Assembly: GCF_001570405.1 (NCBI RefSeq)
Contig: NZ_BBYM01000002.1
Span: 93,402 to 157,401 of the forward strand
From: Microtetraspora niveoalba
GTDB taxonomy: Bacteria; Actinomycetota; Actinomycetes; Streptosporangiales; Streptosporangiaceae
Length of the DNA: 64,000 nucleotides
Direction: 5' to 3'
This document shows, in pieces, positions 1-64,000 of this stretch. Position 1 is the first letter of the stretch. Every line of letters begins with the position of its first letter. A model generated the notes under the pieces. That model was not told the origin of the DNA. It saw only the letters and a list, made by a program, of their open reading frames with translations, and ran no database searches. Position numbers and translations under genes: made by a program.

Positions 1-1708
1 TCCGCGCGGCGCGGGCGACGCCGGCCGGCACCCCCGGCCCGGCCGACGTCACCACGTAGCCGGCCCGCGTGCCGTCGGCGGCCTGCCGCGCGCTCGCGTG
101 CCCGACGGTCGACTGGGTGAAGATGGTGGTGCCGGCGAACGCGAGCATCAGGGTGAGCGGGCTGACCACGGCGGCCAGCCTCCTGGCCCCGGTGCGGGTG
201 TTCGCGACCGCGAGGTAGCCGCCCACCCGCGACGCCCGGCCGAGCGCCCCGCCCACCAGCGCGACGGCGATCCGGACGAGCCACGGCCCCAGCAGGGCGG
301 CGGCCACGGCGAGGAGGATCACGATGCCGCCCGCGCTCATCGCCGCCGTCTCGCCCGCCACGAACATCGACAGGACGCACACGGACACCCCCAGGGCCAG
401 GAAGACCAGCCCGGTGACCACCCGGGCGCGGCCCAGCGCGCGCGGCTCGGCCGCCGCCTCGCCCAGCGCCTCGGTCGGCCGGATCCGGGTGGCCCGCCGT
501 ACGGCGCCTCTGGCCGAAAGCCATGCCGTGGCCGTCCCCAGCGCCACCGCGGCCAGCATCGGCGCCGGCCCGGCGGCGAGCGGGAAGACATCCGGGATCA
601 TCCCCTTGGAGACGAGCTCGCCGAACATCCACCGGCCGGTCAGGACCCCCGCCGGCACACCGGCGACGCTCGCCGCCACACCGATCAGCAGGGCCTCCTT
701 GCCGATCATCGACCGGATCTGGGCGGGGGCGGCGCCGACCGCCCGCAGCAGCGCGATCTCCCGCCCGCGCTGGCGCAGGGCGAGCCCGAACGTGCCGGCG
801 ACCACGAAGGCCGCCACCATGACGGCGATGCCGCCGAGGCTGCCGCTGAGCGCGATGAGCGTCTCCCTGGCCGCCGAGGTCCCCGGGTTCTCGGCGAGCC
901 CGCGCTCGTCGCCCGTGTACGCGACCGGACCCGCGGCGGCGGGCGCGCCGTCCTTCAGCCGCACGGAGACGCGCGCCGCCGTGCCCTCCGACGTACCGAG
1001 CGCCGTCTCGATCCTGTCCTTCAGGCGCGCGGGGTCGCCGGACCCGAACACCCCGAACGCGGACACGCGGCCCGGACGGCCGAACAGCTCGGCGGCCCGC
1101 GGCGCCGTGAAGAAGACCGCCGGCTGCCGGGCGAGGCCGGGAGCGGCGATCCCGGCCACCGTGTAGGCGCGCACGCCGTCCCGGCCCAGCACGCGCGCCT
1201 TCGCGCCGACCTTCAGCCGGGCCGTCCCGGCCAGGGCGGCGTCGAGGACGATCTCGCCGGGCGAGGCGGGCGCGCGCCCCGCCCGCAGCGTGTACGGCGT
1301 GAGCCGCGCGGACTCCCACGCGTGGCCGAGGGCGCGACCGTGGACGGCCCGGCCCTGGCCGTCCAGCACCCCGACGGGGAAGGTCAGGTCGGGCACGACG
1401 TCGCGGACCCCGGGCACCTTCCGGATCTCGCCGGCCAGCGAGGCCGGGATCGTCGTGGGCTCCTCAAGAGGAACGCTCTCGGTCACCTCGACCGGGCCGT
1501 CCTCCTTCTTGGCGATCGAGGTCTGCTGCGGGCCGGCCAGCACGACGGGGGCGGCGGCGTACCTCTCGGGCGGCACCTGGGCGCGCAGGCCGCTCTCCAT
1601 GAGCATCCCGCACGCGGTGATCAGGACGGCGGTGAACAGCAGGGCGAGGAAGGAGCCGGCGAGCGACGGCACGCGGCCGCGCACGGTGGCGAAGGCGAGG
1701 CCGAGCAT
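1..1708 (-). CDS. FtsX-family ABC transporter permease (C-terminus beyond window edge)
   Basis: Membrane permease of an ABC exporter of the MacB/FtsX type. Reading from the ATG at 1708, the protein begins with a transmembrane helix (about residues 13-35). A long extracytoplasmic MacB-like region follows, and then a bundle of hydrophobic helices with an FtsX-type segment containing [16 protein letters not shown], a hallmark of this family. A second set of helices continues to the window edge, so the C-terminus is missing. The start codon overlaps the stop codon of the upstream ATPase gene (TGATG), so the two are translationally coupled and form one transporter. The substrate cannot be told from sequence. 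Relatives export peptides, lipoproteins or antibiotics, or act in envelope stress. Confidence 0.9.
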
Positions 1709-2451
1709 CACACGGCCGCCGTCGACCGGCCGAGCGCGGACATGCGCCGCGCGATGGTGTCGGCCGTGGCGGAGCGGACGGTGTCCACGATGACGCCCCC
1801 GGCGAGGAACAGCACCTCGTCGGCGTAGGCGGCGGCCACCGGGTCGTGCGTCACCATCACCACGGTCTGGCCGGTGGCGTCCACCACCTGGCGCAGCAGG
1901 GCGAGGACCTCGCCGGCGGTCGTGGTGTCGAGGGCGCCGGTCGGCTCGTCGGCGAAGACCACCTCGGGCCTGGTCACCAGCGCGCGGGCGATGGCCACCC
2001 GCTGCTGCTGGCCTCCCGAGAGCTGGGACGGCCGGTGCGCGACGCGGTCGTCGAGGCCGACGCGCCTGACGACCTCCTCCAGCCAGGCCCGGTCCGCGCG
2101 CCCGCCGGCCAGCCGGAGCGGCAGCGTGATGTTGTCCGCGACGCTGAGCGAGGGGATCAGGTTGAACGCCTGGAAGACGAAGCCCGCCTTCTCCCGCCGC
2201 AGCTCGGTCAGGCGGGTCTCGTCCATCCGCGACAGCTCCGCCTCACCCAGGTGGACGGTGCCCGACGTCGGCGTGTCCAGCCCGGCCGCGCAGTGCAGGA
2301 ACGTGCTCTTGCCCGACCCGGAGGGGCCCATCACGGCGGTGAACCCGCCTCTGGGCAGCCCGACCGTCACCCCGCGCAGGGCGTGCACCTCGTGCGCTCC
2401 CCGCGTGTACGTCTTCGTCACCGCATTCATGCGAATGACAGGTGATGCCAC
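1708..2451 (-). CDS. ABC transporter ATP-binding protein (MacB/LolD type)
   Basis: Cytoplasmic ATPase that powers the FtsX-type permease encoded directly downstream. It has Walker [10 protein letters not shown], the signature LSGGQQQR and Walker [13 protein letters not shown], the last typical of the MacB/LolD/FtsE group. The chosen start is the GTG at 2451 ([11 protein letters not shown]), because GGGATCCAG lies just before it. An in-frame GTG at 2493 and an ATG at 2427 are alternatives; the ATG has no ribosome-binding site and the GTG would place the 2482-2493 palindrome inside the gene. The gene ends in a 1-nt overlap with the permease. Length and motifs are normal for the family. Confidence 0.9.
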
Positions 2452-2481
2452 CTGGATCCCCCGCTTAGTCCCGATTGCCGA

Positions 2482-2493
2482 TTGTCCGGACAA
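2482..2493. promoter_or_regulatory. 12-bp perfect palindrome upstream of the ABC exporter
   Basis: TTGTCCGGACAA is a perfect inverted repeat 31 bp upstream of the chosen ATPase start. Read on the minus strand it overlaps a possible -35 (TTGTCC) spaced 17 nt from GACTAA. This placement suits a repressor site, probably for a TetR-type protein, but no regulator gene lies next to it in the window. Confidence 0.4.
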
Positions 2494-2566
2494 CCGTATT
2501 GACCGGCGGGTTTCCGCGGGAGAAGGCGTTCCACCCTCTCGGTGGTAGGGCTGCCCCTACTTTCCG

Positions 2567-2612
2567 GCGCCCTGCTTTCCGATGCCCTGACCTTCCCGCG
2601 CCCTGCTTTCCG
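2567..2612. repeat. 15-bp direct repeat in the ABC/copper-protein intergenic gap
   Basis: GCGCCCTGCTTTCCG occurs at 2567-2581 and again at 2598-2612, embedded in a longer stretch of related CCCT/TTCC sequence. The gap 2494-2684 otherwise shows no gene. It looks like slippage-prone low-complexity DNA. Confidence 0.6.
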
Positions 2613-2684
2613 GCGCCCTTCCCGCGCCCCGGCCGGCGGGCGGGCAGGGCGGCGCGGTGCGTCGCGGGGCCGCGCGCGGCCGCG

Positions 2685-3092
2685 CTATCCGTGCAGTGCT
2701 TCGAGAATCCGCCCGCACATGTCGGCGCAGCGGCGTGTGGCCTCCGCGCACATCCGGCAGTGCGCGTGGTGGGCGGCGTGCCGGCTGCAGAGCTCGTGGC
2801 TGCGCTCGCACGCCAGCAGGCTGGCTTCCATCTGCGCGCTGATCAGGCTGTTGTCGGGGCCGCTGCCCCGGGTCAGGACCCGGCGCGTCGTCCCGACGAC
2901 GTCCGCGCAGTCCAGGTCCCGGCTGATCGCCGACGCCATGTCCAGGGCGTCCTGTTCGCCCAGCATGCCCATCGCGCAGGCGGTCACCACTTCCTCGCAT
3001 TCCTGGAGGGTGTCCACCGCGTCGGCCAGCAGGTCGCTGCTCAGCCCGGCCTTGGCGGTCATCGTGTCGAACAGTTCGCGAGTGTGAGCCAT
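2685..3092 (-). CDS. four-helix bundle copper-binding protein (DUF326/Csp-like)
   Basis: Small (135 aa) helical protein with cysteines spaced along four predicted helices: CEEVVTAC, DCADV, ACERSHELC and a His/Cys-rich tail segment AHCRMCAEATRRCADMC. This matches the DUF326 / copper storage protein (Csp) family, in which Cys side chains point into a four-helix bundle and hold many Cu(I) ions. No export signal is visible, so it should act in the cytosol like Csp3. The start at 3092 has GGGGAGAG upstream. It is divergent from a ZIP-type metal transporter, so the pair may belong to metal homeostasis. Copper binding is inferred from the family. Confidence 0.85.
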   Translation of the reverse strand: MAHTRELFDTMTAKAGLSSDLLADAVDTLQECEEVVTACAMGMLGEQDALDMASAISRDLDCADVVGTTRRVLTRGSGPDNSLISAQMEASLLACERSHELCSRHAAHHAHCRMCAEATRRCADMCGRILEALHG

Positions 3093-3308
3093 GATCTCTC
3101 CCCGTCGAGACGTCGCCTCCCTTCCACGCTAGCCCCGCCGCCGGCGTACGGGAGCGACCGGGACCTGGGGCGACGCCGCTTCCGGTGCGCTTCGGTAGAC
3201 GAACCGACGATGACGCCACGTCCGGGTGACCTGCCCGGCCGGTGCGATAGTGGATGGAGGGCGTTCTTCTCACAGCGGACGCGCGAGTCTCCCTCGCGGG
3301 GAGGGAAC

Positions 3309-4076
3309 ATGCTCTCCGTTCTCCACGGCGAGACGCACGCCGGCAGCCCGGTCGCCACGTGGCCGCTGCCCTCGGTCGAGACGCTCGCGGCCGTGTCGCT
3401 CATCGCCGTCGCGACGGTCGCGGGCGCCTGGCTGGCCCGGCGCGGTTCCGGCCGGTCCGCGCTGCCGCTCGCCGCAGCTTCGGGTGTCCTGCTCGTCATC
3501 GCCGCCCTGGATCTGCTGCCCGACGCCTGGGCGGAGGCGCGGGAGGCCGGTGTGCCGCCGTGGGCCGTACCGGCGACCGTGCTCGTCTCCTGGTGCGTGA
3601 TGGACGCGGTGGTGCGCGTCGGCTGCCCCTGTGAGCCGAGCCGCGCCGGCGGCATCGGCACGGCGGCCGGTCTCGCGCTGCACCGCTTCCTGGAGGGGGC
3701 GACCCTGGCGCTGACCGCCTCGATCGTCGTGGTCGCCGCGCTGTTCGTCCATGCGGCGGGCGAGGGCCTCGCGCTCGCCGCGTTGCTGGGGGCGCGTCCG
3801 CGCCGGCGTCTGGCCCCGTGGATCGCCCTGGCCTGCGTGAGCCCGGTCGCGGGCGGCTTCGTCATGAACGCGCTGCCCGTCCCGGCGGCTCTCATGCCGT
3901 TGCTGCTGGCCTTCGTCGCCGCTGTGCTCGCCCAGGGCGCCTGGGTCGCACTCAAGGTCGCCCGCCGGAGGGCGTCGCACGAGGGGCGGCGGCTCAGATC
4001 GCCGATGGCCCTGGCCATGGCCTCGGCCGCGCTGGTCACCGCGCTCGTCGTCCTCATCGGATCCGCCTCCCACTGA
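3309..4076 (+). CDS. ZIP-family metal transporter
   Basis: Integral membrane protein of 255 aa with about eight hydrophobic helices. Helix 4 contains HRFLEG and helix 5 HAAGEG; these are the paired His/Glu metal-binding motifs of ZIP (Zrt/Irt-like) transporters. DLLPDAWAEA in an earlier helix is also typical. Family members import Zn(II), Fe(II) or other divalent ions; which one is not determinable here. The ATG at 3309 is preceded by a good site (GGGGAGGGAAC). Long upstream in-frame sequence is antisense to the copper-protein gene and is not part of the gene. It is divergent from the Csp-like gene, which fits a joint role in metals. Confidence 0.85.
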   Translation: MLSVLHGETHAGSPVATWPLPSVETLAAVSLIAVATVAGAWLARRGSGRSALPLAAASGVLLVIAALDLLPDAWAEAREAGVPPWAVPATVLVSWCVMDAVVRVGCPCEPSRAGGIGTAAGLALHRFLEGATLALTASIVVVAALFVHAAGEGLALAALLGARPRRRLAPWIALACVSPVAGGFVMNALPVPAALMPLLLAFVAAVLAQGAWVALKVARRRASHEGRRLRSPMALAMASAALVTALVVLIGSASH

Positions 4077-4125
4077 CCTGTCGGCAGCTGTACGTGTCGT
4101 GCTCGGTTCGCGGGCGTGTTCCCGC

Positions 4126-5334
4126 TCACGGGGTGGTCGCCTGGAAGACCTCGCCGTGGCCGGAGACGGTCACCGTGCGGACCTCGGCCGGAGCGAACGC
4201 CGCCGTCCCCGGGGTCAGGTCCAGCCGCTCCGCGCCGTCCGCCAGCGTGACCCGGCCGGACACGCAGAGCAGGACGCGCGCGCCCGGCGCGGTCAGCTCC
4301 GCCTCGGGGACCCGGTCTCCCACGACCGCTCGGGTCAGCGCGAACTCGCGTACGGGCGGCGCCCATCCGACCACTCCGGGCGAGACCGGAGTCCCCTCCA
4401 TGACGGGGTTCTCCAGCGGTTCGAAGCGCAGCACCCGCAGCAGCTCGGGGACGTCCACCCGCTTGCGGGTCAGCCCGCCCCGCAGCACGTTGTCGCCGGC
4501 GGCCATCACCTCGACGCCCACCCCGCGCAGGTACGCGTGCGGATTGCCCGCGGGCATCCAGACCGCCTGGGCGGGCGCGAGCCGTACGTGGTTGAGCAGG
4601 AGCGACACGACCACGCCGGCGTCGCCCGGGTGGAGCCGGGCCAGCCGCGCGGCGACCTCGTAGGCCGGATCGGCGCCGCCGAGCCCGGCGCAGGCGGCGG
4701 CCACCTCTCCCACGAGATCGGCGCGGGCCCGCGCGGGCAGCGTCAACGCCAGCGTCACCGCCTCGCGCAGCGCCCGGGCCGGTTCGGGCCCGCCCAGCCG
4801 GTCGACGAGGGGACGCAGGCCGGGCACGCCGAGCCGGGCGAGGGAGCCCGCCGCCTCCCCCGGCGGGCGGAAGCCGCAGAGCGCCTCGAACTCCGTGACG
4901 GCGACGAGCAGCTCGGGCTTGTGGTTCCCGTCGCGATAGTTGCGCTCCTCAGGAGGGAGCCCGGCCGCCTCCTCCGCCGCGTAGGCGGTGCGCGCGTGCG
5001 CCGCGTCCGGGTGCGCCTGCAGCGACAGCGGCTCCTCCGCGGCCAGCAGCTTCATCAGGTACGGCAGGCGCGGCCCGAACTCGTCGGCGACCGCCGCCCC
5101 CAGGACACGCCGGGGGTCGGCGGCGACGACGTCGGGCAGCGGGCGGCCTCCCAGGTGGGACGGCGCGCCCGGGTGCGTGCCCAGCCACAGCTCGGCCTCG
5201 GGAACGGGTGTCGGCACGGGGCGGCCCTGGAGCGAGGCGATCGCGCTGCGGGAGCCCCAGGCGTAGGAGCGGACGGTTCCGGTGAGCCGCCGCAGGCCCG
5301 TCACCGGGGGGTGCGCTCTCACCGCGGGACACAC
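4126..5334 (-). CDS. manA: mannose-6-phosphate isomerase, class I
   Basis: Zinc enzyme that interconverts mannose-6-phosphate and fructose-6-phosphate, feeding mannose into glycolysis. The sequence has the type I PMI cupin pattern: SYAWGS near the N-terminus, the metal-binding LQAHPDAAHA, then NHKPELL, and PAGNPHAYLRG with AAGDNVLRGGLT further on. The length of about 400 aa is usual. The start is uncertain: GTG codons at 5334, 5322 and 5304 are all in frame and none has a clear ribosome-binding site. The gene lies at the end of the leftward GH5/GH85-remnant operon, and its 5' end touches the GH85 deletion scar, which may have removed its original translation signal. Its job here is to use mannose released by the neighbouring mannosidases. 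Confidence 0.93.
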   Translation of the reverse strand: MCPAVRAHPPVTGLRRLTGTVRSYAWGSRSAIASLQGRPVPTPVPEAELWLGTHPGAPSHLGGRPLPDVVAADPRRVLGAAVADEFGPRLPYLMKLLAAEEPLSLQAHPDAAHARTAYAAEEAAGLPPEERNYRDGNHKPELLVAVTEFEALCGFRPPGEAAGSLARLGVPGLRPLVDRLGGPEPARALREAVTLALTLPARARADLVGEVAAACAGLGGADPAYEVAARLARLHPGDAGVVVSLLLNHVRLAPAQAVWMPAGNPHAYLRGVGVEVMAAGDNVLRGGLTRKRVDVPELLRVLRFEPLENPVMEGTPVSPGVVGWAPPVREFALTRAVVGDRVPEAELTAPGARVLLCVSGRVTLADGAERLDLTPGTAAFAPAEVRTVTVSGHGEVFQATTP

Positions 5335-5702
5335 CGGCCGGTCGAGGTACGCGGCGAGCCGGTCTTCTTGACGAAGTCGCGGACCCAGCCGATCTGCCCG
5401 CCGTACGCGGTGGGCGGGAAGAAGACGGTGCCGTAGACCTTGACGCCGTTGCGGTGCGCAGCGTCGATCACCGTGGCGTTGGGCGCGAGGATCAGGCCCT
5501 CGCCGGCCGAGCCGCCCCAGAAGACCAGCGTGTCGACGTACTGCCAGTAGGTGAAGGCGTAGTAGTTCGCGTCCGGGGACCCCTGGGAGGGGTTGCCCGA
5601 GGTGGGGGCGAACGACACGAGCGAGGCGACGCGGCCCTCGCCGGCACGGGCGTTCGTGTTCGCCTTCAGCGCGGGGTCGGAGGCGCGGGGCCGGAGTCGC
5701 AT
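5319..5702 (-). pseudogene. remnant of a GH85 endo-beta-N-acetylglucosaminidase
   Basis: About 110 codons match the first part of the GH85 catalytic barrel, the family of enzymes that cut the chitobiose core of N-glycans. Recognisable pieces are DPALKANTNARAGEGRVASL, YAFTYWQYVDTLVFWGGSAG, and GVKVYGTVFFPPTAYGG. An ATG with AGGAAGAG upstream is kept (MRLRPRAS) but runs straight into mid-protein sequence. After DFVKKTGS the homology stops and the frame ends 11 codons later. Intact GH85 enzymes are many hundreds of residues long and carry their catalytic Asn/Glu pair beyond this point, so the fragment cannot be active. It lies between the GH5-like gene and manA in one operon, as expected for an N-glycan degradation set that lost this member. 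Confidence 0.8.
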
Positions 5703-5728
5703 CCGGATCTCTTCCTTTCGCCCCGGGC

Positions 5729-6961
5729 TCATGCCGGGGTCAGGACGGTGTCGATCCCCCGAGCGCTGAGATGGCCGGCGTCGGTCGCGCGGCCGGCGGT
5801 GACGATGGCGAGCGGGCCGGCCTGGCGCAGCCGGACCCACTCCGAGTGGAAGGCGCTGCCCGGCGCGACCTCGGCCCGGCGCTCCGGCTCGGTCCGCAGG
5901 TCCACGTCGCACAGCAGGGCGGCCCTGGCCCCGGCGGCGGGCCGCCCGCCGGTACGGCGGAGCTCCCGGACGACGGCCGCCAGCTCCGCCGCGGCGGGCT
6001 TGGCCCGGTGGCCGACCGTGAACAGGCCGAGGTCGTACTCCCTGTCGGGGAAGTCGGCCATGGCGCGGTCGAGGTCGTGGGAACACCACCAGGTGACGCC
6101 CCACAGCGCGGGGTTGGCGGTGACCGCGTCGAGCGTCCGGCGGACGAACGCGGGCGCGTCCGCCTCCGGGACGTCGGGGCGCGGCGCGCCGACCTCCTGC
6201 AGCCAGACGGGGCGGGCCGGGTCGAGCGAGGTGGCGGCGGCCAGCTCCACGAGGTAGTCGGCGTGGGTGAGGGTGGCGGGGCCGAGCGGCCCGTCGAGCG
6301 CCGAGACGCCGTTGAACACCCACGAGTGGACGGTCGTGAGGTCGCCGAGGTCCACGCTGTCCACCGGGTGGAACGGGTGGCCGGGGTCGTACCAGCTCGC
6401 GTCGTAGAGCGAGTGCAGCGCCAGCAGGCGCGGCGCGGCGGCGCGGACGACGTCGATCAGCTCGGCCGCCCAGCGGGTGGACGCCTCCGGCGTGGTGGGG
6501 TTGGCCGGGTAGAGGTTGTCGACCTCGTTCCCGAGGGTCACCGCGAACACGTTGTCGCGGCCGGCGACGGCCCGGGTGAGCCGGTCGGCGTACGCGGCGA
6601 CGCCGTCGCGGACCTCGGGGTCGGTGAAGAGGCTGCGCCGGTGCCAGGTGAGCACCCAGGACGGCAGGAAGTCGAAGCTCGACAGGTGCCCCTGGAGCAG
6701 GTCCACGGCCACGGACAGGCCGAACTCGGCGGCGACGTCGATCACGTCGAGCAGGGCGTCGATCCCCCGCTGCCTGATCAGCGTCCGGTTGGGCTGGATC
6801 CACGGCCAGATCGGGAACACCCGGACGTGGTCGAGCCCGATGCCGGCGAGGTCCTCGAAGTCCCGGCGTACGGCGTGGGGCGAGAGGTCGAGCCAGCTGT
6901 GGAACCAGCCCGCCGAAGGCACGTAGTTGGCGCCGAAGCGGATGGGGTGGGGCAGGGGCAC
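5729..6961 (-). CDS. GH5-like (clan GH-A) glycoside hydrolase, probable mannoside-active
   Basis: A (beta/alpha)8-type glycosidase of 410 aa. It has the strand-4 motif LGNEVD (general acid/base Glu) and, further on, VWLQEVGAP (nucleophile Glu). Both are in the clan GH-A arrangement of GH5 and related cellulase-superfamily enzymes. There is no signal peptide, so it acts in the cytosol on imported oligosaccharides. The GTG start at 6961 has a strong site, GGAGGAC. A promoter with a LacI-type operator in its spacer lies directly upstream. Next to a GH38 mannosidase, manA and a sugar importer, it is most likely a beta-mannosidase or beta-mannoside hydrolase trimming N-glycan core or mannan products. 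The exact substrate is inference. Confidence 0.75.
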   Translation of the reverse strand: MPLPHPIRFGANYVPSAGWFHSWLDLSPHAVRRDFEDLAGIGLDHVRVFPIWPWIQPNRTLIRQRGIDALLDVIDVAAEFGLSVAVDLLQGHLSSFDFLPSWVLTWHRRSLFTDPEVRDGVAAYADRLTRAVAGRDNVFAVTLGNEVDNLYPANPTTPEASTRWAAELIDVVRAAAPRLLALHSLYDASWYDPGHPFHPVDSVDLGDLTTVHSWVFNGVSALDGPLGPATLTHADYLVELAAATSLDPARPVWLQEVGAPRPDVPEADAPAFVRRTLDAVTANPALWGVTWWCSHDLDRAMADFPDREYDLGLFTVGHRAKPAAAELAAVVRELRRTGGRPAAGARAALLCDVDLRTEPERRAEVAPGSAFHSEWVRLRQAGPLAIVTAGRATDAGHLSARGIDTVLTPA

Positions 6962-6994
6962 GCGTCCTCCGAGAGGTGAGTCGATCTCCCGGGG

Positions 6995-7023
6995 ACCCTA
7001 AACCGTTTTAGTCAGCCTGCCAA
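6995..7023 (-). promoter_or_regulatory. promoter and LacI-type operator of the GH5-manA operon
   Basis: On the minus strand TTGGCA (7018-7023) and TAGGGT (6995-7000) are separated by exactly 17 nt. The near-palindrome CTAAACCGTTTTAG (plus strand, 6998-7011) fills the spacer and -10. Its reverse complement matches the operator at 8107-8120 in 12 of 14 positions. It overlaps the 3' end of the lacI gene. Confidence 0.7.
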
Positions 7024-8039
7024 GACCCGGGCGGCGCGGTGCTCTCCCTGACGATGAGCCGAGGGGTCTCGGTCTTCAGCTCCCGCCGCCGCCCGGGGTC
7101 GGCGACGACCTCCAGCATGACCTCGGCCAGCTTGCGCCCGTACGCGAAGGTGTCGCGGGAGAGCGCGGTGATGGAGGGGTGCGCGATCCGGGTCAGGACC
7201 GAGTCGTCGAAGGCCACGACGGACAGCTCGTCCGGCACCCGCACGCCCATCTCGCCCGCCACGCCGAGCCCGGCGAGCGCCATCACGTCGCTGTCGTAGA
7301 CGATCGCGGTCGGCCGCAGGCGGCGCGACAGCAGGGCCCTGGTCGCGGCCGCGCCCTCGGCGTCGCTGAAGTCCGTGGTCAGCGACACCGCGTCCACGAG
7401 CCCGAGGCGGCGGCTGGAGTCGCGCAGCGCCCTCATGCGCCGCTGGGTGTGCCGGAACTCGGGCAGGCCGGCGACGTGCGCGACCCGCCGGTGGCCGAGC
7501 GCGGCGAGATAGTCGACGACCGACAACATCGCCTCGCGGTCGTCGGCCCAGACGCTGGACAGCGAACCGTGGCGGCCGGGGCCTCCGAGCACCACGGCGG
7601 GCACCCCGAGCTCCTCGAGCACCTCGACGCGCGGGTCCCGGACCTTGAGGTCGACCATGATGAACCCGTCCACCCGATGGGCGGAGGCCCAGTCGCGGTA
7701 CACCTCCATCTCGGCCTCGGCGTCCTCGACGATCATCAGGTGCATCGCCACCGACTGCGCGGAGAGCCCGGCCTGCAACCCCGAGAGGAGCTGCGCGAAG
7801 AAGGGCTCGACGCCGAGCGTGCTCGCCGGCCTGGCGATCACCAGGCCGACCGCCTCGGCGCGCGCCCCGCCCAGGGCCCTGGCCGCGCTGTGCGGGCGCC
7901 AGTTCATCTCCTTGGCCACCTGCAGGATGCGGGCCCGCGTCGCCTCGGCGACCCCGGGACGCCCGTTGAGCGCGAACGACACCGCGCCCTTGGACACGCC
8001 GACCCGCTCCGCGATGTCGGCGATCGTCGGTCGACCCAC
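7008..8039 (-). CDS. LacI-family transcriptional regulator of the mannoside locus
   Basis: DNA-binding repressor of about 343 aa. The N-terminal helix-turn-helix TIADIAERVGVSKGAVSFAL and the hinge PHSAARALGG are classic LacI/GalR. A periplasmic-binding-protein-like sugar sensor domain with WADDREAM and the C-terminal TALSRDTF segment follows. The start is taken as the GTG at 8039, because AAGGAG lies 6 nt before it; an in-frame GTG at 8054 has no such site. It sits between two divergent operons whose promoters carry near-identical 14-bp sites (6998-7011 and 8107-8120). It therefore probably controls both, releasing DNA when a mannoside or other sugar ligand binds. Confidence 0.92.
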   Translation of the reverse strand: MGRPTIADIAERVGVSKGAVSFALNGRPGVAEATRARILQVAKEMNWRPHSAARALGGARAEAVGLVIARPASTLGVEPFFAQLLSGLQAGLSAQSVAMHLMIVEDAEAEMEVYRDWASAHRVDGFIMVDLKVRDPRVEVLEELGVPAVVLGGPGRHGSLSSVWADDREAMLSVVDYLAALGHRRVAHVAGLPEFRHTQRRMRALRDSSRRLGLVDAVSLTTDFSDAEGAAATRALLSRRLRPTAIVYDSDVMALAGLGVAGEMGVRVPDELSVVAFDDSVLTRIAHPSITALSRDTFAYGRKLAEVMLEVVADPGRRRELKTETPRLIVRESTAPPGSWQAD

Positions 8040-8070
8040 GACCGGCTCCTTCACAAATCGATCTCACCTA

Positions 8071-8120
8071 TTGACACGGGAGTCTAGCCCGTGGATAGTC
8101 CGGCAACTATAGCGGTTTAG
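8071..8120 (+). promoter_or_regulatory. promoter and operator of the sugar ABC/GH38 operon
   Basis: TTGACA (8071-8076), 17-nt spacer, GATAGT (8094-8099). Just after the expected transcription start is CTATAGCGGTTTAG (8107-8120), the partner of the operator at 6998-7011. Binding here would block transcription of the importer operon. Confidence 0.75.
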
Positions 8121-8142
8121 TTCACCCCCCAAGGAGATGTCC

Positions 8143-9423
8143 ATGCGAAGGTACTGGGCAGGTCTTGCCCTGGCCGCCACGACGGCGGTCGCGGGTTGCG
8201 GTCTGGGAGAGGCGGATCAGGGGTCGGCGGCGGCGCCGAGCGCGAACCTCGCGGGCGAGGTGAAGGGCAGGGTCAGCCTGCAGACGTGGGCGCTGAAGCC
8301 CAAGTTCACCGACTACATGCAGGGCGTGATCAGCGCGTTCGAGAAGAAGTACCCCGGGGTGAAGGTCGAGTGGCTGGACCAGCCCGGCGACGGCTACTCC
8401 GACAAGGTGCTGAGCCAGGCCGCGAGCGGCACCCTGCCCGACGTGACCAACCTCCCGCCCGACTTCGCGCTTCCGCTGGTGAAGCAGGGCATGCTGCTCG
8501 ACGTCTCGCAGGCCGACCCGAAACTCTCCGACGAGTACGTCGCCGGAGGGCTGGACGCCTACACGTACGCCGGGTTCCAGGGCGTCTACGGCTACCCGTG
8601 GTACCTCAACACGGACGTCAACTACTGGAACTCCGAGCTGATGACGAAGTACGGCCTGGACCCGAAGAAGCCGCCGGCCACCTTCGACGAGCTCGTCGCC
8701 CAGGCCAGGACCCTCAAGGGGAAGTCCGGCGGCAAGGTCTACCTGATGAGCCGCAGGCCCGAGCTCGGCGACCTGGCCGAGGCGGGCATCCCGCTGATGT
8801 CCGACGACGGCGCGAAGTTCACGTTCAACACGCCGGAGGCCGCCGCGCTGCTCGACAAGTACCGCGACGCGTTCAAGGAGGGCCTGCTGCCGCGCGACGT
8901 GCTGACCGACACGTACTCGGGCAACGCCCAGCTCTTCAACGAGGGCACGGCCGCCTGGACCACCGGAGGCGGCAACTACATCACCAGCCTGGCGACCGAC
9001 AACCCCACGCTGGCGCCCAAGGTGGTGCCGTCCAAGGACATGGGCGTCCCGCCGCTGTACGTGCAGGGCCTGTCGGTGTCCAAGCGGACCAAGAACGCGC
9101 CGGCCGCGATCGCGCTCGCCCGCTGGGTGACCAGCGCCGAGAACCAGGCGGCCTTCGCCCACCTGGTGAGCATCTTCCCGAGCACCAAGGCGTCCGCGAA
9201 CGACCCGTACTTCAGCAAGAGCGACGGCACCAACGCCGGCGACGCCAAGGTGATCGCGTTCGCCTCGCTCGCGGAGGCCAAGATGCTCCAGCCGGTCGTC
9301 GTGACCGACGCGATGAGCAAGTTCGTCCGGCAGCAGTTCGCGCTCGCGATCAGCGGTGACATCTCGTCCAAGCAGGCGCTCGACGCCGCCGTGGCCAAGT
9401 GCGACGAGCTGCTCAAGAACTGA
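8143..9423 (+). CDS. sugar ABC transporter substrate-binding lipoprotein
   Basis: Extracellular solute receptor of the family 1 sugar-binding proteins (426 aa). The N-terminus is a lipoprotein signal ending in AVAGC, so Cys19 is the likely lipid anchor. The body shows the usual features: LQTWALKPKFTDYM, VISAFEKKYPGVKVEW, LPDVTNLPPDF and the C-terminal ALARWVTSAENQAAFA. The ATG at 8143 is chosen over the one at 8137 because AAGGAG ends at 8136, leaving 6 nt to the second ATG but none to the first. It is the first gene of the importer operon and overlaps the next gene. Together with the two permeases it should take up mannose-containing oligosaccharides. No dedicated ATPase is encoded nearby, so a shared MsiK-type ATPase is likely. 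Confidence 0.93.
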   Translation: MRRYWAGLALAATTAVAGCGLGEADQGSAAAPSANLAGEVKGRVSLQTWALKPKFTDYMQGVISAFEKKYPGVKVEWLDQPGDGYSDKVLSQAASGTLPDVTNLPPDFALPLVKQGMLLDVSQADPKLSDEYVAGGLDAYTYAGFQGVYGYPWYLNTDVNYWNSELMTKYGLDPKKPPATFDELVAQARTLKGKSGGKVYLMSRRPELGDLAEAGIPLMSDDGAKFTFNTPEAAALLDKYRDAFKEGLLPRDVLTDTYSGNAQLFNEGTAAWTTGGGNYITSLATDNPTLAPKVVPSKDMGVPPLYVQGLSVSKRTKNAPAAIALARWVTSAENQAAFAHLVSIFPSTKASANDPYFSKSDGTNAGDAKVIAFASLAEAKMLQPVVVTDAMSKFVRQQFALAISGDISSKQALDAAVAKCDELLKN

Positions 9424-10295
9424 TGACCCATCGCCGCTGGTTCACGCCCTGGCTGCTGGTGGCGCCCGCCGCGCTCTGGTTGTGCGTGTTCAACATCTGG
9501 CCCTCGATCAACACGGTGGTCCTGGCGTTCACGAACGCCAAGCCGCTGGGCGGCGGGCGCTTCACCGGCCTGGAGAACTTCACTCGGGCGCTGGACGACG
9601 ACCAGCTCGCCGACGCGCTGCTCAACAGCGTCGTGTTCATGCTGGTCTGCCTGCCGCTGCTCGTCATGCTGCCGCTGCTGCTGGCGATCCTGGTGGAGAA
9701 GAAGCTGCCCGGCATCATGTTCTTCCGTACCGCCTTCTACACCCCGGTGGTGGCCTCCGCCGTGGTGGTGGCGCTGATCTGGGGCTGGGTGCTGGACGAC
9801 CGGGGCCTGATCAACGGCTTCGCCCAGTGGCTCGGCGTCGTCGCCGAACCGGTGCCGTTCCTCACCGACCGCTGGCTGCTGCTGTTCAGCGCGATCAGCC
9901 TGACGATCTGGAAGGGGCTCGGCTACTACATGATCATCTATCTGTCGGCGCTGGGGAACGTCCGCCGGGAGCTGCACGAGGCCGCGGCGGTGGACGGCGC
10001 CGGCCCGGTGCGCCGATTCTGGAGCGTGACCGTTCCCGGCGTGCGCAACACCATGCTGCTCGTCTCCGTGCTGGTCGCCGTGTCCGCGCTGCGGGTGTTC
10101 TCCGAGCTGTACGTGCTGTCCAACGGCACCGGCGGACCGGGCGGGCGGGACATGTCCGTGGTGATGCTCATCCAGCTCTACAGCCGCGGTTTCACCGGCC
10201 ACCTCGGCTACGCGTCGGCGCTCAGCATCGTGCTGCTCGTCATCACGATCGGTCCGATGCTCCTGCTGCTGCGGCTCGACAGGAAGGCGGCCTGA
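9423..10295 (+). CDS. sugar ABC transporter permease 1 (MalF-like)
   Basis: Inner-membrane permease of 290 aa with six predicted helices, the first at WFTPWLLVAPAALWLCVFNI. It carries the coupling-loop motif EAAAVDGAGPVRRFWSVTVP, the EAA motif that contacts the ATPase in carbohydrate importers of the CUT1 family. The ATG at 9423 overlaps the TGA of the substrate-binding protein gene by one base. This excludes the longer reading frame and shows tight coupling. It works with the permease encoded at 10297 as a heterodimer. Confidence 0.92.
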   Translation: MTHRRWFTPWLLVAPAALWLCVFNIWPSINTVVLAFTNAKPLGGGRFTGLENFTRALDDDQLADALLNSVVFMLVCLPLLVMLPLLLAILVEKKLPGIMFFRTAFYTPVVASAVVVALIWGWVLDDRGLINGFAQWLGVVAEPVPFLTDRWLLLFSAISLTIWKGLGYYMIIYLSALGNVRRELHEAAAVDGAGPVRRFWSVTVPGVRNTMLLVSVLVAVSALRVFSELYVLSNGTGGPGGRDMSVVMLIQLYSRGFTGHLGYASALSIVLLVITIGPMLLLLRLDRKAA

Positions 10296-10296
10296 C

Positions 10297-11163
10297 GTGG
10301 CGGCGCACGCCAAGGCCGGGCGGCCGAGCGGCTTCAACAGGATCGGCGCCGGCGAGAAGGCGCTGCGCTACGCGCTGCTGCTGCTCGTGCTCGCGCTCAC
10401 CGTCTCGCCGTTCCTGTGGCAGCTCTCCACCTCGCTCAAGAGCCTGGACGAGGACATCTACTCGCGGACGCCGAGCTTCCTGCCCGAGCATCCCACGCTC
10501 GCCAACTACGCCGAGGTGGCCCGCACCATCCCCGTCTGGTCGTACGCCGTCAACTCGCTGGTGGTGGCCGTCATCGTGGTGGCCGGGAACGCCGTGGGCG
10601 CGACCGTCGCGGGGTATGCCCTCGCCAAGCTGCGGTTCCGGGGCGCGAAGCTGCTCCTCGGGCTGTTCCTGGCGACGCTCGTGCTGCCCGGGGAGGTGAC
10701 GATCGTGTCCCAGTACGTCACCGTGCGCGGCCTGGGCCTGGCCGACACGCTGCTCGGCGTGGCCCTGCCCGGCGCCATCGGGATGCTCAACGTGCTCCTG
10801 ATGCGCACCGCGTTCCAGGCGATCCCGCCGGAGATGGACGAGGCCGCCGTCATCGACGGCGCGACGGTCTGGCAGCGCCTGCTCCACATCGGCCTGCCCA
10901 ACGTGCGGGGAATGCTCAGCGTGATCACGATCTTCGCGTTCATCGGAGCCTGGGACGACTTCCTGTGGCCGTTGATCGTCCTCACCGACCCGGCGAACTA
11001 CACGCTCACCGTCGGCCTGCAGTACCTCAACGGCACGTTCATCGCCAACCCGCGGCTCATCGCCGCCGGCACGATGATCTCCTTCGTGCCCATCGTGATC
11101 GTGTTCGCGGCGCTCCAGCGGTTCTTCTTCCGGGGCGTCGAGGAAGGCGCGATCAAGGGTTGA
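10297..11163 (+). CDS. sugar ABC transporter permease 2 (MalG-like)
   Basis: Second membrane subunit of the CUT1 importer, 288 aa, six helices, with the EAA motif DEAAVIDGATVWQRLLHIGLP. The GTG start at 10297 lies one base after the stop of permease 1. It is followed after 37 nt by the GH38 alpha-mannosidase gene, which has its own AAGGAGAG site. The gene order (receptor, permease, permease, hydrolase) is that of an oligosaccharide uptake operon in actinomycetes. Confidence 0.92.
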   Translation: MAAHAKAGRPSGFNRIGAGEKALRYALLLLVLALTVSPFLWQLSTSLKSLDEDIYSRTPSFLPEHPTLANYAEVARTIPVWSYAVNSLVVAVIVVAGNAVGATVAGYALAKLRFRGAKLLLGLFLATLVLPGEVTIVSQYVTVRGLGLADTLLGVALPGAIGMLNVLLMRTAFQAIPPEMDEAAVIDGATVWQRLLHIGLPNVRGMLSVITIFAFIGAWDDFLWPLIVLTDPANYTLTVGLQYLNGTFIANPRLIAAGTMISFVPIVIVFAALQRFFFRGVEEGAIKG

Positions 11164-11200
11164 TCGTATCCATGCACCTCCACGCACAAGGAGAGCCCTG

Positions 11201-14200
11201 ATGCACGACGACCGCGACCTGGTCGAAGCCCGGCTCAAGCGCGTCCTCGACGAGCGTGTCCGCCCGGCCGTGTACCCCGAGTCCGTGCCGCTCGACGTCG
11301 GCGTCTGGCACGCGCCCGGGGAGCCGGTCCCCGTCGCCGAGGGCCTGGCGGCCGTACCGGAGCCGATCGCGGTCGGCGACCGCTGGGGCGCGCCGTGGGG
11401 CACGAGCTGGTTCACCGTCACCGGCACGGTGCCCGCCGCGTGGGCGGGCCGGACGGTGGAGGCGATCCTCGACCTCGGGTTCGACGAGAACATGCCGGGC
11501 TTCCAGTGCGAGGGGCTCGTCTACCGCCCGGACGGCACGCCGGTGAAGGGGCTCAACCCGCGCAACCAGTGGGTACGCGTCGGGTCGCCGGCGGAGGGCG
11601 GCGAGGAGGTGCGGCTGCACGTCGAGGCCGCCTCCAACCCGGTCATCCTCGACTACCACCCCTTCCTGCCGACGCGACTCGGCGACAGGGAGACCGCCGG
11701 GACGGAGCCGCAGTACCGGCTGGCCCGGATGGACCTGGCCGTCTTCGACGAGACGGTGTGGCGGCTCGTGATGGACCTGGAGGTGCTGGGCGAGCTCATG
11801 CGGGAGCTTCCGGCCGAGGGCGCCCGCCGCTGGGAGATCCTACGCGCCGTCGGGCGGTCCCTCGACGCCCTCGACCTGCAGGACGTGAACGGCACGGCGG
11901 CCGCGGCCCGCGAGCGGCTGGCCGGCGTCCTCTCCTCGCCCGCCGAGCCGTCCGCGCACCGGATCAGCGCCGTCGGCCACGCGCACATCGACTCGGCGTG
12001 GCTCTGGCCGCTCCGCGAGACCGTGCGCAAGGTCGCCAGGACCACGTCCAACATGACCGCGCTGCTCGACGACGAGCCCGACTTCGTCTTCGCCATGTCG
12101 CAGGCGCAGCAGTGGGCCTGGATCAAGGAGCACCGGCCCGAGGTGTGGACCAAGGTGACCAAGGCGGTGAGCGCCGGGCGGTTCGTCCCGGCCGGCGGCA
12201 TGTGGGTGGAGTCCGACACCAACATGCCGGGCTCGGAGGCGATGGCCCGGCAGTTCGTGCACGGCAAACGGTTCTTCCTGGAGGAGTTCGGCGTCGAGAA
12301 CGAGGAGGTGTGGCTGCCCGACACGTTCGGCTTCGCCGCCGGACTCCCCCAGATCATCAAGGCGGCCGGGTCGAGGTGGCTGCTCACCCAGAAGATCTCG
12401 TGGAGCCGGACCAACACGTTCCCGCACCACACCTTCCTCTGGGAGGGCATCGACGGCACCCGGATCTTCACCCACTTCCCGCCGGTGGACACGTACAACT
12501 GCTCGATGAAGGGCGGTGAGATCGCGCACGCGGCGCGCAACTTCAAGGACAAGGGCGTCGCGCGGCACTCGCTCGCGCCGACGGGATGGGGCGACGGCGG
12601 CGGCGGCACCACCCGCGAGATGGTCGCCAAGGCGGCCAGGATGCGCGACCTGGAGGGGTCGGCCACCGTCACGTGGGAGACGCCCGCCGCGTTCTTCGCC
12701 AAGGCCGAGGCCGAGTACGCCGACCCGCCGGTCTGGGTCGGCGAGCTCTACCTCGAACTCCACCGGGCCACGCTCACCAGCCAGGCCAAGACCAAGCGGG
12801 GCAATCGGCGCAGCGAGTCGCTGCTGCGGGAGGCCGAGCTGTGGTCCGCCACCGCCGCCGTGCGGGCCGGCCACCCCTATCCGTACGAGCGGCTCGACCG
12901 GATCTGGAAGACGGTGCTGCTCCACCAGTTCCACGACATCCTGCCCGGCTCGTCGATCGCCTGGGTGCACCGCGAGGCGGAGCGGACGTACGCGGCCGTG
13001 GCGGAGGAGCTGGAGGAGATCGTCGAGGCGGCGCAGCGCGCCCTCGCCGGCGCCCCGGGAGCAGGCGCGAGCGGCCCCGGCGCGAGCGGTCGCCGTGAGG
13101 GCGCCGTGCTCCTCTTCAACTCCGCGCCGCACACCCGGGAGGGTGTGCCCGCGGGCGGCGCCGCCGTCCCGCTCGGCGGCGGCGCCACCGGTCTGCGCCC
13201 GCGCGACGGAGGCGGCCACGTCCTCGACAACGGCCTGCTCAGGGTCGAGATCGACGGGCGCGGCCTCGTCGTGTCCGTGTGCGACCTCGCCTCCGGGCGG
13301 GAGGCCGTCGCCCCCGGCCGGGCGGCGAACCTGTTGCAGCTCCACGCCGACTTCCCCAACATGTGGGACGCCTGGGACGTGGACGAGTTCTACCGCAACA
13401 CGGTCTCCGACCTGGTGGACGCCGACGAGGTGACGCCCGGCGAGGAGCCCGGGTCCGTCCGCGTGAGCCGCTCGTTCGGCCGCTCCACCGTGACCCAGAT
13501 CCTCAGCCTCGCGCCCGGCGCCAGGCGGCTCGACATCGAGACCGAGGTCGACTGGCACGAGACGGAGAAGTTCCTCAAGCTCGCCTTCCCCCTGGACGTG
13601 CGCGCCGAGCGGTACGCCTCGGAGACCCAGTACGGCCACTCCTTCCGCGCGACTCACACCAACACGAGCTGGGAGGCCGCCAAGTTCGAGGCGTGCAACC
13701 ATCGCTTCGTCCACCTGGAGGAGCCCGGCTGGGGTGTGGCCCTGGTCAACGACTCGACCTACGGCCACGACGTCACCCGCACGGTCCGCGCGTCCGACTC
13801 GGGCACCACGACGACGGTCCGGGTCTCCCTGCTGCGCGCGCCGCGCTTCCCCGACCCCGAGACCGACCAGGGCGTCCACCGCTTCCGGCACGCGCTCGTG
13901 CCCGGCGCGACGATCGGCGACGCGGTCCGGGAGGGCTACTTCATCAACCTGCCCGCCCGGCGCGTGGGCGGCGGCGCCGAGGTCGCCCCGCTGGTCGCGA
14001 TCGACGACGACGCGGTCGTCGTGACCGCGGTCAAGCTGGCCGACGACGGGAGCGGCGACGTGGTCGTGCGGTTCCACGAGGCGCACGGGGGCCGGGCCAG
14101 GGCGACGCTGACCGCGGGCTTCCCGCTCACCGGCGTCACGGCGACGGACCTGCTGGAGCGGCCCCTCGCGGAGTGGGGGCACGAGGGGAACGAGGTGGCC

Positions 14201-14248
14201 GTGTCGCTGCGGCCGTTCGAGCTGGTCACGCTGCGGCTGCGCCGCTGA
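11201..14248 (+). CDS. GH38 alpha-mannosidase
   Basis: Large (1015 aa) cytosolic alpha-mannosidase. The GH38 catalytic domain begins near residue 260 with GHAHIDSAWLWPL, a Zn-binding His/Asp motif. WLPDTFGFAAGLPQI, around residue 374, contains the nucleophile Asp. Further signatures are ISWSRTNTFPHHTF and LHQFHDILPGSSI, the latter holding another metal-binding His. An N-terminal beta domain (residues 1-250) and C-terminal beta-sandwiches (from about 650) match the long bacterial GH38 type. It hydrolyses terminal alpha-linked mannose, such as that of N-glycans or mannans. As last gene of the LacI-controlled import operon it probably processes the imported oligosaccharide, with manA handling the phosphorylated sugar. 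Confidence 0.95.
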   Translation: MHDDRDLVEARLKRVLDERVRPAVYPESVPLDVGVWHAPGEPVPVAEGLAAVPEPIAVGDRWGAPWGTSWFTVTGTVPAAWAGRTVEAILDLGFDENMPGFQCEGLVYRPDGTPVKGLNPRNQWVRVGSPAEGGEEVRLHVEAASNPVILDYHPFLPTRLGDRETAGTEPQYRLARMDLAVFDETVWRLVMDLEVLGELMRELPAEGARRWEILRAVGRSLDALDLQDVNGTAAAARERLAGVLSSPAEPSAHRISAVGHAHIDSAWLWPLRETVRKVARTTSNMTALLDDEPDFVFAMSQAQQWAWIKEHRPEVWTKVTKAVSAGRFVPAGGMWVESDTNMPGSEAMARQFVHGKRFFLEEFGVENEEVWLPDTFGFAAGLPQIIKAAGSRWLLTQKISWSRTNTFPHHTFLWEGIDGTRIFTHFPPVDTYNCSMKGGEIAHAARNFKDKGVARHSLAPTGWGDGGGGTTREMVAKAARMRDLEGSATVTWETPAAFFAKAEAEYADPPVWVGELYLELHRATLTSQAKTKRGNRRSESLLREAELWSATAAVRAGHPYPYERLDRIWKTVLLHQFHDILPGSSIAWVHREAERTYAAVAEELEEIVEAAQRALAGAPGAGASGPGASGRREGAVLLFNSAPHTREGVPAGGAAVPLGGGATGLRPRDGGGHVLDNGLLRVEIDGRGLVVSVCDLASGREAVAPGRAANLLQLHADFPNMWDAWDVDEFYRNTVSDLVDADEVTPGEEPGSVRVSRSFGRSTVTQILSLAPGARRLDIETEVDWHETEKFLKLAFPLDVRAERYASETQYGHSFRATHTNTSWEAAKFEACNHRFVHLEEPGWGVALVNDSTYGHDVTRTVRASDSGTTTTVRVSLLRAPRFPDPETDQGVHRFRHALVPGATIGDAVREGYFINLPARRVGGGAEVAPLVAIDDDAVVVTAVKLADDGSGDVVVRFHEAHGGRARATLTAGFPLTGVTATDLLERPLAEWGHEGNEVAVSLRPFELVTLRLRR

Positions 14249-14275
14249 CCGCAGGCCCGGGCCGGGAAGTCGCGC

Positions 14276-14333
14276 GGGGCCCGGCCACGCCCCTTCGGCG
14301 GTTATCCGCCGGTCCGGGACGTGGCCGGGCCCC
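14276..14333 (+). terminator. strong hairpin terminator after the mannosidase operon
   Basis: GGGGCCCGGCCACG (14276-14289) pairs perfectly with CGTGGCCGGGCCCC (14320-14333), 14 bp. The loop itself contains a small GGCGG/CCGCC hairpin. No U-tract follows, as is common in actinomycetes. Confidence 0.8.
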
Positions 14334-14441
14334 GTTCCGTCGTATGGGGACCGTCTCCGCCCAGGTGTCCGGATCCGGCCGCGGATCCACGACCTGCGTC
14401 GTTGACAGCCAAACCAACCAAGCGCATGATTGGGCGCTAAC

Positions 14442-14455
14442 TAGAACACGTTCCA
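14442..14455. promoter_or_regulatory. KstR-type operator upstream of kstD
   Basis: TAGAACACGTTCCA fits TnnAACnnGTTnnA, the palindrome bound by KstR, the TetR repressor of sterol catabolism in mycobacteria and rhodococci. It is 61 bp upstream of the kstD start. TTGACA at 14403-14408, with CATGAT after 17 nt, is a plausible promoter just before it. Confidence 0.65.
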
Positions 14456-14516
14456 CCCCAGCAGGTCCCGTACGCCAGTTGCCGTCAGGCCGTTGTCTTC
14501 CGCGAAGGGTCTTCGA

Positions 14517-16286
14517 ATGCCTGCTCACAGTTCTCACCCGACCCGCCGCCAGGTTCTGCGCGGCGCCGCCGCCGGAGCCGGGATCGCGTTCGGCTCGAAA
14601 CTGCTCGGCGCCGTCGCCGCGCATGCCGACACCGCGAACGCACCGGAGTACGACGTCGTGGTCGTCGGCGCCGGAGCGGCCGGAATGACCGCCGCGCTGA
14701 CGGCGGCGAAACGCGGGTTGAACACGCTCGTGGTCGAGAAGGCGGCCAAGTTCGGCGGCTCGGCGGCCCGGTCCGGCGCGGGGATCTGGATCCCGAACAA
14801 CGAGGTCATCCTCGCCGCCGGCGTGCCGGACACCCCGGCCAAGGCCGCGGCCTATCTCTCGGCGGTCGTCGGCGCCGAGGTGCCCGCGGACCGGCAGGCG
14901 GCGTTCCTCGACAACGGCCCCGCGATGATCTCCTTCGTGACGCGGAACAGCCCGCTGCGCTTCCGCTTCATGGAGGGGTACTCCGACTACTATCCCGAGC
15001 TGCCCGGCGGCCTGCCGAACGGCCGGTCGATCGAGCCGGACATGTTCGACGGGAACCTCCTCGGCCCGGAGCTGGCCAACCTGAACCCCGCCTACATCCC
15101 GGTTCCCAACGGCCAGGTGGTCTTCAGCGCCGACTACAAATGGCTCAACCTCGCCCTGGTCAACGCCAAGGGCACCGCCATCGCCCTCAAGACGTACGAC
15201 CGCTGGATCAAGGCCGCCGCGCAGGGTGTGAAGCCGCTCACCATGGGCCAGTCGCTGGCCGGGGCGCTGCGGGCGGGACTGCTGCGGGCCGGGGTGCCGG
15301 TCTGGCTGAACACCCCGCTCGTCGATCTGCGCGTCGACGCCGGCCGGGTCACCGGCGTGCTGGTGACCCGCGACGGTGTGCAGACCCTCATCCGGGCGAA
15401 GTACGGGGTCGTCGTCGCCTCGGGCGGCTTCGAGCACAACGCCGAGATGCGCGACCGCTACCAGCGGCAGCCGATCGGCACCGACTGGACGGTCGGCGCC
15501 TCGTCCAACACCGGCGACGGCATCAGAGCCGGTCTCGCGGCCGGCGCCGAGGTCGCGCTGATGGACGACTCCTGGTGGGGGCCGGTGATCCCGCTGCCCG
15601 AGGAGCCGTACTTCTGCCTGGCCGAGCGCACGCTGCCGGGCAGCATCATCGTCAACCAGCAGGGGAAGCGCTTCGTGAACGAGGCCGCGCCCTACAGCGA
15701 CGTGGTCCACGTCATGTACGAGAAGAACGCCGCGGCGCCGGACATCCCCGCCTGGATGGTCATCGACCAGAACTACCGGAACCGGTATCTCTTCAAGGAC
15801 CTCGCGCCGACCCTGCCGTTCCCGGACTCGTGGTACGGCAACGGCGCCCTGGTCAGGTCGGGCACGATCGCGGGCCTGGCCGCCAAGATGGGCGTCCCCG
15901 CCCACGACCTGCAGGCCACGGTCAGCCGCTTCAACGGCTTCGCCATCACCGGCAAGGATCTCGACTTCAAGCGCGGCGACAGCGCCTACGACCACTACTA
16001 CACGGACCCGGCGGTCATCCCCAACTCCTGTCTCGCCCCGTTGTGGCTGCCGCCGTTCTACGCCTTCAAGATCGTCCCGGGTGATCTGGGCACGAAGGGC
16101 GGGATGGTCACCGACGCCGCGGCCCGGGTGCTCTCACCGGCCGGCGCGGTCATCCCCGGTCTCTACGCGGCCGGCAACGCCGGCGCCGCCGTCATGGGCC
16201 ACAGTTACGCCGGCGCCGGCTCCACCATCGGCCCGGCCATGACGTTCGGCTACATCGCGGCGAACCACATCGCCGGCAGCCGCTGA
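14517..16286 (+). CDS. kstD: 3-oxosteroid 1-dehydrogenase-like FAD enzyme with Tat signal
   Basis: Flavoprotein of about 589 aa. After a twin-arginine type N-terminus (TRRQVLRGAAAGAGIA, then AVAAHA as a possible cleavage region) comes the FAD-binding strand YDVVVVGAGAAGMTAALTAA. The KstD signature SGAGIWIPNN follows. FMEGYSDYYPE and the C-terminal SYAGAGSTIGPAMTFGY carry tyrosines corresponding to those of 3-ketosteroid delta-1-dehydrogenases. These enzymes introduce the C1-C2 double bond in 3-oxosteroids during sterol degradation. The ATG at 14517 is preceded by GAAGGG. An upstream KstR-like site supports steroid control. Odd points: a Tat signal is unusual for a usually cytosolic enzyme, and no other sterol gene is adjacent, so another fumarate-reductase-like substrate remains possible. 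Confidence 0.8.
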   Translation: MPAHSSHPTRRQVLRGAAAGAGIAFGSKLLGAVAAHADTANAPEYDVVVVGAGAAGMTAALTAAKRGLNTLVVEKAAKFGGSAARSGAGIWIPNNEVILAAGVPDTPAKAAAYLSAVVGAEVPADRQAAFLDNGPAMISFVTRNSPLRFRFMEGYSDYYPELPGGLPNGRSIEPDMFDGNLLGPELANLNPAYIPVPNGQVVFSADYKWLNLALVNAKGTAIALKTYDRWIKAAAQGVKPLTMGQSLAGALRAGLLRAGVPVWLNTPLVDLRVDAGRVTGVLVTRDGVQTLIRAKYGVVVASGGFEHNAEMRDRYQRQPIGTDWTVGASSNTGDGIRAGLAAGAEVALMDDSWWGPVIPLPEEPYFCLAERTLPGSIIVNQQGKRFVNEAAPYSDVVHVMYEKNAAAPDIPAWMVIDQNYRNRYLFKDLAPTLPFPDSWYGNGALVRSGTIAGLAAKMGVPAHDLQATVSRFNGFAITGKDLDFKRGDSAYDHYYTDPAVIPNSCLAPLWLPPFYAFKIVPGDLGTKGGMVTDAAARVLSPAGAVIPGLYAAGNAGAAVMGHSYAGAGSTIGPAMTFGYIAANHIAGSR

Positions 16287-16319
16287 CGAGGCCCGCGGCG
16301 AGGCCGGCCTCGGCGGGGG

Positions 16320-17000
16320 TCACCCCGGCTCGCCGGGGGCGCGGGAGGCGCCCCCGGCCAGCCCGGCGTCGCGGACCTTCATGGCGACCTGGACCCGGTT
16401 GTCGGCGCCGAGCTTGGCGAAGATGCGGGTGACGTTGGCCTTGACCGTGGCGACGCTCATGTAGAGACGCTCGGCGATCTCGGTGTTGGAACGGCCTCTG
16501 GCCACCTCGACGGCGACCTCCCGTTCCCGGTCGGTCAGCTTGGCCAGCTCCCGCCGGGCCTCCTCGCGGCCCGGGTCGTGACCGCCGGTCGCGGCGGCGA
16601 TCACCTGGTGGGTGACGCTCGGCGACAACACCGGCTCGCCGGCCGCCACCGCGCGGACCGCCTCGATCATCCTGGCCGGCGCGGTGTCCTTGAGCAGGAA
16701 CCCGGCGGCGCCGAGACGGAGCGCCCGCAGCACCATGTCGTCGGCGTCGAAGGCGGTCAGCACCAGGATCCGCGGCGGCTCCGGCCAGGACATCAGCGTC
16801 TCGGTCGTGACCAGGCCGTCCTGTCCCGGCATGCGGATGTCCATCAGCACGACGTCGGGCCGCGCCCCGCGGACCACGCCCACCGCCTCGCGGCCGTCGC
16901 CCGCCTCGCCGACGATCTCCAGGTCGGGCTCGCCGCCCAGGATGAGGCGCACGCCCGTGCGCACCATCGGGTCGTCGTCCACGACCACCACTCGGATCAC
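16320..17000 (-). CDS. LuxR/NarL-family response regulator
   Basis: Two-component regulator, about 226 aa. The receiver domain opens with IRVVVVDDDPMVR, has the phospho-acceptor Asp in DVVLMDIRMPGQDG, and the conserved Lys in GFLLKD. The C-terminal LuxR helix-turn-helix is LTDREREVAVEVARGRSNTEIAERLYMSVATVKANV. The start is taken as the GTG at 17000, with GGGAGG 8 nt upstream; a longer frame would overlap the kinase gene. It begins 4 nt after the kinase stop, so the two form one operon. The divergent ABC exporter at 18263 is the obvious target. Confidence 0.93.
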   Translation of the reverse strand: MIRVVVVDDDPMVRTGVRLILGGEPDLEIVGEAGDGREAVGVVRGARPDVVLMDIRMPGQDGLVTTETLMSWPEPPRILVLTAFDADDMVLRALRLGAAGFLLKDTAPARMIEAVRAVAAGEPVLSPSVTHQVIAAATGGHDPGREEARRELAKLTDREREVAVEVARGRSNTEIAERLYMSVATVKANVTRIFAKLGADNRVQVAMKVRDAGLAGGASRAPGEPG

Positions 17001-17004
17001 AGCG

Positions 17005-18132
17005 TCAAGCCTCCCACGGCAACCGGACATCGAGGACGAAGCGCCCGTCCCGGTCTGCGTGGGTGATCGTGCCGCCGGCCATCCGGACCCGTTCCCCCAG
17101 GCTGACCAGGCCCAGCCTGGCGCCGGGACCGGCGGACGCCGCGTACAGCGTCGAGTTGCTCACGCGGATGCGCAGCGCGTCGACCGGCCGCCCACGCAAC
17201 TCCACCGTCACGGTGCTACCGGGCGCGTGTTTGCGCGCGTTGGTGAGCGCCTCCTGAACGACCCGGTACGCGTTGCGCCCGGTCTGCGTGGGGAGCCGGT
17301 CGCGCTCCTCGACGGTGTCGGCCACCACCACCTTCTGCCCGGCGGCCCGTACCTCGTGGAACAGCTCCCGCAGGTCGGCCAGGGTCGGTTGCGGGGCCGC
17401 GGTGCCGCCGTCGGAGCGGAGGGTGCCGAGGACGGTGCGCAGCTCGTTGAGCGACCGGTGGGCGTTCTCGTGGATGGCCCGCGCCGTCCGCCGGGTCTCC
17501 TCCGGACCGAGGTCGGCGCGGTGCGCCAGGCCGCCGGCGAGCATCGCCAGCAGCGACATGCGGTGGGCCAGCGCGTCGTGCATCTCCTGGGCGATCTTCG
17601 TACGCTCCTCCAGCTTGGCCTGCTCGATGCGCCGCAGCTCCTCACGCCGGGCGGCCAGCTCGGCGTCCCGCGTGGAGCGGAGGTAGAGGCCGAGGACGGT
17701 CAGCCCGCCCAGGATCGCGGTCCCGGTGGTCAGGCTGACCACGGCCTGCTGCGTGATGCCGCCCGAGACCGCGTACACGCCCATGCAGACCCAGAACAGG
17801 ATCGCGACCGGGAGGATCTGCCGCAGGCGCCGGTGCGTGCACAGGGACACGTACGCCACCTGGGCGGGACCGGTCGCCATGCTGGACAGGGCGGTCAGCA
17901 GCGCGGTGACCGCGGCGATCTGCCAGGGCCACCGGCGCCGCCACCGCATGAGGACCAGCCCCAGCAGGCTCAGTCCCCCATCGAGCAGGGCGCGCGGCAG
18001 CCGCTCCGGCTCCTGGGGGACGACCCAGACCCAGACCGCGCCGTAGAAGAGGATCGGCGCCAGCGCCGCGAGGTAGCGCAGCACGCTGCCCCACCGGTCG
18101 AGGGGAGGTTGATGGTCCGGGCGGTCGTTCAC
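17005..18132 (-). CDS. DesK-type sensor histidine kinase
   Basis: Membrane sensor kinase of about 375 aa. The first half has several hydrophobic helices (LAALAPILFYGAVWVWVV and others). The dimerisation/phosphotransfer domain (HisKA_3) contains the phosphorylated His in IAQEMHDALAHRMSLLAML. The ATPase domain has VVQEALTNARKHA (N box) and RLGLVSLGERVRMAGG (G box). The start is the GTG at 18132 (VNDRPDHQ). Sequence upstream belongs to the divergent promoter region, although no strong ribosome-binding site is visible. The short input region embedded in the membrane suggests sensing of a membrane-active signal, as in kinases that control drug- or peptide-efflux ABC pumps. Confidence 0.9.
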   Translation of the reverse strand: MNDRPDHQPPLDRWGSVLRYLAALAPILFYGAVWVWVVPQEPERLPRALLDGGLSLLGLVLMRWRRRWPWQIAAVTALLTALSSMATGPAQVAYVSLCTHRRLRQILPVAILFWVCMGVYAVSGGITQQAVVSLTTGTAILGGLTVLGLYLRSTRDAELAARREELRRIEQAKLEERTKIAQEMHDALAHRMSLLAMLAGGLAHRADLGPEETRRTARAIHENAHRSLNELRTVLGTLRSDGGTAAPQPTLADLRELFHEVRAAGQKVVVADTVEERDRLPTQTGRNAYRVVQEALTNARKHAPGSTVTVELRGRPVDALRIRVSNSTLYAASAGPGARLGLVSLGERVRMAGGTITHADRDGRFVLDVRLPWEA

Positions 18133-18262
18133 GCGCCCAAGCCTAGGAATTCCGCGGCGTGCTTCCAGCCACCTGGGTCGATCGCCGTACCACCCTGGGT
18201 CTATCCGATCGTCGACCCGGCTCCGATGAGCGGACCGGCCCTTCCACGATGGACTTGGCCGC

Positions 18263-18976
18263 GTGATCGAGTTCAGCCATGTCAGCAAGACCTACAAGGA
18301 CGTGAAGGCCCTCGACGACGTGTCCTTCACCATCGAGCCGGGCGGCGTCACCGGGTTCGTCGGCCCGAACGGGGCGGGCAAGTCCACGGCGCTGCGCATC
18401 CTGGTGGGGCTCTGCCGGGCCACCTCAGGGTCGGCCACCGTGCTCGGCGTTCCGTACCACGAGCTGGAGCGACCCGCCCACCAGGTCGGCACCCTGCTCG
18501 ACGCCGGGGCGCTCCACCCGGGCCGCAGCGGGCGCGAGACCCTGACCCTCGGCGCGGTCGCGCTGGGGCTGCCCGGACCACGTGTCGGCGAGGTGCTCGA
18601 CCTGGTCGGCCTGACCCGCAAGGAGGCGCGGCGCGCCGTCGGCTCCTACTCCCTCGGCATGCGGCAGCGGCTCGGCATCGCGCACGCGCTGCTCGGCGGG
18701 CCGCGCGTGCTCGTCCTCGACGAGCCGGCCAACGGCCTCGACCCGCAGGGCATCCGGTGGATGCGCACGCTGCTGCGCGACCTGGCGGACGCGGGCTGCG
18801 CCGTGCTGCTCAGCTCCCACCTCCTGCACGAGGTGGAGCAGGTGGCCGACCACATCGTGGTGATCGGCCGCGGCCGCGTGCTCGTCCAGGGCACCGTCGC
18901 CGAGCTCGACCGCGGCGGCGGCCTGGAGCAGACCTTCCTCGAGTTGACCGCGAACGCCGACCGGAGCGCCCGATGA
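18263..18976 (+). CDS. ABC-2 type transporter ATP-binding protein
   Basis: ATPase of 237 aa with Walker A GPNGAGKST, signature YSLGMRQRLGIAHALL and Walker B RVLVLDEPANGLDPQG. These are the DRI/BcrA pattern of drug-export ATPases. The GTG start at 18263 lies in a gap of 130 nt divergent from the histidine kinase gene. The stop overlaps the next ATG (ATGA). It should energise the permease encoded at 18973 and is probably induced by the neighbouring two-component system. Confidence 0.93.
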   Translation: MIEFSHVSKTYKDVKALDDVSFTIEPGGVTGFVGPNGAGKSTALRILVGLCRATSGSATVLGVPYHELERPAHQVGTLLDAGALHPGRSGRETLTLGAVALGLPGPRVGEVLDLVGLTRKEARRAVGSYSLGMRQRLGIAHALLGGPRVLVLDEPANGLDPQGIRWMRTLLRDLADAGCAVLLSSHLLHEVEQVADHIVVIGRGRVLVQGTVAELDRGGGLEQTFLELTANADRSAR

Positions 18977-19701
18977 CGATCCCCTTCCACCGCCTGCTGG
19001 CCGTCGAGACCCGCAAGCTGTTCGACACCCGCAGCGCCGCGATCCTGACCGCGGTCCTGCTCTGCGTGACCGTCGCGGCCGTCGCCGGGCGCGGCCTGTA
19101 CGCCGGACCCGACATGCGGCGGCTGGTCTGGACGGCCGGCATCGGCTACTCCACCATCCTGCCCGTGCTCGGCATCCTCACGGTGACGAACGAGTGGAGC
19201 CACCGCACGGCGCTGACGACGTTCGCGCTGGAGCCCCGCAGATGGCGGGTGATGGCGGCCAAGACGATCCCGCCGGCGGTCACCGCCGTGGCGGCCAGCC
19301 TGTTCGCGGTGCTCGTCGCGATCCCGGCGACCGCGCTGACCAGCGCCTTGCGGGACCTGCCCGCCGACTGGAACGCCACACCCGCGGCCATGGCGGGCTG
19401 GACGGCGACCAACACGCTCTTCGTCATGATGGGGGTGGCCCTCGGCGCGCTCCTGCTCAACGGCCCGGCCGCGATCGTCGTCTACCTGGCGAGCACCGGC
19501 GTGTGGAACGCCGTCGCCATGCTCGGCGCCGCCGGCGAGACGGCCGCCGAGTGGCTCGACCTCAACAGGACCACCGCCCCCCTCGCGACCGGCGACTGGG
19601 CGCATGCCGACCTCTCCCGGATCGCCGTCTCGGCGGCCCTGTGGATCGTGATCCCGCTGCTGCTCGGCGTCGCGCGTGTGTCCCGCAAGGAGGTCAAGTG
19701 A
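18973..19701 (+). CDS. ABC-2 type transporter permease
   Basis: Membrane protein of 242 aa with six hydrophobic segments. It begins FHRLLAVETRKLFDTRSA, the amphipathic entry segment typical of ABC-2/BcrB-like permeases. It overlaps the ATPase gene by four bases (ATGA), so the two are made together. It exports an unknown amphiphile, lipid, peptide or drug. The last gene of this operon ends 131 nt before the operator of the next transcription unit. Confidence 0.88.
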   Translation: MTIPFHRLLAVETRKLFDTRSAAILTAVLLCVTVAAVAGRGLYAGPDMRRLVWTAGIGYSTILPVLGILTVTNEWSHRTALTTFALEPRRWRVMAAKTIPPAVTAVAASLFAVLVAIPATALTSALRDLPADWNATPAAMAGWTATNTLFVMMGVALGALLLNGPAAIVVYLASTGVWNAVAMLGAAGETAAEWLDLNRTTAPLATGDWAHADLSRIAVSAALWIVIPLLLGVARVSRKEVK

Positions 19702-19820
19702 TCGCGCGCGTGGCAGGAGCGCCGGGCTGAACGTTCGTCGCCCCCGGCCTCCCGACCCGCACCCACCTCCCCCATGGCCGATGGGGCGCGGGTCGGCGGC
19801 AGGGGAAGCAGAACCGAAAA

Positions 19821-19844
19821 AGATAGTCTGCAATGAAACTATCT
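19821..19844. promoter_or_regulatory. inverted repeat operator upstream of the MFS gene
   Basis: AGATAGT (19821-19827) and ACTATCT (19838-19844) form perfect 7-bp arms around a 10-nt spacer. They lie 42 bp before the MFS start, in locally AT-richer DNA. This is likely a TetR- or MarR-type repressor site; no regulator gene is adjacent. Confidence 0.6.
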
Positions 19845-19886
19845 GCTACGGTCCTTCTTGTCACTGATCGACAGGAGAGACCACCC

Positions 19887-21350
19887 ATGCCCACCACCTC
19901 CCCGGCCCCGTCCACGACCCGGTCACGGCGGCTCGCCCTCGGCGTGATCGCCACGGGCACGCTGATGATCATCCTCGACGGCAGCATCGTGACCGTCGCG
20001 ATGCCGGCCATCCAGGACGACCTCGGCTTCTCCCCCGCCGGCCTGAGCTGGGTCGTCAACGCGTACCTGATCGCTTTCGGCAGCCTGCTCCTGCTGGCCG
20101 GGCGGCTCGGCGACCTGATCGGCCGCAAGCGCATGTTCCTGGCCGGCACCGCGGTGTTCACCGCGGCCTCCCTGCTCGCCGGGGCGGCGACCACGCCATC
20201 CGTGCTGGTCGTCGCCCGTTTCCTGCAAGGAGTCGGCAGCGCGATGGCCTCCGCCGTCGGCCTGGGCATCCTCGTGACGCTGTTCACCGAGCCGCGAGAG
20301 CGTGCCAGGGCGATCGCCGTGTTCAGTTTCACCGGCGCCGCCGGAGCCTCGATCGGCCAGGTGCTCGGCGGCGTCCTCACCGACGCCCTCGACTGGCACT
20401 GGATCTTCTTCATCAACCTGCCGATCGGGCTGGCGTCGCTCGCGATCGGCGTGTCCGTGCTGCCCGGGAACCGGGGACTCGGTCTGACCGCCGGAGCCGA
20501 CGTCCTCGGCGCCGTCCTGATCACCGGCGGGCTGATGCTCGGCATCTCCACCGTCGTCGGGGTCGCGGAGCGCGGCTGGACCTCGGGGTCCACGCTCGGC
20601 TCGGGCGCCCTCGCCGCCGCCCTTCTCGTCGCGTTCGTCGTCCGCCAGGCCACCGCCGCGTCCCCGCTCATGCCGCTGCGGATCTTCCGGTCGCGCAGCG
20701 TCTCCGGGGCCAACCTGGTCCAGGTCCTGATGGTCGCCGCGCTGTTCTCGTTCCAGGTTCTCGTCGCCCTCTACCTGCAGAACGTGCTCGGGTACGGCGC
20801 GGCCGCCACCGGGCTGGCCATGCTTCCGGCGGCGGCGGTCATCGGCGTGGTGTCGCTGGGCGTCTCCGCCCGGCTGAACGCCCGCTTCGGCGAGCGCAAC
20901 GTCCTGCTGGCGGGGCTGGTCCTGCTGATCGGCGTCCTCGGGCTGCTCGCCCGCGTCCCCGTGCACGCGAACTACCTCACCGACCTGCTGCCGGTGATGC
21001 TCCTCGCCGCCGGCTTCGGGCTCGCCCTTCCGGCGCTGACCACGCTCGCCATGTCCGGCGCGGCGGACGACGACGCCGGGCTCGCGTCCGGGCTGTTCAA
21101 CACCACGCAGCAGATCGGCATGGCGGTGGGCGTCGCGGTGTTGTCCACGCTCGCGGCCTCCCGCACCGAGGGCCTGCTCGCCGACGGCGCGGGCCGGGCC
21201 GCCGCGCTGACCGGCGGCTACCGTCTGGCCTTCACCGTCGGCGCCGGACTGCTCGTCGCCGCCTTCCTCGTCGCCTTCGCCGTACTGCGCCGGCCCGCCC
21301 GGAAGTCAGAGGCCGCGGACCCGGCGCCGGCGCACTTCACCGCCGCCTGA
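19887..21350 (+). CDS. MFS drug efflux transporter (DHA2/EmrB type)
   Basis: Proton-driven efflux protein of 487 aa with about 14 predicted helices. Helix 1 contains LDGSIVTVAMPAIQDDLGFS, the D1 motif of 14-TMS drug/H+ antiporters. GRLGDLIGRKRMFL is the loop 2-3 motif A, and GAAGASIGQVLGGVLTD is the motif C antiporter signature. The ATG at 19887 is chosen because AGGAG lies 9 nt before it; the upstream in-frame ATG at 19833 falls inside the palindromic operator. The substrate is unknown; relatives export dyes, detergents and antibiotics. Confidence 0.92.
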   Translation: MPTTSPAPSTTRSRRLALGVIATGTLMIILDGSIVTVAMPAIQDDLGFSPAGLSWVVNAYLIAFGSLLLLAGRLGDLIGRKRMFLAGTAVFTAASLLAGAATTPSVLVVARFLQGVGSAMASAVGLGILVTLFTEPRERARAIAVFSFTGAAGASIGQVLGGVLTDALDWHWIFFINLPIGLASLAIGVSVLPGNRGLGLTAGADVLGAVLITGGLMLGISTVVGVAERGWTSGSTLGSGALAAALLVAFVVRQATAASPLMPLRIFRSRSVSGANLVQVLMVAALFSFQVLVALYLQNVLGYGAAATGLAMLPAAAVIGVVSLGVSARLNARFGERNVLLAGLVLLIGVLGLLARVPVHANYLTDLLPVMLLAAGFGLALPALTTLAMSGAADDDAGLASGLFNTTQQIGMAVGVAVLSTLAASRTEGLLADGAGRAAALTGGYRLAFTVGAGLLVAAFLVAFAVLRRPARKSEAADPAPAHFTAA

Positions 21351-21380
21351 CCTCCTCCACGACCGCGGAAAGGCCGACCG

Positions 21381-21655
21381 ATGAGCACGACCGACAACGA
21401 GACGACGGCGAACACGGAAAAGAACAAGCCTGGCTCCGGACCCGCGCCCTGTGCCCTCATCCAGGATGAACTGTCCCGGCTGTTGCGTGAGCAGCGGTTC
21501 TGAGTGCTGGCGAGCGTCGGAAGCAGAGGCCACCCGCATCTGTCCACTGTCGTCTACCAGTGGAACCCCGAGGAGCGGATGGCGCGGATCTCCTCCACGG
21601 ACGACCGCCGCAAAACGCGCCGGTTGCGACGCGATCCGCACACCGCCCGGCGGCT
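21381..21655 (+). pseudogene. dead PPOX-class F420-dependent oxidoreductase gene
   Basis: An ATG at 21381 opens a frame that ends at TGA 21501-21503 after LSRLLREQRF. The same frame continues straight on with VLASVGSRGHPHLSTVVYQW and NPEERMARISSTDDRRKTRR. These are the N-terminal strands of a pyridoxamine-5'-phosphate-oxidase-like flavin/F420 enzyme. Intact relatives have Gly where the stop is (HRFGVLAT), so GGA to TGA is the simplest explanation. Homology ends near RDPHTARR, where the convergent NUDIX gene begins, so the C-terminal half is also missing. Both the nonsense codon and the truncation make it non-functional. Confidence 0.75.
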
Positions 21656-22169
21656 ACCGCCCGGCCCGCGCGAGGTGGGCGAACTCGGGATGATGCCAGG
21701 GGAGCCGGACCGGTTCCGGCGGGATCTCGCCCGCGTAAAGGCGCTCCAGCACTCCGGCCAGCCCCCAGGGGACCACGTTCTCCGAGGTGGACCGGATCTC
21801 CTCGAACGGCCACCATCGGTGCCCGGTGAGGTACGCCCGCTCGTGCTGTTCGAGACCTGCCGTGTCCAACTCGAAGGCGGGCACGCGGAGAAAGAAGAAC
21901 GACTCCACGGAGAATCGGATCCGGCCGTCCCACGCCGCTCGCCAATGGCCGGAGGCGGTGGCGACGACGGGGCCCAGCGCCTCCGGAGCGACCCGGTGGC
22001 CGGTCTCCTCGCGCAGCTCCCGCGCCGCCGCCACGTTGAGCGGCTCCCCCTTGGCGATGCCGCCGCCGGGCGTGATCCAGGTGGCGTCCGTGCTGCTGAA
22101 GAGCAGGAGACGGTCGTCGGCGTCGGCGAGGAGGACGCGGGCGGTCGGCCGCTGGATGTAACGAGGCAC
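21654..22169 (-). CDS. NUDIX hydrolase
   Basis: Hydrolase of nucleoside diphosphates linked to another moiety, 171 aa. The Nudix box is GGIAKGEPLNVAAARELREETGH (given as two parts: GGIAKGEPLN and VAAARELREETGH), with the Mg-binding REXXEE core intact. WITPGGG before it is typical of the MutT-like family. The GTG start at 22169 has no strong ribosome-binding site. The gene is convergent with the dead PPOX gene and its last codons abut the PPOX truncation point. Substrate specificity cannot be read from the sequence. Confidence 0.9.
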   Translation of the reverse strand: MPRYIQRPTARVLLADADDRLLLFSSTDATWITPGGGIAKGEPLNVAAARELREETGHRVAPEALGPVVATASGHWRAAWDGRIRFSVESFFFLRVPAFELDTAGLEQHERAYLTGHRWWPFEEIRSTSENVVPWGLAGVLERLYAGEIPPEPVRLPWHHPEFAHLARAGR

Positions 22170-22294
22170 GCCCCGAGCCTAAAGGGATCATTCTCAACGC
22201 GGAACGCTCCGGCCCCGCGGCGGCCGCATTTACGGATCCCGCTTCTTGTGCGATCTTGACTTCTCCTGGAACTTTCTTCCGGAAGGGATCTGGC

Positions 22295-24523
22295 ATGTCA
22301 GGCGGAACCACGGACGCCATCGTGGCGTCACTCAGCGTCGAGGAGAAGGCCGCGCTGAGCACGGGAGCGGGTTTCTGGACCACGGCGGCGATCACGTCCG
22401 CGGACCTCCCCTCGATCATGGTGGCCGACGGTCCGCACGGCCTGCGCAAGCAGGTGCGGGGCGGCGATCACCTCGGCGTTCTCGACGGCGTCCCGGCCAC
22501 CTGCTACCCGCCCGCCGTCGCGCTCGCGTCCACGTGGGACCTCGACCTCGCCGAGGCGGTCGGCCGGGCGATCGGCGCCGAGGCGAGGGCCGAGCGGGTC
22601 AGCGTGGTGCTCGGGCCCGGCGTCAACATCAAGAGGTCCATCCGCTGCGGGCGCAACTTCGAGTACTTCTCGGAGGACCCCTTCCTCAGCGGCCGCCTCG
22701 GAGCCGCGTGGGTTCGCGGCGTCCAGTCCCAGGGAGTCGGCACCTCGCTGAAGCACTTCGCCGCCAACAACCAGGAGACGGACCGGCTGCGGATCAGCGC
22801 CGAGGTCGACATGCGATCGCTGCGTGAGATCTACCTCCGGGCGTTCCAGCACATCGTGACCACGGAGCGGCCGTGGACGGTGATGTGCTCGTACAACGCG
22901 ATCAACGGGGTCTTCTCCGCCGAGAACCGCTGGCTGCTGACCGAGGTCCTCCGCGGCGAGTGGGGTTTCGAGGGCATCGTCGTCTCGGACTGGGGCGCCG
23001 TCCACGACCGGGTCGAGGCCGTCAAGGCCGGCCTCGACCTGGAGATGCCCTCGACGGGCGGGCGTTCGGCGGCCGAGGTGGTCGCGGCGGTGGCGGACGG
23101 CGGGCTCAGCGAGGAGGACCTGGACGTCACCACGCGGCGGATGGTCGCCTTCGTCCGGCGCGCGGCCGCGAACGTCGACCCCGAGGCGACCTACGACGCC
23201 GAGGAGCACCACGAGCTCGCCCGCCGAGTGGCCGCCGAGAGCATCGTGCTCCTGAAGAACGACGGCGCCGTCCTGCCTCTGGACCCCTCGTCCGGGAGCA
23301 TCGCCGTCATCGGCGAGTTCGCGCGCACCCCGCGCTACCAGGGCGCGGGCAGCTCCCAGATCACCCCCACCCGGCTCGATTCCGCGCTCGACGCCCTGCG
23401 CGACGCCGCGACGGGCGCCGCCGTCCGGTTCGCCGCCGGATTCCGGCTCGACAACGAGCCCGACGAGCGGCTCGTCTCCGAGGCGGTGGACGCGGCCCGC
23501 TCGGCCGACACGGTGGTGCTCTTCCTCGGCCTCCCGCCGCAGGACGAGTCCGAGGGGTTCGACCGCGAGCACATCGAGCTGCCGGACGTGCAGACCACCC
23601 TGCTGGACGAGATCCTCGGCGTGAACGCCAACGTCGTCGTGGTCCTCTCGAACGGGTCCGCGGTGCGCGTCTCCGGATGGGCCGGCCGCGTGCCCGCCGT
23701 CGTCGAGGCGTGGCTGCTCGGCCAGGGCGGCGGCACGGCGACCGCGCGGGTCCTGTTCGGCGCGGTCAACCCCTCGGGCAGGCTGGCCGAGACGATCCCC
23801 CTGCGCATCGAGGACACCCCGGACTTCTGCGACTTCCCCGGTCATGAGGGCCACGTCCGGTACGGCGAGGGCGTCTTCGTCGGCTACCGCTCCTACGACA
23901 GGCGCGCCCTGCCGGTGAGCTTCCCGTTCGGCCACGGCCTCGGCTACACCACGTTCGACTACGCGAACCCCGGCGTCGCCCTCGACGGCGACGTGGTCCG
24001 GGTGGAGGTCGACGTGACCAACACCGGACACCGCGACGGGCGCGAGGTCGTCCAGGTGTACACCGGGCTCCGCGGGTCGGCGATCGGCCGCGCCGTGCGC
24101 GAGCTGCGCGGATTCGCCAAGGTGAGCGTCGCCGCCGGCGAGACGGTGCGGGCGAGGGTGGAGTTCCCCGTCCACGACCTCGCCTACTACAGCGAGGCGG
24201 CACGCCGCTGGGTCGTCGAGAACGGCGACTACACCGTGGAGATCGGCGCCTCGTCGCGAGACATCCGGCACGTCGCCTCCGTCTCGATCGAGGGGCACCC
24301 ACCGGCCCTGCCGTTCGGCCTGGACTCCACGCTGGGCGAGTGGATCGCGCACCCCGTCGTCGGGAGCATCGTGCGCCAGGCGCTCGCGGAGCACGGCCTC
24401 GACCCGTCGAGCCCGGTGTACAAGATGGCGGAGCAGATGCCGATCCGGAGCATGGCGAGGTTCCCCGGCAGCACCGTCACCGACGAGGACCTCCGCAAGC
24501 TCGTCGAGGCCGCGGGGGGCTGA
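22295..24523 (+). CDS. GH3 beta-glucosidase-type hydrolase
   Basis: Retaining glycosidase of 742 aa in three parts. The (beta/alpha)8 domain has the nucleophile Asp (about residue 232) in GIVVSDWGAVH and the substrate loop LKHFAANNQE. The alpha/beta sandwich domain begins near SIVLLKNDGAVLPLD. A C-terminal fibronectin-III-like domain has VTNTGHRDGREVVQVY. No signal peptide is visible, so it acts inside the cell on imported oligosaccharides. The ATG at 22295 has GGAAGGGA at ideal spacing; an upstream in-frame ATG at 22256 does not. It stands alone, ended by a terminator at 24539. Beta-glucosidase is the most common activity; xylosidase is possible. Confidence 0.9.
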   Translation: MSGGTTDAIVASLSVEEKAALSTGAGFWTTAAITSADLPSIMVADGPHGLRKQVRGGDHLGVLDGVPATCYPPAVALASTWDLDLAEAVGRAIGAEARAERVSVVLGPGVNIKRSIRCGRNFEYFSEDPFLSGRLGAAWVRGVQSQGVGTSLKHFAANNQETDRLRISAEVDMRSLREIYLRAFQHIVTTERPWTVMCSYNAINGVFSAENRWLLTEVLRGEWGFEGIVVSDWGAVHDRVEAVKAGLDLEMPSTGGRSAAEVVAAVADGGLSEEDLDVTTRRMVAFVRRAAANVDPEATYDAEEHHELARRVAAESIVLLKNDGAVLPLDPSSGSIAVIGEFARTPRYQGAGSSQITPTRLDSALDALRDAATGAAVRFAAGFRLDNEPDERLVSEAVDAARSADTVVLFLGLPPQDESEGFDREHIELPDVQTTLLDEILGVNANVVVVLSNGSAVRVSGWAGRVPAVVEAWLLGQGGGTATARVLFGAVNPSGRLAETIPLRIEDTPDFCDFPGHEGHVRYGEGVFVGYRSYDRRALPVSFPFGHGLGYTTFDYANPGVALDGDVVRVEVDVTNTGHRDGREVVQVYTGLRGSAIGRAVRELRGFAKVSVAAGETVRARVEFPVHDLAYYSEAARRWVVENGDYTVEIGASSRDIRHVASVSIEGHPPALPFGLDSTLGEWIAHPVVGSIVRQALAEHGLDPSSPVYKMAEQMPIRSMARFPGSTVTDEDLRKLVEAAGG

Positions 24524-24538
24524 CGGATCGCCGGCGGC

Positions 24539-24562
24539 GCGCCCCACCCGTGGGCGGGGCGC
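24539..24562 (+). terminator. hairpin terminator after the GH3 gene
   Basis: GCGCCCCACCC (24539-24549) faces GGGCGGGGCGC (24552-24562) across a 2-nt loop, with one A-C mismatch. It sits 15 nt after the GH3 stop codon. Confidence 0.6.
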
Positions 24563-24594
24563 ACCGGTCCGCGCGGGCGTCCCGGACTTCCTCT

Positions 24595-24620
24595 TGACGT
24601 GAAGCCGCGAATCCGGATTC
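24595..24620 (+). promoter_or_regulatory. -35 box and palindromic operator before the TetR gene
   Basis: TTGACG (24595-24600) is followed by the perfect 12-bp palindrome GAATCCGGATTC (24609-24620), only 10 nt from the TetR start codon. Autoregulation by the TetR protein encoded next is the simplest reading. Confidence 0.55.
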
Positions 24621-24630
24621 ACTGCTTGGT

Positions 24631-25248
24631 ATGCCCTACCGGCGTACGGAGAAGACCGAGAAGCGGCTCGCCGAGGTGCGGGAGCGGATCGTCTCGGCGG
24701 CGTGGGACGTGGTCGCCGAGAGCGGCTTCGAGGCGGCCGCCGTGGCCGCCGTGGCCGAACGGGCGGAGCTGTCGGCGGGAGGCATCTACCGGCACTTCCC
24801 CTCGCGGGGCGCGCTCCTCACCGAGGTCTTCCGGCGCGCCTCCGGACGCGAGCTGGACGTGCTGGCCTCCGTGGCGGCGTCGGACGGCGGGGCGCGCGAC
24901 CGCCTCGCCCGGGTCGTCGCGACGTTCGCCCGCCGCGCGCTGGACGGGCGCCGCCTCGCCTACGCGCTGATCGCGGAGCCGGTGGACCCCTCGGTCGACG
25001 CGGCCAGGCTGGAGTACCGGCGGCGCTACCGCGACCTGTTCGCCGGCCTCGTCCGGGAGGGCGTGTCCTGCGGCGAACTGCCCGCCCAGGATCCGGAGCT
25101 GACCGGCGCCGCGCTGGTGGGCGCGGTGGCCGAGTGCCTGGTCGGCCCGCTCGCGCCGGACCGCGAGCACGCCGACGGCGAAGCACTGATCGCGAACGTG
25201 ACGGCGCTCGCGCTGAACCTGACAGGAGTGACGGCCGATGTCGGCTGA
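24631..25248 (+). CDS. TetR-family regulator
   Basis: Repressor-type regulator of 205 aa. The N-terminal domain has the TetR helix-turn-helix VAAVAERAELSAGGIYRHFPSR; the C-terminal ligand-binding part is variable. The ATG at 24631 follows a palindrome closely, suggesting autoregulation and a very short 5' leader. The gene overlaps the acyl-CoA dehydrogenase gene by 11 nt, so the two are one operon. The regulator probably senses an acyl-CoA or a fatty-acid-like compound, as do other TetR proteins paired with acyl-CoA dehydrogenases. That ligand is inference. Confidence 0.9.
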   Translation: MPYRRTEKTEKRLAEVRERIVSAAWDVVAESGFEAAAVAAVAERAELSAGGIYRHFPSRGALLTEVFRRASGRELDVLASVAASDGGARDRLARVVATFARRALDGRRLAYALIAEPVDPSVDAARLEYRRRYRDLFAGLVREGVSCGELPAQDPELTGAALVGAVAECLVGPLAPDREHADGEALIANVTALALNLTGVTADVG

Positions 25249-26905
25249 GCGGTACGAGATCGACCCCTTCGTCCAGGAGGCGCCGCGGATCGCCAACCGC
25301 TGGCGCGCCGACCGGGCGTTGCGCCACGCGGTCCAGCGGATCCTTCCCCCGGACGCCTTCGAGAAGGCGGCCGGGGACCTGGACCAGGCCGCCGAACGAT
25401 GCGCGACCGAGATGCCGCCGCTGGCTGCCAGGGCCGAGGCGAACCCGCCCAGGCACCTGCCGTACGACGCGTGGGGGCGGCGGATCGACCGGATCGAGCT
25501 GGACCCGGCCTGGACCGAGCTGGTGCGGCTCCTCCAGGGCCTCGGCGCGGTGGCCATCCCCTACGAGGGGACGTACGGCGCCCACGGCCGGGTGGTGCAG
25601 GCCGCGCTCTACCAGATGGCGCAGGCCGTGAACGCGACGGCGCTGTGCCCGCTCGCCATGAGCGACGGCGCGGTGGCCTGCCTGCGGCGGCACGACGCGG
25701 AGCTCGCCGCCAGGTACGTCCCTCTCCTGACCAGGCGGGTCGGCGGCTGGACGTCCGGGCAGTGGATGACCGAGAAGGAGGGCGGCTCCGACCTGTCGCG
25801 CTCCGCCACCGTCGCGACGCCTCGCGGCGACGGCACCTGGGAGCTGCGCGGCACCAAGTGGTTCACCTCGGCCACCACCGCCGACATCGCCGTCGCGCTG
25901 GCCCGGCCGGAGGGCGCCGAGCCGGGCAGCCGCGGCCTCTCCCTGTTCGCGCTGGAGCTGCGCGGGCCGGACGGCGGCTGGAACGGGCTGCGGGTGCGCC
26001 GCATGAAGGACAAGTACGGCACCCGCGCCCTGCCCACGGCCGAGCTCGACCTGGACGGCACGGTCGCGGTCCCCGTCGGCGGGATCGGCGGCGGCATCGC
26101 CAAGATCTCGGCCGTGCTGCACGTCGCCCGCATGGCGTCGGCGCAGGCCGGGCCGGGCGCGACCGGTCACCTCCTCCAGCTCGCCCGCGACTACGCCGCC
26201 CGGCGCCGGGTGCGGGGCGGCACGCTCGCGGACTCTCCCCTGCACTACGGCTGGCTCGCCGAGCTGGCCGCCGAGCACGAGGCCATGGTGCAGATGGCGC
26301 TGCGCGCCGCGCAGCTCCTCGGCCGGGAGGAGGCGGGAGCCGCGGCCGGGGAGGACGGGGGCCGGGACGACGCGCGCCTGGCCCGGGTCGTCGTGCCGCT
26401 GGCCAAGCTGGTGACCGCGCGCCAGGGTGTGCGCGCCTCCTCGGAGCTGCTGGAGTCGTTCGGCGGCGCCGGCTACCTGGAGGACACCGGCATCCCGCAG
26501 GTGCTGCGCGACGTGCAGGTGCACTCCATCTGGGAGGGCACGACGAACGTCCTCTCGCTCGACGTCGTCCGCGTGCTGGGCGACCCCGAGGTCGCCGCCG
26601 CGTACCGGGAGGACGTCGAAGCGCTGCTCGCCGCCCACCCGCACCCTCGCACCGAGGCCGCCGTGCGGGTCATCCGGGCCGCCGCGCGGGACGTCGCCGT
26701 ACGCGAGCCCGATCCCGCGGCGGCCCGCGAGCTGGCGTGGAGCATGGCCCGCGTCTACCAGGCGGCGCTGCTCGCGGCCCAGGCCGGCTGGGCGCTCACC
26801 ACGCTCGGCGACGAGCGCACCGCCGTCGCGCTGGAGATCTTCACGGCGCACCCGCTGACGGTCCCCGCGTCGCACGAGAAGGCGAGGTCACTCGGACTGG
26901 AGTGA
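25238..26905 (+). CDS. AidB-like acyl-CoA dehydrogenase
   Basis: FAD enzyme of 555 aa, longer than classical acyl-CoA dehydrogenases and resembling the AidB/ACAD11-like branch. The middle domain has GGWTSGQWMTEKEGGSDLSRS and the beta domain WELRGTKWFTSATTAD. The C-terminal helical domain contains LLESFGGAGYLEDTGIPQVLRD and SIWEGTTNVLSLD. The ATG at 25238 has AGGAG 9 nt upstream and lies inside the end of the TetR gene. In E. coli AidB is linked to protection from alkylating agents, but most relatives have no proven substrate. The operon with a TetR sensor suggests induction by its own substrate. Confidence 0.88.
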   Translation: MSAERYEIDPFVQEAPRIANRWRADRALRHAVQRILPPDAFEKAAGDLDQAAERCATEMPPLAARAEANPPRHLPYDAWGRRIDRIELDPAWTELVRLLQGLGAVAIPYEGTYGAHGRVVQAALYQMAQAVNATALCPLAMSDGAVACLRRHDAELAARYVPLLTRRVGGWTSGQWMTEKEGGSDLSRSATVATPRGDGTWELRGTKWFTSATTADIAVALARPEGAEPGSRGLSLFALELRGPDGGWNGLRVRRMKDKYGTRALPTAELDLDGTVAVPVGGIGGGIAKISAVLHVARMASAQAGPGATGHLLQLARDYAARRRVRGGTLADSPLHYGWLAELAAEHEAMVQMALRAAQLLGREEAGAAAGEDGGRDDARLARVVVPLAKLVTARQGVRASSELLESFGGAGYLEDTGIPQVLRDVQVHSIWEGTTNVLSLDVVRVLGDPEVAAAYREDVEALLAAHPHPRTEAAVRVIRAAARDVAVREPDPAAARELAWSMARVYQAALLAAQAGWALTTLGDERTAVALEIFTAHPLTVPASHEKARSLGLE

Positions 26906-27030
26906 GATGACCGGCCGCGACGTCGTGGGCTGCCTGACCATGACCGGCTTCCTCGCCCGCGTCCTGCGGCTGTACGCGCCCCCTGCTTCGGCGTGACCTC
27001 GGGGCGCCTGTGCCGGATCCCGGCGTTCGC

Positions 27031-27110
27031 GTCGAGGTGATCGGGCCGGAACGGGCGCACCGCGGTCGCGGTTACGGCCGAGCGGTCACCGAGCGAATGC
27101 AGGACCGGCG
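27031..27110 (+). pseudogene. possible scrap of a GNAT acetyltransferase
   Basis: One frame reads VIGPERAHRGRGYGRAVTE, resembling the acetyl-CoA-binding motif A (RGxGxG/A) of GNAT enzymes. Nothing family-like surrounds it within 26906-27134. This could equally be chance in GC-rich DNA. Confidence 0.2.
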
Positions 27111-27134
27111 GCGGGCTCCGATGAGCGCGGGTGT

Positions 27135-27632
27135 TCACCCGGGCAGCACGTCACGGCCTTCGCGCACCTCGAACACGAGCTGGGTCTCCGTCTGCCGCAC
27201 CACGGGGTAGACGGTCACGTGTTCCAGGATGAGGTCGTGGAGTCGCGCCGGGCTCGCCACGGCCACGTGCAGGAGGAAGTCGTCACCGCCGCCCACGTGG
27301 AAGACCGTCAGCACCCCCGGCGCCGCGACCAGCTTGTCGTACAGGGCGCGGACGTGCTCGCGGTTGTGACTCCCCAGCCGCACTTTGATGATCGCCTGAA
27401 GGGGGCGCCCGAGCGCGCCGAGGTCGAGCCGGGCGTTGACGCTAGCGATGACACCCGACTGTCTCAGCGCGCGCACCCGGTACGCGCACGTGGACTCGGC
27501 GACGCCCACCCGCGCCGCGAGCGCGGCGTTGGTCATCCGGCCGTCCTCCACGAGGGCGGCGAGGATGGCCAGGTCGGTGCCGTCGAGACCCGCCGGACCG
27601 GGTTGCGATTTCTTCGGCTGGAGGTCGGACAT
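27135..27632 (-). CDS. mdeR: Lrp/AsnC-family regulator of the methionine-degradation pair (MdeR-like)
   Basis: Small regulator of 165 aa. The N-terminal helix-turn-helix is DLAILAALVEDGRMTNAALAARVGVAESTCAYRV. The C-terminal RAM/ligand domain has VFHVGGGDDFLLHVAV. The start is the ATG at 27632, which has AGAAGGAG 6 nt upstream; a longer frame to 27701 would run into the operator. It is divergent from a PLP-dependent lyase and an E1-type dehydrogenase, the same layout as mdeR-mdeA-mdeB of Pseudomonas putida, where MdeR activates methionine catabolism. The symbol is assigned by that synteny and by family, not by close sequence comparison. Confidence 0.88.
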   Translation of the reverse strand: MSDLQPKKSQPGPAGLDGTDLAILAALVEDGRMTNAALAARVGVAESTCAYRVRALRQSGVIASVNARLDLGALGRPLQAIIKVRLGSHNREHVRALYDKLVAAPGVLTVFHVGGGDDFLLHVAVASPARLHDLILEHVTVYPVVRQTETQLVFEVREGRDVLPG

Positions 27633-27685
27633 CGGCGCTCCTTCTGCGGAATCTGCGTCGATCTTCGCGAATGGCGCGGGTTTCC

Positions 27686-27699
27686 GCAATGACCATTGC
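27686..27699. promoter_or_regulatory. Lrp-type operator between mdeR and mdeA
   Basis: GCAATGACCATTGC has perfect 6-bp arms (GCAATG/CATTGC) around 2 nt. It lies in the AT-richer centre of the 98-bp divergent gap. It is a good candidate for the Lrp-type protein encoded next door. Confidence 0.6.
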
Positions 27700-27730
27700 A
27701 AAACGCTGCGGATTTGACCATGGTTGCGGC

Positions 27731-28939
27731 ATGATTCCGCCCCTCCTGCAGCTCGACTCCGTCGCCGTCCACGCCGGACGCGAGGACCTGGTGGAACTCG
27801 GTGTCCACGCGCTTCCCATCGATCTGTCGTCCACCAACCCGCTGCCGGACATCGAGACCGGCGGGCTCTCGTACGAGGCCATGGCCGGTGGGGGCACGCC
27901 GCACCCGGAGGGCGGAGCCGTCTACGCGCGGCTCTGGAATCCGACTGTGGCGCGCTTCGAGTCGGCGCTCGCGCGGATGGAGCACACCGAGGACTCCGTG
28001 GCCTTCTCCTCGGGCATGGCGGCGATGACCGCGGCGATCCTCGCGACGACGAGGGAGAGCGGCCGCCACCACGTCCTGGCGGTCCGGCCCCTGTACGGCG
28101 GGACCGACCACCTGCTGGCCTCGGGCCTGCTGGGCACCGAGGTGAGGTTCTGCACGGCCGAGGGCGTCGCCGCGGCGCTCCGGCCGGACACCGCGTTGAT
28201 CATCCTGGAGACGCCCGCCAACCCGACCCTCGACCTGGTCGACATCCGCGCCGTCGTCGAGGCCGCCCGCGGCGTGCCCGTTCTCGTCGACAACACGTTC
28301 GCCACCCCGATCCTGCAGAACCCCGCCGACCTCGGCGCCGCGATGGTCCTGCACAGCGCGACCAAGTACCTCGGGGGGCACGGCGACGTCATCGCCGGCG
28401 TCATCGCCTGCGACCGGGAGCGGGCGGCCGCGCTGCGGCGGGTGCGCGCCGTCACGGGCGCCCTCCTCCATCCGCTCGGCGCGTACCTCCTGCACCGTGG
28501 ACTCGCCACGCTGCCGATCCGGGTCCGCGCGCAACAGGCGAACGCCCAGCGCATCGCCGCCTGGCTGAGCACCCATCCGAGCGTCGCCCGCGTCCACTAC
28601 CCCGGCATCGCGGGGGATCCGCACGGGCTGCTCGGCCGGCAGATGAAGGGAACGGGGGCGATGATCTCGATCGACCTCCGCGGCGGCTTCGAGCAGGCCA
28701 GGCGGCTCACCTCGTCGGTCGGCCTGTTCACGCACGCGGTGTCACTGGGCGGTGTCGACTCGCTGATCCAGCACCCCGCGGCGCTGACCCACCGGCCCGT
28801 CGCCTCCGAGGCCCGCCCCGCCTCCAGCCTGGTCAGGCTCTCCATCGGTCTGGAGGACCACGAGGACCTGATGGCCGACCTCGACCGGGCCCTCGCCGCC
28901 CCTCGCGTGTCACACCCCCTGCGCCACCACCACCGATAG
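27731..28939 (+). CDS. mdeA: PLP-dependent Cys/Met lyase, probable methionine gamma-lyase
   Basis: Transsulfuration-family enzyme of 402 aa. The PLP-binding Lys is in VLHSATKYLGGHGDVIAG, the cofactor Asp lies in VPVLVDNTFATP, and the phosphate-binding region is FSSGMAAMTA. The substrate-loop Tyr is in RPLYGGTDHL. The C-terminus SLIQHPAALTHRP and SSLVRLSIGLEDHEDL is typical. The start is the ATG at 27731. The gene is followed after 12 nt by an E1-type 2-oxoacid dehydrogenase and is divergent from an Lrp regulator. Methionine gamma-lyase would give methanethiol, ammonia and 2-oxobutyrate. One caution: the Cys typical of methionine gamma-lyases (YGCT) is Gly here, so cystathionine lyase/synthase or homocysteine lyase activity is possible. 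Confidence 0.85.
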   Translation: MIPPLLQLDSVAVHAGREDLVELGVHALPIDLSSTNPLPDIETGGLSYEAMAGGGTPHPEGGAVYARLWNPTVARFESALARMEHTEDSVAFSSGMAAMTAAILATTRESGRHHVLAVRPLYGGTDHLLASGLLGTEVRFCTAEGVAAALRPDTALIILETPANPTLDLVDIRAVVEAARGVPVLVDNTFATPILQNPADLGAAMVLHSATKYLGGHGDVIAGVIACDRERAAALRRVRAVTGALLHPLGAYLLHRGLATLPIRVRAQQANAQRIAAWLSTHPSVARVHYPGIAGDPHGLLGRQMKGTGAMISIDLRGGFEQARRLTSSVGLFTHAVSLGGVDSLIQHPAALTHRPVASEARPASSLVRLSIGLEDHEDLMADLDRALAAPRVSHPLRHHHR

Positions 28940-28951
28940 GTCTCCTCCCCC

Positions 28952-31327
28952 ATGTACGACAACACGAGAACCTTCCCCGAGGCGGTTTCGTCCGGGCCCG
29001 GCCACGCGGCCCGGGGCGGCCGGCCGTACGACGTCGCGACCCTGCGCGAGATCTCGCGCCGCGTCCTCTGGCTCGCCACGTCGATCGTCGACGCGGCCAA
29101 CCGGGGCCGGCCGAACGACACCGGCATCAAGGTCGGCGGGCACCAGGCCTCCTCGGCGTCGATGGTCGACATCATGGTGTCGCTGTGGTTCCACGAGCTG
29201 ACCGCCCTCGACCGCGTGTCGGTGAAGCCGCACGCGTCCCCGGTGCTGCACGCGATCAACTACCTGCTCGGCGACCTGGACGCGAAGTACCTGCCGACGC
29301 TGCGCCGGAAGGGCGGCCTGCAGAGCTACCCGAGCCGGCTGAAGGACCCCGGCACCGTCGACTTCTCCACCGGCTCGGTGGGCATCGGCGCCACCGCGCC
29401 GGTGTGGGCGGCGCTCTCCCACCGCTACCTGCGCTCGCGGTTCGGCGCCACGCCCCCGGCCGGTCGCTTCATCAGCCTGATCGGCGACGCCGAACTCGAC
29501 GAGGGCGCGATCTGGGAAGCCGTCGCGGACCCGTCGGTCGCCGGGCTCGGCGAGCTGCTGTGGGTGGTCGACCTCAACCGCCAGTCGCTCGACCGGGTGG
29601 TGCCCGACGTGCAGATCCACCGCCTGCGGGGCATGTTCGAGGCCGCCGGCTGGCAGGTCGTCGTCCTCAAGTGGGGCCGGACGATCTCCGAGATCTTCTC
29701 CCGTCCGGGCGGCGACGAGCTGCGACGACGCCTTGAGGACATGCCGAACGAGGAGTACCAGCGGCTCCTGCGGGCGGACGTCTCCGAGGTGCCCGGCCGG
29801 ATCCTCGGCGACTCGGCCGGGCGGGCGCTGCGCGATCTGGTCGCGGGCATCCCCGCCCCGCGGCTGGCGGAGGCGCTCCGCGACCTCGGCGGGCACGACC
29901 TCGGGCTGCTACTGGACACCTACCGCGGCGTCGACACCGACCGCCCCACCGTCGTGTTCGCGTACACGGTGAAGGGCCGCGGGCTGCCGACCGAGGGCCA
30001 CCCGAACAACCACTCGGCTCTGCTGACCCAGGCGCAGATGCTCTCGCTGGCCCAGGCGTGCGGCGCCGACCCGGCCGACCCGTGGCGTCCGTTCGAGCCC
30101 GGCTCGGCGGCGGCCGAGCTGTGCGCGCACCGGGGCGAGCGGCTCAGACGCTCCCCCGTCGCGTACGGCGAACCGGCGAGCGTTCCGCCCTCGCTCGGCC
30201 GCAGGCACCGGGCGCCCGCCTCGACCCAGGCGACCCTCGGCCGGCTGCTCGCCGACCTCACCCGCGAGGCGCCCGAGGTCGCCGCCCGGGTGGTCACCTG
30301 CAGCCCCGACGTCGCGTCGTCGACCAACCTCGGCGGCTGGATCAACAAGACCGGCGTCTGGTCGATCAGGGAGCGCCGGGACTGGTTCGCCGACGATCCC
30401 GAACGGCTGCTGAAGTGGTCCGAGGTCAGCGACGGGCAGCACATCGAACTCGGCATCGCCGAGGTCAACCTGGTGGGGCTGCTGGGCGAGCTGGGCGCGA
30501 CCTGGAGCCGCTGGGGTCAGCGGCTCATCCCGATCGGCACGATCTACGACCCGTTCGTCTCGCGCGCGCTGGAACCGTGGTCGTACGGCATCTACGCCGG
30601 CGGCCAGTCGATCCTCGTGGGCACTCCGTCGGGGGTGACCCTGGCCCCCGAGGGCGGGGCGCACCAGTCGATCACCACGCCGTCGATCGGGCTGGAGCAG
30701 CCCGGCTGCGTCGCGTGGGAGCCGGCGTTCGGGCAGGACCTGGAGTGGTGCCTGCTGGAGGCGATGAAGAAGGTGGGGGTGCCCGGCGGCACCTCGTCCT
30801 ACTTCCGCCTCTCGACCCGGCCGCTGGACCAGGATCTCGCGCGGGTGCCCGCGGACGGGCCGCTGCTCGAACGCCGCCGCCGGCAGGCCATCGCGGGCGG
30901 CTACCGGATCACCGATCACGACCCGGCCGACGAGCGGGTCACGCTCGTCGGCGTCGGGGCGATCATGCCCGAGGTCGCGGGCGCCGCCGAGTTGCTCGCC
31001 GAGCAGGGGATCACGGCCGGCGTCGTCTGCCTCACCAGCCCCGACCTGGTCTTCCGCTCCATGCAGGCCCGCGGCCGGCTCACCTCGGGCGACGGCAGCG
31101 GCATCGTCGATCTCCTGTTCCCCGCCGAGTATCCCGCGCCCCTGGTCACCGTCCTGGACGGCCACCCGCACACCCTGGCGTTCCTCGCCGGTGCGCGCGG
31201 CGACCGGATCCGGTGCCTCGGACCGACGGAGTTCGGCCAGTCGAGCGACCTGCCCGACGCCTACGCGCTCCACGGCATCGACACCGGCTCCATCGTCGAC
31301 GCCGCCCTCGGCCTCATCGGACGTTGA
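28952..31327 (+). CDS. mdeB: pyruvate-dehydrogenase-E1-like 2-oxoacid dehydrogenase (MdeB-like)
   Basis: Thiamine-diphosphate enzyme of 791 aa, close in layout to the homodimeric E1 AceE. The N-terminal half has GGHQASSASMVDIM, FSTGSVGIGATAPVWAAL and the ThDP/Mg motif GDAELDEGAIWEAV ending in DLNRQSLD. The central domain has HIELGIAEVNLVGLLGELG, with the activating Glu, and a transketolase C-terminal domain follows. It is about 90 residues shorter than typical AceE. In P. putida, mdeB, directly after methionine gamma-lyase, encodes such an E1 that acts on 2-oxobutyrate. The same order here suggests oxidative decarboxylation to propionyl-CoA using E2/E3 from elsewhere. A hairpin terminator at 31344 closes the operon. 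Confidence 0.85.
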   Translation: MYDNTRTFPEAVSSGPGHAARGGRPYDVATLREISRRVLWLATSIVDAANRGRPNDTGIKVGGHQASSASMVDIMVSLWFHELTALDRVSVKPHASPVLHAINYLLGDLDAKYLPTLRRKGGLQSYPSRLKDPGTVDFSTGSVGIGATAPVWAALSHRYLRSRFGATPPAGRFISLIGDAELDEGAIWEAVADPSVAGLGELLWVVDLNRQSLDRVVPDVQIHRLRGMFEAAGWQVVVLKWGRTISEIFSRPGGDELRRRLEDMPNEEYQRLLRADVSEVPGRILGDSAGRALRDLVAGIPAPRLAEALRDLGGHDLGLLLDTYRGVDTDRPTVVFAYTVKGRGLPTEGHPNNHSALLTQAQMLSLAQACGADPADPWRPFEPGSAAAELCAHRGERLRRSPVAYGEPASVPPSLGRRHRAPASTQATLGRLLADLTREAPEVAARVVTCSPDVASSTNLGGWINKTGVWSIRERRDWFADDPERLLKWSEVSDGQHIELGIAEVNLVGLLGELGATWSRWGQRLIPIGTIYDPFVSRALEPWSYGIYAGGQSILVGTPSGVTLAPEGGAHQSITTPSIGLEQPGCVAWEPAFGQDLEWCLLEAMKKVGVPGGTSSYFRLSTRPLDQDLARVPADGPLLERRRRQAIAGGYRITDHDPADERVTLVGVGAIMPEVAGAAELLAEQGITAGVVCLTSPDLVFRSMQARGRLTSGDGSGIVDLLFPAEYPAPLVTVLDGHPHTLAFLAGARGDRIRCLGPTEFGQSSDLPDAYALHGIDTGSIVDAALGLIGR

Positions 31328-31343
31328 AGGTCCCTCGATGCGG

Positions 31344-31376
31344 CGGTCCCGGTCGGAGCACGCTCGATCGGGACCG
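31344..31376 (+). terminator. hairpin terminator after mdeB
   Basis: CGGTCCCG (31344-31351) pairs perfectly with CGGGACCG (31369-31376), 17-nt loop, starting 16 nt after the mdeB stop. Confidence 0.55.
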
Positions 31377-31414
31377 CTCCCACCGAACAGCGAGGCAGCC
31401 GGCCCGGAAATCGA

Positions 31415-31443
31415 TTGCCCAGGACGGCTCCGTTTCCTAGCAT
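31415..31443 (+). promoter_or_regulatory. promoter for a leaderless GNAT/RmlD-like transcript
   Basis: TTGCCC (31415-31420) and TAGCAT (31438-31443) have a 17-nt spacer. The expected start of transcription falls at or next to the ATG at 31451, which has no ribosome-binding site, as in leaderless actinomycete mRNAs. Confidence 0.55.
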
Positions 31444-31450
31444 CACCCGG

Positions 31451-31948
31451 ATGGACGAAAAGTTGATCATCCGTCGCTATCGGCCCACCGACGAGGCCGC
31501 GGTCGTCGATCTGTGGTCACGCGCCGCGAAAATCGCGCACCCGTTCGTCGAGGGCGAGGGGGAAGGCGAGCGGGCGCGGCGGCTGCGCGAGGAGTACCTG
31601 GTCAAGGCGGACAACTGGGTCGCCGAATGTCAGGGAGAAGCCGCCGGTGCGCCGCAAGGCGTCGTCGGCCTGCTCGGGTTGCTCGGATCGGAGATCGGCG
31701 GCCTGTTCGTCGCTCCCGAGGCGCAGGGGCGGGGCATCGGCCGTGCTCTGGTGGAGCACGCGGCGGCGTTGCACGGCACGGTGACGCTGGACGTGTACGA
31801 GGGCAACAGCCGAGGCCGCGGCTTCTACAGTCGTATGGGCTTCGAAGAGATCGGACGGGGAGCGGAAGAGGAGACCGGCCACATCCTGATCACGCTACGC
31901 CGTACGGCGGCCGGGGACGGCGAGCCGGAGTCGCGTGACCGGTTGTGA
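31451..31948 (+). CDS. GNAT-family N-acetyltransferase
   Basis: Acetyltransferase of 165 aa. It begins IIRRYRPTDEAAVVDLW, has the acetyl-CoA pyrophosphate-binding loop FVAPEAQGRGIGRALVEHA, and ends with the motif B region LDVYEGNSRGRGFYSRMGFE. This resembles the YjaB-type branch. The ATG at 31451 lacks a ribosome-binding site and lies 8 nt after a good -10 box, so the mRNA is probably leaderless. Its stop overlaps the GTG of the next gene. The substrate is unknown. Confidence 0.88.
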   Translation: MDEKLIIRRYRPTDEAAVVDLWSRAAKIAHPFVEGEGEGERARRLREEYLVKADNWVAECQGEAAGAPQGVVGLLGLLGSEIGGLFVAPEAQGRGIGRALVEHAAALHGTVTLDVYEGNSRGRGFYSRMGFEEIGRGAEEETGHILITLRRTAAGDGEPESRDRL

Positions 31949-32763
31949 GGACCCTCATCGTCGGCGGCAGCGGCCTTCTCGGCAGGGAGCTCGTCCGGCA
32001 ATGCCGGGCGGGAGGACACGAGGTCGCCGCGACCTATCTGACCCGCCCGGGCGAGACTCCAGGCGTCACCTGGTCGCCGCTCGATCTGCGCAGGCGAGAG
32101 GACGTTCACGCGTTGATCGACGCGGTGCGCCCGGAGCTGGTCGTCAACGCCGCGTACCGCCAAGCCGATTGGACGACGACGGCGGTCGGCGCCGCCAACG
32201 TGGCTCTCGCCGTCTCCCGGGCAGGCGGGCGTCTGGTGCATGTGTCGAGCGACGCGGTCTTCTCCGGTGCCGCCGTCCACTATGACGAGACCTGCGTCCC
32301 GGACCCGATCACGCCGTACGGCGCGGCCAAGGCGGCCGCCGAGACGGCGGTGGGCGCGATCTCGCCCGCTGCGGTCGTCGCCCGGACATCGCTCATCATC
32401 GGCGACGGGGACTCCCCGCAGGAGGCCCTGGTGCGTTCACTCGCCACCGGCGGGTCGAGTGGAGCGCTGTTCACGGACGATGTGCGGTGCCCCGTCCACG
32501 TCGCCGATCTCGCCGCGGCGCTCCTGGAGCTCGCCGCGTCCGAGTATCGCGGCATCCACCACGTCGCCGGAGCCGATGCCGTGAGCCGCTACGAGCTCGG
32601 GCTGCTCATCGCCCGGCGCGACGGTCTCGATGGCGGACTCCTGCCTTCCGGCCGGCGAGCGGACAGCGGCCTGCCCGGCCCGATCGATGTGCGCCTGGAC
32701 TGCGCCATGACTCAACGGCGGCTCCGGACCGAACTGCGTGGCGCGCGGCGGTTCCTGGGGTGA
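31945..32763 (+). CDS. RmlD-like NAD(P)-dependent sugar-nucleotide reductase
   Basis: Extended short-chain dehydrogenase of 272 aa, similar to dTDP-4-dehydrorhamnose reductase. The Rossmann glycine motif is VGGSGLLGREL. RLVHVSSDAVFSG supplies the catalytic Ser/Thr region, and PYGAAKAAAE contains the YxxxK catalytic pair. The GTG start overlaps the stop of the GNAT gene, so the two are coupled. No other rhamnose genes are nearby, so the true substrate may be a different nucleotide sugar or small metabolite. Confidence 0.82.
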   Translation: MRTLIVGGSGLLGRELVRQCRAGGHEVAATYLTRPGETPGVTWSPLDLRRREDVHALIDAVRPELVVNAAYRQADWTTTAVGAANVALAVSRAGGRLVHVSSDAVFSGAAVHYDETCVPDPITPYGAAKAAAETAVGAISPAAVVARTSLIIGDGDSPQEALVRSLATGGSSGALFTDDVRCPVHVADLAAALLELAASEYRGIHHVAGADAVSRYELGLLIARRDGLDGGLLPSGRRADSGLPGPIDVRLDCAMTQRRLRTELRGARRFLG

Positions 32764-32873
32764 CGGCCGGCGGTGGTCCGATCACGGCCTCGCCGACGAC
32801 AGAGCGGTCGACACGGGCGCCGGAACTGCCGCCGAGGCGGCCGGAGCTGTCTTGGGACGGGACGGCCATGGCC

Positions 32874-35660
32874 TCACGGGCTCGATGCCGACTCTCCGGC
32901 ATGTTCCAGGAAGGCGCGGACCTCCTCGGCCTCCGGGACGCCGAGCTCGCCGTAAAGGCCGAGAGCCAGCCGCCCATGCTCACACGCCCGCTCTGAGTGC
33001 CCGAGCGCGAGGTGGGCGCGCGCCAGCCCGTCGTGCGCGCGCGCCCGCTCCGGCCGGTTGCGCGTCAGATCGGCGAGCGCGAGCGCGGCCGTGTGCTCCT
33101 CGACCGCCCGAGCCGGGTCGCCCGCCGCCTCGGCCAGCCCGTTGAGCGCGGCCGCCTCGTCGGTGGTGTTGCCGAGCGCGCGGTAGAGAGCCGCGGCCTG
33201 CTCGTGGCGGACACGCGCCTGGGCGAGCTCGCCCTGGTGCCGCAGGACGACGCCGAGGTGGTTGAGGATCACCGCCTCTCCGGACGGGTTGCCCACCTTC
33301 CGGTGGAGCGCCAGCGCCAGGTCGAGATGGCGCCGGGCCTCCTCCGGACGGCCGGCCCGGTCGAGGACGAGGGCGAGGATGCCGAGCACGTGGGCCTCGC
33401 CCCAGGTGTCGGCGCCGATCCGGGTGAGGTCGAGCGCCTGCCTGAGGTACTGCTCCGCCTGGGTGTCCCGGCGGCGGCGCAGGGCCACGTTCCCCAGGGT
33501 GAGCAGTGCCCGCGCCCGCTCGCCGGCCTCCTCACACGCGTCGAGGGCCCGGTGCGCGTGCTCCTCCGCTCGCTCGTACTCGCCGAGCCGCCAGTAGGTC
33601 CACGCCAGGTCGGTGAGCGCTCGCGCCTGGACGGCCCGATCGCCGAGCTTGCGGCTGCGCTGGAGCGCCAGGGTGTGCAGCGTGAGCGCGTCGTCGTGGT
33701 GCGCCTGCCCGTCCAGGTAGGGGCGCATCGCCAGAGCGAGGAGGCCGAGGCAGATCTCGGGCCCGTGGACGGCGGTCGCGATGATGTTGGAGCGCTCGGC
33801 GTCGAGCCAGGCGATCGCCTCCGCGGCGTCGCGGATGGGCGCGATCGGGGCGGCCGGCTGGGGGATGCCCTCCCGCTGACCGACGCTGTGCGGGTAGAGC
33901 CGGTCCATCGCCGCGCGGGAGCGGTGCAGGTAGTAGGCGAGCAGCCGCATGACGGCTCCGTCGTCCTCGGCGATCGAGCGCGCGTGCTCGCGGAGCAGGT
34001 CGTGGAAGGTGTACCGGCCCGGTTCGAGCTGCAGGAGCATGTGGGCGTCGAGGAGGCTCTCCAGGAGCTCCTCCGCCTCGTCCTCCGAGATCCCGGCCAG
34101 CGCGGCCGCGCCGCACGCGTCGATGTCGCGCCCGGGCACCAGCCCCAGCAGGCGGAACATGCGCTGCTCCGCCTCGTGGAGTTGCTCGTAGGAGAGGGTG
34201 AAGGCCGCCGACACCTCGTCCAGGAGCCGGCGATGGTCCCGCAGCCGGCCCGCCAGATAGGACACGGTCCAGCGCGGGCGGTGCTGGAGGCGGGCGGCGG
34301 AGATCCGGATGGCGAGCGGGAGGCGCCCGCACAGCCGCAGCACCTCGCGTACGGCGTCCGGCTCGTGGTGCGCGCGTTCGCCCACGATCCGCTCGAACAG
34401 CTCGGCGGCGTCCTCCTCGCCAAGCACGTCGACCGACAGCGCGTGGGCGCCGTCAAGGTCGACCAGCCGCCGCCTGCTGGTGACCAGGACGAGGGTGTCG
34501 GAGCGCCCCGGCAGCAGGGGGCGCACGTGCCCGGCGTCGAGGGCGTTGTCCAGCACGACGAGCACGCGGCGATCGGCCAGCTCGGCGCGCCAGAGGGCGC
34601 TCCGCTCGACCGGTGTGACCGGGATGCGGTCGGCGGGCACCCCGAGCTGGCGGAGGAGGGCCTCCAGCGCGGCGGCGGCGTCGACCGGCTCCCGGCCCGC
34701 GGTGTGGGCCCGCAGGTCGATGAAGAGCCGTCCGTCCGGATAGCGGGCGGCCAGCCGGTGGGCCGCGTGGACGGCGAGCGTGGTCTTGCCGATCCCGGCC
34801 ATGCCGTCGATCGTGACGACCGCCGCCCCGTGGTGCTCGCCCGCGAGCCGCTCCAGCTCGGCGGTCCGTCCGGAGAAATCGGGGATGTCGTACGGCAGGA
34901 AGGTGGAGCGGCGTGGCGGGCCGGAGGACGCCGGTGCCGCGTCGGCCGCCGGGCGCAGGGCCGGGTCGTCCGCCAGGACCGCCCGCTCCAGCTCGGTGAA
35001 GGCGTGTCCCGGGTCGAGGCCCTGTTCGTCCGCGAGAGCCGTTCGATAAGAACGCGCCGCGGCCAGGGCGTCGGCCTGCCGCCCCGCCCGGTGCAGGGCC
35101 AGGACGAGGTGGCCGTTGAGCTTCTCGCGGAGCGGGTTGGCGGCCACCTGGGCGGCGAGCTCGTCGAGCAGGTCGCCGTGCCGCCCGGCGGCGAGCTCGC
35201 CCTCGACCATGCGCTCGTAGGCGGACAGGCGCCGGTCGTTCCAGAGCTCCCGGACGCCGGCGACGTAATGAGCGCGCACGTCCGCCAGCATCTCGCCGCT
35301 CCACAGGTCCAGGGCCTCGCGCAGCTCGCCGGCGGCTGCCAGCTCGGTGAACTCCTGCGCGTCGACCTGCCCGGGCTCCGGCCGCGCGACGTATCCGCCG
35401 GCACGCGTCTCGAGGAGCCCTACGGCTCCCGCGGCGCGCAGCACCTTGCGGATCGCGGTGATCGAGGCATGGATCTGCGAGCGGGCGGTGTCGGGCCGGT
35501 CATGGCCCCACATCGCGTCGACCAGCCGCTCGATGCCGATCACCCGGCCGGCGTTGAGCAGGAGGTAGGCCAGGACAGCCCGGTGACGTGGGGCGACGCC
35601 CGCCAGGGGCGCGCCGTCGACGGTCATCTGGACGGGGCCGAGAAGCGTGAAGCGCAGCAT
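32874..35660 (-). CDS. AfsR/SARP-family transcriptional regulator with NB-ARC and TPR domains
   Basis: Large regulator of 928 aa. Residues 1-95 are a winged helix of the OmpR/SARP type (FTLLGPVQMTVDGAPL, with ERLVDAMWGHDRP). Residues 96-240 form the bacterial transcriptional activation domain (BTAD). An NB-ARC ATPase follows, with Walker A GMAGIGKTT around 286-294 and RVLVVLDNALDAGHVRPLLP. From about residue 680 there are tetratricopeptide repeats (for example LTDLAWTYWRLGEYERAEEHAHRAL in two halves, LTDLAWTYWRLG and EYERAEEHAHRAL). The ATG at 35660 has GGGGGG upstream. AfsR-like proteins activate antibiotic or developmental genes in response to signals. No biosynthetic cluster is visible nearby, so its target may be the divergent AhpD-like operon or distant genes. 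Confidence 0.93.
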   Translation of the reverse strand: MLRFTLLGPVQMTVDGAPLAGVAPRHRAVLAYLLLNAGRVIGIERLVDAMWGHDRPDTARSQIHASITAIRKVLRAAGAVGLLETRAGGYVARPEPGQVDAQEFTELAAAGELREALDLWSGEMLADVRAHYVAGVRELWNDRRLSAYERMVEGELAAGRHGDLLDELAAQVAANPLREKLNGHLVLALHRAGRQADALAAARSYRTALADEQGLDPGHAFTELERAVLADDPALRPAADAAPASSGPPRRSTFLPYDIPDFSGRTAELERLAGEHHGAAVVTIDGMAGIGKTTLAVHAAHRLAARYPDGRLFIDLRAHTAGREPVDAAAALEALLRQLGVPADRIPVTPVERSALWRAELADRRVLVVLDNALDAGHVRPLLPGRSDTLVLVTSRRRLVDLDGAHALSVDVLGEEDAAELFERIVGERAHHEPDAVREVLRLCGRLPLAIRISAARLQHRPRWTVSYLAGRLRDHRRLLDEVSAAFTLSYEQLHEAEQRMFRLLGLVPGRDIDACGAAALAGISEDEAEELLESLLDAHMLLQLEPGRYTFHDLLREHARSIAEDDGAVMRLLAYYLHRSRAAMDRLYPHSVGQREGIPQPAAPIAPIRDAAEAIAWLDAERSNIIATAVHGPEICLGLLALAMRPYLDGQAHHDDALTLHTLALQRSRKLGDRAVQARALTDLAWTYWRLGEYERAEEHAHRALDACEEAGERARALLTLGNVALRRRRDTQAEQYLRQALDLTRIGADTWGEAHVLGILALVLDRAGRPEEARRHLDLALALHRKVGNPSGEAVILNHLGVVLRHQGELAQARVRHEQAAALYRALGNTTDEAAALNGLAEAAGDPARAVEEHTAALALADLTRNRPERARAHDGLARAHLALGHSERACEHGRLALGLYGELGVPEAEEVRAFLEHAGESASSP

Positions 35661-35755
35661 CGTCCCCCCATCACCATCGCATCGTGCGCCCATAGCGAAT
35701 GTATCAATCCGGGCAGCCACTCTGATCTCACCCGAACCACGACGAAGGGAACACG

Positions 35756-36208
35756 ATGGAAGCCCGGATGAAGAACCCCGCCACGCTCATCCCCGCGGCC
35801 ATGAAGCCGATCATGGAGCTGATGAAGGCCGCCCAGTCGCAGGGTCTCCCCCAGGAGCTCATGGAGATGATCCACCTGCGGGTCAGCCAGATCAACGGCT
35901 GCAGCTTCTGCGTCGACACCGGCCTGAAGAACCTGCGCAAGCTCGGCGAGAGCGACGAGCGCATCGGCCTGGTCGCCGCCTGGCGCGAGACCCCGTACTA
36001 CACCGACGCCGAGCGGGCCGCGCTGGAGCTGGCGGAGGCGTCGACCCGGCTGGCCGACCGCGCCGACGCCGTCTCCGACGAGATCTGGGACAACGCCGCC
36101 GACCACTTCGACGAGCAGCAGCTCGCCTCCATCCTGCTGATGACCGCAGTCACCAACCTCTTCAACCGCCTGAACGCCCCGATCCGGCAGATCGCCGGCA
36201 GCTGGTAG
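35756..36208 (+). CDS. AhpD/carboxymuconolactone-decarboxylase-like protein
   Basis: All-helical protein of 150 aa with the redox motif CSFC (Cys49, Cys52) in INGCSFCVDTGLKNLRKLGE, as in AhpD-type alkylhydroperoxidases. The His usually found four residues after the second Cys is Gly here, so the proton relay of classical AhpD may be altered. GAAGGGA precedes the ATG. It is divergent from the SARP regulator gene and followed after 44 nt by a small protein gene with a strong ribosome-binding site. It may detoxify peroxides or act as a decarboxylase; the exact role is unknown. Confidence 0.85.
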   Translation: MEARMKNPATLIPAAMKPIMELMKAAQSQGLPQELMEMIHLRVSQINGCSFCVDTGLKNLRKLGESDERIGLVAAWRETPYYTDAERAALELAEASTRLADRADAVSDEIWDNAADHFDEQQLASILLMTAVTNLFNRLNAPIRQIAGSW

Positions 36209-36252
36209 GCCCCGCCCCCGCGCACAGAACACGCACAGAAGGAGACACGGAC

Positions 36253-36543
36253 ATGTCCGCCGTCCGCACACACCGCTACTCCGTCGCCGACGCCGACCTG
36301 GAGGAGTTCCTCGCCCGCCGGACCTCGCTGATCGCGACCGTCCGCGAAGGGCACCCCGGGCTCACCCACGTCGTGCTGGTCCGGCTCGAGGACGGCACCT
36401 ACACCGACAGCTGGCACTGGGAGACCGGCGAGCAGATGGGCGCCGCGCTCGCCGCGCTCCCCACCTTCCCGGAGGCGCCGCTGACCATGGCCCTCACCAA
36501 GGACGGCACCGCCCTGAACGGCCAGGTCGTCGACGAGCGCTGA
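36253..36543 (+). CDS. small ABM/EthD-like ferredoxin-fold protein
   Basis: A 96-aa protein beginning MSAVRTHRYSVADADLEEFL. The pattern of a short strand, helix, VREGHPGLTHVVLVRLEDG, then DSWHWETGEQMGAA resembles dimeric alpha/beta-barrel proteins of the antibiotic-biosynthesis-monooxygenase type. The ATG at 36253 has AAGGAG at good spacing. It is probably co-transcribed with the AhpD-like gene. Function unknown; a role in redox or quinone chemistry is possible. Confidence 0.75.
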   Translation: MSAVRTHRYSVADADLEEFLARRTSLIATVREGHPGLTHVVLVRLEDGTYTDSWHWETGEQMGAALAALPTFPEAPLTMALTKDGTALNGQVVDER

Positions 36544-36758
36544 CCCCCGGCGACCGTCTCCGGCACCGGCGATCCCGACGCGACCTTCGAGCGGACACGG
36601 GCGTCGGTGCCGAGTCACGCCCATGCCGCGGAGGCTGTTGAGTCTTTGCCGTACCGGCCGAAAGGGGCGCCGCGTCGCGGGTAGCCGGGCTGGCATGCCG
36701 GGTGCGAGGGCACGGAGACCCGGCCGCCCCGCGGTCACCGGCGAAGGGAGAGGCGAAC

Positions 36759-36878
36759 ATGACGAACCATGACAAACCGCCGGGCGCCGAGGAAGACCCC
36801 GCGAGCCGGCTCGCGACTGACGCGGCGGAACTGATGCGCCAGGAGATCACGCGGCTGCGCGCCGACCTGACGGGAGAC
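36759..36878 (+). pseudogene. 5' fragment of a phage-holin-family-like membrane protein gene
   Basis: A good ribosome-binding site (GAAGGGAG) and ATG at 36759 open a frame reading MTNHDKPPGAEEDPASRLAT and then DAAELMRQEITRLRADLTG. This resembles the cytoplasmic N-terminus of actinobacterial holin-superfamily (DUF1469-like) proteins. After about 40 codons the frame enters sequence antisense to the EF-hand gene, and no transmembrane helices follow. The gene has therefore lost its 3' part at a junction near 36880. Confidence 0.55.
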
Positions 36879-36880
36879 CT

Positions 36881-37120
36881 CCAGGTGCCGGGGTCGTCCG
36901 GGTCGTCTCCCGCCCAGAACTGCGTCCACAGCAGGGTGAACTCCTCCTTGGTCAGGTATCCGTCGCCGTCCAGGTCGAGCAGCGAGAAGGTCGCGCCGGT
37001 GTCGATCGGGAACCCGTTCCACACCTCGATGAGCCGGTGGTACTCCTCGGCCGAGATCAGGTCGTCGCCGTTCTCGTCGGACACGTTGGCGATCTTGTTG
37101 CGTTGGAACTCGCTGGACAT
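36881..37120 (-). pseudogene. EF-hand protein gene with internal deletion and lost 3' end
   Basis: The ATG at 37120 (GGAG upstream) starts MSSEFQRNKIANV, the usual N-terminus of actinobacterial calerythrin-like EF-hand proteins. It jumps directly to the third EF-hand, DENGDDLISAEEYHRL, and the fourth, DLDGDGYLTKEEFTLL. Family members are about 170-180 aa with four EF-hands, so two hands are missing. The C-terminus stops at DDPDDPGTW, a few residues before the usual end, where it abuts the holin-like fragment on the other strand. The frame then runs on through unrelated sequence. The surviving pair of EF-hands could still bind calcium if made, but the gene looks decayed. Confidence 0.65.
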
Positions 37121-37201
37121 GGCCATGCTCCGATCGTCGTCACGAACACCGCGGCGGTTGCGCCGGCTCCGTCCCGTCACCGGCGCGTGAGGCGGATACG
37201 G

Positions 37202-38272
37202 TCAGGAGACCTTCGCCGGCACCCTGATCTCGCCCTTCGCGATCTTCCTGGCGAACGCGTCGAGCGTGGCCCTGATGTCGTCGACCCGCCCGCCCGTGGT
37301 GACGTAGCCCACGCCCCCGGCCTTCAACCCGTACACGGTGAGGCCGGGCCTCGTCTTCTTGCGGAGGAACCGCTTGAGGAAGTCGTGGACCGCGACGTCG
37401 GCCCTCTTCACGACCGAGGTGAGGATGACGTCGCGCACCCCGGCGTCGGCGCTCCTGGCCTGGTCGAAGTCGCACCCGATGGCCATGCCGCCCGCCGCCT
37501 TGGCGGCCGTGAAGACGCCGCGGCCCGAGCCCTCCGCGGCGTGGAACACCACGTCGGCGCCCGCCTCGAACAGGGCGCGCGCCTTCGCCCTGCCCCGCTC
37601 CGGGCTGTTGAAGCCGCTGAAGTCCGGAGGCTGGGAGATGTAGCGCGTGTCCACCCGGATGTCCGGGTCGACCGCCCTGGCGCCCGCCTCGAACCCCGCC
37701 TGATACTTCTGGATCAGCGGCGCCTTGACGCCGCCCAGGAAGCCGATGTGGCGGGTCTGCGACTTCAGCGCGGCGGCCGCGCCGGCCAGGAAGGCGGCCT
37801 CGTTCTCCGCGAAGACCAGGTTGGAGACGTTCGCCCGCGACGGCGACACGTCGTCCACGATCGCGAAGGTCGTACGGGGATATTCCTCCGCGACCTTCGC
37901 CACCACCGACTCGTAGGAGAAGCCGACCGCGATGACGGGGTTGTGACCGCCGCGCGCGAGCTCGCGGAGGAGGGCCGCCAGGTCCGCCTCGCTGTCGCCG
38001 ACGCTCGCCTCCCGTTCCCCGCTCGCGCCGAGCCCCAGCTTCCGCACGGCTCGGTCGAGGCCCGCCGCCGCGCTGTCGTTGAGCGCCTGGTCGCCGCGGC
38101 CCCCGATGCCGTACGCGATGCCGACCCTGATCTTCCCGGCCGGGATGCCGGCGTTTCCGGCGGCGTCCGCGCTCGCCACGGCATCGGCCGGGCGGGCGCA
38201 CACGCCCACGGCGAGGGCGAGGACAAGCGCGGACGCGGCACGGAAAACGACGCGGCCCCGAGAACGATTCAT
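37202..38272 (-). CDS. BMP-family ABC substrate-binding protein
   Basis: Secreted binding protein of 356 aa from the basic membrane protein (BMP/PnrA/Med) family, receptors usually for nucleosides. The N-terminus is a signal peptide (VFRAASALVLALAVGVCARPADA). Domain features are IRVGIAYGIGGRGDQALNDSA, IAVGFSYESVVAKVAEEYP, HIGFLGGVKAPLIQKYQAGF and DVVFHAAEGSGRGVF. The Cys in the signal region is not in a clear lipobox. No permease or ATPase genes are next to it, so it may serve a distant transporter or act as a sensor. AGGGGG precedes the ATG at 38272. Confidence 0.88.
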   Translation of the reverse strand: MNRSRGRVVFRAASALVLALAVGVCARPADAVASADAAGNAGIPAGKIRVGIAYGIGGRGDQALNDSAAAGLDRAVRKLGLGASGEREASVGDSEADLAALLRELARGGHNPVIAVGFSYESVVAKVAEEYPRTTFAIVDDVSPSRANVSNLVFAENEAAFLAGAAAALKSQTRHIGFLGGVKAPLIQKYQAGFEAGARAVDPDIRVDTRYISQPPDFSGFNSPERGRAKARALFEAGADVVFHAAEGSGRGVFTAAKAAGGMAIGCDFDQARSADAGVRDVILTSVVKRADVAVHDFLKRFLRKKTRPGLTVYGLKAGGVGYVTTGGRVDDIRATLDAFARKIAKGEIRVPAKVS

Positions 38273-38432
38273 GTGGGGATCCCCCTGTAGATGCCCCCGA
38301 ATGCGATCAAGTTGCCCTGAATATAGATGGCCTGTACCGATATGTGAATCGGTCGGGATCCGCGCAGATCGGTGTCGCCCGGGCAGCCGGTCGGACCGGG
38401 CGTCGCCGCTCAGCCGTGGAGAGGCGGGAGCC

Positions 38433-39545
38433 TCAGTCGCAGCACGCGGAGCACCTGCCACAGCAGCTGCAGCAGTCGGCGCAGCCGCTGCAGCAGTCGC
38501 CGCAGGCGGAACAGCAGTTCCCGTCGCCCAGGTAGCAGCGCTGCTCGCACGGGCGGCCCCTCTTCACGCTCCATCGGGGCCGCCACGTCCCGCAGGTGAA
38601 GAAGGTCCCCACACCGGCCAGCGACTTGCGGATCCAGCCGGGCCGTTCGTACGAGGCCGCGGCGGAGCGGCCGTCGAAGGTGCGCTCCACCGCCCGCCGT
38701 ACCTCGGTTTCGAGTAGCGTCCGCGCCAGGTGCCGCTCGGCGAGGTCCATGTCACGCAGCGCCAGGGCGAGACCGTGCGCGGCGTCGTCGCAGAGCCGCC
38801 GTGTCTCCTCCAGGCCGGTGCCCGTGGCGGTGAGCGGGTTGAACGCTCCGCGCGCGGCGTCCTCGTCCTGGTCCTCGACCGCGTCCAGCAGGTGGGCGAT
38901 CCTGCCGAAGAACCGGCCCGCCTCGGACAGCGCCTCGACGTTGCCCGGCCGTCCGGCGAGCACCGCCGTGTGGGCGAACGCCGCCGCGACGGCCTCCTCC
39001 GCGGGGCGGGTCAGGTCGAGCAGCGTGACCGGCCGCCGTGCGGTCCCGCCGGCGTCGGCCGGGCAGGAGGCCAGGCGCTCGGCTTCGAGTTGCCGGTCGA
39101 CGGTCGACGCCAGCACGGCGGTGTCGAACCCGACCTCGGCCCCCAGCCGGGCCCCGCCCGCCTCCCAACGGGCCGCGAGCCGCCTGCGGGCCGGAGCGGA
39201 CACGGCGGCGCCGTCGCCGTCGGCCACCTGGTCGCGGAGTCTGCCCGCGGCCAGCACGAGCGACACCGCGGCCGCCAGTCGCGCCCCCTGCGCCCGGGCG
39301 TCGACCACGTCGGCGGAGCGGAACCCGCGCAGCGCGCACGGGAGCGCGGTCCGGTGCGGTGAGGCCGACGGGAGCTGCGCCTCGGTGAGCACGGAGATGA
39401 TCAGAGTGTCGTAGTTGGTGGCCAGCCGGGCGCCGTGTCCCTGACCGTCGCGCAATGTCAGGCACAGCCCGCACAGGTGCGCCCGCCACGCGTCACGCAG
39501 CGACGGACATCCGTGCTCCCCGCAGGGGCGAATGATTCCGAACAC
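38433..39545 (-). CDS. DUF5685-family protein with Cys-rich tail
   Basis: A 370-aa protein starting MFGIIRPCGEHGCPSLRDAW with CGLCLTLRD soon after, the conserved Cys-rich opening of DUF5685 proteins of actinomycetes. The middle is helical (LLDAVEDQDEDAARGAFNPL) and reminiscent of polyprenyl-synthase-like all-alpha folds. After a short linker the last 40 residues hold 15 cysteines, mostly as CC pairs separated by two or three residues (GNCCSACGDCC, SGCADCCSCC). The function of the family is unknown. The tail looks metal-binding or disulfide-forming. The DNA under the tail is a run of imperfect GCAGC-type repeats, so the number of Cys units may vary between strains. Confidence 0.85.
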   Translation of the reverse strand: MFGIIRPCGEHGCPSLRDAWRAHLCGLCLTLRDGQGHGARLATNYDTLIISVLTEAQLPSASPHRTALPCALRGFRSADVVDARAQGARLAAAVSLVLAAGRLRDQVADGDGAAVSAPARRRLAARWEAGGARLGAEVGFDTAVLASTVDRQLEAERLASCPADAGGTARRPVTLLDLTRPAEEAVAAAFAHTAVLAGRPGNVEALSEAGRFFGRIAHLLDAVEDQDEDAARGAFNPLTATGTGLEETRRLCDDAAHGLALALRDMDLAERHLARTLLETEVRRAVERTFDGRSAAASYERPGWIRKSLAGVGTFFTCGTWRPRWSVKRGRPCEQRCYLGDGNCCSACGDCCSGCADCCSCCGRCSACCD

Positions 39546-39734
39546 ACGACCTCACCCGAATTGGACCGGTCTATCCCTGATGATCGTCAGGAATGGTACT
39601 GGGAAACCGATCTCTACGACATAGCCGATATACGGCGGTCGAGGAACGCGAGGATCGGCCGTCGCACCGATGCCCCTGTTACGCCTGGGGCGTATGGCTG
39701 CTCGGGGTGCCGCCGGGTTGTCTAGTTTGAGCGG

Positions 39735-40580
39735 ATGCGTGAAATGAAGACGCCTGACGGTCGTGTGCTCGCTGTGGAGGAATGGGGAGTTCCGGACGGG
39801 ATTCCGGTGCTTTATACCCATGGCACTCCGATGAGCCGGTTGGCGCGATATCCCGACGACTCCCTGTTCACCGAGATGGGCGTGCGGCTCGTCACCTACG
39901 ATCGGCCCGGGTTCGGCGCGTCCAGTCCGCGCTCGGGGCGGCGCGTCCACGACGCCGCCGACGACATCGCGACGATCGCGGACGAGCTGGGGATCGACCG
40001 GTTCCCGCTGTTCGGCGTGTCCGGCGGGGGACCGCACGCGCTGGCGTTCGCCGCCCGGTTCCCCGAGCGGGTCACCCGGGTGGCGACCCTGGCCGGCCCC
40101 GCGCCGTGCGACGCCGGCGGCCTGGACTGGACGGCCGGGATGATGGAGGCCAACCGCAAGACGTCGGTGGCGGCCCTGCGCGGGCGCGAGGCGCTCGTGG
40201 CGCATTTCGCCGAGGAGGACGCGGAGTCCGAGAGCCCCGCCACGCTCATGCCCGCGGCCGAGCAGGCCGTGCTCGCCCGGCCCGAGGTCAAGCGGATGCT
40301 GGCCGCCGCGTTCGCCGAGGCGGTGCGGCCCGGCACGGACGGCTGGATCGACGACGAGCTCGCTCTGTACGGCCTGCCGTGGGGGTTCGATCCGGCCGGC
40401 ATCACCGTGCCGGTCCGGATATGGCACGGCACGCGGGACACCGTCATCCCCGTCTCCCACGCCCGCTGGCTCGCCGCGCGCATCCCGGCGGCGACCCTGA
40501 TCGAGGACGGCGAGGCCGGGCACGCCGGGCACTTCGCCGCCACACCGGCGATGCTGCGCTGGCTCGTCACGGGCGACTGA
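39735..40580 (+). CDS. alpha/beta hydrolase
   Basis: Soluble hydrolase of 281 aa. The oxyanion motif is HGTP, the nucleophile Ser is in LFGVSGGGPHALA, the acid Asp is in WHGTRDTVIPV and the catalytic His in GEAGHAGHF. No signal peptide. There is no ribosome-binding site before the ATG at 39735, but TAGTTT at 39724-39729 would place transcription initiation near the start codon, so the mRNA may be leaderless. A start at 39744 is also possible. Substrate unknown. The gene ends before a tandem-repeat array and strong terminator. Confidence 0.87.
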   Translation: MREMKTPDGRVLAVEEWGVPDGIPVLYTHGTPMSRLARYPDDSLFTEMGVRLVTYDRPGFGASSPRSGRRVHDAADDIATIADELGIDRFPLFGVSGGGPHALAFAARFPERVTRVATLAGPAPCDAGGLDWTAGMMEANRKTSVAALRGREALVAHFAEEDAESESPATLMPAAEQAVLARPEVKRMLAAAFAEAVRPGTDGWIDDELALYGLPWGFDPAGITVPVRIWHGTRDTVIPVSHARWLAARIPAATLIEDGEAGHAGHFAATPAMLRWLVTGD

Positions 40581-40630
40581 CCCGCACCCTCGGCCCGCGC
40601 GACGCGGCGGGCGTGCGCTCCGGCGGCCAG

Positions 40631-40726
40631 GCCGTGAGGCGGACGGGCCGTGAGGCGGACGGGCCGTGAGGCGGACGGGCCATGAGGCGGACGGGCCATG
40701 AGGCGGATGGGCCGTGAGGCGGACGG
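40631..40726. repeat. six tandem copies of a 16-bp unit
   Basis: The unit GCCGTGAGGCGGACGG is repeated head to tail six times. Copies 4 and 5 have GCCATGAG, and copy 5 has GGATGG. The array lies between two convergent genes and runs directly into the terminator stem at 40725. Function unknown; it could be a slippage product grown from the terminator arm. Confidence 0.9.
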
Positions 40727-40757
40727 GCCGTGGCACGGGGCTTCCGTGCCACGGCCC
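40725..40757. terminator. bidirectional terminator between convergent genes
   Basis: GGGCCGTGGCACGG (40725-40738) and CCGTGCCACGGCCC (40744-40757) form a perfect 14-bp stem with a 5-nt loop. It lies between the ends of the hydrolase and the ExeM-like nuclease genes. Confidence 0.85.
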
Positions 40758-40784
40758 GCGGCCCTCATGCCGGGGAGTGCTCCG

Positions 40785-43181
40785 TCAGAGGTCCAACCCG
40801 ATCAGCAGCGGGTCGTGGTCGGAGGAGCGGTAGGCGTCCGGCGCGTACAGGTACGGCGGGTTGAACTCGGTGTTGTAGTCCATGAACCGGCCCTCGTCGC
40901 TGTTGATGTGCCAGATGGTGGCGCCGGTCACGAGTTTGCTCAGCTTCTTGTCGGCCAGGGCGTGGTCGAGCTCGCCGGAGAGGCCCTCGAAGACGTAGCT
41001 GTAGCGGTCCTTCACCGGGACGTACTTCTTGCTCAGGCTGATCAGCCCGCCCGCCTCCAGCGTGTGGATCGGATCCTCCTCGCCGTACGCGTTGATGTCG
41101 CCGACGACGAGCGTGTTCTTCAGCCCGTGGCCGTCGATCAGGGCCAGCAGCGCCTGGGCCTGCTTGACCCGCTTGGCGTTGTAGCAGCTCTGGCCGTCGC
41201 CCTGGTCGGCGTCCGCACCGGTGGCGTCACCGTCGACGTCGGTGCACCCCTTCGACTTGAAGTGGTTGACCAGCACGGTGAAGCTCTCGCCGCGCCCGTT
41301 CGCCTTGCGGAACGTCTGGACCAGCGGCGGCCGGTTGAAGATCGGGTCGGAGGAGGACAGCGCCGCGCCGACCGGGGTGACCGCGGCCGGCTTGTAGATC
41401 AGCGCGGTCTGGATCACGTCCGTGCCCGGGTTGGGGTGGGTGATCGCCTTGTAGGTGCCCGCGCCGACCTTGGCGTTGAGGGCGTCCACCAGGGCGTTCA
41501 GCGCCACGTCGGAGTTGCGCTCGACCTCCATCAGCCCGGCCACGTCGGGGTTCAGGCTCGTGATGTTGGCGACCAGCTTGGCGAGCTGCCTGTCGCGCTC
41601 GGCGGCCGTGGTCGCGCCCCGGGACCTGAGCGTGGTGAACCAGTTGAGCGTGTTGAGGCTCGCCACCCGGACGTCGCCGCCGACCTTCTCCGGCCCGGCG
41701 GGGCGCGGGTTCTCCGGCCGGAACTCGAAGGTCTGGGTCGGCTGGACCCGGTAGGCCCCGAAGCCGTAGGTGAGCACCCCGGTCAGGTTCTTGACCTCGT
41801 CGCCGAGCCGGACCGTGTTCGACCCCTGGGAGTGGTACGGCAGGGTCGGCGGGTTCTGCACGTTGGAACCGTCGTCGAGCAGGATCGTCCGCCGCGCGTC
41901 CTTCTCGGTGTCCACGTTCTTGCGGTCGGTCGGCTGCCACAGCCGGCCGCCCTGCGCGAGGGTGATCTCCCCGAACCGGCCGAGGTTGTAGATCTCCGAC
42001 GCGGCCAGTTCGCCCTTGAAGGTGACGAGCATGCCCTCGTAGCGCTCGAGGGTGATGTCCTTCTTGAGCGGCAGCTTCACCGCGGTCGGCTTGACGGCGC
42101 CGGTCCCGCAGACGTTGACGGCGGTGGCCGGCGAGATCTCGGTCAGGCCGTTGAACTCGATCGCCTTGCCGGAGACCCGCACCCGGTCACCCACCGTGAC
42201 CGGTGAGGTGGAGAACACGAACAGGCCCTCGGAGGTCGCCGGGTCTCCGTCCGGCTCGGAGTCCTGGATGTAGAAGCCGTCGAACTGGCCGGCCCCCTGG
42301 TAGGCGCCGGTGACGATGCCCTCGACCCGGACGTCCGTACCGGCGACCGGGCTGACGTCGCCGCTCCCCTGCACCTGCGCGATCCGGTGCGTGATCGGGG
42401 TGTCGCAGGTGGCATCCGGCGTGGGGCTCGTCGTGGGGCTCGGCTCCGCCGACGGAGAAGCCGAGGGCGACGCGGACGGGGAAGCCGAGGGGGAAGCGGA
42501 CGGGGACGGCTCGGCACCCCCGCACGGCGCCAGGGGCGTGGCGGAGTTGCGCGGGGCGGGGGCCGCGGCGTCGAAGTCGGCACCGTTGTCGCCGGTGTCG
42601 GCGCAGCCGCCGTTCTTGCGGATCGCGGCGGTGCTGTTGGTGAGGGCGGGCGCGGGGCTGCCCTTGTAGAAGTTGGCCGAGCCGTAGCCGACGAGGTCGG
42701 CGAGCAGCGCCATCTGGTCGTCGGTGCAGGGGGCGCTGGAGCCGTTGCAGGCCAGGCCGTCGGCGGAGCGGACCAGCGCCACCTTGCCCGCCGTGCCGCT
42801 CATGTTGCTGGTGCCGACGTCGTCGGGCTGGGGCAGCGAGCCGCCGGGCGTGGTGCCCGCGGCGAGTTGGACCAGGTGGTACTGGCCGGGGGCGAGGGTT
42901 CCGGTGAGGGACGTCTTGTTGGCGGCGAAGTTCCCGGTCCCGGCGGCGCTGGTGTACTGCAGCGACCAGCCCTCCAGGGAGACGGCGGCGTCACCGCGGT
43001 TGAAGAGTTCGACGTAGTCGTTGGTGAGGGGGGCGCCGGAGTTCCCGCCGCCGCCGTACACCTGGCTGATGACAACGGTGCCCTGCGCCGCGAGGGCGGG
43101 GGCCGGGGGCAGAGCGGCGATCGAGCCGGCGGTCACGCCGGCGCACCCAAGGATCGCGAGCGCTCGGGGCATTACACGCAT
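40785..43181 (-). CDS. ExeM/NucH-family extracellular endonuclease
   Basis: Secreted nuclease of about 798 aa. A signal peptide (ALAILGCAGVTAGSIAALPP, then ALAAQ) is followed by a lamin-tail domain (VVISQVYGGGGNSGAPLTND, DYVELFNRGDAAVSLEGWSL). Next is a linker of repeated SPSA units rich in Pro and Ser, and an OB-like domain (VRVEGIVTGAYQGAG, GFYIQDSEPDGDP). The endonuclease/exonuclease/phosphatase domain has RVASLNTLNWFTT, DVAGLMEVERNSD, VVGDINAYGEEDP and YRSSDHDPLLIGL, which include the metal and catalytic residues. Relatives degrade extracellular DNA for nutrients or biofilm release. The ATG at 43181 is chosen because the signal peptide follows at once; an ATG at 43172 is possible. Confidence 0.93.
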   Translation of the reverse strand: MRVMPRALAILGCAGVTAGSIAALPPAPALAAQGTVVISQVYGGGGNSGAPLTNDYVELFNRGDAAVSLEGWSLQYTSAAGTGNFAANKTSLTGTLAPGQYHLVQLAAGTTPGGSLPQPDDVGTSNMSGTAGKVALVRSADGLACNGSSAPCTDDQMALLADLVGYGSANFYKGSPAPALTNSTAAIRKNGGCADTGDNGADFDAAAPAPRNSATPLAPCGGAEPSPSASPSASPSASPSASPSAEPSPTTSPTPDATCDTPITHRIAQVQGSGDVSPVAGTDVRVEGIVTGAYQGAGQFDGFYIQDSEPDGDPATSEGLFVFSTSPVTVGDRVRVSGKAIEFNGLTEISPATAVNVCGTGAVKPTAVKLPLKKDITLERYEGMLVTFKGELAASEIYNLGRFGEITLAQGGRLWQPTDRKNVDTEKDARRTILLDDGSNVQNPPTLPYHSQGSNTVRLGDEVKNLTGVLTYGFGAYRVQPTQTFEFRPENPRPAGPEKVGGDVRVASLNTLNWFTTLRSRGATTAAERDRQLAKLVANITSLNPDVAGLMEVERNSDVALNALVDALNAKVGAGTYKAITHPNPGTDVIQTALIYKPAAVTPVGAALSSSDPIFNRPPLVQTFRKANGRGESFTVLVNHFKSKGCTDVDGDATGADADQGDGQSCYNAKRVKQAQALLALIDGHGLKNTLVVGDINAYGEEDPIHTLEAGGLISLSKKYVPVKDRYSYVFEGLSGELDHALADKKLSKLVTGATIWHINSDEGRFMDYNTEFNPPYLYAPDAYRSSDHDPLLIGLDL

Positions 43182-43237
43182 GACCCGAGAGGGTAAAGCC
43201 GCGAGTATCCATATTCCGCATCTATTGCGTGGATAAA

Positions 43238-43903
43238 TTATGAATTCGAAATATCGGCACTTCCTGTCGATCCAGGCGCCGAGGATCTGGCGGCATCTGA
43301 CCTGGCAGGACCGGGCCGCGAGGGCGAACCGGACGCCAGGTCGAGCAGTTCGTCGACGCTCCACTGGTCGTAGGCGTGCTCGCCGTACTTGGCGGCGAGC
43401 ACCCGCCCGTCACGGCCGATCAGGAAGTCGGCGGGAAGCCCGAACCGGCCGCCGTGCGGCCTGGCCGCCGGGCCGCGTTCCCGGCCGCGCAGGATCCCCC
43501 ACGCGCTCAGCGCGACCGCGCCGACGATCGGCCCCCACACGCGCGGGTCGAGCAGCGAGCGGCGCGCCGACTCCACGCCGAACTCGACGTACAGCCGCTT
43601 GCCGGGATCGGCGATCACGGCGAACGGCAGGGCGGAGGTGTGCTCGGCCAGCTCTTCGGCGGACGAGTGGAAGACCACGACCTCGCGGACTCCCGCCGCC
43701 TCGATCTCGTCGTGCCGCCGCACCACGGAGCGCAGGTGCAGGTTGCAGACCGGACATCCCGCGAACCGCCGGAACTGCAGGTGGATCAGCCGCTCATCGT
43801 CCGGGATGGCGACCGGCCCGCCGGAGACCGCCGTCAACTGGCGGGCGCTGACCGCCGACCCGGGCTCCATCGCCCTTCGGAACGCGCACATCGGGAACCT
43901 CAT
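43238..43903 (-). CDS. peroxiredoxin-like thiol protein (AhpC/TSA superfamily)
   Basis: Thioredoxin-fold protein of 221 aa. FRRFAGCPVCNLHLRS carries a CxxC (Cys50, Cys53) where peroxiredoxins have the peroxidatic Cys. VVVFHSSAEEL and FAVIADPGKRLYVEFGVE follow the peroxiredoxin-like pattern, and PADFLIGRDGRVLAAKYG is the late strand pair. A hydrophobic stretch (VWGPIVGAVALSAWGIL) is inserted near the middle. The ATG at 43903 lies directly beside a long palindrome shared with the divergent TetR gene, so that regulator probably controls it. It likely reduces peroxides or protein thiols. Confidence 0.85.
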   Translation of the reverse strand: MRFPMCAFRRAMEPGSAVSARQLTAVSGGPVAIPDDERLIHLQFRRFAGCPVCNLHLRSVVRRHDEIEAAGVREVVVFHSSAEELAEHTSALPFAVIADPGKRLYVEFGVESARRSLLDPRVWGPIVGAVALSAWGILRGRERGPAARPHGGRFGLPADFLIGRDGRVLAAKYGEHAYDQWSVDELLDLASGSPSRPGPARSDAARSSAPGSTGSADISNS

Positions 43904-43904
43904 T

Positions 43905-43949
43905 CGTAGGTGTACGGCATACGCCTACGATCATAAGTGTATGCCGTAC
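43905..43949. promoter_or_regulatory. operator region shared by peroxiredoxin-like and TetR genes
   Basis: CGTAGG at 43905-43910 and CCTACG at 43924-43929 bound a 25-bp imperfect palindrome with GTACGGCATAC at its core. The same core occurs in inverse orientation as GTATGCCGTAC at 43939-43949. Two sites in a 59-bp divergent gap point to autoregulation by the TetR protein. Confidence 0.7.
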
Positions 43950-43962
43950 GCTGTCAACCGTC

Positions 43963-44577
43963 ATGCCTCGCCCGCGTTCACTCACTCCCGCTCAACTGGC
44001 CGCGGCCGCACTCGCCGTCATCGACCGCGACGGACTCGCCGGGCTGTCGATGCGCGCCGTCGCCCAGCAGGTCGGCATGAGCACCATGGCGCTCTACCGG
44101 TACGTCGACGACCGGGGCGAACTCGAACAACTCGTCATCGAACTCGTCCTCGGCGCCGTCGACACCACGCCTCCCGCCGCGGACCGGCCTTGGCAGGAGC
44201 GGATCGAGACCATGGTCGACCGGGTCCGCGACATCGTGGGCGCCCATCCGTGGATCGTCCCGCTGATCGTCGCCCATCGGCATCGGTCCGTCAGCGTGCT
44301 GCGCTGGTCGGAGACGGTGGCCGGCATCCTCGCCGAAGCCGGCCTGGACGGCCGGAAGCGGGTCATCGCCCTGCGCGGCCTGCTCGCCTACATCATCGGC
44401 GCGATCCAGCTCGAACACCTCGGACCGCTGGCCGGCCAGGGCACCGGCGTCATCGCCGACCTGCCGCCGGCCGAGTTTCCCCACATGGCCGAAACCGCCC
44501 GGCACGCCCGCGCCGTCGACGCCGATGAGGAGTTCCACGGAGGGCTCGCCAACCTGCTCAGAGGCATGGGGGTGTGA
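43963..44577 (+). CDS. TetR-family regulator (TetR class, C-terminal TetR_C-like)
   Basis: Regulator of 204 aa. The N-terminal domain LTPAQLAAAALAVIDRDGLAGLSMRAVAQQVGMSTMALYRYV (here as LAVIDRDGLAGLSMRAVAQ and QVGMSTMALYRYVDD) is the helix-turn-helix of the group that includes tetracycline-repressor-like proteins. WIVPLIVAHRH and GLLAYIIGAIQLE belong to the ligand domain. There is no ribosome-binding site, and a possible -10 TACGCT ends 10 nt upstream, so translation may be leaderless. It is followed by a small membrane protein gene 6 nt downstream. Confidence 0.9.
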   Translation: MPRPRSLTPAQLAAAALAVIDRDGLAGLSMRAVAQQVGMSTMALYRYVDDRGELEQLVIELVLGAVDTTPPAADRPWQERIETMVDRVRDIVGAHPWIVPLIVAHRHRSVSVLRWSETVAGILAEAGLDGRKRVIALRGLLAYIIGAIQLEHLGPLAGQGTGVIADLPPAEFPHMAETARHARAVDADEEFHGGLANLLRGMGV

Positions 44578-44583
44578 CATCTC

Positions 44584-44955
44584 ATGAACGGCGTCGACGG
44601 GCGTCCCTCTCGGACGGCATGGGCGGCACCACTCGCCGTCAACACGGTGCTCGGATACTTCGGGACCCTCCCGTTGAGCTTGACCTGGATCTTCCTCGCC
44701 AACTATCCGCTGGCCGCCGTCGGGCTCACACAACGTGAACCGACCGACAACGACGGCATCCTTCCCTGGCTGATCGTCCTCGGCGGGATCGGCGGGCTGT
44801 GCCTCGCCTTGTGGGCGGCGGTCAACATCGCGGTGCGGAGACTCACGAAGCTTCCGGCACGGCGCTACTGGCCGTTCAGCGCGGTCGTGTCACTCATCCC
44901 GACCATCGTCTTCGTCGTCGCCCCCGGCGTGTGGGAGACGCTGCGCTGGTACTGA
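44584..44955 (+). CDS. small membrane protein of unknown function
   Basis: A 123-aa protein with three clear hydrophobic segments: about residues 23-45 (YFGTLPLSLTWIFLANYPLA), 60-83 (LPWLIVLGGIGGLCLALWAA) and 97-117 (YWPFSAVVSLIPTIVFVVAP). I do not recognise a family. It starts 6 nt after the TetR gene stop and is probably co-transcribed with it. It is convergent with the MerR gene. Confidence 0.7.
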   Translation: MNGVDGRPSRTAWAAPLAVNTVLGYFGTLPLSLTWIFLANYPLAAVGLTQREPTDNDGILPWLIVLGGIGGLCLALWAAVNIAVRRLTKLPARRYWPFSAVVSLIPTIVFVVAPGVWETLRWY

Positions 44956-45007
44956 TCACACCGGCCGGGGAGTCACTTCCCGCTCCCGATCCGCCGGCGG
45001 TCCGCCT

Positions 45008-45466
45008 TCACTGGGCCGATGCCGCCCGTTGATTCCGCGGCGTCCGCTCCGGCGGGGACGACGCGCCGCACACGTGCTCGGCGGGACCGCGGTCGAGGTG
45101 GTCTTCGTACACGCCGACCTTGAAGGTGATCAGATCCAGGCAGCGGGTCAGCCGGTCGATCTGGGCGATCACGTCCTCCCGGTGCCGGCGCAGCAGGTCG
45201 AGCCGCTCCCTTTCGGTGCCGGCCCCCTGCCTGACGAGGTCGGTGTACGCACGGATCGCGGGGAGCGGCATCCCGGAGGCACGCAGGATGACGCAGAGCC
45301 GCAGCCACTCCACGTCGTCCTCGCTGTAGAGGCGGCGCCCGCCGGCCCCGCGCCGTACGGCGTTGGCCAGGATGCCCTCACGCTCGTAGAAGCGCAGCGT
45401 GTGCACGCTCAAACCGGTGCGTTCGGCCACCTGTCCGATGCTCAGATCCTCCGCGGCCCCAGACAT
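45008..45466 (-). CDS. MerR-family regulator
   Basis: Regulator of 152 aa. The N-terminal winged helix is SIGQVAERTGLSVHTLRFYEREGIL, followed by RRLYSEDDVEWLRLCVILRASGM and a long dimerisation helix. The C-terminal region has one Cys (HVCGASS) and no paired metal-binding cysteines, so it is not a mercury sensor type. It may sense a small molecule. It is divergent from an aldo/keto reductase gene whose promoter has the 19-bp spacer and central dyad that MerR proteins recognise, so that reductase is its likely target. Confidence 0.92.
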   Translation of the reverse strand: MSGAAEDLSIGQVAERTGLSVHTLRFYEREGILANAVRRGAGGRRLYSEDDVEWLRLCVILRASGMPLPAIRAYTDLVRQGAGTERERLDLLRRHREDVIAQIDRLTRCLDLITFKVGVYEDHLDRGPAEHVCGASSPPERTPRNQRAASAQ

Positions 45467-45484
45467 GCACTCCAGAATAGGGGC

Positions 45485-45515
45485 TTGCCCTAGAGCCGAC
45501 TCTAGAACCTAGAGT
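45485..45515 (+). promoter_or_regulatory. MerR-type promoter of the aldo/keto reductase
   Basis: TTGCCC (45485-45490) and TAGAGT (45510-45515) are 19 nt apart, the over-long spacing that MerR activators correct by twisting DNA. The dyad CTAGAG-CCGA-CTCTAG (45490-45505) lies in the spacer. Confidence 0.8.
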
Positions 45516-45554
45516 GCGCCGGGTGATCACCCCCACCACCAAGGGAGCATGACC

Positions 45555-46604
45555 ATGCGCTACCGCGTCCTCGGCGGCACCGGCATCGAGGTGAGCGTCC
45601 ACTGCCTCGGGACCATGATGTTCGGCGCCGTCGGCAACCCCGACCACGACGACTGCGTCCGCATCATCCACGCCGCCCTCGACCAGGGGATCAACTTCGT
45701 CGACACCGCCGACATGTACTCGGCGGGCGAGTCGGAGGAGATCGTGGGAAAGGCGCTGCACGGCCGCCGTGACGACGTCGTGCTCGCCACCAAGGTGCAC
45801 TTCCCGATGGGCGAGGGCCCGAACCGCGGCGGCAACTCCCGGCGCTGGATCATCAGGGAGGTCGAGGAGAGCCTCAGACGCCTGCGGACCGACTGGATCG
45901 ACCTCTACCAGGTCCATCGTCCCGACCACACGACCGACATCGAGGAGACGCTCTCCGCGCTGAGCGACCTCGTGCACCAGGGCAAGATCCGCGCCTTCGG
46001 CTGCTCCACCTTCCCGGCCGAGGAGATCGTCGAGGCGCATCACGTCGCCGAGCGCCGCGGTCTGCTGCGCTTCAGGACCGAGCAGCCGCCGTACTCGCTG
46101 CTGGCCCGGGGCATCGAGACGTCCGTGCTGCCGGTCTGCCAGCGGCTGGGGATGGGGGTGCTGACCTGGGGCCCGCTGGCGTCGGGCTTCCTGACCGGCA
46201 GATATCGCAAGGGGCAGCCGGTCGACCTCACCACCGGCCGCGCGGCGCTGACACCGGCCCGCTTCGACCCCTCGCTGCCCCTGACCGCCACCAAACTGGA
46301 CATCGTGGAGCAGTTCGTCGAGGTCGCGGACGGCCTCGGCTGCTCGCTGCCCGAGCTGGCCGTGGCCTTCTCCGTGGCGCATCCCGGCGTCACCTCGGTG
46401 ATCACGGGGCCGCGGACGATGGACCAGTTGGACGCGCTGCTCAAGGGCGCCTCGCTCACCCTCGACGACGCCGTCCTCGACCGGATCGACGAGATCGTGC
46501 CCCCGGGGACCGACGTCTACCGCCCGGACGGCGCCTGGCGCCCGCCGGTGCTCACCGACGCCGCCCGCCGACGCCGTCCGGTCGCGGACCGGCCCGCCGC
46601 CTAG
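45555..46604 (+). CDS. aldo/keto reductase (MerR-controlled)
   Basis: NADPH-dependent oxidoreductase of about 349 aa. The catalytic tetrad is visible: Asp in NFVDTADMYS, Tyr in the same motif, Lys in VLATKVHF, and His in YQVHRPD. The NADP-binding end has VTSVITGPRTMDQL. The ATG at 45555 is preferred to that at 45549, because GGGAG lies 7 nt before the former and 1 nt before the latter. The MerR-type promoter upstream suggests induction by a toxic carbonyl or other small molecule. A second reductase of the same subfamily lies at 52727 under different control. Confidence 0.92.
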   Translation: MRYRVLGGTGIEVSVHCLGTMMFGAVGNPDHDDCVRIIHAALDQGINFVDTADMYSAGESEEIVGKALHGRRDDVVLATKVHFPMGEGPNRGGNSRRWIIREVEESLRRLRTDWIDLYQVHRPDHTTDIEETLSALSDLVHQGKIRAFGCSTFPAEEIVEAHHVAERRGLLRFRTEQPPYSLLARGIETSVLPVCQRLGMGVLTWGPLASGFLTGRYRKGQPVDLTTGRAALTPARFDPSLPLTATKLDIVEQFVEVADGLGCSLPELAVAFSVAHPGVTSVITGPRTMDQLDALLKGASLTLDDAVLDRIDEIVPPGTDVYRPDGAWRPPVLTDAARRRRPVADRPAA

Positions 46605-46680
46605 ATCCGCCGTCTGGACGGCCCGCGGCCGCGGACCCTCCCGTGGCGCGGCGCGGGCGGCGCCTGCACCACACCGACCG

Positions 46681-47101
46681 TCAGTCCATGCGGGCGACGG
46701 CTCCGAGGATTCCGGGCCGGGTGAGGTCGACGGGCCCGTCCTTCCGCCCCTCGGGCCGCCAGGCCCGTACGGGGACGATGCCGGGGTCCAGGATCTCGAG
46801 CCCGGCGAAGTACGAGGTGATCTGAGGAAGATCGCGACCGGAGATGCCGCCGGAGGTGGTGGTGGAGTAGACCCGCCGCCCGGCGCTGACCGCCGCCTGG
46901 TCGCCGTCGCCCTGGTAGATGTGCGAGAGCACGAGATGGCTGCCCGGAGTCAGACGCTCGCGAATCCGAGCGACGATCTGTGCGGCGACCTCGTCGTTCG
47001 GCGGGGAAGTTGTCCGTGCCGCCCAGGTAGTAGTCGTACATGCGGGCGACGCTGGGAATACCGGGGTCCACCCCGGGCGGTACCTGTGTGAGATCGTCCA
47101 C
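46681..47101 (-). pseudogene. SAM-dependent methyltransferase (DUF574/SAV2177 type) with internal deletion and frameshift
   Basis: The 5' end reads VDDLTQVPPGVDPGIPSVAR, then MYDYYLGGTDNFPAE, the invariant start of DUF574 methyltransferases. The frame then shifts into NDEVAAQIVARIRERLTPGS and HLVLSHIYQGDGDQ, which belong near residue 180 in intact members, and ends normally at the stop at 46681. The SAM-binding core, some 130-150 residues, is missing. In this class GTG at 47101 is a normal start. The product cannot be a working enzyme. Confidence 0.75.
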
Positions 47102-47331
47102 GGGTTCTGCCTTTCGCCGGCCGATTCACCGGGATCGTATGCGCGGAGGGCGGATCGACGAGTGGCGACCCCGCGCGAGACCGATGATGGCGGGCGTGGT
47201 GTCCGGCACCCCGGACACCACGCCCCGGACCGCTCCACCGGAGGAGGCGCCGCCGACGCCGAGGGGCGGTCCTCATCCGGAATGAACGGAAGGCCGCGGC
47301 GTGCGGCCTCGCGGCACCGATGGAGGACGAC

Positions 47332-48489
47332 GTGGCAGCACTGAGCGAGGAGGAGCGGGCGATCGTGGCGACGGTCCGGGACTTCGTGGACCGCGAGGTC
47401 CGCCCCGTGGCCCGCGACCTGGAGCACGCCGACGAGTACCCCGAGGCGCTGATCGAGCAGATGAAGCGCCTCGGCGTCTTCGGGCTCGCGGTGCCCGAGC
47501 CGTACGGCGACGTGCGGGTCTCCATGGCCTGCTACGTCCTGGTCACCGAGGAGCTCGCCCGGGGATGGATGAGCCTCGCGGGCGCGATGGGCGGGCACAC
47601 CGTGGTCGCCAAGCTGATCGCGGCCTTCGGCACCGAGGAGCAGAAGCGCCGCTATCTCCCCCGCATGGCCACCGGCGAGATCCGCGCCACGATGGCGCTC
47701 ACCGAGCCGGGCGGCGGCTCCGACCTGCAGGCCATGACCACCGTCGCCCGCCGCGAGGGCGACCGGTACGTCGTCGACGGAGCCAAGACCTGGATCACCA
47801 ACTCCCGCCGCTCCCGGCTCATCGCCCTGCTCTGCAAGACCGACCCGGCCGCCGAACCGGCGCACACCGGCATGAGCATCCTGCTCGTCGAGCACGGGCC
47901 CGGTCTCACCGTCTCCCGCGACCTGCCCAAGCTCGGGTACAAGGGCGTGGAGAGCTGCGAGTTGTCCTTCGACGGCTACCGCGCCCCCGCCTCCGCGCTC
48001 CTCGGCGGCGTCGAGGGCCGGGGATTCGCGCAGATGATGAAGGGGCTGGAGACCGGCCGCATCCAGGTCGCCGCCCGCGCCCTGGGCGTGGGCCGGGCCG
48101 CGTTCGAGGACGCGCTGCGCTACGCCCAGGAGCGTGAGAGCTTCGGCAAGCCGATCTGGAAGCACCAGTCGATCGGGAACTACCTCGCCGACATGGCCAC
48201 CAAGCTCACCGCCGCGCGGCAACTCGTGCTGTACGCGGCGGAACGCGCCGACACCGGGCGGCGCTGCGACATGGAGGCCGGGATGGCCAAGCTGTTCGCC
48301 TCCGAGACCGCGATGGAGATCGCGCTCAACGCCGTGCGGATCCACGGCGGGTACGGCTACTCGACGGAGTTCGACGTCGAACGCTACTTCCGCGACGCCC
48401 CGCTCATGATCGTCGGCGAGGGCACCAACGAGATCCAGCGCAACGTCATCGCGTCCCAGCTCGTCAGCAGAGGAGGGCTGGACCTTTGA
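47332..48489 (+). CDS. acyl-CoA dehydrogenase
   Basis: Classical four-domain flavoprotein of about 385 aa. The FAD-binding motif is MALTEPGGGSDLQAM, and WITNSRRS is next to the flavin. FGKPIWKHQSIGNYLADMATK is the helical-domain signature. The catalytic base Glu is in VGEGTNEIQRNV near the C-terminus. The start is taken as the GTG at 47332, 5 nt after GGAGG; the ATG at 47320 would include the GGAGG in the gene and has no site of its own. It is divergent from the methyltransferase remnant and convergent with a MaoC remnant. An intact MaoC would make an acyl-CoA oxidation pair, but that partner is broken. Confidence 0.92.
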   Translation: MAALSEEERAIVATVRDFVDREVRPVARDLEHADEYPEALIEQMKRLGVFGLAVPEPYGDVRVSMACYVLVTEELARGWMSLAGAMGGHTVVAKLIAAFGTEEQKRRYLPRMATGEIRATMALTEPGGGSDLQAMTTVARREGDRYVVDGAKTWITNSRRSRLIALLCKTDPAAEPAHTGMSILLVEHGPGLTVSRDLPKLGYKGVESCELSFDGYRAPASALLGGVEGRGFAQMMKGLETGRIQVAARALGVGRAAFEDALRYAQERESFGKPIWKHQSIGNYLADMATKLTAARQLVLYAAERADTGRRCDMEAGMAKLFASETAMEIALNAVRIHGGYGYSTEFDVERYFRDAPLMIVGEGTNEIQRNVIASQLVSRGGLDL

Positions 48490-48626
48490 CCGGCGCGCCG
48501 CTCTCGCCCCGGGTACGGGAGGCGCTTCCGGTGGCCTGTCGCACGACGTGACCAGGTGGTCCACGGCTTCCGCCCGGGAGCCCCGGGAGCGGATCCAGGC
48601 CAAGGTTCGCAGACGCCGGACACTCC

Positions 48627-49205
48627 CTAGGCCATGACGGCGACGAATCGCCAGTCCAGCACATCTCTCGGCTCGCCGCCGTCCGCCGCCTTCACCAGCG
48701 AGCGGAGATGGACGAGCCCACCGCCGCCGGGCAGCGCCCGGCGGCGCTCGACCGCCACCTCGCTGGCCAGCGTGTCGCCCTCGCGGACCGGGCCCACGTG
48801 GGCGCAGCCGTGCCAGGCCGTGACCGCGACCAGATTGGGCAGGGCCCGGGCGGCCTGGGACAGGGCGAGGCCGATGGTGTGCCCTCCGTACACCAGCCGC
48901 GCGCCTCCGGCGGCACCCGCGTCGTGATGCACCTGCGCCATGTTGAGGGTGAGCCTGGCCAGCTCCGGGGCGGCGGACACCACGTCTCCCCCGCCCACCC
49001 GCCAGGCCTCGCCCTCGGCGACGTCGGAGAAGTGCCGGCCCGGGACGTACGGAGAGTGTCGCCGATCAGGGGGAACCGCCGGAAGGCGAGGCCGCGATAG
49101 AACAGGTTCGCCTTGACGTGGTGGGTGACGAGGGTGGACCGCCCGATCGCCACGTCCCAGACCAGCGCCGGATGGGCCTGCGGGCCCCTCGGCGATCGTC
49201 GTCAT
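48627..49205 (-). pseudogene. MaoC-family dehydratase/hydratase with two internal deletions
   Basis: The start is kept: ATG at 49205 with GGGAG upstream, reading MTTIAEGPAG. A jump then leads into a different frame, PQAHPALVWDVAIGRSTLVT, followed by HHVKANLFYRGLAFRRFPLI. A second jump and frame change leads into PYVPGRHFSDVAEGEAWRVG, LVYGGHTIGLALSQAARALP and a normal C-terminus VLDWRFVAVMA. Intact double-hotdog MaoC proteins of this kind are about 330-350 aa; roughly 50-60 and 80 codons appear to be missing at the two junctions. The second hotdog domain with its GGHTIG motif is nearly complete, but no single frame encodes a full enzyme. Confidence 0.75.
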
Positions 49206-49320
49206 CGGCCCGCTCCCTTCGCCCCGGCCAGGACCCGCCTGGCCGTCATCGCGACCGCTTCGGCCGCCGCCCCCACTTCGTCCCCCGGGTTCCACCGCGC
49301 GGGCGCGGTGCGGGCGGCCG
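49202..49320 (-). pseudogene. possible C-terminal scrap of the gene upstream of MaoC
   Basis: A minus-strand frame ending WNPGDEVGAAAEAVAMTARR, VLAGAKGAGR stops at a TGA that overlaps the MaoC ATG (ATGA). Its third codon positions are GC-rich like a real gene. Coupled stop/start and codon use suggest the tail of a lost gene of the same operon; the family is not recognisable. Confidence 0.3.
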
Positions 49321-49326
49321 TCGCGG

Positions 49327-49821
49327 TCAGCTCCGGATCGGCAGGGCCGCGCGCGCGACGGCCAGGCGTTGGGCCTCGTCCCGTTCGGCGGCCTCCTGCT
49401 CGGCGGCCGCGCGCCTGTCGTAGGCGGCGCGCGCCGCGGCGATGGCGTTCTGGTGCTCCTCGGTCCAGACGACCAGGGCGCGGATGGTGCTGTGCAGCGT
49501 CACGCCCATCGGCGTCAGCTCGTAGTCCACCCGCGGCGGGACGGTCGGATGCACCGTCCTGCTCACCAGGCCGTCGCGCTCCAGGTGCCGCAGCGTGCGG
49601 GTCAGCATCCGCTGGCTGACCCCGTCGATCGCGCGGCGCAGCTCGGTGAAGCGCAGGCTCCGCTTGTCGAGCAGCGCGATCACCAGGAGGGACCACTTGT
49701 CGGCGACGCGGTCGAGGATCTGCCGCACCTCGCAGTCCGCGCGCTGGTCCCACTGGAGAACGTCGTCGTCGATGCCGGTATCCCCGCAGTAACCGAGGGA
49801 CTCGAAAGTGCCGTCTTCCAT
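49327..49821 (-). CDS. HxlR-family regulator
   Basis: Winged-helix regulator of 164 aa with the HxlR core DCEVRQILDRVADKWSLLVIALL and LRFTELRRAIDGVSQRMLTRTLRHLERDGLV (quoted as LRFTELRRAIDGVSQ and RMLTRTLRHLERDGLV). Cys30 is at the position where several HxlR proteins sense aldehydes or oxidants, and Cys12 lies near the N-terminus. The start is the ATG at 49821. The gene is divergent from an MFS efflux gene and a PPOX-type gene, which it probably represses. The C-terminal tail is long, charged and Ala-rich. Confidence 0.9.
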   Translation of the reverse strand: MEDGTFESLGYCGDTGIDDDVLQWDQRADCEVRQILDRVADKWSLLVIALLDKRSLRFTELRRAIDGVSQRMLTRTLRHLERDGLVSRTVHPTVPPRVDYELTPMGVTLHSTIRALVVWTEEHQNAIAAARAAYDRRAAAEQEAAERDEAQRLAVARAALPIRS

Positions 49822-49927
49822 GGTGATCAATGGTGCCTGACGATGCTGTCGGTTACAAGAGGGAACCGGCAGGCACTCGGGGAACCGCCCCGGGACCGGT
49901 TCCCCGATGAGAGGGAGTCAGATCCCG

Positions 49928-51376
49928 ATGTCCAACTCCGTCAGCGGATCCGTCGCCGCCGGCCACCCGGCCCGCATGACAGGGCGCGCGTGGGGCGTGC
50001 TGCTGGTCCTGTGCGGCGCGATCTTCCTGGAGGGGATCGACGTGGCGATGCTGAACGTGGCGCTGCCGTCGATCCGCGCCGACCTGGACCTGTCCACCGG
50101 AATGCTCAGCGGCGTGGTCAGCGCCTACGTGCTCGGCTACGGCGGGTTCATGCTGCTGGGCGGGCGCGCCGCCGACCTGCTGGGGCATCGGCGGATGTTC
50201 GTGTCGTGGCTGGCCGTCTTCCTGGTCTTCTCCGGGCTCGGCGGTTTCGCCACCGAGGGCTGGATGCTGCTGGCCGCACGCTTCGTCACGGGGGTCGCGG
50301 CCGCGTTCATGGCACCCGCCGGGCTGGCGCTGGTCACGTCCAACTTCCCCGAGGGGCCGGTGCGCACGAAGGCGCTCGGCGTGTACGCGGGGACGGCGGC
50401 GGGCGGGTTCTCGCTCGGCCTGGTCGCGGGCGGCGTGCTCGCCTCGTTCGGCTGGCGGTGGGTCTTCTTCGCGCCGGTCATCCTGTCGGCGCTGATCCTG
50501 GCGGCCGCGCTGGTCCTCGTCCGCGACACGGGCGGTGAGCGGACCTCGGGCGACTTCGACCTGGCGGGGGCGTTCGCCATCACAGGGGCCATGCTGCTGC
50601 TGGCGTACGGAGTGGTCCGGCTGGAGCACCCCGGTGACGGCCCCGGCCTGACCGCCGGCGTGTTCGTCGCGGGACTGGCGCTGCTGGGGCTGCTCGTCGT
50701 GATCGAGTCCCGGTCGTCGTCGCCGCTCGTGCGGCTGGGCGTCCTGCGCGCGGCGCCGCTCGTGCGCGTCAACGTGGCGGCGCTGCTGTTCCTGGTCGCG
50801 TTCGCGGGCTTCCAGTTCTTGGCCACCCTGTACTTCCAGGAGCTGCGCGGTTGGAACACGATGCAGACCGGCCTGGCCATGCTGGTCATCGGCGTCGACA
50901 CGGTGCTCGCGCCCACGCTGACGCCGCGCCTGGTGAACCGCTTCGGCAACACCCGGGTGCTGTTCGGCGGCGTCGTGCTCGCGGCGGTCGCGTACGCGCT
51001 GTTCCTGCCCGTCGGGATGGACTGGACCTACACCGCCATGCTTCCGGCGCTTCTCCTGCTCGGTCTGGCCTTCTCGCTGGCCTACGGTCCGCTGACCATG
51101 GCCGCGACCGAGGGCGTCGACGAGGACGAGCAGGGCCTGGCGGGCGGCCTGCTCTACACGGCCATGCAGTTCGGCACGGCGCTCGGGCTGTCGGCCGTCA
51201 CCGCCGTCAGCGTCGCCGCCGGGTCGGGGCTGGGCGCGCTGCGGACCGCGCTCGTCGTCCCGGTGGCGGCGGCGGCGCTGGGTGCGGCCGTCATCGCGTT
51301 CGGCCTCCGCGCCTCCGGCGCGCCGTCGGGGCCGGCGCAGGGCGCCCCGGCCGAGTCCGCCCCGGCCGCCGTCTGA
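49928..51376 (+). CDS. MFS efflux transporter
   Basis: Membrane transporter of about 482 aa with 14 predicted helices. LEGIDVAMLNVALPSIRADL is the helix-1 motif, GGRAADLLGHRRMF the motif A loop and GTAAGGFSLGLVAGGVLA a motif C-like antiporter signature. It belongs to the DHA2-like drug exporters. The start at 49928 follows GAGGGAG at a rather long spacing of 11 nt; an ATG at 49907 has none. It is divergent from the HxlR regulator and 28 nt before a PPOX-family gene, with which it forms an operon. Confidence 0.9.
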   Translation: MSNSVSGSVAAGHPARMTGRAWGVLLVLCGAIFLEGIDVAMLNVALPSIRADLDLSTGMLSGVVSAYVLGYGGFMLLGGRAADLLGHRRMFVSWLAVFLVFSGLGGFATEGWMLLAARFVTGVAAAFMAPAGLALVTSNFPEGPVRTKALGVYAGTAAGGFSLGLVAGGVLASFGWRWVFFAPVILSALILAAALVLVRDTGGERTSGDFDLAGAFAITGAMLLLAYGVVRLEHPGDGPGLTAGVFVAGLALLGLLVVIESRSSSPLVRLGVLRAAPLVRVNVAALLFLVAFAGFQFLATLYFQELRGWNTMQTGLAMLVIGVDTVLAPTLTPRLVNRFGNTRVLFGGVVLAAVAYALFLPVGMDWTYTAMLPALLLLGLAFSLAYGPLTMAATEGVDEDEQGLAGGLLYTAMQFGTALGLSAVTAVSVAAGSGLGALRTALVVPVAAAALGAAVIAFGLRASGAPSGPAQGAPAESAPAAV

Positions 51377-51404
51377 GCGGAGCCTGTACCGGAAGGAGAG
51401 GACG

Positions 51405-51893
51405 TTGGCCGCTCACGCGACGTCGTTCACGCAGATCAAGAGCCAGTTCGAGACCTACATCGGCGACATCGTGTACGCCACCATGACCACCGTCGACACG
51501 AAGGGACGGCCCCGCGCGCGAGTGTTGATCCCGGTCTGGGAGACCCTCGACGACGGCCCGCTCGGCTGGCTCGCCACCTACAGGACACCGGTCAAGGCCG
51601 CTCATCTGGCGGGCAACCCGCACACCACGTTCTCCTACTGGACGCCGCGCCAGAACGCGGTGAGCATCGACGCCGTCGCCACCTGGGTCGACGACCTCGA
51701 GGCCAAGCGCCACGTGTGGGAGCTCTACCGGCGTACGAGCCCGAAGGGGGCCGGGTACGACCTGGGCGCCTTCTGGCGCGGCGGGCCCGGCGATCCGAAG
51801 TTGCACCTCCTGAGGCTGGAGCCGTGGCGCGTCCAGGTGATCAGGGGAACCGACCTGCGCGGCAGGATCTGGTATGCCCCCGGGAAACGCTGA
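51405..51893 (+). CDS. PPOX-family (pyridoxamine-phosphate-oxidase-like) flavin/F420 protein
   Basis: A split-barrel protein of 162 aa. FETYIGDIVYATMTTVDTKG, then RPRARVLIPVWETLDDGPL, is the usual N-terminal barrel, and HTTFSYWTPRQNAVSIDAVA continues it. LHLLRLEPWRVQVIRGTDLR near the C-terminus is typical of the group that binds FMN, F420 or heme. The start is TTG at 51405, because GGAAGGAG lies 6 nt upstream and no ATG or GTG fits. It is co-transcribed with the MFS pump under the HxlR regulator. It may reduce or inactivate the compound that the pump exports. Confidence 0.87.
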   Translation: MAAHATSFTQIKSQFETYIGDIVYATMTTVDTKGRPRARVLIPVWETLDDGPLGWLATYRTPVKAAHLAGNPHTTFSYWTPRQNAVSIDAVATWVDDLEAKRHVWELYRRTSPKGAGYDLGAFWRGGPGDPKLHLLRLEPWRVQVIRGTDLRGRIWYAPGKR

Positions 51894-51988
51894 CGGGGCG
51901 CCGGGCCGTCACCGCCCATGACCCGGTCGCGTCGCCGGGTACGGATCGCGGCCGGGGTGCCCGGCCGCGATCCGGTACCCGGCGATCG

Positions 51989-52573
51989 TCAGTGCGGCCG
52001 GCGGAGTCCCGCGATGAGGATCTCGACCAGTCGACGCGCGTCGTAGCGGGAATCGTTGTCCATGCAGAGGTTCCCGACACCGCGCATGAGCTCGTACGCC
52101 TCCAGGCCGGACCGGATCTCGCCGGAACCGGCCGCGGCGTCGAGCAACTCGGCGCACACGGGCACGAGGCGGTCGAGGAAGTAGGCGTGCAGCGCGTCGA
52201 AGCCGGCGTCGTCGGACCGCAGCGCGGCGGCGAGTCCGTGCTTGGTGACCAGGAAGTCGACGAAGAGGTCGATCCATCGCCCCAGCGCGGCGTAAGGAGT
52301 CGCGCTGGTCGCCAGCAGCGCCGGACCGGCCTCGGCGCAGGCCTCGACCTGGTGCCGGTAGACCGCGATGACGAGATCCGCCCGCGTCGGGAAGTGGCGG
52401 TAGATCGTGGCCGTCCCGACGCCGGCCTTGGCCGCGATTTCGCGTACCGGCGCGTCCACGCCCGACGTCACGAAGATCGCGGCCGCCGCGTCGAGCAGAG
52501 TCTCCTTGTTGCGCCGGGCGTCCGCCCGTTTGGGCCGGGCCGCATGCCCCGCGCCACGGTCGCCGTCGTTCAC
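51989..52573 (-). CDS. TetR-family regulator of the aldo/keto reductase
   Basis: Regulator of 194 aa. The HTH is VREIAAKAGVGTATIYRHFPTRADL. The C-terminal domain (LGRWIDLFVDFLVTKHGL, with DALHAYFLDRLVP) matches the common actinobacterial TetR type whose sites read AAACGGGAC..GTCCCGTTT or similar. The GTG at 52573 follows GGGGGGAAGG at good spacing. Two such sites lie in the gap to the divergent reductase gene, so both autoregulation and repression of the reductase are likely. Confidence 0.92.
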   Translation of the reverse strand: MNDGDRGAGHAARPKRADARRNKETLLDAAAAIFVTSGVDAPVREIAAKAGVGTATIYRHFPTRADLVIAVYRHQVEACAEAGPALLATSATPYAALGRWIDLFVDFLVTKHGLAAALRSDDAGFDALHAYFLDRLVPVCAELLDAAAGSGEIRSGLEAYELMRGVGNLCMDNDSRYDARRLVEILIAGLRRPH

Positions 52574-52597
52574 CGCGCCTTCCCCCCACCATCGAGA

Positions 52598-52648
52598 TTG
52601 CTAAACGGGACAATGTTCCGTATCTTCAAACGGGACACGGTCCCGTTT
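52598..52648 (+). promoter_or_regulatory. promoter and twin TetR operators of the second aldo/keto reductase
   Basis: TTGCTA (52598-52603), 17-nt spacer, TATCTT (52621-52626). Site 2 (52628-52648) has perfect 9-bp arms AAACGGGAC and GTCCCGTTT around 3 nt. Site 1 (52603-52623) is a weaker copy (AAACGGGACAATGTTCCGTA...) filling the promoter spacer. The two centres are 25 bp apart. Confidence 0.8.
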
Positions 52649-52726
52649 GTCCATGATGCCAGAGCAGGGGACCGGCGACCAACCACGCGTCGCCACCGCA
52701 CTTCACCCGCAACGGAGGAGACAGTC

Positions 52727-53746
52727 ATGCAGTACCGCACCTTGGGCCGCACCGGTGTGCAGGTCAGCTCCCTCGCGCTCGGCGCGATGAACTTCGGCGC
52801 GATCGGACGCACCACCCAGGACGAGGCCACCGCCATCGTCGACGCCGCCCTCGATGGCGGGATCAACCTCATCGACACCGCAGACATGTACAGCGGCGGT
52901 GTGTCGGAAGAGATGGTCGGCAAAGCCATCGCCGGCCGCCGCGACGACATCGTGCTGGCCACGAAGGCGACCATGCCCATGGGCGACGAGCGCAACCATC
53001 GGGGCAGCTCGCGCCGCTGGCTGGTCACCGCGCTGGACGACAGCCTGCGCCGCCTCGGCGTGGACCACGTCGATCTCTACCAGATCCACCGGTGGGACCC
53101 GAGCACCGGCGACGAGGAGACGTTGTCGGCTCTGACCGACCTCCAGCGCGCGGGGAAGATCCGCTACTTCGGCTCCTCGACCTTCCCCGCGTACCGCATC
53201 GTGCAGGCGCAGTGGGCCGCCCGCGAGCATCACCTGAGCCGGTACGTCACCGAGCAGCCCAGCTACTCGATCCTGCAACGCGGGATCGAGAGCCACGTGC
53301 TCCCCGTGACCGAGGAGTACGGGCTCGGCGTGCTGGTGTGGAGCCCGTTGGCCTCGGGCTGGCTGTCGGGAGCGATCCGTGAGGGCCGGGAGATCGCCAC
53401 CCACCGCTCGACGTTCATGCCGGAGCGCTTCGACACCGCCGTTCCGTCCAACCGGGCCAGGCTCGACGCCGTCGAGCGGTTGGCCGGCGTCGCCGACGAG
53501 GCCGGCCTGACGATGATCCAGCTCGCGCTCGGATTCGTGACCGCGCACCCCGCCGTGACCAGCGCGATCATCGGTCCCCGCACGCTGGACCACCTGCACT
53601 CGCAACTCGCGGCCGCCGACACCGTGCTCTCCGCCGACGTGCTCGACGCGATCGACACGATCGTCGCCCCCGGCACCGACCTCGCCCCACACGAGAAGTT
53701 CGACACTCCGCCCGCACTGCTCGACCCGTCGCTGCGGCGTCGCTGA
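52727..53746 (+). CDS. aldo/keto reductase (TetR-controlled)
   Basis: NADPH-dependent reductase of 339 aa, clearly paralogous to the one at 45555: NLIDTADMYSGG (Asp and Tyr), VLATKATMP (Lys), YQIHRWD (His), VTSAIIGPRTLDHL (NADP end). GGAGGA precedes the ATG. Transcription starts from a promoter covered by two TetR operators, so the gene is induced when the divergent TetR protein binds its ligand. The substrate is probably a carbonyl compound related to that ligand. Confidence 0.92.
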   Translation: MQYRTLGRTGVQVSSLALGAMNFGAIGRTTQDEATAIVDAALDGGINLIDTADMYSGGVSEEMVGKAIAGRRDDIVLATKATMPMGDERNHRGSSRRWLVTALDDSLRRLGVDHVDLYQIHRWDPSTGDEETLSALTDLQRAGKIRYFGSSTFPAYRIVQAQWAAREHHLSRYVTEQPSYSILQRGIESHVLPVTEEYGLGVLVWSPLASGWLSGAIREGREIATHRSTFMPERFDTAVPSNRARLDAVERLAGVADEAGLTMIQLALGFVTAHPAVTSAIIGPRTLDHLHSQLAAADTVLSADVLDAIDTIVAPGTDLAPHEKFDTPPALLDPSLRRR

Positions 53747-53785
53747 CCGCCCGAGGGACAGCTCCGCATCCTCTCCCGCGGCTCC

Positions 53786-53802
53786 CGACTCCACGGGAGT
53801 CG
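53786..53802. terminator. small hairpin between convergent genes
   Basis: CGACTCC and GGAGTCG form a 7-bp stem with loop ACG, 40 nt after the reductase stop. The rest of 53747-53950 shows no gene. Confidence 0.4.
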
Positions 53803-53950
53803 CGACGGCGCCCGGCGAGCCGGGTTCTCCCACCGGCTCACCGGCGCCCGCCGAAGGCGAACGTGGGGCACACCCGCCCTCTCCGCGCAGGGACGGCAGA
53901 CCGGGAAGCCGGGGCCCGGCGAGGCCGGTGCGGGCGGCGCGGGCGACCGG

Positions 53951-54424
53951 TCACCGCGGGCCGGCGTCCTCCTCGGACACGTGCTCACGCCATGCGCGTT
54001 GCGCCTTGGCGACCCGGTGCAGCGCGGACGTGAAGGCGCGGTAGGCGTCCTCCCCCAGCTCCCGGCGGTGACGCTCCTCGATGTCGGCGAGAATGGCCCG
54101 CGCCTTGGCGACCTCGTCCAGTCCCGCCGGCGTCGGGACGACGAGTTTCGCACGCCGATCCCGCGGGTCCGGCACCCGGGCGACGTAGCCCAGACGTTCC
54201 AGCTCGTCCACGATGACGCCGACGATCTGCTTGTGCTGCCCCGACCGCGACGCCAGCTCGGTCGCCCGCGCCCCCTCCGGCGGGAGCACCGCGAGCACCG
54301 TCCCGTGACGCGGTCCCACCCGCTCATGCCCCTGCTCGGCCAGACGGGCGAACAACTCCTCCTGCAGCGCGCGGCCCAGCTGCCCGACCAGCACTCCCAA
54401 GTCCGGCTCCCGTGTCTCGGCCAT
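53951..54424 (-). CDS. MarR-family regulator
   Basis: Winged-helix regulator of 157 aa. ATELASRSGQHKQIVGVIVDELERLGYVARV is the DNA-binding region (recognition helix in HKQIVGVIVDELERLGYV), and DPRDRRAKLVVPTPAG is the MarR wing. The ATG at 54424 with GGGGATGG upstream is chosen over a longer frame starting at 54451, which would overlap the operator. It is divergent from an AHSA1/START-type protein gene, with a 33-bp inverted repeat between them. Confidence 0.9.
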   Translation of the reverse strand: MAETREPDLGVLVGQLGRALQEELFARLAEQGHERVGPRHGTVLAVLPPEGARATELASRSGQHKQIVGVIVDELERLGYVARVPDPRDRRAKLVVPTPAGLDEVAKARAILADIEERHRRELGEDAYRAFTSALHRVAKAQRAWREHVSEEDAGPR

Positions 54425-54439
54425 CCCATCCCCAAATTT

Positions 54440-54472
54440 AGTCACGATCATTGACGGTCATTAATCGTTACT
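54440..54472. promoter_or_regulatory. MarR-type operator (33-bp inverted repeat)
   Basis: AGTCACGATCATTGAC (54440-54455) and GTCATTAATCGTTACT (54457-54472) match as inverted repeats at 13 of 16 positions around a single central base. The element is in AT-rich DNA between MarR and its divergent neighbour. Confidence 0.65.
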
Positions 54473-54533
54473 ATACCGTGGAGGCAGTCGACCTCGCACA
54501 CGGCGGGGAAGAGCGAGCGAAGGAGCACGCGTC

Positions 54534-54950
54534 ATGAGCAACGCCGGCTTTTCCTACACCCTCACCCGCACCCTCGACGCCCCGATCGACAAGGTCTGGG
54601 CCGCCTGGACCACCCCCGAGATCTACGGCCGGTGGGCCAGCGCCGAAGAGGTCGCCCTGGACGTGCGGACCGGCGGCGTCTGGAGCTCGGTCATGGTCAT
54701 CCCCGGCGGCGCCCGCGTCCCGCTGTCCGGCACCTACGCCGAGGTCGTCGACCGCAAGCGCCTGGTGATGGGGATGAACGTCCCGGGCCAGGCCGAGCCC
54801 GTCCTCATGACCGCCGAGTTCGCCGCCGACGGCGATCGCACCCAGATCACCCTGTCCCAGGACTTCGACACCGCACAGGACCGCGACCAGGCCGAACAGG
54901 GTAGCAACTTCCTTCTGGACGGCCTCGCCGCCCACCTCGCCACGACCTGA
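54534..54950 (+). CDS. SRPBCC/AHSA1-family protein
   Basis: A 138-aa START-like (Bet v 1 fold) protein. FSYTLTRTLDAPIDKVWAAWTTPEIYGRW (as LTRTLDAPIDKVWAAW and TTPEIYGRW) is the hallmark opening of activator-of-Hsp90-ATPase-homologous proteins, and the usual LSQDFDTAQDRDQAEQG and long last helix follow. The fold holds a hydrophobic ligand. It is divergent from a MarR regulator, so it is probably induced by a lipophilic compound that it binds. Confidence 0.87.
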   Translation: MSNAGFSYTLTRTLDAPIDKVWAAWTTPEIYGRWASAEEVALDVRTGGVWSSVMVIPGGARVPLSGTYAEVVDRKRLVMGMNVPGQAEPVLMTAEFAADGDRTQITLSQDFDTAQDRDQAEQGSNFLLDGLAAHLATT

Positions 54951-55088
54951 ACCGCCGGGCGGAGAACGTCCGCCGCCGCGACCGGGTGCCCGCCGCCACG
55001 CACCGCACTTCGGCACGGGTACCCGCTCGCCGCCTCCTCTCGCGGTCACCACCGGAGGAGACCTCGCGGTGCTTGGTCTCGCCTGACG

Positions 55089-55466
55089 TCACACGGGCGT
55101 GTACGGCGTCCAGGTGACGACGAACGCGGCGACCAGCAGGAGTGGTAAGACCTGCACCAACGCGATGTCCCGTCGGCGACGCCTCCACGCGACGACGGCG
55201 GCCGCCAGCAGAATCAGGGCCACGACCGCCGATGAGGTGTAAGCGGCAGCGGAACGGAAGTTCATCTCCGCGAGCCACTCGGCGGGAGTCGGGTCTCCCC
55301 GCCCGTCGCACCACACACTGGCTCCGTCGCAGAGCTCACCCCGGAGGTGAACACTGTTTCGAGCCCAACCCGCCACCAGCAGAAGGAGCATGTCCCCGAG
55401 CAGAACTGCACCGGCGGACACGACTCGCCAGCGCGTGGAGACTCCCCCGGCCTCGTGATCCTTCAT
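55089..55466 (-). CDS. small membrane protein of unknown function
   Basis: About 125 aa. It has three hydrophobic segments: VVSAGAVLLGDMLLLLVAGW, AYTSSAVVALILLAAAVVAW and VQVLPLLLVAAFVVTW. Between the first two is an outer loop with two cysteines (LCDGASVWCDG) that could form a disulfide. RRRRRD follows the second helix. I do not recognise the family. GTG (55469) and ATG (55466) starts are both possible; neither has a strong ribosome-binding site. Confidence 0.65.
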   Translation of the reverse strand: MKDHEAGGVSTRWRVVSAGAVLLGDMLLLLVAGWARNSVHLRGELCDGASVWCDGRGDPTPAEWLAEMNFRSAAAYTSSAVVALILLAAAVVAWRRRRRDIALVQVLPLLLVAAFVVTWTPYTPV

Positions 55467-55597
55467 CACTTGATCGTACGAAATGCACGCCTGCGCCCCG
55501 TGCCGCCGGAGACTCCGACGCCGTCCGCGACCACGTCGCCGCCACTTGGGAGCGGCGCCGGCCGCGGACGAGGCGGGGCCCGGAGTACCGAAGGGCG

Positions 55598-56074
55598 TCA
55601 GGAGCAGGCGGCGAGCAGCTTCTTGCTGGCCGCGTCGGCCTTCTTGCCGACATCGGCCGCCGTGACGGAGCCGACGTCGAGCTGGGAGAACGCGTCGACC
55701 ATCTCAGTCAGGGCCGTCTTCAGATCGCCGTCGGCCCGCTCGGAGATCTTCTTGAGCGTGCCGGCGTGGTCCGAGATCGCTTTGTTGATGCCCGTGGGGT
55801 CGGTGGCCGACGCCATCACCTTGGTCATGAAGTCGCCCGACGCGGCGACCGCCTCCGCGCAGAGCGCCGCGTTGTCCGCGCCGCCGCCCGCGCCGCCGCC
55901 CGAGTCGCCTTCCGCGGCGTCGCCGCCGCTGCCGCCGCCGTCGGCGACCTCGGTGACGCGGGCCGCCTTGTCGTCTCCGCTCCCGCCGCTGCCGTCGCCG
56001 CTGCCGCAGGCCGCGGTGAGCGAGACGAGCACGATCGCCGCGACGGCTGTGAGGGTCTTCCTGACGTTGATCAT
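55598..56074 (-). CDS. small secreted lipoprotein, Gly/Asp-rich linker plus helical domain
   Basis: A 158-aa lipoprotein. The signal peptide TLTAVAAIVLVSLTAACGSG ends in a lipobox (TAAC), so the Cys is the lipid anchor. A flexible Gly/Ser/Asp stretch of about 45 residues follows, then a helical domain (CAEAVAASGDFMTKVMASAT, LTEMVDAFSQLDVGSV) with a second Cys near the C-terminus that may pair with the first domain Cys. GGAAGGG precedes the ATG. No family is recognised; many actinomycete genomes carry such cell-surface proteins. Confidence 0.75.
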   Translation of the reverse strand: MINVRKTLTAVAAIVLVSLTAACGSGDGSGGSGDDKAARVTEVADGGGSGGDAAEGDSGGGAGGGADNAALCAEAVAASGDFMTKVMASATDPTGINKAISDHAGTLKKISERADGDLKTALTEMVDAFSQLDVGSVTAADVGKKADAASKKLLAACS

Positions 56075-56403
56075 TCGTGGCCCTTCCGATGATTCATTAC
56101 GGATGACGAACTGTCTCGCGCTCCCCTTGCGGCCCGCTTTCAACGGCCTCTCACCGCCTAGCGTGGCTCGCGAGCGGCTGGGAGTGATCCGTGTCAGCAC
56201 GGAGATCGGTCCCGGTGCCGACGGCGGCGTAGGCCGGTGCGGCGGTGAAGCTGCGTCCGGCGAACTGTGCGGCCGGCCCGCGCGGCGACCGGCCGCCCGC
56301 AACCGCACGCTTCGACTCCTCGCCCACCCGCTCGGAGCGAACTGACCCGACGGAAGCGGGCGCAGGCCACTGGCCCCATCCGGCTTCCGTCCTCAGCTGT
56401 GAA
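56075..56403. other. gene-free stretch
   Basis: I see no coding pattern, repeat or clear terminator here. A short upstream promoter for the lipoprotein gene presumably lies near 56080-56120, where the DNA is less GC-rich. Confidence 0.5.
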
Positions 56404-56595
56404 TCAGAGATAGGAGATCAAGGCGGCCCAATGTTCTTCCGTCAGGGGATGCGGATTAGCTGCGCCCGGCACGCGTCGAAACGTCATCCCCTGGAACCGC
56501 TCGTCGTCATGAAGAGCCCGGAACGGAATCACGCGATCACGCCAGCTGTCCACCACCACCGGAACGAACCATGCTCTCGTGGGCGACAGCCGACC
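56404..56595 (-). other. possible small gene or gene remnant
   Basis: An open frame of 63 codons reads TRAWFVPVVVDSWRDRVIPF, RALHDDERFQGMTFRRVPGA, ANPHPLTEEHWAALISYL and stops. The composition is protein-like, but codon use is less GC-biased than in neighbouring genes and there is no ATG with a ribosome-binding site; only GTG codons near the start of the frame could initiate. It may be the tail of a transferred, now truncated gene. Confidence 0.3.
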
Positions 56596-56630
56596 TCATG
56601 AAACCGGCCACTGTCGGGTCGACACGGTTG

Positions 56631-57245
56631 TCATGACGCTTCGGGCCCGACGTGGGTGATGGAGTGGCGGCCGATCCGCCAGGTGCCGCCGTCGGCGCGG
56701 GCGCCGCGCAGCCCGTCCAGAGTGCCGGGGCCGGCCAGCCGCACGGTCTCGATGCCGCCGATCGAGGCGAACGCGAAGGTCCGCGCCGGGTCCCAGGCCG
56801 TGCTGTGCCGCAGGCGGCGGCTCATCTGCGCCCATCCCAGCGCGGCGCCCGCGACCACCCATGCATCGGGATCGCCCGCGACGAAGCGGGTGGCCGGGCG
56901 CAGCCAGGAGGCGGCCTCCTCCGGCCAGGTGACGACCGCCAGGATCTGCCCGCCGCGGGCGTGCCAGGCACGAGCGAACGCCTCGGCGGCCGCGGTGGAG
57001 GCGGCGTCGCGGCCGTGGCCGAGCGTGACCACCTCGGTCCGGGGCCGCCGCCCGGTGAGCAGGTCGACCAGTGCGGCCACTTCGGCGGCGGTGTGCCCGG
57101 CCGGTGCGGCAACGGGGAACCGCCGGGTGCCGATCAGCGGTGAGCGTGTCGGAGCCGGCATGGCATCCCCTGTCGTTTCGTGTCGTTCGTCGAGCGTCCA
57201 GCGGGTGCGCTCGTCCGGCGGGCACACCGCGCACGGCCGGTACAT
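56631..57245 (-). CDS. protein of unknown function, partner of the 2OG oxygenase
   Basis: A 204-aa soluble protein. The N-terminus has a CxxC (RPCAVCPPDERTRW). The rest looks alpha/beta (AAEVAALVDLLTGRRPRTEV, GQILAVVTWPEEAASWLRPA, TFAFASIGGIETVRL) and vaguely recalls one lobe of a type I periplasmic-binding fold, but I cannot place it in a family. The ATG at 57245 has GGGAG 6 nt upstream and is 21 nt after the oxygenase stop, so the two genes are an operon. A second in-frame ATG at 57161 also has AGGGG and would omit the CxxC. Confidence 0.65.
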   Translation of the reverse strand: MYRPCAVCPPDERTRWTLDERHETTGDAMPAPTRSPLIGTRRFPVAAPAGHTAAEVAALVDLLTGRRPRTEVVTLGHGRDAASTAAAEAFARAWHARGGQILAVVTWPEEAASWLRPATRFVAGDPDAWVVAGAALGWAQMSRRLRHSTAWDPARTFAFASIGGIETVRLAGPGTLDGLRGARADGGTWRIGRHSITHVGPEAS

Positions 57246-57266
57246 CGGGTCGCTCCCGTTCGGGTC

Positions 57267-58118
57267 TCAGGCGGCGTCGTGGAAGACCAGGCCCAGGGTG
57301 TGCCGGCGTCCGGAGCGCACCGTGCTGACGCCGTGCCGTGCCGGGGAGGCCGACCAGCCCCGCGCCGAGCGGACCGGCCGGTCCCGTGTGGTGAAGATCA
57401 GCCCGCAGCCTTGCTCCAGCATGGTCGCCGTGCCCCGGGACTGGGCGCGGGGCCGTTGTTCGACCAGCAGGAACTCTCCGCCGGAATAGTCGCCACCCGG
57501 CTCGTCCAGGCCGATCACGACCTGCAGCGGGAAGACGAGGTCCCCGTACAGGTCGCGGTGCAGGGCGTTCCAGTCACCCCGCTGGTAGCGCAGCAGGATC
57601 GGGGTCGGTTTGGTCTGCCCGGCCGCATGGCACATCCGCAGCCACTCGGCCAGCGTGTCCGGCCACGGCGCGGGCCGCCCCAGCTTGGCCGCCCAGTCCC
57701 GGGCGATCGGCAGCAGGCGCGGGTAGAACGCCTCCCTCAACTGCTGCACCAGCTCAGGGAACGGGTTGTCGAAGTAGCGGTACTGCCCGGACCCGAACCG
57801 GAAGCGGGCCATGTCGACGGTCGAGCGGAACAGCCCTGCTTCGTCGTACAGGTCGGCGATGTCCCGGCACTCGGCCGGGGTCAGCACCGGGCGGGTCAGG
57901 GCGCAGCCGAACTCGTTCATCTCGGCCGCCAGGGCGGGCCAGTCACAATGCGCCACGCGCTCGCGCGGCGAGCCCGCCGGACGCCGCTTCTGCCCCGGAA
58001 AGTCCGGCGAGGTCTGGGTGAGGCCGCTCGTGGACTCCTCTCCCATCCACAGTGGCTCGCCCAGCGGGCCGTCCATGCTCGTGTGAAGGGTCAACGTTCC
58101 GTCCTTTCGGCTCTCCAC
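57267..58118 (-). CDS. 2OG-Fe(II) oxygenase
   Basis: Non-heme iron dioxygenase of up to 283 aa. The iron ligands are visible as HRD (His187, Asp189) in WNALHRDLYGDLVFPLQVV and a distal His (His262) in SPARHGVSTV. Arg271 in RSGRRHTLGL is placed to bind 2-oxoglutarate. GGEFLLVEQRPRAQSRG is the segment between them. The GTG at 58118 has no ribosome-binding site; TTG at 58094 is preceded by AAAGGA and could be the true start. The double-stranded beta-helix resembles prolyl-4-hydroxylase/AlkB-like proteins of unknown substrate. The unidentified downstream gene is probably functionally linked. Confidence 0.85.
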   Translation of the reverse strand: MESRKDGTLTLHTSMDGPLGEPLWMGEESTSGLTQTSPDFPGQKRRPAGSPRERVAHCDWPALAAEMNEFGCALTRPVLTPAECRDIADLYDEAGLFRSTVDMARFRFGSGQYRYFDNPFPELVQQLREAFYPRLLPIARDWAAKLGRPAPWPDTLAEWLRMCHAAGQTKPTPILLRYQRGDWNALHRDLYGDLVFPLQVVIGLDEPGGDYSGGEFLLVEQRPRAQSRGTATMLEQGCGLIFTTRDRPVRSARGWSASPARHGVSTVRSGRRHTLGLVFHDAA

Positions 58119-58268
58119 CAGGTATAGCGCCGAACCGGCCGCCGGCCCCGGCGGTATTCGGACGTCGCGCTCAGCCTTCGGTGGCGGCCCACAGGCGGGC
58201 GCGTCGCTCCCGGGCTCCGCGGAGGGTGTACGCCCTGACGGCGGATCCCGGGCGACGCCGCCCCGTGG

Positions 58269-59216
58269 TCAACGGCCGGCGGCGACCGCGCGGACGGCGT
58301 CGGCGACGAGGTCCGGCTGGGCGTACTGCACGTAGTGCTCGGACGTCGCGGCCACCACCAGACGGCCACGGGTCGACAGCGCGGCGAGGCGGCGCTGGTG
58401 CTCGACGGCCTCCGCGGACTGGCCGCCCGCCACGATCACCACGACGGGCAGGTCACGCCAGACGCCCGCGCGGACCGTCGCGGCGACCTGCGCCGCGCTG
58501 TCCACGGTCGACAATCCCTCGGCACGTGCGGCGGCCATGCCGGCCGCGCCGTAGACGACGGGCGCGTCCCGGACGGTGATCTCGGGTGCGCCCGGGGCGG
58601 CCACGGCGGATCCGCCGAGCAGCCGGAGCAGCCCGAACCGCCCGGCCAGCTCGTAGGCCGTGAACTGGGCGGCGAGCAGGGGCCGCGCGACCCGCAGTTC
58701 CCCGGCGCCGCTCTCGTCCATGGCGTCGACCAACACCAGGCCGGCGGTCAGGTCCGGCCAGTGATGCGCGAACATGCGCACGACGACCGCGCCGTACGAG
58801 TGCCCCACCAGGACGTACGGCCCGGCCTCCCCCGCGGCGGCGAGCAGCGTGCGCAGCTCCCCCGCCGCGCGGTCGGCGGTTCGCGGCCCCGGCCCCTCCT
58901 CGCTCCACGCGTATCCGGCCCGGTCGTAGACGCACACCCGGTTGTGCGCGGCGACCCGCGACTGGACGTCCGCCCAGCTCGCGCCGGACTCCCCGAGGCC
59001 CGCCTCCAGGATGACCGTCGGGCCGCCGGAGCCGGTGCAGTACAAGTGCAGGCGATGGCCGCCGACATCGAGCAGCCGTCCCGGCGGCGGGTAGCGGTCC
59101 GCGTCCCCGCCGCGCGCGATCGTCTCGTACCCGAAGCCCGTCCCCGCCAGGATCGCGAGCACGATCGCGGCCCACATGATGATCCGGGGCCATCGTCGTC
59201 CCCGCTTTCCGGTCAT
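58269..59216 (-). CDS. membrane-anchored alpha/beta hydrolase
   Basis: A 315-aa hydrolase with an N-terminal transmembrane helix (IIMWAAIVLAILAGTGFGYE), placing the enzyme outside the membrane. LLDVGGHRLHLYCTGSGGPT opens the fold. The nucleophile Ser is in VLVGHSYGAVVVRMFA, LVLVDAMDESGAG follows, and the catalytic His is in TSEHYVQYAQPDLV. It stands alone between other leftward genes. The substrate is unknown; similar proteins are esterases or lactonases. Confidence 0.85.
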   Translation of the reverse strand: MTGKRGRRWPRIIMWAAIVLAILAGTGFGYETIARGGDADRYPPPGRLLDVGGHRLHLYCTGSGGPTVILEAGLGESGASWADVQSRVAAHNRVCVYDRAGYAWSEEGPGPRTADRAAGELRTLLAAAGEAGPYVLVGHSYGAVVVRMFAHHWPDLTAGLVLVDAMDESGAGELRVARPLLAAQFTAYELAGRFGLLRLLGGSAVAAPGAPEITVRDAPVVYGAAGMAAARAEGLSTVDSAAQVAATVRAGVWRDLPVVVIVAGGQSAEAVEHQRRLAALSTRGRLVVAATSEHYVQYAQPDLVADAVRAVAAGR

Positions 59217-59506
59217 GCTCGCATGCTAGGAATCACCGTTCGGCGTCTCGCCGTCCGAACGGGGGATCGTCGCCTGCTACTGGAGGATCAGCCGGCACAC
59301 GCCGTACACCCCCGGGTGCAGAACTTCGGCGCCGGACGGCACGAGTGTGCCCGTCACGGCCACTGTCGCCGTCCGCCGATGCGGTCGACACCGGCCGCCG
59401 CCCCGGCCTTCTTTCTGTCCATTTCCGCGGATTGAAGGTTCTGCCGTTCATTGACCGATGTCGCAGGCGAAAAGTCTCAAAAGACGGGTTCGATGCCCCG
59501 CTCGAG

Positions 59507-59890
59507 ATGACGAGCACCCCGAGCCGACACCGCAGCTCCTGGAACTGGGAAGCGGCAGGACTGGACCTGCACTGGTGGAGCGCGGGCGCTCTCACCGCCT
59601 CATCCGCCCTGGGGGACCGCTACGCCTTCGTCGCGACGGACTTCGCCGACGCCGCGGACCTCGACGGCGACGCCGATCCGCGGACACGGGGTGCGTCCAG
59701 CCTGCAGCACGTCCTGGCGCGGGCCACGTCCGGCCTGGCGCTCTTCCCGGCGGTCCCGCTGGCCGCCGCGCTCGCCGACCGCACGGGCCTGCACGCCCGT
59801 ACGGACCCCGCCCGCCCGGGGTACTTCCCGCTGGACCCCACCAAGTTGGACGGCGTCGACGCCGTCGCGTTCCTCACCTTGCCGGGCTGA
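59507..59890 (+). CDS. hypothetical protein
   Basis: A 127-aa acidic protein, SSWNWEAAGLDLHWWSAGAL, then TASSALGDRYAFVATDFADA, and a C-terminal LFPAVPLAAALADRTGLHAR. I do not recognise a family. There is no good ribosome-binding site before the ATG at 59507, and the frame stays open for 54 codons upstream. Third codon positions are GC-rich as in real genes. It ends 15 nt before the promoter of the synthetase-like unit. Confidence 0.5.
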   Translation: MTSTPSRHRSSWNWEAAGLDLHWWSAGALTASSALGDRYAFVATDFADAADLDGDADPRTRGASSLQHVLARATSGLALFPAVPLAAALADRTGLHARTDPARPGYFPLDPTKLDGVDAVAFLTLPG

Positions 59891-59905
59891 CCGATGGAAT
59901 TTCGG

Positions 59906-59936
59906 TTGACCGTCGCGTGGCGGCGAGTGCTAACCT
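59906..59936 (+). promoter_or_regulatory. promoter of the leader peptide/PheRS-like unit
   Basis: TTGACC (59906-59911) and TAACCT (59931-59936), 19-nt spacer. The leader ATG begins 7 nt after the -10, so the transcript is leaderless for the leader peptide. Confidence 0.5.
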
Positions 59937-59943
59937 CCCCGCC

Positions 59944-60021
59944 ATGTCGAGAGTGCAGCGATTTATCCGCCCCCGGCCGGCGATGCCGGCCGCCGGGGCG
60001 AATCGGCGTGCTCTGACCTGA
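59944..60021 (+). CDS. 25-aa leader peptide upstream of the PheRS-like gene
   Basis: ATG at 59944 opens MSRVQRFIRPRPAMPAAGAN followed by RRALT and a TGA at 60019-60021, ending 77 nt before the PheRS-like start. It is too short to be an enzyme and begins right after a promoter. It contains a single Phe codon, the rare TTT, at position 7. Its own coding sequence forms an 8-bp hairpin (59974-59992) that competes with a downstream pairing. All of this fits a translated attenuator leader that senses charging of a tRNA or ribosome stalling. The role is inferred from layout alone. Confidence 0.55.
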   Translation: MSRVQRFIRPRPAMPAAGANRRALT

Positions 60022-60088
60022 CGCGGCCGCATCGGTTCCCGGCGGCGGGCCGGCCGGGGGGCAGCTCCCCTGTCCACCGCGAACCGAT
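59971..60088 (+). promoter_or_regulatory. candidate attenuator with mutually exclusive RNA stems
   Basis: Segment 1 (59971-59981, CCCCGGCCGGC) can pair with segment 2 just after it (GCCGGCCG, 59985-59992), or perfectly over 11 bp with segment 3 (GCCGGCCGGGG, 60049-60059). Segment 3 can instead fold on GCAGCTCCCC (60061-60070). An outer stem ATCGGTTC/GAACCGAT (60031-60038 with 60081-60088) encloses this region and ends 10 nt before the start codon. Confidence 0.5.
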
Positions 60089-60098
60089 CGGAACCGCC

Positions 60099-61295
60099 AT
60101 GTCCTCTGCCTTGTCCTCTGCCGTCTCCCGTCCGAACCGCACCCGGCCCCGGCCGTACGTGCTCGACGCGAGCGAACTCGCGGGCGCGTTGACCACCCGG
60201 GATCTCAGCGATCCGGGCCAGGGGCCGCACGCCATCCAGCTCGTCGTCGACACCCTCGTCCGGGCTCTCCACAGCCGCTGGCACAACCAGGTCCGGCTGG
60301 TCCGGGCTCATCCCTTGGTGCCCGTCGAGGACAACTACGAGCGGCTGGGCTACCCGCCGGACGCCGTCACCCGGGACGCCCGCTACACCCGCTACGCCAG
60401 CGAGACCTGCATGTTGCGCAGCCATACCAGCGCCATGATCCCGCCCGTGCTGCGCGAGCTGGCAGGTGAGATCGCGGGCGAGGGCGGCTACGGCTGGCGC
60501 GACGTCCTGCTCGCCTGTCCCGGCCTGGTCTACCGGCGTGACGTCGTCGACCGGATCCACACCGGCACCCCGCACCAACTCGACCTGTGGCGCGTCGCCA
60601 CGGGCCGGCGACTGGGCACCGGCGATCTCGACGAGATGGTCGCCGCCGTCGTGGGCTCGACCCTCCCCGGGGCGCCGTACCGGACCGTCGCGGCGTCGCA
60701 CCCGTACACCGAGGACGGGCGCCAGGTGGACGTCCGGGTCGGCGAGGAGTGGATCGAGATCGGCGAGTGCGGGCTCGCCGCCCCTCACGTCCTGGCCGGG
60801 GCCGGGTTGGATCCCGCCGTCAGCGGACTCGCCATGGGGCTCGGGCTGGACCGGCTGCTGATGCTGCGGAAACAGATCCCCGACATCCGCCTGCTGACGG
60901 CGCCCGACTCCCGCATCGCCGGGCAGATGCTCGACCTCGCCCCCTACCGGGCGGTGTCCAAGCACCCGCCGATCTCCCGCGACCTGTCGGTCGCCGTCCA
61001 CGCCGAAACCGACGCCGAAACCCTGGGCGGCGCGGTGCGCGACGCCCTCGGCCCCGGCACCGACGCGATCGAGGAGATCCGCGTCGTCTCCGAGACACCG
61101 GTCGAGGACCTGCCACCGGCCGCGATCAGCCGCATCGGCGCACTGCCCGGGCAGAAGAACGTGCTGCTGCGCATCGTCCTGCGCGACCCCGCCCGCACCC
61201 TGTCCGACGAGGAGGCGAACACGATACGCGACCGGGTCTACGCGGCCGTGCACCAGGGGACCACGCACCAATGGGCCGGCCCCCGGCCGGCCTGA
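60099..61295 (+). CDS. single-chain phenylalanyl-tRNA-synthetase-like protein (PheS core + FDX-ACB)
   Basis: A 398-aa class II synthetase-like protein. Residues about 30-300 carry the PheS catalytic core: HPLVPVEDNYERLGYP, motif 2 region SETCMLRSHTSAMIPPVLRE, LACPGLVYRRDVVDRIHTGT, EWIEIGECGLAAPHVL and motif 3 GLGLDRLLMLRKQIPDIRLL. Residues about 303-398 form an FDX-ACB tRNA-anticodon-binding domain (YRAVSKHPPISRDLSVAV, LPGQKNVLLRIVLRDPARTL). In normal bacteria PheS and PheT are separate and FDX-ACB ends PheT; this fusion lacks the PheT editing domains and recalls mitochondrial PheRS. It may be a second, drug-resistant PheRS or an enzyme activating another amino acid. A leader peptide and structured leader precede it. 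Confidence 0.85.
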   Translation: MSSALSSAVSRPNRTRPRPYVLDASELAGALTTRDLSDPGQGPHAIQLVVDTLVRALHSRWHNQVRLVRAHPLVPVEDNYERLGYPPDAVTRDARYTRYASETCMLRSHTSAMIPPVLRELAGEIAGEGGYGWRDVLLACPGLVYRRDVVDRIHTGTPHQLDLWRVATGRRLGTGDLDEMVAAVVGSTLPGAPYRTVAASHPYTEDGRQVDVRVGEEWIEIGECGLAAPHVLAGAGLDPAVSGLAMGLGLDRLLMLRKQIPDIRLLTAPDSRIAGQMLDLAPYRAVSKHPPISRDLSVAVHAETDAETLGGAVRDALGPGTDAIEEIRVVSETPVEDLPPAAISRIGALPGQKNVLLRIVLRDPARTLSDEEANTIRDRVYAAVHQGTTHQWAGPRPA

Positions 61296-61331
61296 CCTGC
61301 GGCGAGCCTCCGGATGAGGAGGCGGAAACAC

Positions 61332-61366
61332 GAAGCCCCTGGGAGGAGGATCCTCTCAGGGGCTTC
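61332..61366 (+). terminator. terminator after the PheRS-like gene
   Basis: GAAGCCCCTG (61332-61341) and CAGGGGCTTC (61357-61366) form a perfect 10-bp stem with an internal GAGGATCCTC fold in the loop. Confidence 0.8.
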
Positions 61367-61394
61367 ACGTCCGACAGTCATGTCGACGACCGGC

Positions 61395-61543
61395 TCTCTT
61401 AGAAGCCCCAACAAAATGATCTAAGAATTCCGGTGATCATATACAGGTTGATCACCTGTGTGAGGAAGGGCGAGCAGCCGCCGTGGAGCATCCCGGATGA
61501 GTTGTGGGCACGGATCGATCATTCCGTTCGGACTTTCTCATAG
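61395..61543 (+). mobile_element. left-end remnant of an IS5-type insertion sequence
   Basis: A GTG at 61460 opens RKGEQPPWSIPDELWARI, the conserved N-terminus of IS5-group transposases of actinomycetes, which continues in intact copies as EPLLP. Here it changes to DHSVRTFS and stops at 61543. The upstream AT-rich segment (CTTAGAAGCCCCAACAAAAT at 61398-61417) resembles the end of such elements. An inverted repeat GGTGATCA/TGATCACC (61432-61439 with 61449-61456) lies between. No right end or rest of the transposase is present. Confidence 0.6.
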
Positions 61544-61562
61544 CAGTCGGGCGCGCGCGGCC

Positions 61563-62309
61563 TCACAGCCGGGATCTCAGCACGTCGATCTCACAGCCCG
61601 GCGCGAACGGGTCGAAGCCGTGCTCGACCAGCCAGCGAACCACCAGCAGGCTTCGCAACGACCACCACGCGCGGATCACGTCGAGGTCGACGTCGGTGCC
61701 ATAGCCGGCGACGACATCGCCGAGGTGCTTCTCGTGTCCGAGCGTCAAGATGGCGAGGTCGAACAGGGCGTCACCTTGGCCCGCCTCGGACCAGTCGATG
61801 ATGCCCGTGACCTCGTCGCCGTCGACGAACACGTGAGCGATCTGCAGGTCGCCGTGCGTGAACGCCGGACTCCAGGGCCGGAGCGCGGCCTCGGCGACCT
61901 GGCGGTTGCGGGTGACCAGGTCGGCGGGCAGGACGCCGTTCGTCACGAGCCACTCGCACTCGCCGTCGAGTTCCGCCGCCAACTCGTCGAGGCCCCGGCC
62001 GGCCCGGCCGGGCCTGGGCGGCAACGGCGCGTCGTGCAACCTCCGGATGGCGGCGCCCGCCGCGGCCCACGCCGCCGGGGACGCGGTCGACGGCTCGCCG
62101 AGGCGGCCGAGCGCCGTCCCCGGTACTGCGGCGATCGCGAGCACCGGCGGCTTGTGCCACAGGACCTTCGGGGTCGGGACCGGCGCCAGGGCCATCGCCT
62201 CGACCTCGACGTCGATGCGCGCCTGATCGGCGTCCACCTTCAGGAACACGTCGCCGACGCGCAGGGTCGCGCGCTCGGAATGGGCGACGACCACTTTGAC
62301 CTCGTCCAT
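61563..62309 (-). CDS. aminoglycoside-phosphotransferase-family kinase
   Basis: A 248-aa protein of the APH/choline-kinase fold. The catalytic Brenner motif is FTHGDLQIAHVFV (HGD with a Gln/His variation after it), and the metal-binding Asp is in VTGIIDWSEAGQGDALFDLA. The N-lobe is short (ATLRVGDVFLKVDAD, with the ATP-binding Lys). Such genes phosphorylate antibiotics, sugars or other small alcohols; the substrate cannot be predicted. The ATG at 62309 stands alone. It may confer resistance, but most actinomycete members do not. Confidence 0.87.
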   Translation of the reverse strand: MDEVKVVVAHSERATLRVGDVFLKVDADQARIDVEVEAMALAPVPTPKVLWHKPPVLAIAAVPGTALGRLGEPSTASPAAWAAAGAAIRRLHDAPLPPRPGRAGRGLDELAAELDGECEWLVTNGVLPADLVTRNRQVAEAALRPWSPAFTHGDLQIAHVFVDGDEVTGIIDWSEAGQGDALFDLAILTLGHEKHLGDVVAGYGTDVDLDVIRAWWSLRSLLVVRWLVEHGFDPFAPGCEIDVLRSRL

Positions 62310-62465
62310 GGGCGACCAGTATCCCGGGGGTGATCGTCGACGTCACCAGGTTTGTCGCGTGCGATTGCGCGGCTGACCGCGTCCCGCTAGCAAGCGACCT
62401 CGTGCGCGACACCGACCGCCGGCCAGGTCAAGTCCACCACTTTTGTTAGGCGCCCCTCCCAGCCT

Positions 62466-62993
62466 TTAGGAGCGCTGACGTGAGAGCACTCGATCGAGAA
62501 GGATGACCGGCACCGTGACCGCTGCCAGTCCGGCGCCGATCCACGTGACGGAGGTGATGCCGGCGCCGGCGTTGAGGGCGACACCCGCGAGCGCGGGGAC
62601 GATGCTGATGCCCAGTTGGAACGCGGAGACCGTCGTGGCTCCGGCGAGCGTCGGCGCCTCTGCGGCGATCGTGAACACCCGCCCGTAGATGCCCGGGTTC
62701 AGGACGAAACCGGCGATCCCGAGGAGCAGGACGAGCGGGACGACGACCAGGGCCTGCCGAGCAAGCGCCGCGAGCAGGACGGAGGATGACCGCGTCGCCG
62801 GGTCGGCTGTGTCTCGCGGGGCCGCCTGATGGGTGGACATCTCCTCCACGGGCCCGCTGCTCGCGTCGCCGTTCCGCTCCCGGTCGCCCTCATCGAGCAC
62901 CGGCACGTCCACCTGGTCCCCGACCGCGGTGATCCCGGCGCTCGGACCGGCGGCGGATTCCTCTGTGATCATCGAATCGCGATGTTTCTTCAT
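62466..62993 (-). pseudogene. truncated MFS transporter gene with a foreign acidic N-terminus
   Basis: The last ~105 codons (LLAALARQALVVVPLVLLLG, GFVLNPGIYGRVFTIAAEAP, GATTVSAFQLGISIVPALAG) match the final three or four helices of a Cmx/AraJ-like MFS exporter. They are preceded in frame by MSTHQAAPRDTADPATRSSS, which looks like an MFS N-terminal tail (ATG at 62840 after GGAGG), so about eight or nine helices are missing. Further upstream the same frame starts at an ATG at 62993 with the excellent site GGAGGTGA and reads MKKHRDSMITEESAAG, an acidic stretch of about 50 residues. The product cannot be a working transporter. Whether the acidic piece is a separate small gene that lost its stop is open. 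Confidence 0.55.
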
Positions 62994-63176
62994 GGTCGTC
63001 ACCTCCGGCGCGACCTTCGCATCCGCGATACCGGAGGTGGAACTTCGGTTGCCGAAACCGGGACAAGGCGTGCCGGCGTCACCGGGCACGAGGGTGATCA
63101 CAGGCACGCTGCTCCACACCGACCGCTCCGTACGAAGGGCCGCGTCCCGGGGAGCCGCGGGGCGCGATGCGGCCGG

Positions 63177-63773
63177 TCAGCCGGTGCCGGGGACGGTGAC
63201 GTTCTGCTCCTTGAACGGGTAGCCGGTCTCCGTGGCGTCACGCTGCAGGCCGTCCATGGAGGCCTTGCCCGCGTCGAGGTCGGCTGGTGTGGCGGTGCCG
63301 CTCTTCAGCTTGTCGGTGAGACCGGCGAACCGGCCGCTGACGGACTCGACGGCCTTGCACAGCGTCGGATTGGCCACGGCGAAGCCCTTGGCGACCCTCA
63401 GTTCATGCAGGGCGAACGCGCCTGCCACCGCCGCCTTGACGAAGGTGCGCTTCCGCTTCTCCGCTCCGGCCTGGAAGCCGCCGCTGCGCAGGGGTTTGTA
63501 GATATAGCGATGGAAGGCGCCCAACGCGAGGCCCGCGTGCAACGCGAAGCGGGTCTTGGCGAACCGCTTGGCGTTTCCGCCCGCCGGGCATGCGGAGGTG
63601 TACTCGCGCTCGTTGCCCCCCGGCGGCGTGGCGGCCGCCGTCGCCTTGGCGACGACCGCGTCTTCGGAAGCGAGAGAGGTGCTCCTGCCGCCGCAGCCGA
63701 CGAGCAGCACGACTGCCAGCAGAGTCGTCGCCGCGTATACGGCAGCGGATCGGTTACTCCGTACACGTGCCAC
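63177..63773 (-). CDS. secreted lipoprotein of unknown function
   Basis: A 198-aa protein with a lipoprotein signal (AVYAATTLLAVVLLVGCGGR; the Cys is the anchor). After a short linker comes a helical domain containing GGNAKRFAKTRFALHAGLAL, GAFHRYIYKPLRSGGF, and the C-terminal LTDKLKSGTATPADLDAGKA. Two further cysteines (in SACPAG and TLCKAV) could form a disulfide. GTG at 63773 with AGGGGG upstream is the start. The family is not recognised; nothing in the neighbourhood suggests a role. The remaining 63774-64000 shows no gene. Confidence 0.75.
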   Translation of the reverse strand: MARVRSNRSAAVYAATTLLAVVLLVGCGGRSTSLASEDAVVAKATAAATPPGGNEREYTSACPAGGNAKRFAKTRFALHAGLALGAFHRYIYKPLRSGGFQAGAEKRKRTFVKAAVAGAFALHELRVAKGFAVANPTLCKAVESVSGRFAGLTDKLKSGTATPADLDAGKASMDGLQRDATETGYPFKEQNVTVPGTG

Positions 63774-64000
63774 TTCGTCCCCCTATGGATAACCCCGGGA
63801 TTCCGCGGCGCACCGGCCAGGGGTCCCCGCGGGGACCCCGGATGCGGGGCCGTCGCCGGTCTATGCGCTCATCGCCCTCCTCACGCCCGGAGCCGACAGC
63901 GGTCCTCGTGCGACGCCTGCCCGTGGGACGGCCCGCCGACCGTCGCCGATCGGGGCCGAGCGCCGTCGTATGGCGAGTTTGCCGCGCTCGTTGTGGAGTA

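Follow-up and report, generated by a model that had tools for sequence, protein, structure and literature searches.

The product of srmL, a single-chain protein resembling phenylalanyl-tRNA synthetase (PheRS) found in Microtetraspora niveoalba, is essentially free of phenylalanine (Phe), and the gene lies behind a short leader in which a single rare Phe codon stands at a fixed distance from an RNA stem that co-varies across genera. From these comparisons of sequence we consider it likely that SrmL is an emergency backup PheRS induced by Phe-tRNA stress. The window referred to below is the whole stretch of DNA that was analysed (64,000 nucleotides), and the following features of the srmL region are given in its coordinates.

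59906-59936, + strand: probable promoter, read from the sequence; TTGACC (59906-59911), 19-nt spacer, TAACCT (59931-59936)
59944-60021, + strand: leaderless leader open reading frame (ORF) of 25 codons, MSRVQRFIRPRPAMPAAGANRRALT; from translation, with a comparable leader in 79/82 sequences
59959-59964, + strand: CGA-TTT, an infrequent Arg codon directly before the sole Phe codon, itself rare; proposed stall site, from codon conservation
59970-59981, + strand: segment 1, CCCCCGGCCGGC, partner of segment 2 or segment 3; from the 5-nt spacing after TTT and pairing tests
59985-59998, + strand: segment 2, pairs locally with segment 1; less well supported than segment 3
60049-60060, + strand: segment 3, GCCGGCCGGGGG, pairs with segment 1 at long range over 12 bp; from covariation and shuffles
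60066-60070, + strand: segment 4, C-rich, its possible partner being the run of G in segment 3; from single-sequence folds, weakly supported
60099-61295, + strand: srmL, PheRS-like single-chain protein of 398 aa with 0 Phe; from NF051887, Pfam domains and a model/fold match
61332-61366, + strand: hairpin 3' of srmL, GAAGCCCCTG...CAGGGGCTTC, read from the sequence; possible transcript end

The family sample was obtained by a scan of GTDB genomes from which the best 80 of 194 relatives were kept, together with one locus from a viral contig; with the window this gives 82 sequences, a sample that leans to close kin, 18 of the loci being Kribbella. A second set comprises 32 loci, of which 16 overlap the first sample.

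The SrmL protein

The preliminary description of this DNA had proposed a PheS-type catalytic core fused to an FDX-ACB domain with omission of PheT. This is in agreement with the Pfam domains, which give the architecture of a single-chain PheRS (a class II core of PheS type followed by FDX-ACB, with no PheT), and with a predicted model of the protein in which the fold match spans model residues 16-390. The product matches the NCBIfam model NF051887, 'PheS-related mystery ligase SrmL', over positions 2-349 of the 349 in the profile, scoring 516.9 bits where the cut-off is 300; the model names the family and its one-line description states no function. The equivalog model for the mitochondrial single-chain PheRS (TIGR00469) is matched below its cut-off (116.5 against 258.35 bits), and identity to the mitochondrial type, represented by human FARS2, is 25%. 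SrmL differs from that type in being bacterial, in having no Phe residues and in coexisting with normal PheS and PheT, since ordinary pheS and pheT genes, the presence of which the preliminary description had asked to be checked, are both found in the same genome away from srmL. We infer that SrmL is an auxiliary PheRS-like protein of the mitochondrial single-chain type.

Across 42 sequences R146, R147, D148, H159, D162, G247, G249 and R252 of SrmL are invariant and Q160 is at least 90% conserved. These residues belong to motifs 2 and 3 of the class II synthetases and to the HQ motif. The motif 2, motif 3 and HQ residues of a PheRS are thus present in SrmL, and the loss of ATP-site residues that had been put forward as an argument against a synthetase was not seen. 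The FPF motif, which we take to be the Phe-binding motif with a role known from Thermus PheRS, is absent, the aligned residues of SrmL being HPY and invariant in the 42 sequences. Similarly, HQxE of PheRS is HQLD in SrmL, with Asp in place of the glutamate, and other conserved Phe positions of PheRS are exchanged (GFAFG to GLAMG, and NFD to NYD, or NYE in the window copy), so that Tyr, His, Leu or Met stands where PheRS has a conserved Phe.

This altered pocket (FPF to HPY, HQxE to HQLD) could mean another substrate, and it speaks against a backup PheRS. SrmL might answer a shortage of Phe-tRNA and yet charge tRNA-Phe with a different amino acid such as Tyr, or make a different aminoacyl product; the invariant HPY and the Asp of HQLD would be consistent with this, and the NCBI name 'mystery ligase' leaves room for it. 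However, avoidance of Phe would by itself force the change from FPF to HPY, just as it would that from GFAFG to GLAMG and from NFD to NYD or NYE. SrmL moreover retains the catalytic motifs as well as the anticodon-binding domain, and srmL has no widely shared neighbours, so that we regard a different product as unlikely. Nothing was found in support of the earlier suggestion of a role with a non-standard amino acid or in amide-bond formation, though the changed pocket is compatible with it.

Absence of phenylalanine

The SrmL protein is without PHENYLALANINE, zero Phe being present in 70 of the 82 sequences of the family sample and one in a further 10, five of which have it within the first 11 residues, where the choice of start is uncertain. 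L081 has two Phe, and the distant copy from the viral contig (L114) has six. Counted by genus-level label, 33/40 have at least one Phe-free SrmL and 30/40 have Phe-free SrmL exclusively. The second set gave 29/32 loci without Phe (13 among the 16 loci new to it), and of the plasmid copies that from Glutamicibacter has 0 Phe and that from Azotobacter one. By comparison, Phe averages 2.56% in neighbouring ORFs, equivalent to about ten in a protein of the length of SrmL, and only 1/262 neighbouring ORFs of 330-450 aa lacks it. Over a 240-aa core, canonical or second copies of PheS have 8-20 Phe, a count based on 23 of 25 loci, whereas 76/81 SrmL proteins, L114 included among the 81, have none; the canonical PheS of the same genome has 18 Phe in 412 aa. 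Trp is not depleted in SrmL, Tyr is somewhat enriched and Lys is moderately low. SrmL is therefore essentially Phe-free, a feature that the preliminary description missed and that is the strongest clue to its role, since a protein without Phe is translatable to its end without charged tRNA-Phe.

In biosynthetic enzymes the avoidance of their own amino acid is known as cognate bias (Alves and Savageau; PMC4209129). The logic would be shared with SrmL, in that an emergency enzyme should not require the missing amino acid, but cognate bias as set out there is a statistical lowering in biosynthetic enzymes whereas SrmL is synthetase-like and the residue is wholly absent. The main text of PMC4209129 nowhere uses the term 'tRNA synthetase'.

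The absence of Phe might instead be a safeguard not against a lack of Phe-tRNA but against the toxicity of a Phe analogue that the normal PheRS attaches to tRNA. A Phe-free protein would be equally immune to misincorporation of an analogue, and a known PheRS-directed compound, ochratoxin A, is described as a Phe analogue in PMC7916415. A charged analogue is, however, not expected to stall the ribosome at TTT, and the conserved leader described below would therefore have no signal; protection from an analogue seems to us quite improbable.

The leader peptide and its phenylalanine codon

TAACCT ends 7 nt upstream of the leader ATG, so the leader mRNA would be leaderless. This fits with the other loci, where TANNNT occurs no more than 20 nt from the leader start in 69/79 leaders, against 1% of random 20-mers, and lies 6-7 nt away in 63; the leader is thus probably translated from a leaderless mRNA. 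A promoter had been proposed at this position in the preliminary description, and the recurrence of TANNNT supports it while a sigma-70 consensus scan found 0 promoters at the leader. The leaderless 25-codon peptide with a single TTT, claimed in the same place, was recovered at 59944-60021, its sole Phe codon lying at 59962-59964.

A short upstream ORF carrying a regulatory Phe codon was scored as a leader in 79 of the 82 sequences (the window and 81 loci), showing that the leader peptide is conserved upstream of the orthologues, a point on which the initial proposal had been made to depend. The three left out are L114, the distant viral-contig homologue, which has no leader; L058, for which the search pattern picked the wrong upstream ORF and a correct TTT leader is visible; and L080, which has no in-frame start and is matched by the RNA model at 35.5 bits. 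The regulatory codon is TTT in 78/79 leaders and TTC in one, and it is preceded by CGA in 67/79. In mechanically picked neighbouring ORFs, by contrast, just 4.3% of the codons used for Phe are TTT, and of those used for Arg 7.2% are CGA. Leaders are uniformly TTT in 38/39 genus-level labels, and a TTT leader was found at 31/32 loci of the second set. The leader peptide contains one Phe in 73/79 cases, two in 4 and three or four in 2. Classical attenuators use more than one regulatory codon, and the single Phe codon of the SrmL leader speaks to that extent against the attenuation reading.

The position of the Phe codon within the peptide varies from codon 5 to codon 11, with start codons as chosen by us, whereas the C-run that opens segment 1 begins exactly 5 nt after it in 77/79 leaders. 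The footprint of a ribosome with TTT in the A site would extend over the first part of segment 1. In 74/79 leaders translation ends at a stop codon 2-24 nt downstream of segment 2, which would place a terminating ribosome on segment 2 or close to it. The Phe codon is thus locked to the RNA stem, as a stall sensor requires.

The peptide also shows a conserved R-R-F-x-x-P pattern, with Arg before Phe in 69/79 leaders and Pro three codons after it in 75/79, and the leader might accordingly sense a ribosome-targeting antibiotic through the nascent peptide, SrmL having some role in the response. The presence of erm(X), tet(65) and a gene for a chloramphenicol exporter in the vicinity of plasmid copies or remnants of srmL would be in keeping with this, although such linkage to resistance plasmids may reflect mobility alone. 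The Pro codon, however, is part of the run of C in segment 1, and CGA is the codon for the Arg in 67/69, so the conservation looks to be at the level of nucleotides or codons. Antibiotic sensing would also leave a PheRS-like, Phe-free enzyme unexplained, and we consider it very unlikely.

Alternative helices in the leader RNA

The preliminary description had noted that segment 1 could pair in two mutually exclusive ways, with a local partner (59985-59992) or over 11 bp at long range (59971-59981 with 60049-60059). The long-range helix proved to extend over 12 bp, and when compared with dinucleotide shuffles the segment 1-3 pairing was significant (p<=0.05) in 66/79 leaders (p=0.010 for that of the window). 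For alignment the 79 leaders were reduced to 67 (four skipped for length, eight near-copies), of which 60 were aligned. In these 60 leaders 74.2% of the cells of the segment 1-3 helix pair, against 65.5% in shuffles, and 10/12 of its pairs change on both sides. Its covariation score is 0.252 against 0.133+-0.012 for shuffled alignments, none of which reached it (0/500), and sliding the segments gave at most 0.130. Examples of compensation between segments 1 and 3 are CCCCTGGTCC with GGACCAGGGG, CCCCGTGCCC with GGGCACGGGG and CCCCCGAGCCC with GGGCTCGGGGG. About a quarter of the cells are unpaired, the last pair being broken in 41/60 leaders, and the number of further pair types in the helix is unexceptional, 68/500 shuffles reaching it; kinship of the aligned sequences can, moreover, by itself exceed shuffles without any structure. 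The long-range helix nonetheless co-varies across genera by these counts.

The local pairing of segments 1 and 2 fared less well. Complementarity extends over 59985-59998, but the covariation is weak (0.171) and sliding by +3 gives a higher value (0.215), so that of the two proposed partners the distal one is the better established. Taken together, the leader has mutually exclusive helices with covariation, as is characteristic of an attenuator, the segment 1-3 helix being the better supported of the two. Two further elements were not above shuffles overall and are retained as mere possibilities: the hairpin of segments 3 and 4 exceeded them at p<=0.05 in 6/79 leaders, and a terminator arm formed locally upstream of segment 3 did so in 2/79.

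RNAalifold gave no consensus structure for the alignment of 60 leaders, which may be due to the long gapped loop defeating its energy model, and the named helices were counted instead. The window contains no Rfam matches at gathering scores, and identity of the leader with a T-box or other known RNA was therefore rejected. A covariance model of the leader has a single match at E <= 1 in its own genome, upstream of srmL (150/14,736 candidates scored), and matches at least 7 of 100 genomes of relatives. These genome matches are lower bounds because the model is insensitive, finding 8/16 of its source leaders and missing among others L117 and L007, which have leaders. In one of the matched genomes (G743) just a C-terminal fragment of srmL was found beside the leader.

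Possible read-outs of the proposed switch

A terminator scan of the window found no + strand intrinsic terminator with a U-tract between the leader and srmL. The window leader would work like an attenuator, and as it has no U-tract terminator it is not placed here among the classical transcription attenuators. The copies on an Azotobacter plasmid (L117) and in a Melainabacteria bin (L074) differ, having by eye a GC stem that ends in segment 3 and is followed by ATTTTCTTTT or TTTTTGTTTG, and these look like U-tract terminators of the kind seen in transcription attenuation. In most GC-rich leaders there is no clear U-tract after segment 3. T is found after segment 3 in 57% of leaders at +1 and in 46% at +3, against a background of 15%, although the value at +1 is inflated because G is excluded there by the way in which the segment end was set. 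Beyond the first three positions after segment 3 the bases are 42-62% C.

It is conceivable, and we put it forward tentatively as somewhat short of an even prospect, that the read-out is at the initiation of translation, with the folds of the leader altering access to the srmL start; such a read-out would be compatible with a backup PheRS. The C-rich stretch that stands in place of a clear U-tract in most GC-rich leaders would favour it, as would single folds that, in several examples, put segment 3 in a hairpin directly before the gene. The GC stem and U-tract seen by eye in the Azotobacter and Melainabacteria copies point the other way, as does the enrichment of T after segment 3 even allowing for the inflated +1 value. 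Downstream of srmL no U-run follows the hairpin at 61332-61366 on the + strand, the terminator scan giving only a minus-strand site there.

Distribution, neighbours and probable mobility

At E <= 1e-70 SrmL was detected in 26/394 genomes of the class and 11/345 of the order, these genomes having been drawn from the class and the order respectively. At 1e-80 it was found in 2/296 genomes of the phylum, one being that of the window itself and the other apparently frame-broken, and 5/60 close and distant relatives have it above the family cut-off. The taxa concerned are Actinomycetota, Myxococcota and one Melainabacteria bin. Plasmid records matching srmL number 18, and 2 of them (Azotobacter and Glutamicibacter) hold most of the gene. 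In a tree the Azotobacter copy groups with that of the Melainabacteria (support 100/99). The gene on the Glutamicibacter plasmid adjoins a chloramphenicol exporter gene and partial copies on two Corynebacterium plasmids adjoin erm(X) and tet(65), a linkage to resistance genes that is no more than suggestive.

Neighbouring ORFs of 81 loci were clustered and counted per genus-level label. Leaving aside srmL and the ORFs that overlap it, the most widespread family, judged by eye to be an ABC-type ATPase, occurs at 11/81 loci and in 9/41 labels, and other families are mainly confined to Kribbella. A biosynthetic or operon partner was rejected on this account, the widest family reaching just 11/81 loci. 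No tRNA-Phe gene was found by ARAGORN in the flanks of any of the 32 loci scanned, out of 83, and a dedicated tRNA partner was likewise rejected for these; the flanks of the 32 loci hold genes for tRNAs Trp (2), Cys and Ala and one tmRNA. These findings fit a stand-alone gene that moves.

With confidence evenly balanced for and against, SrmL may be seen as a bypass of the normal PheRS that is mobile and self-contained. The transcript would have no Phe codon other than the sensor, and the product would have evolved to be Phe-free and thus able to be made at zero Phe-tRNA. Its spread would then point to natural PheRS inhibitors yet to be found.

A proposed model for induction of srmL

In the proposed model SrmL would normally be held off by its own leader. 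When Phe-tRNA is scarce, whether because PheRS is inhibited or because Phe is lacking, a ribosome would stall with the leader TTT in its A site, and its leading edge would cover the first bases of segment 1, 5 nt downstream of TTT. With segment 1 masked, pairing with segment 3 would be prevented and srmL would be expressed. When Phe-tRNA is plentiful the ribosome would finish the leader at the stop codon a short way past segment 2; pairing of segment 1 with segment 3 would follow and expression would be off, by termination or by a block to translation. Phe-free SrmL could be made without Phe-tRNA, would refill the charged pool and would then shut itself off. SrmL would on this model be a PheRS insensitive to whatever had stopped the normal enzyme. 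The conservation of the leader and its helix is supported by sequence and covariation; four elements of the model are inferred, namely the charging of tRNA-Phe by SrmL with Phe, its induction through stalling, the direction in which the switch acts and a PheRS inhibitor as the trigger.

The preliminary description had likewise suggested attenuation in response to Phe-tRNA together with a backup PheRS. The lock between TTT and the stem, the co-varying helix, the presence of pheS and pheT elsewhere, the retained motifs and the Phe-free product all fit this suggestion, with Phe as the presumptive substrate.

Relation to known systems

Streptomyces coelicolor reportedly has an auxiliary, indolmycin-resistant TrpRS that is preceded by a leader peptide containing the cognate codon. 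PMC4787780 cites Kitabatake 2002 and Vecchione and Sello 2010 in this connection, the latter describing by its title an antibiotic-resistant TrpRS gene that is subject to attenuation mediated by the ribosome. It is the nearest precedent found, a second synthetase behind a leader peptide with the cognate codon, and it differs in being a class I enzyme for Trp where SrmL is a class II protein linked to Phe. A survey of Actinobacteria (Seliverstov et al. 2005, PMC1262725) states that phenylalanine operons were not preceded by conserved RNA structures. The classical attenuators described there also combine a leader ORF containing regulatory codons with alternative helices, the srmL leader differing in its single rare codon locked to a stem. 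Among the matches listed in searches of the open-access literature, nothing was found on the SrmL leader, its absence of Phe or its mechanism. Those listed likewise gave nothing on this module under Phe-free synthetases, cognate avoidance or auxiliary synthetases with leader peptides, nor under PheRS resistance or leaderless attenuation.

If the proposed role is correct, it would provide a function for a family that NCBI calls a mystery, an example of an enzyme from which one amino acid has been removed altogether, allowing its production when that amino acid is absent, and a compact genetic sensor for Phe-tRNA. SrmL also suggests a search for antibiotics of natural origin that act on PheRS, and for backup synthetases of other kinds that likewise avoid their cognate amino acid. 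Extension of such a design to TrpRS was considered and judged weak, Trp being scarce in every copy. Second copies of TrpRS have 0-1 Trp where readable (L166 was read in the wrong frame and L173 yielded just 180 residues), against 1-3 in the main copies, a contrast far smaller than that seen with SrmL.

Leader codons and possible cognate avoidance

The codon directly 5' of the regulatory Phe codon TTT in the leader upstream of srmL is CGA in 67 of the 79 leaders scored, and CGA is itself also rare in these genomes. CGA-TTT may act as a slow codon pair that makes the ribosome stall sharper. Most of the Kribbella leader peptides (the locus L040 and others) have a run of two or three Cys late in the peptide.

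Second copies of TrpRS (L167-L169, L173 and L174) are preceded by a short ORF whose end lies near a Trp-Trp pair. These second copies contain 0-1 Trp per protein, the count for L173 covering 180 residues only, whereas the main TrpRS proteins contain 1-3. From these small numbers, it may be that attenuated backup synthetases in general avoid their own cognate amino acid.

Other PheS-like proteins

A third PheS-like gene is present in the source genome (L002, G000:C4:307016-307729 plus flanks). Its 517 aa product, in which a PheT-like class II core is joined to a PheS core (PF01409, PF17759), scores 198.7, below the pheS cut-off of 237.45, and contains 15 Phe. A homologue of SrmL with approximately 42% identity is encoded at L114:4995-6149, on a very large IMG/VR contig (516,805 bases) classed as viral. 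This protein contains six Phe, and a search for a leader at its gene found none. It may be a PheRS of phage origin that stands as an outgroup to the family of Phe-free proteins.

Incomplete copies and neighbouring genes

In a relative (L155, G743:C166) the leader is present, and a C-terminal fragment is all of srmL that was found at that locus. On two Corynebacterium plasmids (L115 and L116), erm(X) and tet(65) are found next to partial srmL sequences, a hint that srmL was formerly co-mobile with resistance genes.

The gene next after srmL in the window is:

61563-62309, minus strand, APH-family phosphotransferase gene (PF01636, 73.1 bits)

A relative of this gene was found close to srmL at one other locus among the 81 whose neighbouring ORFs were clustered.
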